In this document: positions 1-64,000 of the stretch, piece after piece | Layout: each line of letters starts with the position of its first letter | Numbering within the stretch: the stretch's first letter is position 1 | DNA from: Stratiolaelaps scimitus | Taxonomy: Eukaryota; Arthropoda; Arachnida; Mesostigmata; Laelapidae | Assembly: GCA_019614645.1 (NCBI GenBank) | Contig: JABWDB010000012.1 | Span: 3,534,001-3,598,000 of the forward strand | Length of the DNA stretch: 64,000 nt | Direction of reading: 5' to 3' | Made by a program: the position numbers and the translations under genes | Notes under the pieces: generated by a model | The model's input: only the letters and a program-made list of their open reading frames with translations | What the model was told of the DNA's origin: nothing | Database searches by the model: none

Positions 1-3000
1 AAACTAAACCGCTCGGGCTGCCAATTGCTTGTATCGAAAACAAGCGGTTAACTATATATTCCTATAGAGATTCCTGGTTCATTCGCGTGTGATAGCTACA
101 TAAACGTGTTTACTACACGTCAATAGGAAACTAACGAGATTTGGCTCGTCCCTAGCCACCTCGCAGTCGCAACGTTGCGCTGAAGTATCTGCTTTTACGC
201 CATTGTCAAAAGGCTAGGAAACAGTTAAGCGTAAGGGAAATAATTGAATCGGAGCAGATGTCTTATTTTTTATATCAATCAGGTATCCACCTTGGGCAGT
301 GCTATTTAACGAGAAACTTAAGCGTTTGTACAATTGCAGTTTTGTAACTAAACAACATGCGTTATGTTATTGTCGAAAAGAAGGAGCACCAACCGTCATT
401 CCCCTTGCCAAGTTCCAACTTTCAACCTAACTCGAGTATTATGCGTAGGGTCTGCGTTTTTAGGCGAATCTTTGTAGAGCTCACTGTACAGGCCGATTGA
501 AATCAACCAGGAAGATTCCTTGCTTTTGCCCAACTGTGGAGGCCGTCGAGCTCAGATTTGTACTAACAACCCTTATTTATATTCTTCACCATGCTACCCC
601 TACATTAGATCCTATAGTTTCTCATATCGTTCAGTCTGTTGCAATTAGTCTACTATATGCCACTAAGAGCCCGTTCGCTGAAATGCAGTTGTAGTCTTCC
701 AAAATTGTTAAATTGTTTCCAAGTACAGTTGATCTGCTTCCGTTGATCTACGGGCGTGGAAAGTTAGTTAACTTAAGATCTGAAAGATTTATCACTTTAC
801 CATTACGCCAACCAATGCGGGCGTGATCACACCTCAACCACATGCGGGTTACGAATAATGACGCTGAACTCCTCGGAAACAGCAATCATGATTGGCGAGA
901 GTCATATTTTTGGAAAAGGTGATCCACTCGCATGACGCAGCCGGCCGGACCACGAAGGCCGGCACAGGCTACACGATCTAAGTGCCAGTGGAGAATAGAT
1001 AACGAAATGAGTCTCCGGGGTGCAACTACTCTCTGTATGCCTCTATAGGGCCGATAGTATCCACTCCTCTATCAGCGTGGATGCTCTGATCAGGTTGGGG
1101 AGATTGACAAGCGGCAACGTATCGAATCCGCTGCTGTAAGACGTCGCATGCGAGATCTATGTCTCCGATATATCACGACGAGTGTGTGTGTCCATCCGTT
1201 GACCGCCATCGTAGTAAAAAGCGGCATGCCCACATGAGGTATATATATATAATGGGGTGAGATCAAGATATATATATATATATATATCTCGTTCTCACAC
1301 CAGAGCGCAACATCAACAACATCCTGTCACGGTTGCGCACCCTATGTGAGCCAAGTCCGGCGCACTTCTCTGTAGCGACCGCAACGAATTTGGCGAATTT
1401 TGACGAATCCAACTCGGTTTTCTTTCGTCTACCATCGATGTCTTTGAGTAAATATCGTGATTACACGAACCACGAGCGGTGCTGCGATGGTGCTCGAGAA
1501 AGTACAAAACGTCGTCTCACCTCATCCAACCGTGGTCAACCGCGATCAAAACATTGACCGAGTGGTAGCGGTCTCCCTCAACCCGCGTCCGTCGACTTGT
1601 GGATAGGTATACAGCTAGCCATAGCAGTAGTGTAAGACGCGTTCGTGGATCTGTTCGAATCGGGTCTGGCCGGCCGGCCGATCCCGCGAACGCTGTTTGC
1701 GGTCTAGCTTCGTCAAAAGTTAAGTGATCGCCATATATTATCACTTGAGAGAATTTCTCTGCCTGTGAGCGATTAAGAGAACGACCCGCTTGAGGGCAGG
1801 TTAGAGACGGCAGGCATCGTCTCAGCCTCTGCAGCGAGCTATTGATGTTGAACTGATCAATTTTCATGCCATGACTGTTGGTGTTGCTGTTGACGTCAAG
1901 CGACGAACAAATGGGATATTCGTCCTCGCTCTCTTCTTGAAGCGAATTCAAATTATTGGGTGGGTCAGCAAGCCAGTTCGATCCTCGAAGCTGAGATAGC
2001 CATGAACGAGCCGTGTCGTGGATATGATACGAAGCCCGAAGGCCAACTCGAGCGGTGGTAGAGGTACAAAAAAAAAAACAACATATCGGAACGAGAATAA
2101 CCTGCTTGTTTGTGGTTAATCAGTGAAATTTTAGTCGAGGATTTATGGGGCAGAGAAGACTGTTTTCCGCCGCCGTATCGGCGGCGTAGTCCATGCATGT
2201 CTCTTGATTTCAGTTGTGCACGGTCGGTCGTAAATGCTGTAAATAATCGAGTTGTTGTCGTTTCTATAATATATGGGAGCCTTAGTTTCGGCCTTGTGGA
2301 CCGCCCAGTGTGAGACTCGATTTTTCTGTTGTCCTCATGTTGGCTAAGGTTAGGAAAGAACTTCGAAAGGTGAAATAGAGTAGCCACCGCTAACGTGTGG
2401 CCTAAGCTCATCCTACCCAGCTTCGGGTGGCCTGTTCTTGTCGGACGAGGCTTTAGGCGCAAGTAGTCGCTACACAATAGCTATATATATACACACATAT
2501 ATTCTTTACCGCACATTTGCTATATTAAAGACGACGCCATCCATTCGATCTTCACTCAATCATCTTGTCTCGAATTTGGCGGGCACGGCAATCGCTGCCC
2601 ATCCGAAATAAATATGTAGCACTCACCGTGAAGACACCACGCCGGAGTAGGATGACAGGAGGTTCGGCAGGAGGTTCACGCAGAGGCTAAGACAGAACGA
2701 AGACATTTAAGATATCTGATCCATCTAGCACTGTGGCCAGTTGTAGCCATAGGCAGTTATCGTGAGACGGCATATCGTATGCACGTACGCAAGAGTGGAA
2801 GGAAAGCCTAACAACAGTCCCATAGAAACGTCATCGAAGAGGCCTACTGACAGAGTTTTGGACAACGTCGTCGCGTCTGCGAGGAGGCGCGAGGTGTCTT
2901 CGCTAGCTGTTTATTATAAGGTAGCTCGGTGAACTCTGTGGCATCTTGTGCCGTGTTCGAGGGCACCACCCAAGCGGCGCGGCGACCAGCACCCAAGAGG

Positions 3001-6000
3001 CAGTTAAGAACAGTACGAACGCTGACGACAACGACAGTAACAACGACAACCATAATAGTCATCCATGTATGTATGCTTAGTGAGCCTATATCCATCGGAC
3101 GAAAGCATCCATCGAGCAGGAAGACTTACGGCAGCTTTACGGCGAGCGGCCAACTGGCTCAACCGTGCGTCTCGCATAGCAGATCAGCGGGGGGTAGCTG
3201 GCAAAGGAAATGCTACGTTTGAGCGTGCATACGACTCATGTGACGGACCACTGGCGAATGATCCAGGTTAACCCGCAGCAGCAGCTCGGCTAAGCCAGAC
3301 GGAGAGTACAAGAGAGTGTGAGAGAGAGAGAGAGCCGTGGAGTTAGGCAACTTAGGATGCATGAACTACGATGATTGTTTTGTGCCAACAGGCTCTATCC
3401 TGTGCTTATATGGTGGTGGTGGTGGATTTCGGCGTGTTTTTTTTCGGCTACCCAGCCGTCAAAAACGCCAAAGACGCTCGACGATACGGCGAACCGCAGC
3501 GTAGCTACCAGTTAGGCGCTGGCCCATGAAACGCGGCTCTGATTTATGTGACAAGCTTCGCAAATCGTAATAACAAAATTCTTAGTACTCGCTCCCTTCG
3601 TTCGTCCGCCAAAAGGGAGAGAGGAGCGACGAGATTGATGGACACTCGCCGAAATCTCGCATTTCTCTCGTTCGCTTTAGGGTGAGCTTTGTTTTTGGGC
3701 TTCTTGATCCTCCGGTGGCTGTGTCGCTTTTTTTAATACCTTCATGTATTTCTCAAGCAACAGCTAGCCATACAACGTCAAAGTCCGCCATCTTACAGCA
3801 TTACAGGATGCCGCGCGCAGCTGAATCGAAGATCAGATACGCGTGGTGCAACATAAGATCGTGACCCGACGCGTCATTAAACATACGCGTCTGCGACTGC
3901 GACAATGAAAGTGAGTAAGTCGGTCGTCAGTCGGCTCCGCTGAATGGATTCTGGCTAAAGGTACAAGCATAGAGATTCTATAAAGAAGGGAGAACGAGAG
4001 GGACTCAGTCCTAATAACCAAAGGCCGAAGCTGAACGCAGCAGCTAAGATAGCGGCGGCCACCAATTAGACGGGATTTCGAACATTTGATATACGTTTAT
4101 AGTGGGCGTCGGAAGGTGGAGACTATCCAGCTAAACGTTCATGTCTACGCGTCTGTGCGAGTTTGTGCATGTGCTTGTCTCCTAGCTACTTATTATTAGG
4201 TACCTCTGTTCGATAGCGTTGTAGGCTCACTGGCAGTGCATGGACCCGTCATTGTGTGTGGTCGCCGACTCTTGAAGAAGTGCTAGCGCCGCAGCGAGGA
4301 GTCCTCCTCGGTTATTGATGACCTGACGATCAGCTTCGCGCTCGTGCCGTTTCAACGGATGCTTGAGCGGCGGCACAAACGCTGTGGAACTAGAGACTCG
4401 TCATAGTATCGTAATAATGGACGCCCTTTGTTGACGTTTGTGCCTCTCAATAGAGACGGCTATTGCGAGGAAAGCAGAGTGAATTTCACACACTGAGCGT
4501 GGACGTGTTCGTGTGCGTCACTCACGGTAAACCAAACCGGCCAATGACACACGGAAGGGGCAATATACACGGTGTATAGGGATTTGGAGCGTGTCGCAAT
4601 GTGAAACGTTGACGGTAATGTGTGTTACGTTGTAAGTTGGCACCGATCGCGCTCAGGAATCGATAGCGGTTTCTGTCTCGCAGCGAACTAGGTCTCCCTT
4701 CTTTGCCTTCGCTCATTTTCATGTTCTGCTTTTCGGTGAACTTCTGTGAACTCGTCGATATCTTGCTCCATGACGTTTTAAGCGTAGCGTTGACTCCGGC
4801 CAACAAAATTTCACAATATCTTATTCCTTTGCTATTTCATATACGGATGAGATTTTTATTCGTACGTAGCTATATCGCTCTCACTTGATGTTCCAGCATT
4901 AGCAGCAAGGCAAGCCACAGGCAAGAACTTAGCGGCGTAGCTTATTACTGCCGACGACGTATCCTCAAGTCTTAGGTGAACCTAACCTCAAGACCTCATC
5001 TTCTCTCCGCCGGGGCTCGACGCTCATCAAGGCGTTCCTCTGTCCCTCCCCTCCCCGACAGGGAGCCCCCGACTGAACGATCATTTATCTTCGTCACGTC
5101 AACAGGCGAACGTGTGCACTCGAACGACCATCCGGAGCTGCTGCTGCTGCTGGTCGGGAACAGCGACTTAGCTCGGCCTGGCCTTGCCTTGCCGGCAAGC
5201 TATTATAGCTGGATTTCACTACATGAATTTATTTATGCGACAGGACAGCTGCTGTCAGGCGATAGTGCGTCCGTCAGGACGGTGACATAAAGGGCACGCA
5301 TGACGCTATCCCGGGCGCAGCTTTACGCGGGGCTTCGTGCAGAACTCTGGCTGATTTTGCCGCTCATTATTTGCTTATTAGCAAATAATACCGTGTAGAG
5401 AATTGACTGGGTTTTTGTTTCATGATTACACCGGGTACAGGCTAACGTATGGAGTAATTATATACATATAATATATAATATTTAGCTGTTTATTAGTTTG
5501 AATAATTCGTAAAATGTCGCGTCCTTAGCTTATATCTGATATTGGGTCATTGTACTTGATCTTCTATTATACAAGACAAGTAGAATCCTGCCAACCGTAC
5601 TGGAAGGTATTTTCCGGTATAGAGTTACCCAGCTCTGTTCAGCTTGTGCTGGATTATAATACAAAATCACTATTTATATAATATTTAATCACTCATGTGG
5701 AGTTGGTACGTGTGTTGACTTTGTATTCACCTATGGCAAAGCTTATAGAACTACGCGGCCGTTGAAAACAAAGCGCAATTCTTATCTGACAACTCAGGCC
5801 TTCTAACAAGAGAACCTCTGAATGTAATGTACATTCCCAAATCTGCAGAATCTACCCACTGCTACATTAACCCTCTACAGCGTATTCTATTATATTGCTC
5901 TCCCCAGTATGTATGATGTGTGATTTTATCAGTTACATCTAACCTGCTTATGAACGATTGTCCTCATCTAACACCATAGATCAATTAGTGGAATCAGGCT

Positions 6001-9000
6001 ATCTATTTTTTAGTCATATGCTCAAAAGAGGAGTCCCAGAGAGCCCACTACCCGTTGTCGCGTACAGACCCATTTATCGTGGCCCCAAATGGGTTTTACA
6101 CTTGGAAACAGTCTCCAGTTATGCCTCGTCCTCACCCCATTAATGGTTCAAACATCACACCGCAGCGCGTCCGACGATCATCAAGTCAAACTCGTACTCG
6201 AGAGAACTAGGGTCCATGCACTTCAGAGTGGAGAGCGACCACCCGCCCGGCTGGCTGGATAGCTATCTATCTCGTGCGCAAGTTAGCCTAGCCGTTGCGC
6301 GCGCGGGAGCTGGCTTCCCCTCGAATTTCTTTTCTTACTTTCTCTGAATATATATATATTCTAACAATAATTACCCGAATGTCGTCCCCGAATGCAATGA
6401 ATATAATTAATGATAGCTCGACTCGCTGAGTGCCCCTTTATGTCGTCGATTTGCGAGTTGATGAGGCGTTTGCATCCGGTCCTCGTTCTTTGTCGTTGTA
6501 GCCGTCGTTGGCGTCGCTCACAGCAAAGGCTTGCGAAGCAGGCCAGACAGAGAGCGCGGAAGGCGCCGTGTGGGGTTCAACCTCCACGTTGCGAGCGGCG
6601 GAACACAGCTAAGGGGGAGCTGGCAGTACCCTATTTCACTGAGGCGTTTCTGCTCCTCATTCGCACACATAGACATATACTCACTCAGAGAAGAAAGGCG
6701 ATGGTGAAAGTTCCCATTCAAGGCAACTTTTAAATTTGTCCGCCATTCGACCTTATGGTCATAATACTACGAATGGACTTGCGACACCATAAAATATCAT
6801 AGTCATATAGATCTTTCTGGTAGCAAGGCAGCACCAAAGCCGGAGTTGCGTTGTTAGATATATGGATGTGATAGTAGTACGAAGTTATGAGACTCGTCTG
6901 AGCCACCATGGCAGCGTTTACAGAGCGTTAGAATAGTGTTGGCCGCGCGGCAAAATTCAAAAATCGATGTGACGTTAAGACACACTTTCATCTTCAACTT
7001 CTACCGGGATGATTTCGAGTTGTCCCTTCATCTGCGGGCGATACAGACGGTTAATGGCAATGATCGAGAGTCGTGGATGATGAATTTATTTCAAATTCGA
7101 CTCGATCGACAAACGATTTGACACGGCCCTCGAAGGCGTCAACACGCCATTGGTATTGTCTGCTGTTCGCTTATGGCATATCCGTCGAAGGCCCGTTTGG
7201 TATCGCTTCGTTGCTCCATTAGATTGATTGGCTCGATGCGATCGAGCCGCGAAGGCGGAGCGAACTTCGTTCGCATGTAAATGTGTCTATACCCTTGCAA
7301 ACGGAATCAGCACCGTCTGCTGAATGAGTGCTCACATGTCGATGCGCGAGCTGGATTCTTGTGTATCTTCTCAGGCCGCGCGAAGTCGTTTATCGATCGA
7401 TCGATCGAACGGCCGACGGATCCACTCTGCGTGCGAACTCAACATCGTGCTCGAGACCTATGTGCCATAACAATACGATGAAGAAAGCAGCAACTACAGA
7501 TCTTCGGCTGTTTATCCACTGATCATCCAACACTGCTGGGCAAAAAGCACCGCACATCCGTCATCTTCTTCTCGACGTCGAAGTGATCGAATCGATCAGT
7601 CTGGAAGTCATGACCTAGGTCCAGCGCATGCTAGCTCATTATAATATATAGTATATCACAGTCAAATTGATGACCTTGATACCCGCCCACCGTCGATGGA
7701 CAGCATGAATGGCAATGCTCTTGTCTTTGGGAAAATTATGGTGGAACCCTTCAAGGAGAGAAAGATAGTCCACTCCATCGTCTCGCATTTGCTACAAGGG
7801 GTATGCCACAGCCAAAACATCAGTAGTTCTACAAAGAGACACTTCCTCTCGATGACTTCTATCGTCCATGAAAAACAGCTTAAGCATCTACACCTACATC
7901 ACACCCAGCTTCTGCTGCATCTGCCGGCGAGCCAACTCCAAGCAGCCACTTTCACAAATCTCTTGTGCACCCCTAGCGCTGCTGCTTCTCATGCTGAGTG
8001 TACAGCGAGCAAGCAGTGCACGTCTATCGACAATACTTGTTGTGTATGTGTGTCTGTGCGAGTTGGCTATCACGCGAACCGCGCTGCGATGCGAGCTCGA
8101 CTCCCAACGGTCCCACCTCCAGTTATCCTGTAGCTTTACAATACAATGGGTGTAGCCGTGTCGAAAATTTGAAATATGTGTTTGTCACCAGCGGAGGAGA
8201 GACGATTAATAACGATAACGCCACTGCGGCGGTAGTTGATGCATGGGTACCTAAATCTCCCAATCCCCGTATTCGTCCGAGTTCCAGTCACAGACCCCCC
8301 CTCCGCCCCGAATGGTGCAAAGTCAGTCATCTGTATCACTTCATTTCGCCGAGGGTCGTTCGTCTCGAGGATCGTCACTGTCTCCGGGGTCTATTGTTGT
8401 CGTCTTGTTGGTGAGCCGGCATCGTTCAATTGCGCATTGAGCTTATCTCCACTCTCCATATAGACCCCACCCCCCCCCTACGCACACACATATGCGAGCT
8501 AGGGTAGGTGAATAGCCTATAGCTAGAAACGTACACGAGTCCGTGCCGCGTTCGAGCTGAGCTTGTTTATTCCAGCATGGCTAGTGTTTCTGCAGGCTCT
8601 TGTTCCACTGCGCGACGATGTGCATGTCGTCTGCCGCAGATGTCGGCTAGCTAGATATAATTATGATAACTCAATTGACAAATCTGAAGTAGAAGTAGCT
8701 GACCACATCGCTTCGCACGTGTCACATGGGATTGGGAGCGGAGACGCGATTGTTCCGAGATCACGACTGGCACTCCCTCTGCGCCATACAGCTGGGAATC
8801 GATACTACCGATGAGCCGGTGTTCGCCAAAAGTCCGGAGAATACACGTTGTATGGTGGGCCATAGTGATGACAAAATAGCTGCAAACTACTAGTACCGAC
8901 GTTATAAATGTATGTATGTTATAATTATTTAGGTTACGTTTGAGGCTAGCCACTCAGGTTACGGACGATGTATGATTCGTCAAAGACGTCTCGTGCTCCT

Positions 9001-9119
9001 GTTTTTTGTCTCGACTCGGCGAAATACACATCACTAATAATATTTCCGAGTAGATTCTCAGCCTTAAACATATAGCTTCCACTCTAGAACTGCTTTCGGC
9101 ATTGCTTCATAAGAATCGG
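1..9119. other. Non-coding stretch with scattered microsatellites
   Basis: No open frame here is long enough, or protein-like enough, to support as a gene. The longest frames (about 145-170 codons) have no recognisable domain and overlap frames on the other strand. Visible structure: TA arrays at 1240-1287, an A-run near 2065, a GA run near 3320-3334, a GGT run at 3410-3425, a TCGA palindromic run at 7391-7406, and a 10-bp inverted repeat at 5366-5389 (arms ATTATTTGCT and AGCAAATAAT, 4-nt loop). It could be intergenic or the intron of a large gene; the sequence alone cannot separate these. Confidence 0.6.
1240..1287. repeat. (TA)n microsatellite, interrupted
   Basis: Two TA blocks of about 11 and 20 bases are separated by a 17-base non-repeat insert. 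It is one of about ten TA arrays in the window. Confidence 0.9.
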
Positions 9120-9222
9120 ACCCCTTAAATGCAAATGTGCCACAATAGGAATCGAATCTGTGCACCTACGGGTCTCCCCCGGTTGTAAAGCTCATATCAT
9201 GCTACTATAACTACCTACGCCA
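9118..9222 (-). repeat. Possible tRNA-derived SINE remnant
   Basis: Read on the minus strand, a B-box-like GATTCGATTCC lies about 50 bases downstream of a weak A-box-like segment (AGTTATAGTAGCATGA), with an anticodon-arm-like stretch between. The T-stem does not pair properly (about 3 of 5 pairs) and no acceptor stem closes, so this is not a functional tRNA. A decayed SINE head is the likeliest reading. The weak A-box and the lack of a second clear copy in the window keep confidence low. Confidence 0.25.
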
Positions 9223-11078
9223 TTTTGTACAGCTTCGGCGGACCAGAGAGACAATCAGAGAGAGAGCGAGCGACGTGGGATGTTCCCGGAAATGGGCCCG
9301 CCCCATCCCCGGGCATTCCTCCATCCTACAACGAGCCAAACTGCCGCCCTCACCGTGTTGTGCCTTCTCGTAAACGAAACGATGACTTCGAACAGCGGCA
9401 CGAAGTTCTCGTTGGCTCCACGGAATCGAGAACGGGTCCACAACAGTGTAAAGTCTCAACCACTTTCATCGGCCCCTCGCCGACGCCCCCGCGCTGGCCC
9501 GGCTGCCTGTCTGGTTGGCCATAGTTGACAGTGGGGAGCTCGTTAGCTACATCCTGTTTCTAGTTGGCTGAGAGCCGCACACCGTTCGATCGCTGCGCGA
9601 CGAACGCTGCCCGGAGCGTCAAGCCCCGCCTGCATTGGTCGGGCTCGAGCGTCGTCGTCGTAGCCCGATCCCGCGCAGGACATGCGTTTCGGCCGCCCTG
9701 CCCTTCCTGGCCTGGAGTTTCGCCTATGTCTGCCTTCGCCCCCTCGTCTACTAGGGCGGCGCTAAATTCGAACCTCGCGTTCACGCGTCGCCTTGAACGC
9801 CTTCGTCGGTAGGCCCGAGTTCGACTGGTTCGACGGGCGCCGCGCCCGTCTGCGGCCTCGCTCACGCGCTGGAAATAGGCGCAACGTAGCTGCGTAGACT
9901 TGAAGTGCGGCTGGGGAAGTTGCATCGAGCCTCAAGGGTGGGGGAGTGCCGCAATTTATAACTACTCCCTCGCAGATTAGAGAGGTTGGCATCTTCGTGC
10001 AACCTTCTTTCCCCCGCTGGTAAGTGGCGTTTTTTGGTTGGGACAACGCAAGCACGAAGCCACGAAGTTGGCAATGCAGGAAAACAACGACAAGCAAAAG
10101 AGCTTAATGCGCTGCAGCCAACACCTGCAGCCGTTCGAGCTGCCAACAACAAGTTGAGCATTGAACATATATGTATATATATACGCATATATATATAAAC
10201 AGCTGGAGATGTTTCTTGCCAAGCGGAGGAGATTAAGGGTAGACGCGAACAGTACCTATATACGCAGTGTATCAGTGGCCTCCTCCTCCTCCTCCTCCTG
10301 TATATGTAGGCAATTCATATCTCTTGGCTGTGTTGTTGATGTAGTTTTTCTAATTGTTGTTCTTGTTGACAGAGTGACTTGTTTTTGTCTATCATATAAT
10401 AGCTGTGGACAAAGTCATTGCAGAAGGAGAGCAGTATGGTAACAGTGTGGCTTTAATGGACACAATCGCATACGATACATTATAATGTGGCTTTGTAGAG
10501 TCGTCGCGAGTTTGACAATAGTCGCAATCATCATCCTGAACACAATTATAATCAGAATAATAATAATGCATAATTATTTATTGATAATTACTGTCGCTGA
10601 TTTTTAGCTGGCACCCATATGGGTCTTGAAGTTTGCACACCAAAGTCGTTCGTCTCACAACGTATCCTCTTTACCACTCCTGTGTCTTCTGCTATTGTTT
10701 GTCACCCCGATTTCCACACAACCCATATATTGGTAGTTGCTTGCTTTTGACGCAGCAGTTTTGGCTAAAATTATAAATTTGATTTTTGTCTTTCCGCAAC
10801 AAGACGGCAGTAGAGAATTGGCTGCCAGTGATCGAACAAGGTGCAGTAAGAAAGTGTAGACGATGAGTGATAACTATATCTACTACGATCGTGCTCGCAC
10901 AGAGACCTCACGTTATCCCTGATCTCTCTCTCCTTCTCTCTCTCTCTCTCCCGTTACTTCCCGTGTGCGAATATGTCGCGTATTCGTTCTGTTCTGAACG
11001 TTTCCCAAACACATTGCGCTCTCGTCATCCACATACATATATCAAATAGAACAGCGGGAAAACAACAACTGGCTGTCG
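9223..11078. other. Non-coding stretch
   Basis: No supportable gene. It holds short overlapping frames on both strands, a TA-rich palindromic tract at about 10,165-10,197, a (CTC)n run at 10,279-10,300 and a CT-rich tract at 10,921-10,951. Confidence 0.55.
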
Positions 11079-12033
11079 GCAACAACAACAACAACAACAA
11101 CAACAACAGCAGCAGCAGCAGCAACAACAGCAACAAAATGAAGATCTCAATCCCGACCCGCTGCACAACCCCCCCACCAATCTATCTCTATACGTCCGAA
11201 GGCTGGGAAGAGATTTAAATTTTTCACCACACCGTTACCCAAGCGTGCTCGTACGACAACAGTCTCACCAACAACAACAACAACAACGACAACGACAACA
11301 ATAACAGAAATACCAATTGAACAAGATGGTCTCTCTCTTTGTCGGGTCATTTCGATGCGACCACCACGCGCGGTGGTGCTGCTGCTGCTGCTGTTGGTGT
11401 TGGCGCTCGGCAGTAGAACGCGTTTTCCCGGGTTTCCTGATCGGTGGTTGGCCCTTCGTGGCTCTGCCCGCCCCGAACGCTGCACTTCAGCGAGCGCACA
11501 AGGCCTGAACCGCCATTGCTAGCCCGACACAACCAGCTCGGCCTATACAAAAGAATGATATATTTTGTAAATACAACAAAACACTGCTCATTCTTTCACT
11601 CCTCACGAGGCCGCTTTGTGTAGCCGTCTCACGGAGCCGCCCGCCCCGACTCCTGGAGCTTTGCAGGCCTACGCCGACAGCCTCTGCTGGCGCGCTCAGC
11701 TAGAGAGGGAGAGAGAGAGAGAGAGGCGGTGCGTGGTAGCAGCGCTGATCCACGGCCATGCGGTGGCGTGGATCTGCTGCTACCTCGCCGTTGTAGCGTA
11801 TATGGAGATTGTATGTGGGCGCACTACGTTCGCTGGCGCTCTACGAGAATGTTGTCGGCTGAGTTATTGCGGTTTTGCGCGGTCGGCCGGAAGAAAAAGC
11901 GACGAACAACGATGCTGCTGCCGCCGCCGCCGCCGCCACCGTCTGCCAACCAACGGGAACAACAACAACCACAACGACGACGACGACAACACCAACAATA
12001 ACGACGACGACGACAACAACAACAACAACAACG
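11079..12033. repeat. Cluster of CAA/CAG/ACG/CCG triplet repeats
   Basis: At least six triplet arrays fall within 1 kb: CAA then CAG at 11,080-11,136; CAA/CGA at 11,267-11,305; GCT at 11,376-11,397; CTG/CCG at about 11,911-11,940; and CAA/ACG/ACA at 11,959-12,033. A GA run sits at 11,702-11,725. The triplets keep several frames open at once, giving poly-Asn, poly-Thr, poly-Ala or poly-Val depending on frame, so the open frames here (up to 208 codons) are not evidence of a protein. Such arrays are common in arthropod UTRs and in low-complexity protein segments, so an exon or UTR of an unseen gene remains possible. Confidence 0.75.
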
Positions 12034-14988
12034 TCATCTATAGGCCGGCAAAGGAGAAGCAAACTCCCCGTTCTTCAAACCGCACCCACGAGCACCACCC
12101 AAAGCAACCCAAAACAGCGACGCCGGTCGAACGCTACTCAAGCCTACAGCGTACGAGGAAGGCCGAGAAAGGAAAAAGAAGACAGATCATTGAGATCCCA
12201 GCCGGGTGTCGACGCTCTCGAAGTTCGACACGGAGACTGTGACTTCGGCTTGAGGGCGGCTAGTACGAGCCGGTATGCTATAACAATGGGGGGGGGGGGG
12301 GGCGAAAAATGGCTAATTAAATTTGCTTTTGTTGGTCTTGATGGCGGACAACGATGAAATAATAGAACGGGAAGGAGAGAATCGTCTACTGAACCATATG
12401 ACAATGGACACCGATCCGTTTGAGTGTGGATAGCGTACGGGGTGGCGGAGATGAGAGTTTGAAATACAAGATCCAAGGAGACTAAGATTAGATGTGTTGT
12501 TGGATGGGCAAGCTTGATTAGCTCGCTTAATTAATAGAGCTAACTGTACAGTTGTAATAATAATAATAATATGATATAACAACGTAGCAGCTGTTAGTAG
12601 CGTTTATAATCGCTTCCTTTCTTCGTGGCTCTGGGACTCATTCGTTGGGTACTTGAATGTATCTCTCTTAGCTCTGTAACATTTCTCAGCTATCACGATG
12701 GCCATAGGTGGAAGTGACAACTGGCGTAAAAGGCCCTGAGGTGCATTCTGCATTCGGCAGGCGCTGACACAGGATTCGACATTTGCACGGCACTCGATTT
12801 ATGGAAAAGTTCAATAGTGAGAAAATACACATAAATAATGACGATACAGTGATATTTATTGCGTGACTTGGCATGGAACATATATATATATATAGTGAAA
12901 TGCTCTACAGTGGTTCCTCCGCATTACTCAATGTACCCGCTAAACGGGGACAAGAAACGCTCATCTAATGTGTCTAGATATACTAGCAACGGAGAAAGAG
13001 AGAGAGAGACGCAGATACAGGCGTCGAGGGCGCACACAGGGCACGGTATCGACACAGAGCTCAGCTGAATCGGGGATCAATTTCGAAGTTGGTTTCATTG
13101 CGGTGCCGACGGTGGTGGCAACCGAACGCTCTCGCCCGCGCCGGTACAAGAGTGATGCCCGCGATGAAAAATCGCATTTGTTCTTCGGCCGCCCTGTTCC
13201 GCACACAAACCCAAATACAGAAACCCAGACGGGGCTGGCCACCTCTCCCAAATTCGATCTCTTCCTTCTCCCTTTCGTTCGTTCGTTCTTTCCCTCCCTA
13301 TGTTCTGGGCAAGGGAGAAAACACTCCTGCGCTTCGCAATTCGTTCGCGCATCCCCGTCATCGTTGTACGAAGCCAAGAATCGAACAAAATCCCGTCGAC
13401 GTAGCGGTACCAGCGGAAGCATGACACAGGCACGCGCTTGAAGGAGTACCCAGCGGCCAGCACATGCGTCTGAACGAACAGCCGATGAATTTAGCAAAAT
13501 TCGAATTTACGCGCGCCTTTTGCACGATGTTGTCCGTCCGATCGTCGGTCGACTTCGGATCATTTGCCCCTAGGTGTCGTCTCGTCGCCGTTCAGTGCGT
13601 TGACGTTGACGCCGCTGGTCGTCTGAGCGAAGATAGCGCAATTCCTTTGTTGGGTGCATCGCCCCGACCTCGCCACCCCCCACGTATACATGTCCCCTCC
13701 GTCTCGGGATCGGCAGCAGGCTGTATTGGTCGTCGAGCATTTGTCGACTCTCGTCGAAATCGAAGAACAAGAAGCTGAGCGTCAACAAAGGGAAGACTCG
13801 TATGCGAGCGTTAGCGAATACAGTTGATTTTCTTCTTCTACTTTTAGGATATTATTATTATCTGAACTCGAGAAAAGGTGACGGCAAAGCGGAGTTTAAA
13901 GAGCATCCACAGAAGTTAGATGTATCGTCTTCTATCTACGCTGAAATCCTCTTGACCTTTCTATATATATATAATATCGTTGTGTGTGAGTTTGTGTGTA
14001 TGCGCAGTGGGAGAAAGCATCTGAACTACTAAAGTCTGTGGTGACTTTATATGATATTGTGATATCATATGAAGCATACGGAACCTTCCATGTACTGTAT
14101 CAGTGTGTTGAATGGATTTCAAAACCATTTGTAACAAATGATTTTGTCAAAACTCCATTTGGAAAAATGTTAAATATAATGCTTACCGCAACTATCGTAG
14201 CGAATGTGCCTTCATTAGGACAAGATTTTTCCAACACGTGAAATCTATCGCAATGATTCGTAAATCCCAGTGTGATTCACCCTTGGTGCAGGGCTAACCT
14301 AATACGGTGGCGTTTTACGATGGCTTGTCTATTGTGCTACAAATGAGACAACCTGTTAGTTGAGTTTATTTACAATCAAACCTCTCATAGACGATTTTCC
14401 TTTCAAAGTGGCATAACCCTGACAGCGCATACAAGTAACGCATATATTTATGAATAACTGAGGTAATATCCAGCACATATGAGGCAGGGTGCATACATAT
14501 GCAATGCAATGCATCCAACTAATTTTTGAGCACATGTCCAGTGGCTCGTACACACGGACCACTCGACCCCGCGCAATATAAAGAGCTACTGCGTCTCCAT
14601 AACAAGGGCAATCGTAGTGTGCTGCTTTGTCCATGAGTGATAACTCGTGTGTATACATGATATTTATATCATGTTGGTTGGAGCGTACGGTGTACAAGTC
14701 TGTATCCGTTGTCCGTATTGTGGGCGAGATTTGTAGACTTCTTTCACTTCGCTTCGTTCGCTCACTCAGACAGTTTATAGCGCGTTCGGTGGGGAGATTC
14801 ACGGGGCATCAAGGGGGTTGAAGCGGCAGTCGATGGGGCAGTGACGAGAAATGGCCTAGCCAGCGTAGGGCGCAGCTTCCCAAATCGAAGGAGTGCTCCC
14901 GGCGATCTTTCAAGAAGCCCCTTCCGAATGGCATTGGCGAGCGGCATTGAGACGGCATTCAAATAGACCAATAGACCGTTGGCTGGCA
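12034..14988. other. Non-coding stretch with 15-G run
   Basis: No supportable gene. It holds an uninterrupted run of 15 G at 12,288-12,302, an ATA/AAT run near 12,557-12,572, a TA run at 12,880-12,894 and an AT-rich hairpin at 14,049-14,070 (9-bp arms, 4-base loop). The frame at 13,996-14,241 (81 codons) lies in AT-rich sequence with several small palindromes and matches nothing I recognise. Confidence 0.55.
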
Positions 14989-15024
14989 CAGGAGCCGGCG
15001 CCTCGTTGCGAGGGCCGGCTCCTG
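14989..15024. repeat. GC-rich near-perfect hairpin, 16-bp stem
   Basis: Outer arms CAGGAGCCGGC (14,989-14,999) and GCCGGCTCCTG (15,014-15,024) are exact reverse complements. Inside them, CCTCG (15,001-15,005) pairs with CGAGG (15,009-15,013). The result is 16 base pairs, a single bulged G at 15,000 and a 3-base TTG loop. The stem is too short for a typical microRNA precursor. It could be an RNA structure in an unseen transcript or a template-switch scar. Confidence 0.85.
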
Positions 15025-15662
15025 ATCAAGAGGCGAAAAAGCGACTGCAGAGCGCCTACGCGGATGGAGGTAGATGGAGGGGCGGTGCCTTGGGAGACAA
15101 ATAACATTGCTATTCCCACTCGCGTCCCCCTAGGCCTATTCGGCCCTGGCTCACTCTGCCGCTTGGACAGCAGATACCACGCAAGGAAGAAGCGTCGTTC
15201 TTCGCTACGGATTCGTTTTCCGCGCTTACCGCTCCGTGCCCAGTCCCGCTGCCAGACGCGGGCAGACAAACAGACAGACAGCTCTCGGTTGGCGTGCTGA
15301 TCTCTCCCAGCGCCTTTTTCTCGCTTGCGCGATTCTCCTGCTCTGTTCCTCCGTTCTCTTCGCAGCCGGGTCCCGTTCGGGTTTCCTTCTGGGTCCCTCT
15401 GCTATTTGGGACTTCATTCAAGGCAGCATTTTTCTTCCGAATCGCCCTCTCGCTATCATTCTTCTCCTATCTCTCTCTCGCGCTCTCTATCTCTCCCTCT
15501 CGTCCCGTTCCTATGTTTCTCTACAACCACGTCTCCAGCAATAGCATTCGAATTGGTCCGCGGGGTTAGCCTTCGCTCAGCTTGGTTTGCCCGCTTGGCT
15601 CGGTGTGTGGATCTGCTCGGCCTCTTAGATGCACTTTCTCAGCGGCCGCTTTCGCTGCGTTC

Positions 15663-15689
15663 CTCTCTCTCTCTCTCTCTCTCTCTCTC
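15663..15689. repeat. (CT)n microsatellite
   Basis: An uninterrupted CT array of about 27 bases inside a longer pyrimidine-rich tract. Confidence 0.9.
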
Positions 15690-18600
15690 GTTCTTTCTTT
15701 CCTTCTCAACCTTGTTCTCTCCAAGCGATATATCTCTCCGAGTCCCCCTTGTGGGCTTCCGACGCACGGAGTGCACTAAACCGAGCGGGTAGCATTGCGT
15801 TCCCACACAGCCAGCGTCAACTGTACGCCGACCACCTACCCTTCGTTGCCTACGAAGGCTATAGCGCGTCTCACATAGGCCTGATGTGGCGTGGCCAGAG
15901 CATGAGCTTGGACAGACACCCGACTCCTCGGCTTTCGCCGCGCGGGACGAGGGCGATGTCCAGGACACACAGTGGCCAACACACGAGTGCACGTACATAT
16001 AGCAAAAGAACAAGAAGGCTGTCTGGCCATTTGTATTGTCTCTTATTGGCTCGTTCTTCGGTGTCCTTCGTATTCTTCAATTGGGGGTACGGGGTCGAGA
16101 AATAGGGAAGACAATAAGATCTATATATATATATACACATAGTACATTGTTGCCGACAACTCGTCTATCAGCCGGCGGTGTCGTACACGGGTGTTGTTGT
16201 CTCTTCCCACTTTTATCTTTTCTTATCTCGCGAGGATTCTATCCCGCTGTCGGCTAGGCCCTGTATGGTGGGAGGATCACTCCAGGATCCTGGACGCCCC
16301 GGATCCTGAATCGTTCCCGTCTGACCTGTCATCTGCCAGTGTTAACCCTCAGCGACCCCCCGCACCAGACTGTGCGGGGCGCTCCCGAGTCGCCGCGGCC
16401 GGCCCTTGAATGGCTGCAGATCGTTCGTTTTCCGCCGCGTCTGCGAGGGCCGCTGTAGTGGCCGCAGCAGTAACAGCAGGAAGATGGAGTTGTATCCTGC
16501 GTTCGCCTCGCTCGCCTCTCTGTCTTCATGTATCTTTAGATGAGCTGATAGGCGGATAGGCCGCTATGTGCCAACGGCGGGGTGACAAAGGGGACCGGCA
16601 CTCAGTCGTTTAGCCAAAGAACTCTCCGCTCGTGGGCCACTCTTCACTCGGCGCGGCCGCTCTCTGATGGTCTATCTTTCTTTCACCGTGGGTTCTTCCT
16701 TATACACTGTGTGATTGTAAGCGGTGAAAATGACCTAGGAAATTTTGCTTATACAAATCCCAGGAGGAGTGAGACAGAGGGAGAGACGAGTGACTGTTCA
16801 CTTACGTTGTCGCATGTCGCAAGTAGGAGTTAATGTTGCGTTGTGGGAAGGGAATTGGTGCCAATGGGCAGATCAGTACAAAGATGCTCATGCTTCGGCG
16901 GATTGTGATAGATCCTTATTGTACGAGACTAGTACCTGTTCTCAGGCTATGCATAATTAGCATATTACCCATATTACTATATTAGGTTCTTCGGCATGCC
17001 ACGTGTTCTTCGGAGGATTGCTCGTGCTTCAAACGATTGCCACATTTTCCGCTTATCGTTCAAGCATATAACGGGCGGAATCGATGGTATGAAGTTTAAT
17101 TAAAAAATAAACATACGCTAAATACTATTTTGGTAACAACAAGGTCAACTTCAGGGAAAACTTGGACAAAAGAGGAAGTCGTAGAGGTTTTTGGAGGAGG
17201 TCCTAAATAACTAAATGGGGGAGACTACATAACTAATAATTGATATGGTCAGATCCCTTTCATCAATCTATGGTTCAGCTCATGTTCATAGAAAGCCTCG
17301 GATATTATAAACAAGTTCGACCTGCACAACTGCGGGTTCGATCATTTGTCGCAAGTGGCCGCTGGTGGAAGCTCATATTGAAAGCACGATATCACTCCAG
17401 TACTTCTTCTTTTCCCAGCAGAAAAACAATATGCTGGTAACGACCTTCAGTCCTCCTCTCGAGGTCTCGTGGCGTCGACATTGTCGTATAGGTGGGGCAC
17501 CTGTATACGCCCAATGCAAACAACAACAACAACAAGGACAGTTCGATGTGAGTTTTTTCAATCCCAATTTCTTCTCCCTTTCCGCCGTACCCTTCTTCGT
17601 TTCCTCTTTCACGCGTTGCTCGTTCCACAGCAAAACACATTGGGACAAATATTACCTCAGGGAGCAGCTGTCCCATTTCGCAAAAATGAACGCACGACAG
17701 AGATAAAGAGCTAAACAGAGAGAGAGAGAGAGAGAGAAAGAGAGGGGGAGCATGACATAAAGTTGGAGAACTCGAGGCAACCGAAAGTGCGCTGCGTTCG
17801 GGGTAGGTAGAAGGATTTTGTCCCATTGTGACATGTATCGCTACATCTCGCTGCCACGGCTGACTCCGTCGTGTGTGTGCCAACGACAGAGGGGCGGGGC
17901 TATTTCGACTTCTTGTCACTCCTGGTGCGCGTCTGTACTTTGGAGCGAGAACGGGGCGAAATACATTGCGCGGCGTCAGGGATAGAGAGGCAGGAAAAGT
18001 GGCCCGGGGTCGCCTTGTCGTATTGGGCTACTGCATTTCTGCTGCCGCTGCTGCTGCTGGATCAATGGCAGACACTCGATCTCCCTTATGACGGCTGTAG
18101 GCGAACGTGCGCCTCGAAAACGGAGAACCCGAATTGTTACCGTAAGTGTCAACATTGCCACTGTCTAGCGACAGACCCAGATTCAACTCATACACCACTC
18201 TGCGTAGCAGAAACATTGGCGCCACAGACAAGGAAATTTGCTCAGTTATTGTTTGCCGGGAATATCGTGAAATGGTCTAGGAAATGCGATATTCGCCGAT
18301 ACGAATACAAGTTGTCCTGGTAGTAGTTGTAGTACTAGCGGAGACCGTAGTCGGGACAAGCGCTATGCTGGATTTGTAGCCAGGTCAAATTTGAAATACA
18401 GACCTAGCTTAGCTGTGCATCCGGACGAACCTGTGTAGTTCGAACCAACTTGGAACTAGGAGGTTCTCCCAGCTCGCTTTAGTAGAAGTGTCCAAGAGAA
18501 GGAGATAGAGAGCCGTATATGGACAGAGGTGCATGCAAGCAGACAAACAAGACCAGCCCTATTTGGTTCGGGGGGTAAACATGGTGTAAAGGGTAGGCTG

Positions 18601-21504
18601 AGTATTCCTTGACGACATAAACAACACAAAGCGACAGGCAGATGCACTTTGCGCCCGCGTTCGCTTTCAACCCCGAGCGGTGGGTGGGTGAAGGCTCTTT
18701 TGTCTATAGGCCATTTAGTTTTGGCTTGCAACGACCCATTTACGAATGGTGACATCCGCCCTCAAATTTTTCTTATCTATGTGCGACAGTCTTCACGCCT
18801 ATCTCCAGCTCATTGCACAATGCCGCTGAGGTACTTACGTCCAACATTTTATGGCTCGTGACCCTGGCCCAATAAGCAGGTTCTTGTGTTACATAGATTA
18901 TGTATGCAGATGGGAGAGCAAACGAAGCAGCAGGAATCGACACAAAATAGAAGACACAAAGCTCATTGCGACACTTTGTCTATAGTAACAGTCGCTTGCT
19001 GTAGATAAACCTCATGATTTTTGCATAAGCGCTTGTGTAAAAAGCTGCTGTTGCTGTTGTTGTGTAATCCACTGATTACTGATAGCAAGCAAAGCGATTA
19101 AAATGAAAAGGCAAATTACACAAAAGTCTACATCTTTGATAATAATAAAAATAATAATTCCTATTAGTATTATTATTATTATTATTATTATTATCATAAG
19201 CTGTAACATCTTCGCATCGCCACGCATAGCATACGGTCATCACACTAGCGCCATATGGAGCGCGGTAGTGTCGAGCGTCCATCGTCACCCATCGGCGATT
19301 TTATAAATTGCTTCAATCGGTACTCACCCGCATCGAGGCCTTATCACCTGACGCGTCACCGGAAAATTCGCTGAAGAGACATCACTTGAACGAGAACAAT
19401 CATAATTGCATACAGAGATATTACTGTTTTTTTCTGAGTGCAGCTGAGTGTTGGATGAAACAGGCGAAGTTGATTCGATTTGAAGGATTTGATGTCGTTC
19501 TTGCGTGAGGATGTTGGTCTCAGTTCGATTGTTGTGTCATCACGCGTGTCGCATTGCGTCGGTGTGGGGCGGATTATGGGGCGTGCCTGCCAGCGCTCTG
19601 GCCAGAGCCATCACGACAATAAACATGGTCAGAGCTAACTCACGAGGTTTTGGCGACCCGGACAGCGTTGTATCGTGCGCCGTCATCTGGCGCGACTGAG
19701 AAACAAGCCTCTCTCTAGGTCCAAGTAGTTCTTGAATTGTACGATATCGATTGAGCAATCATACGCGGTTCTTCGCTCCTTGCGACGTTTATTGGTTCGG
19801 AAGAAAGTATATCCAAAGGATTTCACGTACAGGTTATGCACGACAGCGGTACCTGGTCCACACAATCTCCTATTGAGTGAAGCGAGCTAAAGCACTCCGT
19901 GGAGCTGTACAAGGTAGATCGAATAAAACTTACTCGATGTCCGTGAAATGGTCGCAATCACAGTGTTCTGTGTTGGGAATTCAGTAAAAGTTAGAATATA
20001 ATAGAACAAAATGAAGTTTTGAAGCTATACTTATACATTATATACATTCATTCATTTTCTGAAATTCCTATTTTCCATTTTGACGTTTCGCCCAACTCAG
20101 AGAGGGCGATCGGTCGTTGACTCACTATATATATATATATATATACGTGAGGCTATTTCGCTTGTTAGGGCCTGGCTCTTAGGCACTGGCTTATTGTGTA
20201 GTGCTGTATCGTGGCTGTGCCTTGCTCGGTTTGTCACTCTGCTTGTTAGTGTGATGCGGTCAGTGTAAGTTGTTCCTCATCTGAATGATTGAGTGTGCTG
20301 GGCGGAAAAGCTCTATGCACTGCTGCTATCACCACTGGCATCGTATTAAATATATTCAGCTACTGTTTTTCGTATGTAGGAACCCGCTAATAATAACAAC
20401 TACCACTGCCGTCGACTCGATTCAAATGCGGCCGTGTAATGAAACCAGCCCGTTGACTAGGCGCGTGCTAGCTCACTCGCTGATGGCTGATGAGGTGATG
20501 ATCGTGTATTCGTGAGCGACAAGCCAACGTGGCTGCTAGTAGCCGAAGTAAATTGCTCCAACTGCTAGAATTCAACGAGCTCTTTGGGCCATACCGAGCC
20601 GCCCCGCTCACCAGTGGAAACGCTGAAGGTCCCGGCCGATCTCCGGCAAATCTACCCCGATCGACTCGTTTAACTTATCATTTGATTCGTGTCCTCGTCA
20701 CATTCGAATCCTCGTCCGACTCACGCTACTGCTGCTGCTGTTTGCGTGGTGTTATTTATTAGTGAATCGACACAATCCGGTATCAGCACGATCAGGCGAC
20801 AGCGATAACGGTCACAACGACCATCGACCGTGATCACCTTGGTCTCCTGCTTTTTTTTTATTCCACCCTCTCTTCTCCTATAGACGGCCGACTATGGATC
20901 GCTCAGTGGGTCCATCTCGAACACGTACTGTACAGACGAATGCCTATGCGTGTTGCTGAACGCGCCGCTTGCCGGTGGTGCCGCGTGCTGCGATATGGTG
21001 GGGACAGTGTTGTAAAGCGGTGGTCAGGTAACTCCCTCCCCTTTGGGGGCGGGGGGGCAATGGCCGGTAGCGGGACGCCGAGGGAGCACGGGGGAGAGAG
21101 AAAGATAGAAAAACAATGAAAAAATAAGCATATTGACAGCTGTTGCCTCTGGCTAGTCGTTCTCGCACTGTTCGCCGTTCGGTGGCTCTCAATTTGATTG
21201 TTGTTGGCCCATGAGCTCGACGCGTTTGAATCCCGTGTGAAGAAGTATGATCATCATTGGTATGATTACTACTATTATATGTTGCGTATATATTTGGTCA
21301 TGAAATAGCTACATGAGTATATATTTATTCAAACATACAATAATTGGGAATTATTTCGGCTTCAGCCCCGGCCACATAGGTTGATCCTTATTTTATGGCG
21401 GTTAAATAGCCGCATGCCGTGGCGTATGTATTCGACGAAGACGTATATTTACATTATGTCCAGGATGATTATTTGTTCATATTCCAGAGGAATATCGTTT
21501 CGCA

Positions 21505-21509
21505 ATAAT

Positions 21510-21547
<38 letters not shown>

Positions 21548-21551
21548 TATA

Positions 21552-21586
<35 letters not shown>
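21505..21586. repeat. Long interrupted (TA)n microsatellite
   Basis: About 80 bases of almost pure TA, broken only by short TAAA, TTATA and AGTG interruptions. It is the longest TA tract in the window. Confidence 0.9.
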
Positions 21587-21589
<3 letters not shown>

Positions 21590-22889
21590 TCGGTTTTGCG
21601 CTTGAAGATTTCCGGAGAATTGAGCATCTATCATTTTAGGGACCATCGTTTTTACAGCAGACAGCCGTCGTTGTAGTGACATTTCGTCAACATCCTCATT
21701 TTTACTGTCTCAACGTTTGCAATATTGTTGAACATACGACTAACACGGCTTTCATTGTTATATTTAATTTACTAAATATTCTATCACTGTATGTGAATCC
21801 AATATCCTTATTCGGTACATAGCCCGAAGGTTACAAGATTTAAAATAGCTAGATAATTACACTTTTCCAGGGAACTGATCCTGTCACCGCGGTACGAAAG
21901 AGAGTCTGTCCCCTATTTTCAATATTACCCCTTAATGATGCCCACTACGCTGTACGTGAGAACAGTTTGAACGGAGAAGTCTCAGAGAAGAAGTGCCCAG
22001 TCTCCTTAACGATTTCCCTTGGCCCTATCGTGGTGCGCACTTATGAGACGACATCGAACATCCTTGTGCTGACCGGCGGTTCACCCTTCGGGGACTGGAT
22101 GCGAGCGGTGCAACCCTGGGGAGTCGCTAGAAGCATTTCTCCTTTTATACGTTTTGCCATCCTGCATACGACACCAGCGGCCTGACTGCTACTCGGGCCG
22201 GCCCCTAGACCCTCAAATGTCCTATTACGCGTGAGACTCATTGTGGTCGCTTCCGTTGCTCGCCTCGTCCCCAGCCCTTTACGGGAAGTGGGGCATGCCA
22301 CTGTTTCTTTGATATGCTGCAGCCGTAGCGAGTCGCGCCCGCGTCCTGTTGCGGCGGAAGTTTCCTCCACTTATTCCTTCGTCTTCCTTTGCGCGAATTT
22401 CTCTCTCTCTCTCTCCTCTGTCTCGCTTCCTCTCGCTGTCACACTTGTGTTCTCCGCTCCTCTGGTATCATCTTTGTGTCGAGTTCGGTTGTGTTCTACT
22501 GTGCTGGTTGCTAGCCGCCTCAGGCGAGTGCTATATGTGACGTCCGATTCGCGCGCGTGGCACAGCACTTTCTGATGGCGTTGTTTTGCGATCGCTGTAG
22601 TACAGTAACGGCAGCAACAGGCCGATATCGGGTGGTAGCCGGGTGGCAGAGGCGGCGACAACAACAACGACAATAACAACTGGTGGTGGTGGTGGGGGGC
22701 TGACTGAAGGTGCGGGCGTGGGACTTAGAACTGCTTGCACCGTGGACAGGGTAAAGACCAACAGTGAGGCGCTTGTAGGAGATGAACAGCATAAAAAAGA
22801 AACGAAATTAGACGACGTTGGACAGAGTGGACCTCGTGGACAGCGTCCTGCCTTTCGAATTCGTATTGATTTCATTACTATTGTTATTA

Positions 22890-24340
22890 GTAATGACCAA
22901 AGTGACCAAAGTGACCAAAGTGATCTTCTCTTTGGACGCGCAGCTCGACCTCCAGCGGTCGCTCCCAGGATGCCGTCTCACTCAGAGGTTGTCCCTCGAG
23001 CTCGTCGGCTCCCCTCTCACGGACGAGGCCATCCGGCCGCTATTGGACCGTTGCCTCGAGAGGACGGCCGTGATGCTCGACCGACTGCCCCTGTTCTCGG
23101 CTCACCAGGGGCTGTTCCTCCTTCGGTCCTGTTTCTCGGCGGCACGCATGCAGCACTTGCTTAGGACATGCCCGGCCGGCACTGAGGCTTCAGCCCTTCA
23201 CGATTATGACGACATGGTGTTGGACGCGCTGACGACGATCCTGAACCTCCAGCTCCCTCCGGAGGCGGCGTCGCAGGCTACCCTTCCAGTCCGCTTCGGG
23301 GGCCTCGGCATTCTCAGTGTTCGCCGCTTGGCCGACGTTTGCTACGCCGCGTCGCTCACGGCGGTTGCCGACTTGGTCGCTACAGTCCTCCCCCCCGAGG
23401 CGCTCGCCCACTTCTCCGCCTCCCAGGAAGCTGCCCTTGACCAGACGGGCGCCCGCGCTCGGGTCCCTCCGGACAAACAGAGCAAGCAGCGGGCATGGTC
23501 CGATGCCCTGCACCAGGAGCTGCGGGACTCCCTCCTGGCCTCTGCGCCACACGCTGCTGACCAAGCTCGCCTCCGGGCTGTCGACAGGCCTGGTGCGGGG
23601 GCGTGGCTCCACGCGCTGCCCTCCTCGTCCCTTGGTACTGCTCTAGACGATCGCTCCCTCCGCTTCTGTGTGGGCCTTCGCCTCGGGGCCCCTGTAGTTG
23701 CGGCCCACAGCTGCGAGCGTTGCGGGGACCCCGTCGCAACGAATGGCCATCACGGTCTCTCGTGCGAACGCAGCGCCGGTCGCCATCCGCGACACACGAT
23801 GCTTAATGACACGCTCGTGAGGGCCCTCCACTCCGCCGGTATTCCTTGCACAAGGGAGCCACAGGGCCTCGACACCTCTGACGGCCGCCGCCCTGACGGC
23901 CTCACCCTTGTCCCCTTCCATCGAGGGCAGCACCTGGTTTGGGACGGCACTGTGGTTGACACTCTAGCACCCTCTTATGTCAACCACTGTGCAACCATCC
24001 CCGGTTACGCAGTAGCGCGTGCGGAACGGGCAAAGCTAAGGAAGTACGCCGCTCTCCAAGCAACCCACCTGTTTTCCCCCCTTGCCTTTGAGACCTTGGG
24101 CGGGCACGGCCCTCTCACTGCGAACTTCCTCGAGGGGGTCTACCATAGGCTGATCCGCGCCACCGGGGACAAGCGCGCTGGCTCTTTCCTCCTGCAGCGC
24201 CTGTCCCTCGCCGTGCAGAGAGGCAATGCCATCGCCTTCCTCGGGACATTGTCGTCCTCACCCCCCCCCCCCATAATCCCTAGAAATCCCGCCCTACTGT
24301 ATGTTTGAATAAATCGTGTCATTGTTATTATTATTATTAT
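22890..24340 (+). mobile_element. 5'-truncated non-LTR retrotransposon (restriction-like-endonuclease type)
   Basis: This is the 3' portion of a LINE-like element. It is much richer in GC than the flanking DNA. It keeps an open frame to a TGA at 24,306-24,308, then AATAAA at 24,309-24,314 and a TTA-repeat tail to about 24,340. The 10-bp word ATTGTTATTA occurs just before it (22,880-22,889) and at the start of the tail (24,321-24,330), a possible target-site duplication, although the low-complexity tail makes this uncertain. Three 9-bp copies of GACCAAAGT (22,895-22,921) sit at the 5' junction. The 5' edge is approximate. The polymerase core is missing, so this copy cannot be autonomous. Confidence 0.8.
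22922..24308 (+). pseudogene. Retrotransposon ORF fragment: RT thumb, CCHC knuckle, restriction-like endonuclease
   Basis: The frame opens upstream at 22,818 on a TTG with no credible start, as expected for a 5'-truncated copy. About 460 codons appear element-derived. The N-terminal third has the LRSC...LLRTCP and LPVRFGGLGI signatures that follow the palm in non-LTR reverse transcriptases; the catalytic palm itself is absent. At 23,712-23,765 there is a C-X2-C-X8-H-X4-C knuckle. It is followed by an arginine/histidine cluster, an RPD motif at about 23,889-23,897, WDGTVVD at about 23,940-23,960 and a downstream K-x2-KY. This order matches the PD-(D/E)XK-like endonuclease of R2-type and related elements. 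No internal stop is present, so the insertion may be fairly young. The exact clade needs a search. Confidence 0.8.
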
Positions 24341-24510
24341 AATTTATCATTCAACGACGATTGTAGCGACACTTGTATCACCCGCTGAACGTGAAATAGA
24401 TCTAAGAACACCCTCCTCTATATATTCTTAATATAATAGAATATCTTGAACAAGCAGACCCTACTTCCCCAATTCTTAAGTATATCTAAGTAGTTTCCCT
24501 ATTAAAAAAT

Positions 24511-24544
<34 letters not shown>
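24511..24544. repeat. (TA)n microsatellite
   Basis: A TA array of about 34 bases with one TG interruption, about 170 bases beyond the retrotransposon tail. Confidence 0.9.
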
Positions 24545-25501
24545 ACATAATATTTATTCACATAATCTTGAGTTCTTCCACATGATCAAAATGTAAGCTA
24601 AGGCCAACGCTATCACAGCGATTTACTCATCTCCACTGCGCGGCTGTCCGATTCTTCGTCGGCCGGATTTCGTCTCAGACGGAAAGGTTTGCGACTGGCC
24701 AACTCTTGATGCTGCAGAAGCTATATTATAGCATAATACAGTGCAGTATAGTTACAAAGGGGAACAGCTGAGACTCAGCTAAAAAAAAACTAAACATCAA
24801 TACATTATAACTATAGTATAATAGTTGTTATGCAGCACGAAAAAACTCCGTTCGCTCATTTTTTCCGCCTGCTTCTCCCGCTGGAGCACCCTCCCTCCCT
24901 GTCCCGTTACGAGGTACGACAACGTCCTCAAACAGCGGCCACGGACAAGATAGTATGCATCGCACGCTGACTCGTCTGGTGAGCGTTACCGAAGCTTCCT
25001 CGTTCACACGAGCACAGAACGAGGATGGCAACGACGGACGCGTGATCGCTGTGGCAGTCGTCACGCTTTGGTGTGATCCTTGCACGAAGCCCACATAGAC
25101 ACCACATAGCGTATGCATGTATGTATGTACGATGCAATAAGGCAGAGGGCCAAAACGACCGAGTCGGTCGAGTCGCCTGTTTTCCGTGATGTCCCTGTTG
25201 TTGCTGGCCGCCGCCTCCCCTCCGGGGTTTGCTCGAGGGCGACATCTTATCACAACTGACGCCGCGGGTGCTATGACGTTGCCTCTGCTGTTGCGCGCGG
25301 AGATGGCGGCGGCGGCGAAGATGGCGGTAGTCTTGTAGCTGCTGCTGCTGATGATGTGCCATCTATTTATGGCAGAAGCGGCGTTGGTGGCTGGTTGCCT
25401 ACCAACAGCTGGGGGGTAGCTACCACGGGGTCTTGAGGCGGTGGCTTTTTGCTGGTTCTTCGCGCTGGCTGTCTGTTTCCCTGTCACATCGCGTTCATGT
25501 C

Positions 25502-25527
25502 TGTGTGTGTGTGTGTGTGTGTGTGTG
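25502..25527. repeat. (TG)n microsatellite
   Basis: About 13 uninterrupted TG units. Confidence 0.92.
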
Positions 25528-27811
25528 GGTTGCTACACGGCCGTTGTTCCAAAGATCATCTTTTTCTCGGGGCTCTCGCCCCGTCCGGGACAGATGAACC
25601 GCTGTCCCCGACAGAATATTCAGGCCTGGAAAACGGCCACGCAGTGTCCACTTTAAAGAACGAGAAACGATGCCTCGAGGACAACTGGCCGTTCACATAT
25701 GTATATGTAAATACAGTGTGCCCTGTATTCACTAGGGTCAGAAGCCCATTTGGTTGTACGTAGCATGTGGTCTTTTGGGTGTTTTGCGAGTTTTTACAGG
25801 TAAAATAAATGGGGATATCGTCGTTTTAATCGTCTCGTATATTATGAGCTTAACTGCGGTTTGATGTGGGTAACCAAATATGTGGATGTACAGGCTACTG
25901 TCTATGGTTGGTTGAAGCTAGTTTTAGAACAAACAATTGGAAAAATGAGAGAATAACGGCCCTATACCGTTCGGTAAATAATTCGAGCGAAAATTGACCT
26001 CTACCTCTTCAAAAGCCACAACAAGCTACAACTGCTGGGCAAGGATCACGCGAGAATTAAGATATACAGGACATGCTGCTATGCCGGATGGGACGGGCAT
26101 ATTTGCAATGAAAATATACTGTTAGATTTTTTAAATAAAGCGTCTGTATAGTTACAATAAAATTTATTTGAAGCGACGAGGCCTTAGCATCCCAATGTCT
26201 CTATTTACGCGCTGAAACGTTAAACGTCCATAATGATATGGTAAGATTTTTTTAAAGAGCTTATTTTTGCCAAAAATTGTGACGCTGGTTTGCTGCGGTG
26301 GTCATCAACCCGTTTGAGATTAAAGCATCTCTCAGCCACGTTTTGAACTCCAACCACATACAAAGCTTTCCTCGCACGAAGCCTCACAATATCGACTATT
26401 GAATTCTCGATCCATTCAACGGTGTTCCATTCATGCATTCAGCGGTAGGATATGGGCTCGCTGTCGTGACATTCATTCGATGCAGACGCCGTGAAGTCAT
26501 ACCACGTGAGGCGCGCCATCCCCAGCGACGTCAACGGCATTTACGTCTGCCGTTAGGTTGCGAGAGAGAGAGAGCGAGAGAGAGCGAGAGATTGGCCTTT
26601 GAATTGTGTCCTATTGGCCTCCTTGTCTATCTGGCTTTTTGTTTGTATGTCCGTCCATCTGTGTCTGTTTGTCTGTTGCGTTGTCGCTTCGCGCGTAGAC
26701 CAGCATATGTACGTTCTGTGTCTCGCGTCACTCATCCCATGCCATGACAGACGTGAGCTCATCTGTTGTATTCGTGCCTCTTCCCTGTGAAAAATGCTAG
26801 AGGTGTACGTGGAGGCGGCGTAGGCGTCGCGGGAGAGGGAGTCGGTTGTTGGGGGTGTTCCCCAACTTCTCTGGGGAGGTACTTTAGGACAAGCGGGCTA
26901 TGGGTGGGTGTTGTCCCACGAGGCGATTCATTCATTGTCAATGCCCGACCCCTGGTCGCCGGCCGTGGCGTCTCGTAGCAGCGGAGCTGGCTTCACCGTC
27001 TCTCCACGCCATCCTGTCCTATGGCACCATCTCCAGTGAAACAGGGGAGGCATTGCAGCAAACGGCAGCAGAGGCAGCGACCCGCATCGCTCGCGTTCTT
27101 TCTTTCACTCCTTCTGGCTTTTCCCGCACTGGCCCGTTCGTCCTGACTAATGGTCGACGAGGGCAAGACGACATAGACGAGACAGGCGGTGCAGACTTCG
27201 TTGCAAGTGCCGCTGCTTTTGCTACGAGACGACGCTTTTGGTACTTTGCCCACCGAGGGACGGGGACGATGCGGCATGCGCATCAGCAAAGGCGGCGGCG
27301 GTGGCGGCGGCAGCTAAATCGGCCCATCGGGAACCAGCCAGAGGCGACTACCAGGGCAAGGAAAATGTAGGAAGAACTGGCAGTCGGGAAAGGGCGGAGG
27401 ATCGTTCCAGCGAAAAAGGCGCCCTAGCCTGAAGGCGAAGGCTAGCCTGGGTGAACGCAATACAGGTCGCAGAATCTGGCCGTTTTCTACGCTATAGTCT
27501 AGCATTGCCTAGAAGCAGAGGGTCCGCGATCGCCGCAAAGGCACAGAAGGCCAGCCAAGCAGCAGCGTATGTGTGGCGACAACGGCGGCCGTCCGGCGGT
27601 CACACGCAGCCTCAGAGAAGGCAACGTGAGCTCACGCCAGCAGCGGGACAGCACAGAAGAGCACATTAACGGTCTTATTTCCACGACGCTGCTGCGAGCG
27701 ACGACCCCGCGACAAAGGGACCCAGACTCATCCACGAGCGTGGCAGGACGACACCCACAGGGAGCCCTTGGGTCGTTCCGTTACTTTGCCCACTCTTGCT
27801 AGCAACCACCA

Positions 27812-27833
27812 AGAGAGAGAGAGAGAGAGAGAG
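27812..27833. repeat. (GA)n microsatellite
   Basis: About 11 uninterrupted GA units. Confidence 0.9.
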
Positions 27834-30800
27834 GGATGGGGGGACTTTTCCCAGTCGGGGTCACAGCTATACGAGGCACATTCATTCAGCCGCCCTCGGC
27901 TCTAGGAGAGAATGAAGCAAAAGATAGATGGCGCGAAAAACAAATTAAACCCCCGCCAGAAAAACAGCCCCCACCGCCTCATCCGCCTTCATTCGCCCTC
28001 TGCAGCCTCTCGTGCGTTTTATCTTTACCCGAACCATTTACCGCCACCAGTAGAGGCGGCATATAAGGCGCAATGCGGTGGACGCCTCCGTCCCCAACCT
28101 CCAATCCTCTACAAAGAACTCCTCCTTGTCGCTGATTTCGCCCGGACTTGCTGGTTGACCTGGACGACCCAAATTCTGCCTTTCCTACAGACGATGCCAC
28201 ACATTTGCCTCAACCAAAGGGGATGCTCCTTGCACGTGCTTCTTTCGTTCAAAAATTCAGTCGTCTCCGGAACCTGGTCCCGGTTGTTCTCGCGAACTCG
28301 AGACCGCGGAATTCTCCAGCCTGCATGTTTGTTCCTACAGACTAATCATCGATCTAATCTCATCAGATACAGACTGTCGGTCCAAGATTTGATCTGCGTG
28401 CTACGCATGAATATGTCTGTGCGTGTGCAAGTTTGTCATCCGGTTCGTTTTTCATGATGTTGCCAACTCCTTATATAAGCACGTCTGTATGAGCGTGGCA
28501 ACAGATCTGATTCCGTATTCGTATGATGTCGAGCGACGCCGTTGCGCCAATCGTCCTTCAAATGCTCTCCATTTTAGCTGCCGTTGTCAGATTCATGGTG
28601 GGGCATATAAAGCTGCTCTCCAATTTCTTGGGCGTCTACAGATCTACCCGGATTTGAGCCGTTGCGTATCACGGCTAGCTGTTCATTCCAACGGCGATGT
28701 TGAAAACAACACACCTTCCTACCACTCTGACGCTAAGAGATGTCTCATCGCTAAACCGTCACATATCGATAAGTTGAGTGACAAATTCGATACAAACGCA
28801 CGCTCCACGCATGCACAGCGACCCCGCCACATTATATTGTTTACATGATACCTCCTGCTCGGCTTCCTGATGGGGCCCTGCTTCTGCTGCCCAGCCTCAG
28901 ACACCTTATCCCTATTCAATTCATCGATTCATCAATCAGTCGTCATCACAGTCGTCGCCGGGTCGCCAGAGTCTCACTGCCATGACGACGCTCGCCGGCC
29001 TCCATCAGCTCCGGTCAAGGATCTCTGCCTTCACCCATCTTCGTCACGTCGAAGTCTCTGTTGTCTGCTATTACTTTCTCTTTATTGGCGGCGCCGGTGG
29101 AGGTGACGGCTTCGGTAGCCTCTGAGCTGTGGTCCTCCTCCTCTGTGTATCTCTTTCTCTCTCTCGCTTTCTCTCTCTAACACGCACACTCAGTAGCTCA
29201 GCGACTCACTCTCACTCGTTTCTCTGCTGCGTATGCCTGTGCGGCGTCGTTGTTCGGCAATCTCGCCCCTCCCCGTACAAGTTGATGTCGTCGTTTATAT
29301 TTCTGTTGTTGGGATTGCTATTCCTTCGACGACTGATAGGACGACGGCGGTGGCGGTGGCTGCTGCGGCGGCTGCAGCTTCATCGGCAACTGCTGTTGGT
29401 GTGACCAACGCGGTGGCGGCGGCGGCGGCGGCGTTGTCGATTAGAGGTAGAATAGAAGACGCAGTGAATTGATGGATCCGCGACACCGTCGAGTTGAGAG
29501 GACAAGAGAAGACTATTTGGCGCGTGCGGATGGATGAATGGAAGCGGCTGGGCCCGTCGCGGGAGTCAGCCGAAAGAAGTACGAGCGAATTCGGCAGGGG
29601 ACTGGCAGGCGAACGCTGTGAGGACGACAGAGAAGAAAGGCGATTAATCTTCTTCGGCAGTTTCTCCTCTTTCAGCCTGGGCCTGGCTAGATCTGACCCC
29701 CATGGGGGAGGTTTGGGGTGCCCTTCCAGCCGCTGGGGTGCAGTTGTCTGGTATTCTTGCTACGGCTCGGACTCGTCACCGACTGTGAACGATACTTGCC
29801 AACTGACAAGTGAACGGTGAACGACACCCCCCCACCCCCGGGGATGCGGCGGGGAATTGGTGAGAACGGGGCGAGGGGAAACGATGCTTTTGGCGGTCGG
29901 TTGGTCGGTCGGTTTGGCGGGACCTGCTTTCTTGCGGATCTGCTCAGGGGGAAGTCTGCGCAGCCATCGTCACCCCTCACCACTTGGCCGGGCTTGCCAT
30001 CGAATCGCATAGGCCTGCCCTAACGTCGCCGTTAGAGAGGGAGAACAGTGACAGACAGAGGCGGAGGCAAGCAGTCATCGATCCATAGGCACTGACAGTT
30101 CATACGTCTTCCTCATCGAATTGACGAGGAGACGACTGGAAAGCCGATCAGTGAGATGGGACGCAGCCTCTCCACAGTCGCCCTGGGGTCCCGTCGATGT
30201 TGTCTGCCTAATAAATCTATTGGACAATGCATGTATTATACAATAGGTGTTGCAAATGAATCTACTTCGGCCTAACAGATACGACCCGCCAAACTGAGGA
30301 GAGACGATCAATGTGATGATTAGCCAGAGGCCTATATTAATAAGTACGTGAGCGAAAGCGCAACTAGCTGCACGAATTAAATGCGGAGATATTTTCAGGT
30401 CAAAATCTCATATGATCAGGACCGTTGCTTGGACCCGTTCGCATTTGAATCTATGCGGCGATACGTGACTTACAATCAACGAACCTTTCCTCATATTTGA
30501 TATGACCGGTTTTACTCCGATATTGTGTCAACCACCGAATCGATAACGGTTTATCCAAGTTTTTACCCGCCTCCCTTAAAAAGAAAACACAACGACTATA
30601 TCAATTGCACCCCAGCGCCAGTTGACGGCGAATCCGACGGCGAACGAGAGCGCGATACCCCGAAGCTGCCGATGTTGGCGAAGCCTTTCGCTATGTCGCT
30701 ATTTGCCTATATCTATATTCTATAGCATGCACATCACTCGCTTATACAATATCATACTCTGCTCGCTCTTATCATATCATGTTATGATGACAATAAACCG

Positions 30801-33800
30801 TTCGTCGTATGCGCGCCCGACCAACAGCGCAAGGCTAAGCGTGTACTATCGGCCTTGCGTGATTCAGCCATATCATCGTATGTCATCGCTGTGAGAGTCG
30901 TTCCGCGGTGGACGCCGCTACGTTGGGTCCACATCTCCAAACAGTACATGCATGACGGACACGGCGAGCACTGGGTCGCGGGATGGCAGCACTCTTAATC
31001 TGTTTCGCTTCATAGGAAGCGTCGGCAGTGAGAGAGATAGAGAAGGGGGGGCATGGTTGTACACGATACGACTATGGACGAGCCACAGAATCGGATGGGC
31101 CAATCGACGAGAATAGCAGATACACTCAACCCATACTCGTTATTGTACAATCTTGTTGTATACTGCATACTGAATCGGTGTCGTCTACCGACACTCGCTG
31201 CCTCTTTGCACATGCACGCAGCATCGAGTGTGACACCAGGCAGATTCGAGCACACATCGGAGACGGTGAAATATCATCTATCGTGGTAATTGTTGTTAGT
31301 CGCTGCTGATCACCGCCGATCGGACATTACCGGGTCAGAGGAGCCGAACGCTAACATATATATATATATATATGTATATATATGATCGCTGTATCAATAA
31401 TGAATCATCGATGAGACAAACGGACAGCTAGCCTGCACCCCCCCTCTGCATTGTACTGATTGACTTTATCAACAAACAGAGGCAAACAGCAGCAGCTCGC
31501 TGATTAAATTTCACAGACGGATGAGTATGTGCGCCCACTCGGGGTCTCGGCGATGGGAGAGGTGAAGCTTGAGAATCTTCCCAATGTTGGTCCTGTGGTC
31601 AAATCGAAACGACGATATCAATAACAGGAATATATGGTGGGACATTAACATCATATAATGCACGATATTCAGTATTTGCTTAGCAGCAACAGTTTGATGA
31701 GCTCTGATAATCAGAGCGCTATCGATTCGTTGCTTGTTGCAATGATGTTGTCAGGATTGTACGCTTTCCACATATGCAGTGAGAGTCGTATTAGTGGCTA
31801 TTGTATAAGAGCACCATGTGCCGAAAAGTGTTTAGCCAGTTTAGGCATCAGTCGACGATCGCAGAATTGATGCTGATTGAATTGCGCACTCGTAGTAGAA
31901 GTAGCCTGGGAGTTCCCCAGTAGACCTAGGTTAGGTCACTGGCGGCCAATGTTGACCATATACCAGACAAGCCGCAGAGTAACCTGTTCAGCAACCGGTA
32001 CCGATGCTCTTCTGAAGCGACGGGTCTCACAAGAACAACAAAGCAACTAGCTTATTGTATTATTAGCCAGATAATGTAGATGTTCCATAATAATATACTG
32101 TTTAATATATTATGTAATATCAGACTACTCTAAATTGATTGTATACAAATGTATGCATGTTTAATATTTAAAAAAAACCTATCAATAGATTAAATAATAG
32201 CGCACCCTGAATATGTATAGGAACCATGTATCTACCTGCAAGGTGAATGTCGTATACATGTGAGATAGATCCAGGACAAGTTTTTTGCTCTAATTATTCT
32301 AAATGATCGCTACTTAAATCATACACAATATAGAATAGTATAATATAATCTGATAGGTAACCGGAGCCACAGGCTTGTTACCATCCCTGATAATATCAAG
32401 CTACCGCGCCTGATATCCTCGGACAGATCTGTCATTGGACGACATCACCATTTAATTATTTTTGTCATTCTCGATTTGTATGTCAGTCCTCTATCGCGTC
32501 GCAGCGACTGGCATTCAGCATCTCTTGCAAATGAAATCGTTACTTGAAATCGAATTGAATAATGCAATTGTTCCCACTTTCTCGCCGCAGTGGTTCCTCT
32601 TAGCCGAAAAGGGCACGCATCACCTTGTATGCCAGTAAATTGTGTGTGCCTTTTGCAAATGAAAGAATTTCTCCTCATCACCAAGAATGCCTATGGTGTC
32701 AATGGTGCTCGCTTGTGCGAGCCAAGGATTTCGAAGGGGTGCGTGTCAACTATCCGTCGATGGCGCTTTTCTCTCTCGATGAAATACCATGGAACAAATA
32801 GTATCACAAGTGCCCAAGTACCATAGTATCGTTACGTCGTCGTTCGAGCTCGGTCTCCGCGAACGTGTAATTCCATCCCACAAACCAACGGTTAGGCAAT
32901 ACTGTTGGCAGGACATCTACAACACTACACATCATGCTCGAACTCAAATCAAAGTAAAGCTTCTACTGAAGTCGGCCTCTCCTCGCTGACTCTCTCTCTC
33001 TCTGTCTGTCTTGCGTTCTATTATACTTAGCTGGGCAGCGCAGCCTGGATGGAGCGGAGCGCAGGCTTTGAGAGTCAGCCGCTGTAGTTTTAGTGGTAGT
33101 AGCAGTTGTGTGAACGAGGTGGATGGGGGCTGATGATGATAAATGACTTTGTTTCTCGTCACGGTCTTGTGTCTTGCACACGTTCCCCTATTCTCGGCCG
33201 ACTCCCCGACCGATCTGTTCATCGACCTCAGGACCCCAGGACTCGTCCTGCTTTACACTGTGAGACATAGCGAGATAGAGAGAGAGAGAGGTGCCGGCCA
33301 TGCTGTAAAGCTGCTATGGGGTTCCGCAGGCTTCTTCAGAGCGGGCCTCACTATCACTGCTGTGTTCAAAGTGGCGCCACTTTTGAAGTGTCCGCTCCTG
33401 CCACTCGCGTCTCGACGCGTAGCTCAGGCCGAGGCGCGATCTGTCCTCGATCTGCTTCCCGTAGATTTCCCCCTTCTCTGTTTAATGTCGCCTGCTGGGG
33501 CGGCTTCCTGTTCAGGCCATTCAGGCCTACGAGTAGGACGGAGAAGAAAGGTCCGCTGATGACGTCGCGTCACGTCGAGACGATGTCTTCGTGAGTCTCC
33601 CGAATGACTCGCAGTGCTGCCTCCGTTCGGCCTCCGTTCGACAGCTGCGGCCTGCCGACAGAATCTGAATTAATTTCAATCTGTGTGTCAACGCCGATAC
33701 GGAGACGAAATAACAACGATCGTCCGATCCCTCTCTCCATGGCGGGCAGCTACTCAATCATCCCACGGCACTGTCGGCCGGATAGGAGAGAACACACAGA

Positions 33801-34532
33801 ATCAAGTGAGACGCCTGTACAAATAAGCCAACTGTGTCGTATATTTATCCTTCAGAAGCAGTGACGGTGTCCCGGTTTTTCACGGCGCAGCGTATGCGTC
33901 TGTTAGGGATCAATGGAGAAATATGAACAATGTCTTCTTGAAAAACGGGTTTTTTAGGGTGAATACCGCCCCAATAGACTGTACAGGGAGACTACGTCGA
34001 ATTCTCAGAATTATAAAGACGTTGCTACAAAGTTTTGCTAGAGAGCGACGCGTTTCGTATTGCGGTATCCGAAACAATCATGTCCGGCCTTCCTCATACG
34101 ACCAGGCACCCCCCCATATTTTCCACATGCTAAGATATATGGTTCAATACGATTAACAATACAGCACAAAACGAAGATACATTGATGGAACTGCATTTGT
34201 GATAACGCTTGAGTTCTCGTAGGAATAATGCTAAATATGCGTGTGAAATAATGGACAAGCAGCTGTCTACCGTTAGTAGGTGGTGACATCTACCGAGCTG
34301 AACGACGATACCCTCTGACAGGCACGACGTATAGGGTACCCGATCATCCGAGTCAGAACAACTGTTCAATTCCCCTCTTGTTTAATAAAACAATAACTAA
34401 GCTACCTACCACCATGTACAATGTAAGTTTCCTGTGATTTAGATCAATCCAATCTTAATCTCCTACGGACATAATCGAGTCCTCACGTTGTAACCGATAC
34501 AAGCGTTTTTAAATACCCTCCTACAAATATAT

Positions 34533-34558
34533 TCTCTCTCTCTCTCTCTCTCTCTCTC
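34533..34558. repeat. (TC)n microsatellite
   Basis: About 13 uninterrupted TC units. Confidence 0.92.
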
Positions 34559-36100
34559 CACTTAATTTTCTTCTGCCTGGTTCTACGTGTTCAATATGCC
34601 ACACGAAGTAGACAGACCATCACGGCATTTGCTTGGCTAAGGTCGAGCGGCCAGTGAGCCAGCCAGCCAGCTAGTCGCATAGATCGATCGGTATTGGAGC
34701 CCCCTACTCGTGCGTCCGAGGCATTTCTGTCTGCCTTCGCTGTTTATCTTCGTTCCGAATCAACGTTCAATGGTTCCATGTTACACATATCGTGTCCTTT
34801 CTCTGTCCGCACTTTTATTTTACATCTGATTCTCTCCCTGTCGCGTTCTCGTCGATTCTCGGTTGATTTTCTCTGGCGTCACTGGGGTGATTAGGGCACG
34901 GCGATCATTTGTCTTCCGAGAGCCGCGGCGGCGGTGCCGGCGGCTGTTCAAGCGGCAACAATAGCAGCAGTAAACCAGCACGCGCTCGCATACGAAGTCT
35001 TGTTGTTGTTGTTGTTGCTGCTGATAACGACGACGACGACGATGATGATGACGATCACGTCCTTGTTGTTGTTGTTGCTGTCGTCATCGTTATTCGAGCG
35101 TGGTTATTTCGTTGATTTCTCCTCTCTGCTAGGGTTCCCTGGCTGTGCAGCTAGCCTCGTACGCGCGCCCGCAGTTGGCGGCTACCACCGCGAGGAGATA
35201 AACGAGCTCTCATTTGTTTTGTGAGCAGACGGATGGAAGGATGGAGTCCGAAGGCGAAGGGGAATGAGAGAAAGAACTAAAGGAAATACAGGGAAAAAAA
35301 AGGGAAAATACAGTTAGCGGGAGACTGAAAAGGCAGAACAGTGAGAACGTGTCAGTGTCCGTCTCGCTTAGGCCATCGCGTGGCGTCGCCGATCAACTCA
35401 GTCTTCCCGCGACCTTCCCCTGTGGGGAGCGGCTCCCGCTCTGTGACCATCCCAGTGGGGGCCAGCTACCTCCTAACGGACCCCTTGTCCTCGTATGCTG
35501 TTGTCTCGGTTGGTTGGTTGAAGATCTGAGAGATGAGACGGAGCATTCTCAGCTTTGAAGCGTCGAGCAATAGTGAAGCGTTGCGACTAGCAACGCTCCA
35601 CTTAACGGCAACTACGAGGCTGGTTGTTGTGGTTGTTGCGGACTCATTTTCGGGCCATGTCCTTCCCAGCCCTTTCCGGACTAGGACGTGTTTGTGAAAT
35701 GATTTGAGCTGTGAGTGATAAGCACAGTTCTTTCCACGGCAATCTGACTCAATGGTGGCAACGGGGGAGAAAATAGCGGGCGCGATGCAATGTCTTTTGT
35801 CAGTACAAGCGGATGATATAACATACTGCTAATTCGCCCCGCGCCACCGCTTCCTGAGGTCGCTACAACCTATGTCGGCATTCACTGTGGCATGGCCATT
35901 TAGATTGTTCACAGACGAGTACACGCGCTAACGTCGATACTCACCTTGAAGGCACAAATTGACAGCTGCATACTGTTCACTTGTCCTAGGTTAGCTATGA
36001 CACGTGGTGCACACAAAATGTCCTGCCTGAATAGCCTGCCTGCAAATGTGACACAATAGAACGCATTTCCTATAAGAGAGCTTAAGCATTGTAAAATTGC

Positions 36101-36147
36101 AGCTCCTTCAATAAACCATTAAACCTTTACCTTTACCTTTACCTTCC
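36101..36147 (+). repeat. TTTACC hexanucleotide array after AATAAA: possible retroposon tail
   Basis: An AATAAA lies about 10 bases before three to four tandem TTTACC units, the last one degenerate. A polyadenylation-like signal followed by a short simple-repeat tail is typical of some LINE and SINE 3' ends. I see no recognisable coding remnant upstream, so the element identity is not established. Confidence 0.35.
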
Positions 36148-39100
36148 CTGCAGTCTCATGAGAGTGATCGATCTTTCGGTTGCCCAAAAATTAACATGTG
36201 AACATTATACTATGATAGCGGAGACAGCTGCGGACAAGCTAGACAATCAACAACTTTATGACATTTATCAACGTATTTATGAATTTAATACTTATTTTAT
36301 GGTATTCATTTATTTATCTAAATTGTCGCTGTAGTTTATTTAGGCTATTGTCATGCTAATGTGTACTGCTAACTCAACGATCCGCCTGCTGCTCACTCTT
36401 GAACACAAACGAAATGGATGGCTCCGGCAGAGATACCTGGGGAGAAACTCGAGCATTATGGATATGTTTTACTAAATAGCCTTCACGAAATAACTTTTGA
36501 GGGACGTATGGAAATTGACAAGCCACTAATACCATACTCGGTCAATGTCAAAGGCAACAACGTCGGTGTATTTACGTGAGTACCCGTGTACTCGTATAGA
36601 AGGCGTCGTTGTCAAGCGACATCAGTACCGTAGATATCGATCGACATATCACTATTGTTTTGCGTTCTACCTGCCTATAATCTACATTCGAACGAATCAT
36701 AAGTAGATCGCGCTTCGGGCTAAGGTTGACCTCGGTCTGGTAACTCATGGTGGTCTCGTCTTGTGAGTTCGTCAATCTCATTGCTACACCGAGAACGGAA
36801 TCGGTCAACATAGACAAGTTTACCCGAAGAAGGACTTCAACAATTAAATAGATAGATACGTATTCTCTGCGACCCAAGCTCACCCATCGTCGGGTACAAT
36901 CGCGAAGCTAAGCACCGTGGCGACCCTCACTCATGACGGCCCGTTGATGCCATGTTTAGTCAACACAACAACGGTATCCGTTTGACGTTCTCACGAGGTA
37001 TTTATTCGGGCACCGACGCACATAAATCACAACGCTGACGAGTTGTTCAACTTTTGTGGATGATCCGTTGAACTGCAGCAGTTTTCAGATCTCACTCACA
37101 CCTGCCAGCGGGAAAAAAAAATGGCTAATCCAAGCTCATCTATTTTGTCGATCTATTCAGCTATCGAGGCATCGACACACGAACAAACTAAACAGCGTCC
37201 CGATTTGTGGGGACCGCCCAGGGCCGCCGCGTACATCATGATGAGGTCATTCGGGTCGAACGATGGATCGATCGATCGACGGGAAGGAGGAGATGCTGAG
37301 ATCTTTTCTTCTCGAGCGAATTTCGAATAATTTCTCGATGGGTGTTCGAATTTCGCCATCACGTCCAACAGACGAATTTGAGCGGTTTAACGATTGAGTA
37401 TGGCGTCATCTGCTAGATCGAGAAATCGATGTAAACGCAGCGACATGCTCAAAGAGCAAATTGATGCCTCTTCGAGAATTTGGGCCCGATTCTCGGGCGA
37501 CGTAAGCGCTGGATTCACAGGTGGCCGACCGACTTCACTGGGACGAGCTGTAGAAGTAGTCAGCTTGTCGTTGTGGTACTTTAACTTTCTCATGTTAGTA
37601 CGGGTAACGTCCCAAGCGAGTACTATAACCCGCGCTAGACCATGTGCGAAAGACGGATAGACGCAGAATGGAGACGTAGGGAAATTGCGTCGAGTTTCGC
37701 CTTGCGGAGCCTGAAGACCGTTCAGCTTTATCCATTGCTTTTATCCACGATGATGTTGTTGTTGCTGTTGATGTTTGAGAATCGCTTTTCGACAGGGGGA
37801 AGGCGGGTACTTACGGTGTCTATACAGATACGGAAAGCAGCAGGCGAGCAGGGTTTTCTTGCAGTCCAAGCCACGATGTCAAAAGGGTCACGCACACATA
37901 TATGCAGAATGCACAATGCGTTCGCTTTGTCTGTCAATACATTCAAATTGAATGTAACGCCATTATATACGGGGATACTCTGCGAGAAGTCAACTGCTTT
38001 TCGTGCTCGTCCGTAGCTGTATCTCAGCGGCCGAAAGTGAAATAAGCGTGAGTACACAGTTTTTAGATGTAATCGGAATTTAACCAATGAACGCTAGCTA
38101 GGGAGCTCTACACGGCGTCACAGTACGGCCAGTGTGAAACAGTCAGGGGTGCGGTGGGCGCGAATTTCCGCGTAGATGATCGCCCGGTCAAAAGTCTTCA
38201 CGAGGTCTTCATTAGCCGCAGAGTTACTTTGGATATTTCCCACGTCCGTAGGACAGTAAGCGAGCCATCCCAATCAGCCTCTCTCTCCCTCCCTCCCTGT
38301 GAAGTTTTCTCTCGCGTTTATGAACAAAGATGACCGTCACTTCCCGATCGATGTCCTTCGATCCGACACCGCCGGTTACTTCTTGCTCCCGTATGATAAA
38401 TGATTGTCGGACCGATGAGTCCGCGCACTCTCATACAGTGCTCCGTTTCTTTCGGGGAGGCTTCTTGCAGCCAGCGTCGATTAGGGCGCCTTCTCGACGA
38501 AGTAGTGCTCTGCTGGTGCTAGAGATCCCTGTGTGGCGGGAAGAGATCGTCCCATTAGCCTACGAGTTAATAGCAGAGATATGCGTTCGAGATCCGACGA
38601 GGATAACAGAAGCAGCAACAACTAGACAGAAAAGCAGACAGCGATGTTCGAACGCCTATCGGTTTGTATGATAGGCAGTTCTCGTGAGTTCGTAGGAATA
38701 AATGAGGCCCGCAAAGAGTATGCTGGAACCGAGTAATTGTAATAGTATTTTGTAAAAATACATCGCAATACGAGGTAACACTATATGACAACGAAACAAA
38801 AACATCACAAGAGATGACACGCTAAGCAGTCTCCCTTTGACTTGTTTGCTTGAGAGTGCAGGAAACATACAACACAAATATAGCACTTTCGCCGGTTTTT
38901 ACAAGCGAGCTTCTACGCTGCGCAAAGTGCAGATATTGCAACCTCATCAATTGTCAAGAGCTGATAATTTGGAGAATAGGAAAAAGATACAATTTAGCTT
39001 TACCGACCCTCGTTGGCGGCACTCTCTCGTCCTGCAACCTGCAAGGACTCACTACGGCCAGGACACTGCTATAGGACAACATAGAGTGTGTCATTCTCGC

Positions 39101-42100
39101 GAACGCCGCACCGAAGTGAATGACAAGCAAGCGATCAACGGCTCCTCATGTCTCGATCGTAAAATGGCTTCCCGCTATTCGGCTACTGGACAACCTCCCT
39201 AGCATTAATACTAATAGGCAATAATAATAATAATAATAGTAAGAACTTCAGCAACAAACAAGAAATCCTTGTTCTCTAATAGCAGCCAGCACGGACGCAC
39301 GATCAATGTAGCTGATATCGATGATAGGCAGGCGTGTAATCATCTTGTTTTACTTCAAAATAACAACAACAACAATACCAGTACCGGTATACGAGCAACT
39401 GGCGGACACCTTCGTCGAGCGAGAGCAGCGCAGTAGTTGATGTGTTGCTATATGTAGTAGGTATAGTTATTGAAGGTTGAGGTCCCCGATGTTCCGCGAC
39501 TTGAAGAAGACAACAACAAGAAGAAAAAGATCGGCCTCCCGATCGACGAACGTGAAAACGAGAGTAATGAGATGTGTTAATTGACTACGCGGTATATACG
39601 TGCACAAGCCCCACGGCTAGCGAACACCATAAGTGGCTGACTATATCAGACGCTGATGAAAGCAAAAAATGGACAAGAAGCTACGGCGATCATCGGTTAG
39701 CAAGAAACGTTGTTGGGCACCGCAGCAATCTCCATCACCACGGCCATCATGTTCAGAGGCATACGTACGAACATAGTACACATAAACGTATACATACACT
39801 GCGCGGTGGCGGAGGACGCTCTCGCATCGAAGCGGGACGGGTATGAGGAATCAGGGGGCGCTGTGGGTTTTCACACAAAACAAGAATTTAGCAGGGGCAG
39901 CCATCTCACCCGTCGTGTCTAACCGTAAGTCGGAGGGGGGCTATTAATTATAACTGAGAGAAATTATAAAGTGCTCACGCGCAGATGACAGCGGCCGACC
40001 CCTCAAAGAGATATGAGGCGGTACTTCATTGAGTCGATGCTTACCTGTTCGCCTGGTTTGTTGGCCGGTAGAGCCGTAGATAAAGAGCAGGTAATGCTAA
40101 TGGCTCATACGGTGGATGGCGACGGCAGTGGCTGCGTCCACGGCGACGGGCCTAATAGGTTTCAAAAGAGTGATGATGTTTGCTTATGGACAACACACCG
40201 ATCGTCATGGCACGAACAGCGTGGCTAGGGGGATTCAGAGCGCGCCGCGTAAGGTAGCAGGCTGTGTACATATTTTGCTAATGCGTCGGTTGGGCCGCAG
40301 AGCCAGGATCAGGCAGAAGATGTTGTTTTTTTTCAAGGAATGTTGCGGTTCTGCGCAGCAATAACAACAACGGTGACAACAACAGCGGCAGAAAAGCATC
40401 GGGCAGCAGAAGGAAAATAGAGAAAACGAAAGGAAGGTGATATTCCCCTCAGTATCGTATGTTCAACAGACCTCAGCGCAAGTGAACTCGCATTGGCATG
40501 GTTGCCCAGTAGGAATTGCGAGGACAAACGGCTGACGTAGGATGGCTCTGGGGGCGCCGATTCAGAAGAAGGCTTCAGCTGAAGAGAGTAAGAGCGGTAA
40601 CCAGCCAATTGTGGGGCGCTAGCTAAAAATTGGCTGCTGTTAGACAGCGTGAGAGAAAATTCAAGGGAGGTGTCATATGTGGACCTTTAATAATAAATGG
40701 GCACTCATCAATTTTTAATATCGACGAAGAACGTTAGCGATGAATGGTAATAAAACGCGAAACGTGGGCTGAGAGCTATTTGCGTGATGGAGTGATCAAG
40801 GTGGGGTGTGCTCTGTGGCGTCAGCAGTTAATTACGTTGTCGAGACTCTAGCCCGTCATTTAGACTAGTGGACTCTGAAGAATGCGTTTGCTGATAGCCA
40901 GATCAGTGAATTCCTTCTATGAGCACATAATCGTGGATTATTTTAATGAAATTGATTACAGCTAACTACTGACGGGTGAGATATATATATACATATATAC
41001 GTCTGAAGTTGAGTGTGATTAGTGGATGTGAATATAGAAATGCGACATATAGAAAAATATGAATAATCGTTTAAAAATAATAATATTGTTGTAGGCAGTC
41101 TGGTGGTGATGGTGGTGAGCGTCTTGGCTTGCTACACAGATAGAAGGGATATCTGGCTTGGGTATAAATCCTGCCAGACGAGAGGAATCTTTGGATTTAT
41201 TGCCAGGTTAGACAAGCGAATGTGGAGAATACAGCAAATGTGGTCTCGACATGTCCTCGTAGTAATACCTGAAGGATCAGAGCCGACTCCTGTTACGAAG
41301 GGACATCGCTGAGAGAGTAAGCTCGCAGAATATATTAGTATAGCGTATGAGGATGTGCCAGCTACAGCTTAAACGATGCGTGAGGATATCTACTACGTGC
41401 GTTGAATAGACGTTACAAGGAACGTCGAATATAGATTGGCCCGATTGAGATAGTTCCCAAGGCCCGTTGACACGAGCTGTGATGGGTAATGCGCTGGTGG
41501 AGCGAGGCCTGGGCAAGGAGGCCGGTGATGAAAGTGCAAAATTGAATGCATCGAAGGATGGCGTCTTCGCTGCGCGAGCCCCTCAGAACAGCCGGCTCGA
41601 TAGCGATATGCGGATCTATTATATGTCGGTCGTCAAGCGCTGGCAACTCGACAGGCAAGCGTTCCTGAACGCACTAAGCGTGGGGCTCTTTGCATGCGGC
41701 GACGTTTGGCCAAAGTAAAGGGGGAAGGTGTTGACTCCGGCGGCTGGCTTTCGGGACGGCGCACCGGATAGCGGAGGAAAAGTGGGGGAGGCTCCAGGGA
41801 ACTCCAGAGGGATCAGGTGAGCGAGCAGCCGGGACGGATCCTGCGGTTCGAGAGCTGTCATCTTGATCCTGACGATCTGCCAGCCATCTATTGTATGATC
41901 ATATACGTTCACCATCACCGGCTGCGTATGTCCCACGTGTGACCGGTACCATGGCCGGTGAGAGTTATCAGCACGTCGCCCAGCATCAGGCGACGTTTTT
42001 GGGTTGACGACAATGGCAAAGATGAAACTATTCTTCAGTCCAATGCGGCCTGATGGGGGCGCTTCCAACAGAGGGAAAATGCGGCAATCGGTTAGTAAAT

Positions 42101-45100
42101 AGTTGCGGGCGATTTGCGGGCATGAACACAGGGCAAAACGCAGTGGACTTTACAGATGGGAGTTTGCAGGGCGCAGAGGGAAGGAAAGATGGGGAGTCAG
42201 ATGTTGAAGCTGGCACCGTAGGCCATTCATAGAGCATCACTACTACTAAGGAGCAGCCGTGGCGGAGTGCTACGAGTGGTGATGGTGGCCAATGGGGAAA
42301 TGTGCAGGAATAGGCCGATATAGGTATGATATATAGGCGAAGGGACATGAAAGTCGTCCATAGACTGCGCTCTGCTGCGTCTGGTGCCGCCGCCGCCTCC
42401 GCTGCTGTCTTTCGGAGTAGAAAGTATGAGCTATGATGGCACGGCTTAGCGCCCCGACGCTGCTCTCGATCCAATGGCAGGGCGTTGGGATGTGCGTGTA
42501 CGGCTAGACTTTGTATGCACCGTTGAGCGCTTGTGAGTGTGCAAAGTTTGCGACGTCCGCGATGCATAGACGAGAGCCACACTGCGGTTCCGCCGTCTGC
42601 ATCGAAGTGCCTGCACTCCGGTGGCCCCGAACACGCGCGCAGTAGAGAAAGTACTGAATGAGGGAACCCAAGCCAGCGCCGAGGATAGAACGACCAAAAG
42701 GTGGATAGATATATAGGTAGATAGATATTCCCGCGTCTGCGGAGTGCAGAATCCTATAGAGTGTGACTCCATCGTTACTATTCGCTGCTCGTGCGGGCGG
42801 CAGCTATACAGCGGACAGGCAATGCGGAGCTGGAGAAGTCTGTTCGATCCGCCTTTCGTGCAAAGTCTTCGCTTTGGGTGACAGTCCCCTACGTCTCCCG
42901 CGCCCTTATTTTCCCTTGGCAATCCGGAGGTCGCAACGCGGCCTGAAAACGAGCCCTTCCGAAAGATGAAGGATGCTTCCTGCATTTATGATCGGAAGAT
43001 GGGTCTTGAAGTCTCTATACATTATGAACCGATGACGCGCTGTTCGTCAGGAGAGATAGATATATATAGATAGATAGAGAGTAGAGAGAGAGACACACCC
43101 TAGACATCTAGCAAGAGACGGACCGAAAAACGAAACGGCGGGTGGGTAGAAGATAGACATGTGGTAACGATGACGTTCCCTGGGGTTCGGGGGACGGCTG
43201 CCGACCCCGTTGAGGGAAACTCGGAACTCGACCGCCAATTGCAGGAATAGCGAACCGCCATCGGGCGGAGCGTCTTCTCTCTCTCTCCCGCTCTGCTGGC
43301 TCACTGTCTCATGTGGAAGAGGAAGTCGAAACAGGGCAACTGTCTGAGTTGTCAGAACGAGATGGAAACGGGCGAAGCGGCCTTGCTCCTCTAAGACCCT
43401 AGGGGCGCAGCCGGACTTGGTAGCAGAAGAAGGACGCACGGGACTTCAAAGGGGACCATGGGACTATAATAAAAAAAAATAAAAGAAATACGAGGTGGTC
43501 GCACCGCCTGTGCACAGGCCTAGCTGCGGGCAGATGCTTGAAGTTTGACGTGTGGCAGACAGAGTGACTTCGTCCTTTTGCAGAAGAAGAACTTCTTCTC
43601 ACCTCGCCGCTGGAGGCACCCCAACAGACTAAAAGTAAGCAGGGCAAGCGACTGGCGAGGCGACAGTGAACGACAGGGCGAGGATGACAGAAGAATCAAA
43701 CAGATGCCGCGCCTCCACCGACGAAGGGAACGGCCAGACCGAGGAAGATGAATATGACAGATAGATAGATACAGGTAGATAGAGATAGATCGGAAAGAAA
43801 CCGAAAATAATGCCCGCGGGGGGCAAAATTCACTACAGTCGGAAATGTGCGTCCCCGTAAAATGGAACCTGGTGTCAGTGTTGACCTTAGATGGTTTGAA
43901 TAAGCGCAGCAGAAGGAGGTTGTTTTTTTTTCCTGCAATGTAAGAGTGAATATGAGAATGATAGTAATGACGGAAATATAATATACGTAGAATATCAAGC
44001 GCTACCTATTTCTAGTTATAGAACAACGATTAATTATGTTTTGTTGTCTTTATTTGATATATGTATAATAAAAATAATAATAAGAAGAAGAATTAAGTGG
44101 CTTTCCGCTATGGAAGAGCTTGTTAGCTGAACCAGTGATCACCCAACACTGTGAGGTCTATCCAATAACTCATTTACTCAGCGAAGCCTTCCACGTGCGC
44201 ACTGTCACGTCAAGGCTGTCGAAACTCTTTAAGCGGTTGCAATTCTTACGAAGCAGCAGCCACTCTCTGCTTGAACGTTGGAGGCTCGGTGCAGATTGCC
44301 CCTCCACTGTCTAAGGATATGTCTATGAATATCTTGTTAGCAGGCTCGAGTATGAATATTATTTCCTATCTAATCTCCTTCCCGATCTATAAAATCTCCC
44401 TTTGGCTTTCTGCACCTCTTCATATCTCGTTCAACAATCGGAGCTCGCATGTTCATCATCGTATCTTGTGGGTGAAGTTTCTTCTCTCATCATAATGTAG
44501 GCTGTTCGACGATTGCGCACCTCTCCTAGAACAACGTTAGTTCCCGCCGTCGAAACGTGCGGTGGAGCAATGCGGTGAGGACAGCAAGCCAGGCCAGGTT
44601 AGGTTAGGTCAGCCGGGCGCTGTCCGTGAGAGAAGCCGTCCCGAAGTCCGCCGTTCTCCGGAGTCCGGACTTCGACTTAACTCGATAGCGCTGCGGACGA
44701 GATTTATAGCCACCGGCTTCGCACCGCAACGAGCACCGCCTACGTCTCAATGTGTTGACTATATATTGAGCACTGTTATGGCGGGTGTTGATGTGGCGCA
44801 CTGCATAGATTGGCGAGGCAGGGAGCTAGTCTATGGGAACGCCGATCAGCGGTGGAGAGAAGGAAGAGCCTGTATCTGCTTATTTCTTCTTATCAAGCTA
44901 TTTCTGCGGATCTCTACCCTGTTCCCATTCGCAGGAGTTTCGGGCTTGCTACCCGGCTATAAAGAGATAACGCTCCAAGCCATATAACAATGGCCATTTG
45001 CCGATCAACTAGTTTTCTAATATAGGTGTATCTTAATATCGAGAACAGTATTCCGTGCTGACAGTATAAATACGCTAATTGTATGTATACATATTTATTA

Positions 45101-45247
45101 TCTATAGTTAGGTATGTATTTTCACAGCAAGGACGTATGTGTCCTCTAAGCTGCCTACCAATGCTAGCGAACGGTGATCTGGTCAACTGCCAACTCACCG
45201 CTCCTCCACCCCTCGTCATGAAAATCAATGAGTTTATGTACATATAC

Positions 45248-45301
45248 AATATATATATATATATATTATACCACTACATATATATATATATATATATATA
45301 T
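45248..45301. repeat. (TA)n microsatellite, interrupted
   Basis: Two TA blocks flank a short CCACTACA insert; about 54 bases in total. Confidence 0.9.
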
Positions 45302-48046
45302 GTGGTGTCTGCGTATATCGTATTCTTATCCATGAATTTGCCCATTAAAGCCGCTGCAAATCAGAGTGACAAGACGTTCGTTCAATACTATCACCAACTC
45401 TTACTGTCTGTCATAATGCCTCGCATCGCATCACCATCATTATCTATTAGTGGAGCCTTCTCCAAGGCGCGGTCTGACGTCGGTCTGATTGACGATCTTT
45501 CTGTCTACGATGTTTCTTCAACGTAACGCAAGATGTACGACTTGAGTCACGACACGGCTGCTCGCCTCCAGACGATGCGCTGTTGTCATCCGACGTCGCC
45601 TCGCCGTTGTCTACCTGTCTATTTCTACGTTTCGACGTTGCTCGGTCTACGCGTATCTGTTCCTGATGATCGTGGTGATCGACGCTAGATGCCACCCATC
45701 GCTGCGATCGACGCTCGCGATTCGATTTCAGATCTACAGCCTGCAGGGACAGGTCATTCATTTCTTCAGGCGGCAGGTCAGGTAGCAGCAGCAGCAGCAG
45801 CAGTAACGACAACACGAGAGAGTCTCACCCCGTCCATCGGACACAATCTCCGCATGCACGAAACGATATCCACAGACGCCATCAGGGTGAGAAGGTGATA
45901 AATAAAAACACTATCTAATTGGCCGACGTCACTGTTCGCACAACAACATCAATACACGCACGAACATGCACACGGGTGTGCATAGATACACCAATGAATC
46001 GTGCATCTGAACTGTCGAATCACGGCCGTCTTACTATGCTCGATTTAGGATCGCAGACGATGCTCGTTGGCAGTGGTCTAGACCGCTCGTGTGAATCGGC
46101 GATTTACGAACGGATCGCCATCCGTGAGATGTTAGTCGGCCGGTACACGACAACCTAAGACGTTTGCAGGTTTGACGAAAACCTTCGGGATGTGTGCGAA
46201 TTTTAGCTCGTGAACGCCGAAACCCCAACATTCAGCAAACGCTAGCTGGAGCATGACAACTGTTGCCGAATCTAATATGGCCAGAATACGCGACGCGATT
46301 CGATTGAGCGGCCGGCCACGGGAGCTGCGCACACAGTCATTTGATCTCATGATCGAATCCACGCCTAGCGTCGGCCGTTCAGAATATTACACGAAGATGG
46401 CAAGTACGGCCGCCAGAAGCAGAAGCAGCATCACGATATCTCCGCGTATCGACGACACAGTCCTATGTCGGGTCTGGGGTCGAGATACGGAAAGATCTCC
46501 GTGTCTCCGTACGATTACGTCTACGACAACTGGCGATGATCTCAAACGTGGTGATTATATAATTACTGTCTCATCAATTTGATACGCTATTAGTAATGGT
46601 CACTTATTGCGGACCGAGCGACCGAGTGATTGCCTGCTGAGTGCTGCTCGAGAAACAGCTCACACAGATGTTCCGATGTCTTTATGTGTGCAAGTACCTA
46701 TCAGGAACGTTGTCCGTGTAAGGTTGTTCCTCGAGCGGTGAATTGATTATGCCCGGATGGGTGCGATCGTTGGGAGCATGTTGATGTTGTTTCGCTGGAT
46801 CTGCGAGCGGTCTGCATGTGGCTCGTTCACGAGTGTAGTGACCCACGGATCTACCAGACAAGCAGCATCGCAGTACCTAATTTCAATCTGATCCAATCAA
46901 AAACTAGCAATAGTGTAGCCAGCGCGCGGCGATTCTGTGCTACATCAGCCATAAGGAAAACCAAAAAAAAAAAAACAATAACACGAAAGGTACGCCACAT
47001 GTATCTTGGGAGGCAAATTCCCATTAATCATCCGCTGATAGTGGTGGCGGTGCCATCACTAATACTTCTATAATAATCATAAATACACGAGGGGTAAGGA
47101 TTTGACGAGATGGTGGTGGTGTACCGTTGCGTATTCGTGAACAGGGCAGATCTGTTAGGATCTTGGGGTACTCCAAATGCTAGACACACTAAATCACAAA
47201 ATATGATATATGCCTATATATATATACTCTATATAGCCACTTACCCATGTGCCGTGGGCCAGTGATAAATCATCTGCAAGCAGATACGTGTATTTAGATA
47301 TAGAGGGATGAAGCCCAAAAAAAAAGATTCAAATTTTCGATCACGATCGACTATATGCAATCAATCACGCAAGATGTCACGGAACCGAACAATACTGGCT
47401 TTACTCACGACCAGACGTGAATTGTGAAGGTGTATTTGAATGAAAAAAAATTATTATGACAATAAAAACATGTCAGGGATTTTTAGATTGGTTGGTTATC
47501 TTTTATACATATTGACTGTAATTGTAATCAGCATTGATTATAGATTTCATTTTGAAATGCTCGTACCGCTATTATAATTGTCTCCACAATTATACTGTAA
47601 GTCTAGCAATTAGCAACTACGAGTCGTTCGTCCATTTTGTTGACCAATTGAATCCTGCTTATCAGTAGCCGCCTCTAATCGCATGTATACGGTTCAATAG
47701 CTACGGTAACGTTCGACGCAAATTTTTGAGTTTGTTCAATATTTTTGCAAAATTTGTTGAACAAAAATTGATCATTGGCCGTTTTTACAAATAACGCGTC
47801 AACCGGAAACAATTCTGATTAATTGACACGTCGCCAACTAGCTCAATTAAAGACGTTCTCTTTGAAAGCAGCAAACGATTCAAACGAGCTTCCTAAGTCT
47901 CAATTTATCCAACGAACTAATTTATCGCAATTACAACGTCCGTTAAAACAATTTTTAGCTTAATTTATTCGGTGACGTCACACAGCCCCCCTCCGTTTCT
48001 AGAGACGAGGTATTCTATTAACATCTATTATACCGTACATGACAAT

Positions 48047-48071
48047 TATATATATATATATATATATATAA
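48047..48071. repeat. (TA)n microsatellite
   Basis: An uninterrupted TA array of about 24 bases. Confidence 0.9.
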
Positions 48072-49887
48072 TCGCCCTGCTCAACATCGTAATCGTAGGC
48101 ATACGAGGAGAAGACAGGCAGATGATATATCGACCCCGTTCGCGGCTTGAAGTGTCTTCCTGATCATGGATGCGGCACATGAACGCTGATCTTGGCCGCG
48201 ACAGATTCGTGAGGCCCCTCCAGAGCTCTGACGATGGGCAACCTTTGACAGTCGCTGTTGCAGCCGTCGTTGTCGTTGATGGTGTGATTGTTCCATGTTT
48301 CGTCATTAGGCCTTCTCTCTCACATGCTCGTCATGCTGTCTGCTGTGTGCGTCGTAACGGCTATCGGGGTTCTGTATTATTTATAGGTCGTAACATCCGA
48401 CGTGTACATATTATACATACACACACATATATATATATATACGCTAGCGAACGTTCGGCGCTCAGTGTGCGATCGCCTGGCGGCGAATGTGCGCGCCCGC
48501 CGATCGTGAGCGGTTTCGCTTTTAATTGAAAGCGATAAATTTCAGCTGCTGCTGCTGCTGGTGCAGCCACCACCGCCACCTCACTAGAGCCGCAGATACA
48601 CATGGACCGACTCGGACGTACCGGCAGATCAGAAGCGGTCGGAGGAAAGAGGCAGACCAAGGCAGATTGACAAGCGATACATTTAACATGATGCTGGCGC
48701 GCGAGAGCCGAGCAGATCGGACCCAACCGGACCGGATCACCGGACCTGCCAACGTGTGTGGCATCGCTCAAACACATATATCTTCCTCAGCAGGCCTGAG
48801 ATCGGCAGGCTTCGCGCAGGCCTGGGCCGTCGCTGTCTCCGTGGTGTTGCACATTAGCGAGGTAGAATGTATGTTAGGCTAGGTAGAATATACTACGTAG
48901 ACACACCTGCATCAGTGCCCGTCCAAGGTGTTGGACAAGCGGAGAGAGGAAGGAGAGCAGAGATAGATTGATATGTTGAGGTGATAGGCTGAGCACATTG
49001 GATAGCGGTGATCGGGAGCGAATTGGTGATCTCCGCAACAGTGAGGATGAGCAATATCATATATGTGTACATATTGTACGTAAAGATATTCTGGGAACAA
49101 ACAAGCATGAAAATCATGATTCCGCCTAAAACACCAAGGACACAGAAAAGAGTGACTAGGCCGAACTCTTCAAAATGCAAATGAGCGAGAGGAAGAGAGG
49201 GAGAGAGGTTAATATGATGAAATTCATCCTCCATTTATGTATACTGCATCTGATGCTCATGTAGGAAAAGTATGCACAAATATATTTATATTCAGAGATC
49301 ACTTCGGGTCCAGGCTATGCTTTGAGAGGTTTGAACTTAAACGTACAGATGTTGTTGTCTGGAGTCTGAAAGGGAATGGTTCTCTTTTTTCGAGCTGACC
49401 CTCAGCTGTTCCCCTATGACGCGATAAAAGTCCAAGTATACACAAGTCAAGGTATAACCAAAGTTAGCATTAGAGTTTCGATGAAGATTCTCGTAGAACG
49501 TGGTAAGTTTGCTTCAAGCCATACGTAAGCCAAGCATTGTCCCGAACGATGTCCTGAACATATGTGGAACGAGCGCATCGACGCTACCGTCGCCTACTTT
49601 CTGTGTACCACTGTAGTTGACGTAAGGAACAATGATAGACGATTTTGAATGAGATGAACCTCGTATAATATAAATGATTGATTAAATGCCAATGCATCGG
49701 CTTGCCCGTTTCAGCGGGCAGAGTTGTCTCATTGGTAGCTGCATCGTGGTATCGCGCAATCTCTGCAAGGACTCCCTATGACTTTGTAGAACAACGAAGC
49801 AGCAACGGCAGGGATCTGCTCGATTTGTCACCGTATCAGAACGAAGTCGCTCACTTCGAAATCGGCTACGGTGAACGCTATGACGCG

Positions 49888-51132
49888 ATGTCCAACGTAG
49901 CGTTTGCTGTAGCTATATCGATCGGAGGAGTTCCGTGTGTTCCCGCGGCAATTGCAATCTTCCTGCTGTTGTTTGCCGTGTACCGTCATCAGAATTACGT
50001 TCTCGTGCACAATAGAACTTCCATTGCGCAGGGACCAACGGTAAAGCTCACTACACATACGAAGGCACTGGAATCAATCACATGGGTAACGGCTGATGTT
50101 AACGGCACCACATGGGTAACGGCTGATGTTAACGGCACCACATGGGTCACTGGTTTCGGTGACACGGGAACTGGCTTTACTGAAACAGCCCAGCCCTCTT
50201 CAAGCTTCAGCAAACCCACGTGGTCCACGAGTTTTGACGGGAACACTGCGTCAGACAGCAGTCCTGCAAACGATGCAGTAGAGTTGGACCGTGGAAATTT
50301 CCGCAATGGGCTTCGACACCGCAAGATGCTTATCAAGCTCAAGCCACCGCCGGAACTTGACAACTGGTGCGGCAGTGATACAGAGAGCATTGATGGCTCG
50401 AAATATAAGATTCGGTATGATCTCACCCGCGTTGGTCCATACATGCGACATCCGCAGAAATACGCGGTCGAGCTTACGGTCAACCTATTTGTATGGGTTC
50501 CTTCGAGCAACTTGCAGCACGTGTATCCGTATACGGCCATATTCATCTTTCCACAGATGTTACCAAAAGAGGCGTTTGTGTTCGACTTTTGGCGCGTGGA
50601 AGCTAACCAGCATCTAGTAAGGCGTCTGCCCCTCATATTTGACAACGAGAGCCAAATTGACGGAAGGATGATCGCTCGAAGGAGCACCGCTGGCGAACCG
50701 CTGCACGAGTTCGAACTTCAGACGGCCAACAATGGAACGATGGACTTCAAGACGTTTCGTGCCAACTTCTCGATGGATCTAGCGAAGAAGCGGCTGATCT
50801 TCCAGTCGTGCCTTAACCATACGGGCGCGCCCGATGATTGTCGCATGCAGTTCAACCGGACGTTCGAACTGGGCCCCATCCCGAGTGGGCTGACACCCGC
50901 GGTGTACATCGTTTTGGGTCTGGACGATTCGCGTAGGAATCCGAACGGCAACGACCTTGACAAGCGCTTCATGTTGAACGCGACGCAAGCTGTTTGCTGC
51001 GAAATCTACGAAGAGGATGCACTCACGCACGAGCGCACGAAGCTGTGTCGAGTTAAAAACACAAGGCGGGTCCTACCCTGTCCTATAGGTTATCAGGACA
51101 TCGCTTGTGGAACATTTAAAAGGGGCTACTGA
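49888..51132 (+). CDS. Array gene 1: stalked single-pass membrane protein, Cys-rich ectodomain (unknown family)
   Basis: An intronless reading frame of 414 codons. The frame is open from 49,678, after an in-frame TGA, but the first ATG is at 49,888, and only that start aligns with the paralogues' N-termini. Seen: a hydrophobic segment at about residues 14-34; a Thr/Ser-rich stalk to about 155 with two perfect 10-residue repeats (TWVTADVNGT); then the ectodomain opening with LDNWCG. Conserved cysteines are at 161, 308, 318, 370, 371, 387, 398 and 407. Sequons include N42, N72, N82, N282, N293, N310, N323 and N364. It ends in CGTFKRGY. Cys17 in the membrane segment is unique to this copy. Inference: C-terminus outside the cell (type II), because the sequons and cysteines lie there. 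No canonical AATAAA is visible in the first 300 bases after the stop. I do not recognise the family and assign no function. Confidence 0.88.
   Translation: MSNVAFAVAISIGGVPCVPAAIAIFLLLFAVYRHQNYVLVHNRTSIAQGPTVKLTTHTKALESITWVTADVNGTTWVTADVNGTTWVTGFGDTGTGFTETAQPSSSFSKPTWSTSFDGNTASDSSPANDAVELDRGNFRNGLRHRKMLIKLKPPPELDNWCGSDTESIDGSKYKIRYDLTRVGPYMRHPQKYAVELTVNLFVWVPSSNLQHVYPYTAIFIFPQMLPKEAFVFDFWRVEANQHLVRRLPLIFDNESQIDGRMIARRSTAGEPLHEFELQTANNGTMDFKTFRANFSMDLAKKRLIFQSCLNHTGAPDDCRMQFNRTFELGPIPSGLTPAVYIVLGLDDSRRNPNGNDLDKRFMLNATQAVCCEIYEEDALTHERTKLCRVKNTRRVLPCPIGYQDIACGTFKRGY
50081..50140 (+). repeat. In-frame 30-bp minisatellite in gene 1 stalk
   Basis: Two exact 30-bp units (50,081-50,110 and 50,111-50,140) are followed by a partial third. 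Each encodes a 10-residue Thr/Val/Trp unit with one NGT sequon, so each copy adds a potential N-glycan to the stalk. Confidence 0.95.
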
Positions 51133-52232
51133 GCGATAGTATCCATAATTTGCTGTATGCCAGAACTTAGTAGTATTAGTGGTAGTATGTGGCTGTCTGT
51201 TTATAGGTTGCATACGCGCGCACACACACAACGGAAATATAGCGTTGTACCTTTTTGTTTGGGACATCATGTATCCATTAATGTATACGCATTTGCTGTT
51301 AGCACGTGACAAAAAGCTGATACGATAAACTCGCCCATTACATATACTAAGTAGACACCGTTTGCAATTAATGCAAATGAGGGACGCCACCACTTTTCAG
51401 TGTCATTAGGGATCTGGCCAAGTGTCTACAAAGGGCACAGCGATTATGTTTCGATTAGAGGACTATTCCATTAATTCTGTAAGTTTGCGTTCGTTTGTCG
51501 CGTATCTCTCATCAAGAAAATGTCGGGTGACATCTGCTCTCGAGTTGAACATCGATGTCCGTCATACGGACATTTATGCGATCACCGGTATTCGGCGTCG
51601 ATTAGGTATCGCCTCTGAAGAATCAATTCTATGAATTATCGATCCCCACTCTATTTGTGTAAGATGGCGAAAATATTCCAACTCTTCGAAAAACGATTGT
51701 TACTGAATCAAACAAGAATGTTGTTGATGTTTGACCAGCGTCGCTTTAAGATTGCTGTCGCGCCTCGGAAGTCGTGCGTTTTACGAACATACACAATAGT
51801 GATATTAATTAAAATTGCCACTGTTCGTGTTCCTCCGCAAAAAGAATCAGTAGACGGAAAATAATGGCAACAATAACAACAGCAAACGGCCACCGTGGGA
51901 TTCACAGGCAGAACAGAGCTGCGGCTGTGAATGCGGTAGCAGAGCTTACGTTGCTTCTCGTCATATCCTTACGGCCTACAACAGCCGTCAGCATTTAATT
52001 ATCACTGGGGGACCAGGTGACGCGGTAGCGGTGACGTTGACCAGCTCGCGATATTTCTCGATTCAAGTTTTACCACCTCGTTCTGATCGAGCCCTTAACG
52101 AAGTCGCCGAAGATCCGAGGTCGTGCAGCTCACGTTCAACAGTCGTGCCTGGCTGCCGGAGTCTGCAGTTTATACTGAACCATGGGAGTCCATTCACGGT
52201 AGTCAGGATTGATGATATTCATGGTCCTCATG

Positions 52233-52278
52233 CAGGTCCTCAAAGGTCTCACACAGGGCAACCTCCTTTGAGGACCTG
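52233..52278. repeat. Perfect 14-bp inverted repeat, 18-base loop
   Basis: Arms CAGGTCCTCAAAGG (52,233-52,246) and CCTTTGAGGACCTG (52,265-52,278) are exact reverse complements. It lies about 535 bases before the gene 2 start. A perfect 14-bp stem is rarely expected by chance in a window of this size. It could be a hairpin in the gene 2 5' region or a rearrangement scar. Confidence 0.85.
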
Positions 52279-52582
52279 GGCGGAGGAAAATGCGTTAGAA
52301 TGACAGGTGTTTTGCATCAATTCGCCAGCTTTGTGATAGCTTCTTCCACAGAGCTCCTATGGTAACTCAGTGTATATTTGTAGATCATCCGCGAACAGTC
52401 TATGAGGAAGAACGAGGCCGCTTAGCAGGTGGGTGGGTATTCCCATCGAACAATTTCACAATCCCCATTCTATTGGTCAGTGTCTTATTGTTGTATGTAT
52501 ATGGGTTAGTTTCTTTTCCGTACAAAATGTCAGACGTCTTTTAGGTTGCGTGGGGCTGCCATTGCATTTCAGGGGGCACTAA

Positions 52583-52616
52583 CATATATATATATATATA
52601 TATATAATATATATAT
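52583..52616. repeat. (TA)n microsatellite
   Basis: About 34 bases of TA with one AATA interruption, some 200 bases before gene 2. Confidence 0.9.
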
Positions 52617-52812
52617 GTGGAATAGATCAAACGCGCCCGCATTCTGTCATTTCCATTGACGTTGTACCTTCCATCATATGGAGATTGACGTTGCTCCTGC
52701 GAATGGATTTGTGTATTGTCTACGACGCTTGCCGTCGCACAGCTAGATACAGTCTATTAAATAACAACGACGAATTCGTCCGCGCATCTCGAGCGGGCGC
52801 GTTAATAGTTAA

Positions 52813-53961
52813 ATGGCAGAGGACCACATAGCAGTTCAGGTGGCGGTACCTGTGCCTTCAATTCCGCTATTTCCAATCGTAGTTATACTCTTCGCTATAC
52901 TGCTGGGTCTTCTAATAGCTGACATCTACCTGTCTCACCATCAGCGCCAAGCTCTGTTGCTCAATCGGACGACCGCGACGCCAACACCGACGGCAAAACT
53001 GACCCCGACGGAAGCGGCTACGCGTACGACGGCAGCGGCTACGCCTACGACGGCAGCGGCTACGCCTACGACGGCAGCGGAAACGACGCTGAGTCGGATT
53101 CACCACTACACGAACGTCACGAAGCATGCAACTGTTCCAACCGAGACGGTCGCGCCGATCGCATCGACAAAGCTGCCCCCACCCGAACGACTTGATAACT
53201 GGTGCGGCAGCGCTGTACGCGATATCGACGGCTCCAAGTATAAGATCCTCTATGACCTCACCAGGGTCAAGCAGTTCATGAAGCAGCCGAACAAATACGC
53301 GGTCGACCTGACTGTCAACCTTTTCGTCTGGGTACCAGTGTCTAGCCTGCGGTACCACGCGCCCTACTCTGGCATATTTATATTTCCACAATTGAAGCCA
53401 AAGTTGGCGATTTTGTTCGACTTTGACCATTATCAAACGGGTGGTCAACGCGTGCGAACGTTGCCCTGCCACTTCAAGAACGAACGTGACATTAAAGGTT
53501 CCCGGATAGCGCGGCGGGCCACGCAAGGGACGGTGCTGAAAAAGTTCGATATTCAAGAGATGCATAATCGGACGATGCATTTCAAGACTTTTCGTGCGAA
53601 TTTCTCTGTGGATCTAGCTAAGAAGCGAATGATCTTTCAGTCGTGCATCAACGACACTGGCTCGGTGACCGATTGCCGAATGCAGATCAACTCAACGATT
53701 GATCTTGGCGATATACCAATGGGTCTAACTCCGGCCGTGTACGTCACAATGGGATTAGATTCAACGAGAGGTTCAACGAGGGATTACGGAACCTGGATTC
53801 AGATTAATGCTACGCAAGCAATCTGCTGTGAAGTGTACGGCGACTTGTCGGCAATGGGGAGACGGACAAAACTGTGCCGGGTTATGGGAAGTAACCGAAT
53901 CGTTCCCTGTCCTGCCCATTGGCAGCAGGTGGCGTGTTCGACGTTTCAGAGAGGATATTGA
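52813..53961 (+). CDS. Array gene 2: stalked single-pass membrane protein, Cys-rich ectodomain (unknown family)
   Basis: An intronless frame of 382 codons. The codon just before the ATG is an in-frame TAA, so this start is firm. Membrane segment at about residues 17-40, sequon NRT at 51, then a Thr/Ala/Pro-rich stalk (about 52-120) with a 7-residue repeat of the PTTAAAT type. The ectodomain begins LDNWCG. The eight conserved cysteines are at 131, 278, 288, 338, 339, 355, 366 and 375, and an extra unpaired-looking Cys219 occurs only in this copy. Sequons: N51, N101, N252, N263, N280, N293, N332. The C-terminus is CSTFQRGY, where the other four have CGTF. A possible AATAAA lies at 54,376-54,381, about 415 bases after the stop. 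The N-terminus is slightly acidic and the post-membrane segment slightly basic, which is not the usual charge bias for type II topology, so topology rests on the sequons and cysteines. Confidence 0.88.
   Translation: MAEDHIAVQVAVPVPSIPLFPIVVILFAILLGLLIADIYLSHHQRQALLLNRTTATPTPTAKLTPTEAATRTTAAATPTTAAATPTTAAETTLSRIHHYTNVTKHATVPTETVAPIASTKLPPPERLDNWCGSAVRDIDGSKYKILYDLTRVKQFMKQPNKYAVDLTVNLFVWVPVSSLRYHAPYSGIFIFPQLKPKLAILFDFDHYQTGGQRVRTLPCHFKNERDIKGSRIARRATQGTVLKKFDIQEMHNRTMHFKTFRANFSVDLAKKRMIFQSCINDTGSVTDCRMQINSTIDLGDIPMGLTPAVYVTMGLDSTRGSTRDYGTWIQINATQAICCEVYGDLSAMGRRTKLCRVMGSNRIVPCPAHWQQVACSTFQRGY
53014..53076 (+). repeat. In-frame 21-bp minisatellite in gene 2 stalk
   Basis: Three 21-bp units at 53,014-53,034, 53,035-53,055 and 53,056-53,076. 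The last two are identical and the first differs by one base (GCG for GCC). A partial fourth follows. It encodes a Thr/Ala/Pro heptad with many potential O-glycosylation sites. Confidence 0.95.
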
Positions 53962-55235
53962 TTCGGGTCGATTTTTGGCAGCGATTTGTTTACGTATGAT
54001 CTTTCTCTCTGTCTCTCTAGGTGTTTGTACTTTTGGTTCATTTACGCTTGTAACGTTTGAGGTGCGGGCCGGGCTCTGATGGAGGAAACGGTGGTGCTAA
54101 CAGGTTGGACCTGTTTGAGCGATGTGATGCGTCGACCTCTACATTATTTTGTTAGCTCATATTATATTTGATATATGTATATATATATATAACGATATTC
54201 AGGAATAGCTGATTTGATTTCACGAGTTCGTAGTTTGATTTTACACTCGACTACAGACTGCTTGCAAACGAAGCCAGAATTTTCTTCCAGTTGGGTTTCG
54301 ACCTCGCTTTTACGAGTGCACCTCTCCTCCATCGACCAAAGCCTGAGCTAAAAAGCTCAGCTATAATATGAACAAAATAAAGTAAATGTTTGTGATTTCC
54401 ATTTCCATTGCAGCAGACAGAGGGTGGAAAACACTCATCTGATCCACAGTGTGCATGAATACACAGGTTCAAATCCATTCAACTCAATTAAAATGCACCT
54501 TTATTTTTAACGGGGTTCGGTTGTACACTTAAACATAACTGCGTAACGTGTCGTACAATATGTCATCAGGGACAATATCGGGTCGATGATCACTCATAGG
54601 TGGGTGGTCGATTACACGTAATATTCATCATGATGAACTAAGGAAGATGTTGACACTGCAGGAATAAGATGGTAATTTCTCGATTGGTTCCAGCCAGAAA
54701 TCTACTCCGTCTACCTCCTCATCAGGGATTATATATGATCTATATACAACAGATAGTCAACAGATAGTGATGCAACATCGATACTTTACACAAAATGCCG
54801 TAAACTGTAATCATTCCAGCAAGTAGGGCTCGCATAGTGTCCTCTTCAGACGAAGCTGCCACAGATTCTTCGACAGATCAACACTCGCCAAGCTCGCTTC
54901 CAGCGCTGTGTTGATCTTCGCGTTTGCTTGGGTAATGTTGCACTTCCGGGTCGAAATTGTACAGGAAAGCTAGAAGTGAATGAACAACGTTGTTCTTTGT
55001 TAAATTTGTAGTAGTGTGACCTTTTCCCCAACGGCTGTTAAACTTTGGCAACATAGATGCGACGGTTCACCGGTTTCACCACTGCCCAGGGTGGTTTTAT
55101 CAACGAATGATGTGCAAAGCCAGAGAGAGCCGCAAGTTTGTGTCCCCTTGGACGATGTATCCCTTTGAAGAAACACGCATTTAGGCTGAGATTAATTGAA
55201 AACAAGTGGGCAGATGTTACAGATTAGTTAACGAA
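53962..55235. other. Gap between array genes 2 and 3
   Basis: No supportable gene. It holds a short TA tract near 54,173-54,192, a possible gene 2 polyadenylation signal at 54,376-54,381, small inverted repeats near 54,099-54,115 (AACAGGT/ACCTGTT) and 54,351-54,368 (CTGAGCT/AGCTCAG), and a 10-bp inverted repeat at 54,875-54,917 (AGATCAACAC/GTGTTGATCT). The last 230 bases before gene 3 belong to the duplicated 5' block listed separately. Confidence 0.6.
54376..54381 (+). terminator. Possible polyadenylation signal of array gene 2
   Basis: AATAAA, 415 bases after the gene 2 stop. It is the first canonical hexamer seen downstream. No transcript evidence is available. Confidence 0.35.
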
Positions 55236-55467
55236 CTCCACGACCACCAATAGACAAACTTCTTGATCTCGGCCACTTCGAATAGTTCGTATCGTTTCAA
55301 TGTTCGCATTGAAGCAGTGAAGCCCTTCGGGTACGATCGATACTCGGTTGTCTCAACGCTGTCAAAAATAACGAACCGCGATCGCTGGGGTTAGAGGGGG
55401 CCAGGAATCTGGCTCAATTCTCCTCGTCTCGCGAGACTGCTGCCGGCAGGTCGCCACATAGAGACCC
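55236..55467 (+). promoter_or_regulatory. Gene 3 copy of the duplicated promoter/5'-UTR block
   Basis: About 210 bases immediately before the gene 3 ATG are almost identical to the block before gene 4 (57,016-57,264). Differences are a handful of substitutions and one indel of about 17 bases near the upstream end. It contains a perfect hairpin with a TTCG loop at 55,296-55,313 and an in-frame TAG three codons before the ATG. No TATA box is obvious. Recent duplication explains the identity; shared regulation of genes 3 and 4 is an inference from it. Confidence 0.65.
55296..55313 (+). repeat. Conserved 7-bp hairpin with TTCG loop, gene 3 copy
   Basis: TTCAATG and CATTGAA flank TTCG. It is identical in the gene 4 copy at 57,093-57,110. 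It may be an RNA hairpin if it lies in the 5' UTR. Confidence 0.7.
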
Positions 55468-56628
55468 ATGGCGGGGGCGGACAGTGTCGCTATTTCAGTT
55501 GCTGTGCCCATGATGGGTTTCCCTCTATTTCCGATCGTAGTATTCCTTGGCGCTGTAGTGCTCGCTGCGCTAATTACAGACTTCTATATGTTTTATAATC
55601 AGCGAGTCGTTCCGATGTATAATCGAACAACAGTTCCGTCAACCACGCGAGCGAGCACATCTCATATCACGAATCTGGTAACCAGAAGCACTGAGATGAA
55701 CAGAACCCCAACTACTCCTGAGGAGGAGTCGACCACCCCGGAGGTGCTAGATACCGAAACAATGGCTTCTTCAGAGGAGGCTCCGTCGACTTCAGCCTCA
55801 GAGGCAAGCTTCACATCGACGACAATCATCCCGCCAGGAAAGATTGATAACTGGTGCGGCACCGACACTCGAGACATTGACGGCAGCAAGTATATGGTCG
55901 AATATGATCTCCACCTGGTCAAGCCATTTATGAAGCAACCGGATAAATACACGGTTGACTTCAGTGCGAATATTTTCGCCTGGATGCCCGAAAAGGGGCT
56001 ACGCCTTAGAAATCCATATTCCGCAATCTTCATCTTCCCGCAGGTGCTACCGGAGCGAGCTATTTTATTCGACTTTTTCAACTACGAATTTGGTGGACAG
56101 CGCGTGTGGACCATGCCGGTAAGTGTCAAAAGGCCAAAATCGATCAAGGGATATAGGATAGCAAGTAACATTAAGCTCCGCGGCGAGAAGCTGAAGAAAT
56201 TCGACTTCCAGGACTTGACGATATCGAAAGAGAAATTCAAGAGCTTTCGGGCGAATTTGTCCATCGATCTTGCGAAGCATCGCGTGATTCTACAGTCGTG
56301 CGTAAATAGCACAGGTTCGGCCCATGATTGCCGAATGCAACTGAACAGAACCTTTGAGAAGAACTATATACCTGACGGAGTGTCAGCGGCCTTCTACGTC
56401 GCGATGGGTCTCGACCGTTTGCGAAGGAACTGGGTGCGTAATCCTAAGAGACTTAGGGCTCTGAAGTTAAATGCGACACAGGCGATCTGCTGCGAGATCT
56501 ATGCGGACAACGTGCCGACACCCGGCGAACGAACAAAGATCTGTCGTGTAAAAGGCAGTGAAGGCTTCGTACATTGTCCGCGGAACTACCAGGACACATC
56601 ATGTGGAACGTTCATGAGAGGCTATTAA
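55468..56628 (+). CDS. Array gene 3: stalked single-pass membrane protein, Cys-rich ectodomain (unknown family)
   Basis: An intronless frame of 386 codons with an in-frame TAG three codons before the ATG. Membrane segment at about residues 18-42, NRT sequon at 52, then a Thr/Ser/Glu-rich stalk (about 55-122) with only two TTPE-type units where gene 4 has a long array. The ectodomain starts IDNWCG. Cysteines are at 130, 278, 288, 341, 342, 359, 370 and 379. Conserved sequons are at N263, N280, N293 and N335; the NGT/NRT site near residue 252 of gene 2 is lost. It ends CGTFMRGY. It is the closest relative of gene 4, formed with it by a tandem duplication that includes both flanks. Confidence 0.9.
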   Translation: MAGADSVAISVAVPMMGFPLFPIVVFLGAVVLAALITDFYMFYNQRVVPMYNRTTVPSTTRASTSHITNLVTRSTEMNRTPTTPEEESTTPEVLDTETMASSEEAPSTSASEASFTSTTIIPPGKIDNWCGTDTRDIDGSKYMVEYDLHLVKPFMKQPDKYTVDFSANIFAWMPEKGLRLRNPYSAIFIFPQVLPERAILFDFFNYEFGGQRVWTMPVSVKRPKSIKGYRIASNIKLRGEKLKKFDFQDLTISKEKFKSFRANLSIDLAKHRVILQSCVNSTGSAHDCRMQLNRTFEKNYIPDGVSAAFYVAMGLDRLRRNWVRNPKRLRALKLNATQAICCEIYADNVPTPGERTKICRVKGSEGFVHCPRNYQDTSCGTFMRGY

Positions 56629-56838
56629 GCGTCGATTATTGCTCCGATGTTATTAGATAGGTATTACTGTGTGTTATCGACAGATTGATTTAAAGTTTTC
56701 TTTTGGTATATAATATATAGTAGATAGATTAGGGTGATGTTAATAAACTAGAAAAGGAGACTTATTCTCCTCAAAATATTGTCAACTACTTCGTTCCTTT
56801 CAAGCGTGCAATAATCGGTCCTCGATCCATAATGACGT
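56629..56838 (+). other. Gene 3 3'-UTR block, duplicated after gene 4
   Basis: About 200 bases after the gene 3 stop align closely with the region after the gene 4 stop (58,543-58,750). Both contain AATAAA (56,742-56,747 here), about 115 bases past the stop. Confidence 0.7.
56742..56747 (+). terminator. Polyadenylation signal of array gene 3
   Basis: AATAAA, 113 bases after the stop, conserved in position in the gene 4 copy. Confidence 0.6.
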
Positions 56839-56841
56839 GCA

Positions 56842-56882
56842 TATACTATACTCATCCAGCATCCGTGGATGAGTATAGTATA
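56842..56882. repeat. Perfect 17-bp inverted repeat, 7-base loop
   Basis: Left arm 56,842-56,858 (starting TATACTATACTC) and right arm 56,866-56,882 (ending GAGTATAGTATA) are exact reverse complements around GCATCCG. The left arm lies where sequence similarity to the gene 4 downstream region ends (CTATACTC at 58,752-58,759). The right arm has no counterpart there. This suggests the second arm arose by fold-back copying at a rearrangement edge. Confidence 0.92.
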
Positions 56883-57015
56883 ATTCGCGTATATTTGTGT
56901 GGGGGCCCGGTGAGTTCGCCCGGTGGCATGGTGCATTCGTGTGCCTCTCGCAATCGGGACGCACACGAACAACATATTAGTTAGGACTAATATGTTAGGA
57001 AGACATTACATAATA
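56883..57015. other. Hairpin-rich segment at the gene 3/4 duplication junction
   Basis: It contains two more inverted repeats: a 9-bp pair at 56,936-56,944 and 56,961-56,969 (TTCGTGTGC/GCACACGAA, 16-base loop) and an 11-bp pair at 56,971-56,981 and 56,986-56,996 (AACATATTAGT/ACTAATATGTT, loop TAGG). No counterpart exists after gene 4. A small foldback or MITE-like insertion is possible, but no flanking duplication is visible. Confidence 0.7.
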
Positions 57016-57264
57016 GTTAACTACCACCAATAGACGAGTTATCTATGAGATTTTTCTTCTTGATCTCGGCCACTTCGAATAGTCCGTATCGTTTCAATGT
57101 TCGCATTGAAGCAGTGAAGCCCTTCGGGTACGATCGATACTCGGTTGTCTCAACGCTGTCAAAAATAACGAACCGCGATCGCTGGGGTTAGAGGGGGCCA
57201 GGAATCTGGCTTGATTCACCTTGTCTCGCGAGACTGCTGCCGGCAGGTCGCCACATAGAGACCC
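57016..57264 (+). promoter_or_regulatory. Gene 4 copy of the duplicated promoter/5'-UTR block
   Basis: Near-identical to 55,236-55,467. It carries about 17 extra bases near 57,036-57,053. The TTCG-loop hairpin is at 57,093-57,110, and the same in-frame TAG lies three codons before the ATG. Confidence 0.65.
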
Positions 57265-58542
57265 ATGGCGGGGGCGGACAATTTTGCTATTTCAGTGGCT
57301 GTGCCCACGATGGGTTTCCCTCTATTTCCGATCGTAGTATTCCTTGGCGCTGTAGTGCTCGCTGCGCTAATTGCCGACATATACATGTTTTATAATCAGC
57401 GAGTCGTTCCGATGTATAATCGAACAACAGGTCCGTCAACCACGCGAGCTAGTAGGTCCCATACCAAGCATCTCATAACCAGAAGTACTGAAATGATCAC
57501 AACGTCCACAAGGAGCACAACTACTCCTGAGGAGATTAGCACCACTCCTGAGGAGGTTAGCACCACCCCTGAGGAGGTTAGCACCACCCCTGAGGAGATT
57601 AGCACCACTCCTGAGGAGATTAGCACCACTCCTGAGGAGATCAGCACGACCGAATCGGTTCCAGCTACCGAAACAACAGCTACTTCAGAGGAGACTCCGT
57701 CGACTTCAGCCACGGAGCCAAGCGTCACACCGACGACAAGTGTCCCGCCAGAACAAATTGATAACTGGTGCAGCACCAACACTCGAGACATTGACGGCAG
57801 CAAGTATATGGTCGAATATGATCTCCACCTGATCGAACCATTTATGAAGCAACCGGATAAATACACGGTTGACTTCAGTGCGAATATTTTCGCTTGGATG
57901 CCCGAAAAACAGCTGCGATTTCTAAATCCATATTCCGCAATCTTCATCTTCCCGCAGGTGCTACCGAAGCGAGCCATTTTATTCGACTTTTTCAACTACG
58001 AATCTGGTGGACAGCGCGTGTGGACCATGCCGGTAAGTTTCAAAAGCCCAAAATCCATCCAGGCGTATGCAATAGCAAGTAACATTACGCTCGACGGCGA
58101 GAAGCTGGAGAAATTCGAGTTCCAGGATTTGACGATATCGAAAGAGAAATTCAAGAGCTTTCGGGCGAATTTCTCCATCGATCTTGCGAAGCATCGTATG
58201 ATTCTACAGTCGTGCGTAAATAACACGGGTTCGCCCCGTGATTGCCAAATGCAATTGAACAGGACCTTCGACACTGGCCATATACCTGAAGGGGTGTCAG
58301 CGGCCTTCTACGTCACGATGGGTCTCGACCATTTGAGAAAGAACAAAATACATGATCCTAAGAAACCTGTGGGCCTCTGGTTAAACGCGACACAGGCGAT
58401 CTGCTGCGAGATCTATGCGGACAACGTGCCGACACCCGGGGAACGAACGAAGATTTGCCGTGTTAAAGGCAGTGAAGGCTTCGTGCATTGTCCGCGGAAC
58501 TACCAGGACACATCATGTGGAACGTTCATGAGAGGCTATTAA
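57265..58542 (+). CDS. Array gene 4: long-stalk single-pass membrane protein, Cys-rich ectodomain (unknown family)
   Basis: An intronless frame of 425 codons, the longest of the five. Membrane segment at about residues 18-42, NRT sequon at 52. The stalk (about 55-162) is extended by an array of STTPEE(I/V) heptads. The ectodomain begins IDNWCS, with Ser replacing the Gly that follows the first cysteine in the other four copies. Cysteines are at 169, 317, 327, 380, 381, 398, 409 and 418. The last 53 residues are identical to gene 3 despite seven nucleotide differences. It ends CGTFMRGY. It arose with gene 3 by tandem duplication; the longer stalk accounts for the 39-residue size difference. 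Confidence 0.9.
   Translation: MAGADNFAISVAVPTMGFPLFPIVVFLGAVVLAALIADIYMFYNQRVVPMYNRTTGPSTTRASRSHTKHLITRSTEMITTSTRSTTTPEEISTTPEEVSTTPEEVSTTPEEISTTPEEISTTPEEISTTESVPATETTATSEETPSTSATEPSVTPTTSVPPEQIDNWCSTNTRDIDGSKYMVEYDLHLIEPFMKQPDKYTVDFSANIFAWMPEKQLRFLNPYSAIFIFPQVLPKRAILFDFFNYESGGQRVWTMPVSFKSPKSIQAYAIASNITLDGEKLEKFEFQDLTISKEKFKSFRANFSIDLAKHRMILQSCVNNTGSPRDCQMQLNRTFDTGHIPEGVSAAFYVTMGLDHLRKNKIHDPKKPVGLWLNATQAICCEIYADNVPTPGERTKICRVKGSEGFVHCPRNYQDTSCGTFMRGY
57514..57642 (+). repeat. In-frame 21-bp minisatellite in gene 4 stalk
   Basis: One 24-bp unit (57,514-57,537) is followed by five 21-bp units (57,538-57,642), each encoding STTPEE plus Ile or Val. Units differ at only a few positions. Gene 3 has only two degenerate copies at the same place, so the array expanded after, or contracted since, the duplication. 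Confidence 0.95.
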
Positions 58543-58763
58543 CCGTCGACTATTGCTCCGATGTTATTAGATAGATATTACTGTGTGTTATCGACAGATT
58601 GATTTAAAGTTCCCTTTTGGTATATAATATATAGTAGATAGATTTGGGTGATGTTAATAAAGTAGAAGAGGCGAATACCCTCAAAATATTTTCAAATACT
58701 TCGTTCGTTTCAAACAGACAATCATCGGTCCTCGACCCACAAAGACAATCGCTATACTCGATC
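58543..58763 (+). other. Gene 4 3'-UTR block
   Basis: Aligns with the region after gene 3 up to CTATACTC at about 58,752-58,759, where similarity stops. AATAAA lies at 58,656-58,661, 114 bases after the stop. Confidence 0.7.
58656..58661 (+). terminator. Polyadenylation signal of array gene 4
   Basis: AATAAA, at the same distance from the stop as in gene 3. Confidence 0.6.
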
Positions 58764-59550
58764 TTATTTATTCTAGTAAACGGAGACCAAAATATGCTGC
58801 GATTGTATCTTCAGTGCTAAAAAAATATGCTGAAACAACGAGGCCGTATTTCGGGTACTATATTTGTTTAAGATAACGACTTTAAACCTTTCCATCATTA
58901 ATATCTATCATGTAACAGAATGCCATTTCTGTCAAACTATTACTTTATAAAAAGCAAGTATTTTATAGCCGAGCGGAGCTTCGTCATTTGTATATTTACG
59001 TATGAAACCCTAGCACTCAATACGTATAGTAAATACTCTATAAAAGGCGTACACGCTAGCCTACGTTATTCCGTTCGGTGTTTCAATATTATTTTATAAT
59101 CGCGGCTAACAAGACGAATGTTGAACTAAACCTTCATTTGCAGGTGACACGATATACCGGATCACGCCTCTGATCAGCAGTTGAAAGCCACTGATTAGCA
59201 ATTGAAGGCCGACTATATCATATTGCCTTAATCCGATTGTAGGTGGATGGTTCCTTTGTCAATGGTACACAGCGGTGGACCGCTGTCGTGGACTAAAGAC
59301 CGGCTGTCACTTGGCGCCATCGCTGCCAAGACATGATGATTACAGCAACGTTTGCAAGCCTTCTGAACATGTTCTTTGCTAACAATTCTTTAGCTCAGCT
59401 TGATAGCGCAACAATAACGAACCACTCGAGACGAAGCGTTTAGGTAGTGCAAGCGGAAAAGAGACCAACAGGCACAGGGACGGTGGAAGACAGTCGGATC
59501 ACTTTGCCCTATTGGGGCACAAACGATAAACGAACTCTGACCTGTTCGCC
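58764..59550. other. Gap before array gene 5
   Basis: No supportable gene. It contains a TATA-box-like TATAAAAG at 59,039-59,046, an imperfect 20-bp direct repeat (59,170-59,189 and 59,191-59,210, 17 of 20 matching), and a 7-bp inverted repeat CAGCGGT/ACCGCTG near 59,270-59,285. Confidence 0.6.
59039..59046 (+). promoter_or_regulatory. Candidate TATA box for array gene 5
   Basis: TATAAAAG lies about 505 bases before the gene 5 ATG. If used, it implies a 5' UTR of about 480 bases or a spliced leader exon. No experimental start is known. Confidence 0.35.
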
Positions 59551-60570
59551 ATGGCCGTAGCTGACAGCGTGGCTATTGATGTCGCAGTTCCTCTTTCTCC
59601 GATCCCGCTAGTGCCGATCATCATATTGCTCGCGCTTCTTCTGATCGCTGCGTTGGCAACCGACATCCATCTGTATATCCGCCAGCGGATAGTTCCTTTG
59701 TACAATCGGACGACGCGGGCGACGACGCAGGCGGCGACGCAGGCCACCACCTTCACGAAACCGTCAACGAGGCTGGTCCCGCCGGCGCGGCTGGACAACT
59801 GGTGCGGAACCGACACGAAGACAGTTGACAGTGCGATCTACAAGATTCGATATGATCTCACTCTGGTTGAGCCGTTCATGAGGCAGCCGAAGGTTTATAC
59901 GGTAGACCTTACCGTCAACTTATTCGCCTGGGTACCTGTGAAACACCTGCATCACGGCTATCCGTATACCGCGATATTCATCCTGCCGCAGACGGTGCCG
60001 AAGCAGGCATTTATTTTCGATTTCTGGAACTACGAACTCGGTTTGCAGCAAGTATGGAGGCTACCGGTTGACTTCGACAAGGAGGCGAATATCAAGCCTC
60101 GTGCCATCGCTAAGAATATCAGCCACACTGGTCAACAATTAATGCCGTTCAGGATTCAGAATATGAATAACGGGACTATGGCCTTCAAGACGTTTCGTGC
60201 GAATTTCTCCATCGATCTATCGAAAAGGCAGTTGATTCTTCAGTCGTGCATTAATTACACCGGCAAGGCCCACGATTGCCAAATGCAATACAATTCAACG
60301 GTAAAGATCGGCAACATCCCACTGGGCCTGACGGCAGCCGTGTATGTCACAGTGGCCGAGGATACGGCAAGGATCAATAGACACGGTGATGTTGTCGGCG
60401 TCGACTTTCAGCTAAATGCAACACAGGCCGTCTGTTGCGAGATTTATAAGGATGATGAAAAAACAGGTAAGCGAATAAAGGTCTGTCGAGTTCAAGGCAC
60501 GAACAAGGCCGTGCCGTGTCCACCATATTGGCAAGACGTCTCCTGCGGGACGTTCCAGAGAGGATATTAA
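59551..60570 (+). CDS. Array gene 5: short-stalk single-pass membrane protein, Cys-rich ectodomain (unknown family)
   Basis: An intronless frame of 339 codons with a good start context (GCCATGG) and an in-frame TAA eight codons upstream. Membrane segment at about residues 18-42, NRT sequon at 52. The stalk is the shortest of the five, about 30 Thr-rich residues with a small TQA repeat. The ectodomain starts LDNWCG. Cysteines are at 85, 233, 243, 295, 296, 312, 323 and 332. Sequons include N188, N206, N218, N235, N247 and N289. It ends CGTFQRGY. This copy shows the minimal architecture and suggests that a long stalk is not required for the fold. AATAAA follows at 60,883-60,888. Confidence 0.88.
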   Translation: MAVADSVAIDVAVPLSPIPLVPIIILLALLLIAALATDIHLYIRQRIVPLYNRTTRATTQAATQATTFTKPSTRLVPPARLDNWCGTDTKTVDSAIYKIRYDLTLVEPFMRQPKVYTVDLTVNLFAWVPVKHLHHGYPYTAIFILPQTVPKQAFIFDFWNYELGLQQVWRLPVDFDKEANIKPRAIAKNISHTGQQLMPFRIQNMNNGTMAFKTFRANFSIDLSKRQLILQSCINYTGKAHDCQMQYNSTVKIGNIPLGLTAAVYVTVAEDTARINRHGDVVGVDFQLNATQAVCCEIYKDDEKTGKRIKVCRVQGTNKAVPCPPYWQDVSCGTFQRGY

Positions 60571-60882
60571 GACACCGATCAATGGGCATCAACTAGGGGC
60601 CGATGTTAGACGTGGAGAGACAGAGAGAGAGAGAAACAAAGGCGTTATTGAATTGGATGTATATATCATACACGAGCTTTGTCACATGCGGTTTTGAAAC
60701 ACTAATTATATATATATGTGTGTGTATATGGATACATATATTTGTATATAGGCAACAGGAGGATATATATATTCACATGTATTTGTACTACTTTTTCCCA
60801 TTGTACCAATGTTATCAATTACTATATTACGTATTCTTAGTAATATTGGAACGTATTAATATCTTATTCTATTGGAACGTCA

Positions 60883-60888
60883 AATAAA
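60883..60888 (+). terminator. Possible polyadenylation signal of array gene 5
   Basis: AATAAA, 312 bases after the stop and the first canonical hexamer downstream. Confidence 0.45.
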
Positions 60889-61280
60889 ACAATCAGCCAA
60901 CCGCAAACCGAGTGCTTCCTCTCAACTACTTTATTAGCGCTAAACCTGAATTAGTTCGGGATCATATCTAGTTGACTAGCTTGGATCATATATCTAGTTG
61001 ACTACCTTAGTTATGAAGTCTGGTCTGCATAATGCAGTTTGCCCTTAACCTAGTGAAAGAATTTTTTGGAGGAAATAGAAATGTTTTATGCACACCGGGC
61101 TTCACGTCCAAGGGTCTATTTTGGGTCTATGAAAACGAATGGAATAAGAGGTACCTGAGGATCGACGAACAACTACTAAGTGTACTAAGCTTCTGGGAGA
61201 ATATATTGAGTAAATGCATCAATAATTTTTCCATGAGGAATTGTTTTCCTTTCTATGCAGCAAACTTATTGAGTCACCTA

Positions 61281-61281
<1 letters not shown>

Positions 61282-61324
<43 letters not shown>
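61282..61324. repeat. (TA)n microsatellite left of mariner
   Basis: About 42 bases of uninterrupted TA, some 40 bases before the mariner left end. Confidence 0.92.
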
Positions 61325-61328
<4 letters not shown>

Positions 61329-61361
61329 AATGTGTACATGTATGTATATATTATAGATATA

Positions 61362-61943
61362 TTCGGTTGGCCAAAAAGCGGCAAGCATCTCTGGTCCACT
61401 GTATTTTCTAAGCGACTCTTTTGCTCCCTATATATAATATGTCCAAATTGTCTCGCGAACACTCCTCACGCACCAGGACCGAGTTCATGAGGGACCCATT
61501 TTACATTTCTTTTTCTGCATCCTCAGATCATTTTTAATAATTCAACGACATGTTTCAACGACAACGAGATACGGGAAGGGGTGGGCGCCCTCGATATTCA
61601 GTAATGTCCCAATCACCTTGCCTAAACTGCGCACACCAATGGTAGATCTGTCGTCGACTCAGGGCATTATGGTCGTGCACACTAACCAACTCTCGATGTA
61701 TTTTAGCTGGACATTTCTTCTCTTGAAACATAAACCTGACACTTTCCTTCCGAGAATGCAAGTCTTTTGGACCTGGTACGCCGGTTGCCATTTCGGACGC
61801 CCAACGAAATCCGAATGCTAGCGGCTATCGCGCCGCCTACATTCTAATTGTTGTGCCTCAAGATCCGCCAAATTTGAATTCAAACCGGCCAATAATAAGA
61901 ACAAGCAAGACGATAGCAGTGCCGTTTTTTTGGGTCAGCCTAA
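61362..61943 (-). mobile_element. Internally deleted mariner-family transposon
   Basis: Terminal inverted repeats: 61,362 onward (TTCGGTTGGCCAAAAAG) and, read from 61,943 on the minus strand, TTAGGCTGACCCAAAAAA. They match at roughly three quarters of positions over about 25 bases. Both ends are flanked by TA (61,360-61,361 and 61,944-61,945), the mariner/Tc1 target duplication. At 582 bp it is under half the length of a complete mariner of about 1.3 kb. It cannot encode an active transposase. Confidence 0.82.
61400..61791 (-). pseudogene. Mariner transposase fragment, N-terminal helix-turn-helix plus short remnant
   Basis: A 78-codon minus-strand frame begins at the ATG at 61,791. It includes FQEKKCPAKIHRELVSVH and RRQIYHWCAQFRQG, which match the mariner N-terminal HTH (paired-like) domain, followed by GRPPLP, the minor-groove GRP-type linker. 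Past its stop, and after an apparent internal deletion of the second HTH, minus-strand sequence near 61,500 reads NDLRMQKKKCKMGP and then HELGPGA in another frame, resembling the segment before the mariner catalytic domain. The DDE/D catalytic region is absent. Stops and frameshifts mark it as dead. Confidence 0.8.
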
Positions 61944-61948
61944 TAATA

Positions 61949-61953
<5 letters not shown>

Positions 61954-61997
<44 letters not shown>
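61954..61997. repeat. (TA)n microsatellite right of mariner
   Basis: About 44 bases of TA starting 10 bases past the mariner right end. Confidence 0.92.
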
Positions 61998-62001
<4 letters not shown>

Positions 62002-64000
62002 CAAATGTGATATATCAGCGAAATATCCGAAAACCTCCATTATTCGACTATCCCTAGCATACACATATAATATAATCGAATGTCAAATTTCTTCATTTAT
62101 CGTCCTTTTATCTTCTCTATGTATTTAGAACAATGACCTCTGTACATGTTCCAATAGGTCTGCTCTCTCCGTTAATGCTTTCCATGTCTTTGGCTAAATT
62201 AGACTTTGACAAAACGATCATTATTACTACGACTACTACTTGATTTATAAACTAGCGGAACTTGGTACGAATTATAGCAGACCATTTATAATAGTGTACG
62301 TGTTTTACCTGTAACACTGATTAATTGTATGACGGTATGCCTTAATCATTGCTTCTGTAGTACTTCACATTTTATTGATGGCCGTAAATAAGCAAACATT
62401 TGTACAGTACAAATAGAAAAGGCAAGTCCTATCGAGCAACAGCAGTTGATCATGCGTATGCGATCACATATACTTAACGCGCCCCGCTGTAATATTCGCG
62501 TTTAGCTCTTCAACACACAGCTGTCAGATCGTTCGCAGTCATGACAACGTTAGCGATAGCAGAAGTAATATTAACGTCGCCAACAGCAGCAACAGCAGCG
62601 AGTTGTTGTTTTACTTAATGTCCGAAGTAATTAATGAGGGCCATTATTTCTTTGGGTCCTCCCTCTGACTGCTCCCAAGCCATCGTCTCTCTGGTTGGCT
62701 TCTCTTCTTCTGCCTTGTTGTTGCCGTTGCCGTTGTCGCCGCCGCCGCCGCCGCTGCTGCCCGATCCGTGGCGACGCGGTTCGCGCACCGCACGCCCCCC
62801 TCTCATCATCTTGTTGTCTTCAGCTTTCGAAGCCAGCTTCTGGAGTCGTCTTGCTTCTATTCTCGAGTCGTCGAGTTCGCCAGATCCTTCGGATCCTTTG
62901 CTGTCCGTCTTCACGGCAGCGATTCTCGCCCCGTTGCCGTTTCAGCGCAATTTACGCGGTACAGCGCTTTTAATGAGATTCGTACTCGACAGGATGACAA
63001 AGAGCTTGGAGTGCTCGGTCCGGCCGGACTTCAGCATCGTCGACGATTTGACCGAACGATGCGTCCATCGGCGTCGAGCAGTTGCTGCCTAAATGTTCGG
63101 TTTCCATCTTCAGGAGGAGTGGAACGCACGGCGAATGGCCGCAATCGACTAATCGGACGTCGGACAAACGAACAACGAACACGAAACATGTCGGGAGTCA
63201 CGAGAGAGCGAGCGGGATCTTGGGCTGATTTATGGCGCTGGATACGCTTCGTGCTGTCTATCCTACGTCAGCAGCAGCAGCAGCAGCAATAGTATAAGCA
63301 GTAGGCATATCGTGTATATGCTGTGTGCATAGATCTCCCTCTCTCTCTCCTCTCTCTCTCTCTCTCACTCTGACATCTGAGAAATTGAAAAAAGATCACA
63401 TTCTAGTAATGGACTGACGGCTTTCCCGCTATTTATTAGATGAATGGAGCGAGCTCAGAGATAATCATATCATCATAGCAGGTACACACATACATATAAT
63501 CATATGCTGATAATGCATTGCGGCAAGGTCAGCGATCAGTCTCCTGCAGAGGGTAAGGCAAATAAATACGTGTTACGGTACACAGGCCACCATAGAGCAT
63601 TGATACGACTGTTGCTAGAGGGTTATAGCGAAATTCGTTACCTTTTGTGCGATGGTTCTGCCCTGCCTAGAATTAGAGAACATCAGAATTGTTGCCGGTC
63701 TCGTTACCGGACTTTTTCTTTAACCTAACCTGAGAACCCGCTGAGTCGAAAGAGCGACCTCTAAAGATCTTCCCGCATAACCTAGGTGGCTAGACCGTGG
63801 TAGTTCAGGTCAACGAGGCATGAGAGCGACGCGCGAAATCGTCGACCCGGCATAGGCTTTCATATTGAAGCTTCTATAATAGTCCCCTAAACTGGGCTAA
63901 ATGGCAAATTAAGGCGATTAGAACTGATGAGAATAACATGGCAAGTGTATTTCGTGTTACAATCTCACAAAAAGTAGAAAAAAAGTTGGCGGATGGCTCG
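61998..64000. other. Downstream region, no firm gene
   Basis: Contains CAG/CAA triplets near 62,585-62,602 and 63,270-63,289 and a CT tract at about 63,331-63,366. A minus-strand open segment at 62,615-62,935 is listed separately. The remainder shows nothing supportable. Confidence 0.5.
62615..62935 (-). other. Possible minus-strand coding exon
   Basis: An open minus-strand frame of about 107 codons whose composition looks protein-like: acidic and basic residues alternate, a RRLQKLASKAED segment could be helical, a Gly/Ser/Asn-rich spacer follows, and it ends KEIMALINYFGH before a TAA. It has no ATG at its upstream end (a TGA closes the frame near 62,938), so it would need a splice acceptor, and none is convincing. 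CAG and GA/CT tracts upstream on this strand resemble a 5' UTR or promoter. I recognise no domain; the opposite strand is also open, so it may be chance. Confidence 0.2.

Follow-up and report, generated by a model that had tools for sequence, protein, structure and literature searches.

A tandem array of stalked, cysteine-rich proteins with a predicted lectin-like head in the mite Stratiolaelaps scimitus

Five tandem genes and their shared build

The 64,000-nucleotide stretch of DNA from the predatory soil mite Stratiolaelaps scimitus analysed here (the window) carries five genes in tandem, g1 to g5 (Table 1). An initial annotation described them as intronless, same-strand genes whose products share a membrane segment, a stalk and an ectodomain, and open reading frame and sequence analysis of all five bears this out and shows the frames to be intact. 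Stalk length varies from 24 to 108 residues, and no frame has an in-frame ATG between its start and the next upstream stop. An AATAAA lies 114 to 415 bases past the stop codon in four of the five genes (g2 to g5), and none was found within 500 bases after the stop of g1. When upstream words were compared among the genes, much sharing was seen only for g3 and g4, as expected from the duplication that produced this pair (below). Rfam at gathering scores and tRNA scans of the window gave no match.

Table 1. Positions in the window of the array genes and their features
Feature	Position	Strand	Description
g1	49888-51132	+	ATG-to-stop ORF, 414 aa; anchor, 100-residue stalk, ectodomain, NWC at residue 159
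g2	52813-53961	+	ATG-to-stop ORF, 382 aa; anchor, 70-residue Thr/Pro-rich stalk, ectodomain, NWC at residue 129
g3	55468-56628	+	ATG-to-stop ORF, 386 aa; anchor, 69-residue stalk, ectodomain, NWC at residue 128
g4	57265-58542	+	ATG-to-stop ORF, 425 aa; anchor, 108-residue stalk with TTPEE(I/V)S repeats, ectodomain, NWC at residue 167
g5	59551-60570	+	ATG-to-stop ORF, 339 aa; anchor, shortest stalk (24 residues), ectodomain, NWC at residue 83
g3 duplication unit with 5' and 3' flanks	55259-56836	+	blastn; matches the g4 unit in two blocks, at 93% and 89% identity
g4 duplication unit with 5' and 3' flanks	57056-58746	+	blastn
g5 predicted ConA-like sandwich	59791-60450	+	Ectodomain residues 8-227, approximate; AlphaFold models and VIA-align structural rows
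g5 C-terminal Cys-rich tail	60433-60570	+	CCEIY to RGY and stop

Counted from its first cysteine, the ectodomain is 252–257 residues long, its eight cysteines are spaced at 147–148, 10, 50–53, 1, 16–17, 11 and 9 residues in all five proteins, and every one carries the motifs NWC, QSC, CCE(I/V)Y and RGY, all as originally claimed. These eight cysteines are invariant, and N-glycosylation motifs are common to the members (sequons in 9/9 or 8/9 of those aligned). The ectodomain of g2 has one extra cysteine (C219), an exception to the eight-cysteine pattern, and g1 carries an additional one (C17) within the membrane segment. Over the alignment g1 to g4 are 50–52% identical to g5, and any of the five retrieves all the others in tblastn searches. 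Judged from the sequences, this shared architecture is far beyond chance.

Family extent and selection

The description of the family as five-membered is right for the array and too low for the genome, since a search with g5 as query found three further loci on the same contig, one of them intact, one without its last residues and one a decayed copy, all within about 162 kb. At least six family frames are thus fully intact in the genome; locus L007 is the most divergent member. No informative telomere repeat was found in the first 6 kb of contigs C1 to C5 and C12 or in the last 5.3 kb of C12, and a search for COX1 gave none. Two relatives from another source, P0001 and P0002, were recovered at 47% identity. 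In an unrooted tree P0001 groups with g3 and g4 (support 72) and P0002 with g2 (support 67), and since they join different paralogues some of the duplications probably predate the split from that source, weak as the tree support is. We accordingly reject an expansion specific to this species on this weakly supported clustering (67–72); of the lineage-specific expansion originally suggested, what stands clearly is the recent origin of g3 and g4.

In nine of the ten pairs among g1 to g5, dS ranges from 2.1 to infinite (synonymous sites at or close to saturation) and dN is 0.39–0.55, so the five frames are under protein-level selection. The pair g3/g4 (dS 0.21) is the sole clearly recent duplication. 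It is not a haplotype duplication, as one contig carries both units, these are 89–93% identical, and the heterozygosity of the genome is given as 0.062–0.068% (PMC7936031). Constraint on the pair is uneven: the Cys-rich tail is frozen, with 0 replacements in 112 sites, and the lectin-like part has 49.5 replacements in 501 sites. Within the latter, replacement changes per site are fewer than synonymous ones (p = 0.02), a descriptive value because the split between domain and tail was chosen after the identity of the tails had been seen. With dN/dS at 0.46 overall and replacement below synonymous change, relaxed constraint explains the pattern as well as diversification does. Tandem paralogues under uneven constraint might be expected of gamete or mate recognition proteins diversified under sexual or self-recognition pressure, but the overall constraint on g3/g4 is purifying, and the isolate that was sequenced is reported to be parthenogenetic, yet its six or more intact frames persist; we consider such a role quite improbable.

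Membrane topology and predicted fold

Kyte-Doolittle windows of 19 residues with a mean above 1.6 are confined to the N-terminal region, where the best means in g1 to g5 are 2.35–3.03. The N-terminal segment is the only hydrophobic one in the seven sequences scanned, and a type I topology with a cytosolic sorting tail was not found; after the Cys-rich tail these seven chains end in RGY, except for GGH in P0002. In all nine aligned members the sequence before the segment has a net charge of 0 to −3 and the sequence after it one of −1 to +2; read by the positive-inside rule, these values do not favour an N-in orientation. The predicted orientation is type II: the single hydrophobic segment, the sequons and the cysteines support it, and the flanking charges do not. 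The charges would better suit the reverse topology, with the C-terminal domain in the cytosol, but a cytosolic domain fits poorly with eight invariant cysteines, conserved sequons and a mucin-like stalk, and we regard it as extremely unlikely.

The same region bears on whether the proteins stay in the membrane at all. If the hydrophobic segment were cleaved, or the stalk cut, the heads would act in soluble form, as lectin-like factors of the predator's saliva, gut or haemolymph. Long, repeat-rich stalks are a common shedding target, and those of this family are long and in part repeat-rich. Signal peptides, on the other hand, usually begin with positive charge and typically have a shorter core than the 32–42 residues spanned here by hydrophobic windows above 1.6 (seven sequences measured), and the charge ahead of the segment is nowhere positive. 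Secretion or shedding seems to us unlikely.

The initial annotation could match the ectodomain to no named family, and sequence searches agree: Pfam, NCBIfam and PHROGs (best match no better than E 0.02), like PDB sequences, gave nothing convincing for it. Stray matches were to Pfam FIN1 in P0002 only (E 0.00088, below the FIN1 cut-off, covering the juxtamembrane region and stalk) and to the NCBIfam CidB/LrgB model in one member (E 0.0045).

AlphaFold models point to a fold. In both models made, each with g5 as first sequence, the ectodomain is predicted to consist of a ConA-like (L-type-lectin-like) sandwich, about 220 residues long, and after it a Cys-rich tail of about 45; in g5 the final strand of the predicted sandwich overlaps the start of the tail. 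L-type lectins give the best structural-alignment rows for both models, and Foldseek matches are weak, with TM-scores below 0.45 among the matches listed. Sequence comparison with the L-type lectin family (PF03388) was negative: none of the nine aligned ectodomains matched at E up to 10, in a search where HMMER filters drop most matches above about 0.1. Across the genome PF03388 gave six matches, on contigs C5, C43 and C28, and none on C12, including the family's loci there; the mite's own ERGIC-53 is at L029, and further PF03388 exons lie on C43 and C28. Profile comparison by hhalign of the nine ectodomains with ERGIC-53 heads (116 rows from 115 sources, one entered twice, with VIP36 and other branches left out) gave Prob 0.2% and P 0.32, and in global mode P 0.076 over 7 columns, both profiles being shallow (Neff 2.4 and 2.1). 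A correspondence of the ectodomain to ERGIC-53/VIP36 sequence, drawn by eye, found no support from hhalign and was rejected.

Origin, comparisons and possible role

Could the genes encode glycoproteins captured from a virus or mobile element, as an endogenous viral cluster amplified later? The frames are intronless, a coronavirus spike entry ranks first in the PDB Foldseek searches with both models, E is 0.001 or better in four BFVD rows, and closely following the window on its downstream side, in L011, is a retrotransposon (RVT_1, CCHC knuckles). The spike rows are low-TM sandwich matches, and we reject them as a sign of viral origin; TM-scores among the top four BFVD rows are 0.13–0.28. IMG/VR viral contigs gave 77 pattern matches and no confirmed one, in a search whose reach is limited to relatives that have two conserved peptide patterns in common; PHROGs gave nothing better than the match above, and a Pfam scan of a few neighbouring ORFs recognised no other viral gene beside the array. 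Such a capture is in our view very unlikely.

Known L-type lectins (ERGIC-53/LMAN1, VIP36/LMAN2, Emp46/47) resemble the mite proteins in the predicted sandwich. They are type I cargo receptors with a cytosolic sorting tail, and the mite family differs in its N-terminal membrane segment, its Cys-rich C-terminal tail and its want of a sequence or profile match. Legume lectins, which are soluble plant proteins, show 5–10% identity to the mite ectodomain among the matches listed. The neuronal pentraxin receptor, a type II membrane protein with a stalked ConA-like C-terminal domain, gave no sequence match and is an analogy of layout only; its stalk is a coiled-coil, unlike that of the mite proteins. 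The type II C-type lectin receptors of the NK complex share the layout, with a short N-terminal tail, anchor, stalk and disulfide-rich head, and likewise form clusters of tandem paralogues. The C-type lectin fold is unrelated to the ConA-like fold, and no Pfam C-type lectin match was found in the family sequences scanned. In full-text searches of open-licence literature, a scope outside which most subscription journals lie, no arthropod type II membrane protein with a ConA-like head on a mucin-like stalk appeared among the matches listed.

Our candidate reading, to which we give slightly less than even confidence, is a diversified family of glycoproteins for recognition or adhesion, type II in orientation and with a lectin-fold head mounted on a stalk. 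At the N-terminus a short cytoplasmic stretch and a single signal-anchor helix would keep the protein in the membrane, and the Thr/Ser/Pro-bearing, presumably O-glycosylated stalk would raise the head off it. The head would be a ConA-like beta-sandwich closed by the tail, whose cysteines we infer to form disulfides. A fixed anchor and tail would give all paralogues the same build and display, and faster-changing sandwich loops could give each a separate ligand, most likely a glycan or glycoprotein of other cells, microbes or prey material, although the head may bind no sugar. The role first suggested for the family, towards hosts, microbes, mates or toxins, is likewise putative.

More broadly, and we think this unlikely, the family may be a mesostigmatid invention: membrane-bound recognition by a lectin-type sandwich whose origin has left no trace in the sequence. 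Its stalked type II receptors, in which the disulfide tail is frozen and the ligand loops diversify, would be functional counterparts of the vertebrate type II lectin-receptor clusters. If the head does bind ligands, this small single-exon cluster would be an easy test bed for the diversification of recognition families, and would open a molecular route to the sensing of microbes, prey or mates by a predatory mite in commercial use.

Family genes on contig C12

The initial annotation had described five intronless forward-strand open reading frames (g1-g5), each with eight ectodomain cysteines about 147, 10, 50-53, 1, 16-17, 11 and 9 residues apart, and both the frames and the cysteine spacing were borne out in all five. 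Identity of g1-g4 to g5 is 50-52%, and the membrane segment of g1 has one additional cysteine. In 9 of the 10 pairs among g1-g5, the exception being g3/g4, synonymous sites have reached saturation or come close to it while dN is only 0.39-0.55; thus, these are genuine coding genes under constraint. An AATAAA lies within 500 bases 3' of g2, g3, g4 and g5, and none was found within 500 bases after g1.

The window corresponds to C12:3534001-3598000 in a genome of 426.4 Mb and 145 contigs. A search of this genome with g5 (E up to 0.001) gave 12 matches; they fall into eight loci, which all lie on C12 within 3519845-3682124: the array and three outlying loci (L003, L007 and L008). The genome-search match of L007, longer than its 365-residue frame, contains two TGA codons. 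The published Stratiolaelaps scimitus assembly is given as 426.50 Mb in 158 contigs, the longest of 31.29 Mb (contig C1 here has 31,288,268 bases), and the main text of that paper (PMC7936031) uses none of the terms lectin, intronless, single-exon, orphan or tandem.

Family loci and other features (L011 and L017 are neighbouring stretches of C12)
Feature	Position	Strand	Remarks
g1	window 49888-51132	+	in-frame tandem repeat WVTADVNGTT at 50079-50147, alters stalk length
g2	window 52813-53961	+	
g3	window 55468-56628	+	
g4	window 57265-58542	+	in-frame tandem repeat TTPEE(I/V)S at 57520-57651, alters stalk length
g5	window 59551-60570	+	
L003		-	345 aa, intact
L007		-	365 aa from ATG; 8/8 Cys; C-terminus ...CKT, without final RGY
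L008		-	decayed; longest frame without NWC part; two TGA inside match
Open frame	window 22812-24308	+	498 codons, in GC-rich (60%) stretch; no Pfam match; may resemble C-terminal part of a retroelement
Retrotransposon	L011:1-4133	+	directly downstream of window end; CCHC knuckles and reverse transcriptase, two long open frames
Major-facilitator-transporter-like fragment	L017:5953-6468	+	E 8.2e-5, under Pfam cut-off; between array and outlying members
ERGIC-53 carbohydrate-recognition region	L029:1099-2310, around C5:2638737-2639405	-	one uninterrupted 403-aa frame

Topology and the lectin comparison

A strongly hydrophobic segment lies inside the first 40 residues of all nine members (g1-g5, L003, L007 and the database relatives P0001 and P0002); in the seven that were scanned over their full length (g1-g5, P0001 and P0002) no other such segment occurs. 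This lone segment, the shared sequons (g5 numbering: N235 and N248 in 9/9 members, N218 and N289 in 8/9) and a stalk that is 32-58% Ser/Thr/Pro in the same seven together argue for an extracellular C-terminus; however, the charges flanking the membrane segment (0 to -3 on the N-terminal side, -1 to +2 on the C-terminal side) are opposite to the preference of the positive-inside rule and count against it. Four of the nine (g2, P0002, L003 and L007) carry one odd cysteine in the ectodomain, at a position that differs between them, and these residues could form interchain disulfides.

The L-type lectin family, PF03388, was listed for none of the nine members of the ectodomain alignment and had no match at any C12 locus; its matches in the genome were ERGIC-53 (L029) and further exons on contigs C43 and C28, which are split into pieces in contrast to the unbroken ERGIC-53 frame on C5. 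Comparison by hhalign with an alignment of ERGIC-53 heads (116 rows, 115 distinct sources) likewise gave no significant match. We therefore do not place the family in the L-type lectins, though it may work like one.

Relatives, age and recent divergence

At E up to 10 only P0001 and P0002 matched among 5.77 billion proteins (4762 candidates), as also among 7996 candidates listed. The two share a single source type (lgn) and have identical figures (9 contigs each, longest 11,670 bases), which suggests that they may lie on the same contigs. In a control search of this database with the mite ERGIC-53, the best 120 of 1136 matches included ERGIC-53 from Tropilaelaps, from ticks and spiders, and from numerous other arthropods, so such lineages are represented there, and the family's absence from them is real at the sensitivity of a search that depends on gene prediction and shared five-residue words. 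In an unrooted maximum-likelihood tree of the nine members P0001 groups with g3/g4 (support 72) and P0002 with g2 (support 67), and for this reason the paralogue classes probably predate the species split.

The g3/g4 duplication is recent (dS 0.21), and the duplicated unit, which includes flanks, aligns as two blocks of 93% and 89% identity. Replacement and synonymous differences between the two genes are, respectively, 5.5 in 118 and 4.5 in 38 sites in the anchor and N-terminus, 24.3 in 145 and 13.7 in 53 in the stalk, 49.5 in 501 and 22.5 in 132 in the lectin-like part, and 0 in 112 and 6 in 32 in the tail. Fisher tests on rounded counts (tail versus domain, p = 3.5e-5; replacement versus synonymous, p = 8e-5 in the tail and p = 0.02, in the purifying direction, in the domain) are descriptive, since the domain/tail boundary was chosen after the identical tails were noticed. 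Replacements are rich in g3 residues ~208-267 and ~268-347, the latter window including the loop most variable across the nine members (ectodomain residues 201-210). The pattern fits a conserved chassis with changeable loops and does not prove positive selection.

The head is predicted to have a ConA-like fold, and we infer that it binds a ligand. Most likely the genes belong to a small and old family, in which duplication continues, and encode type II surface proteins that carry a ConA-like head on a mucin-like stalk and serve in recognition or adhesion.
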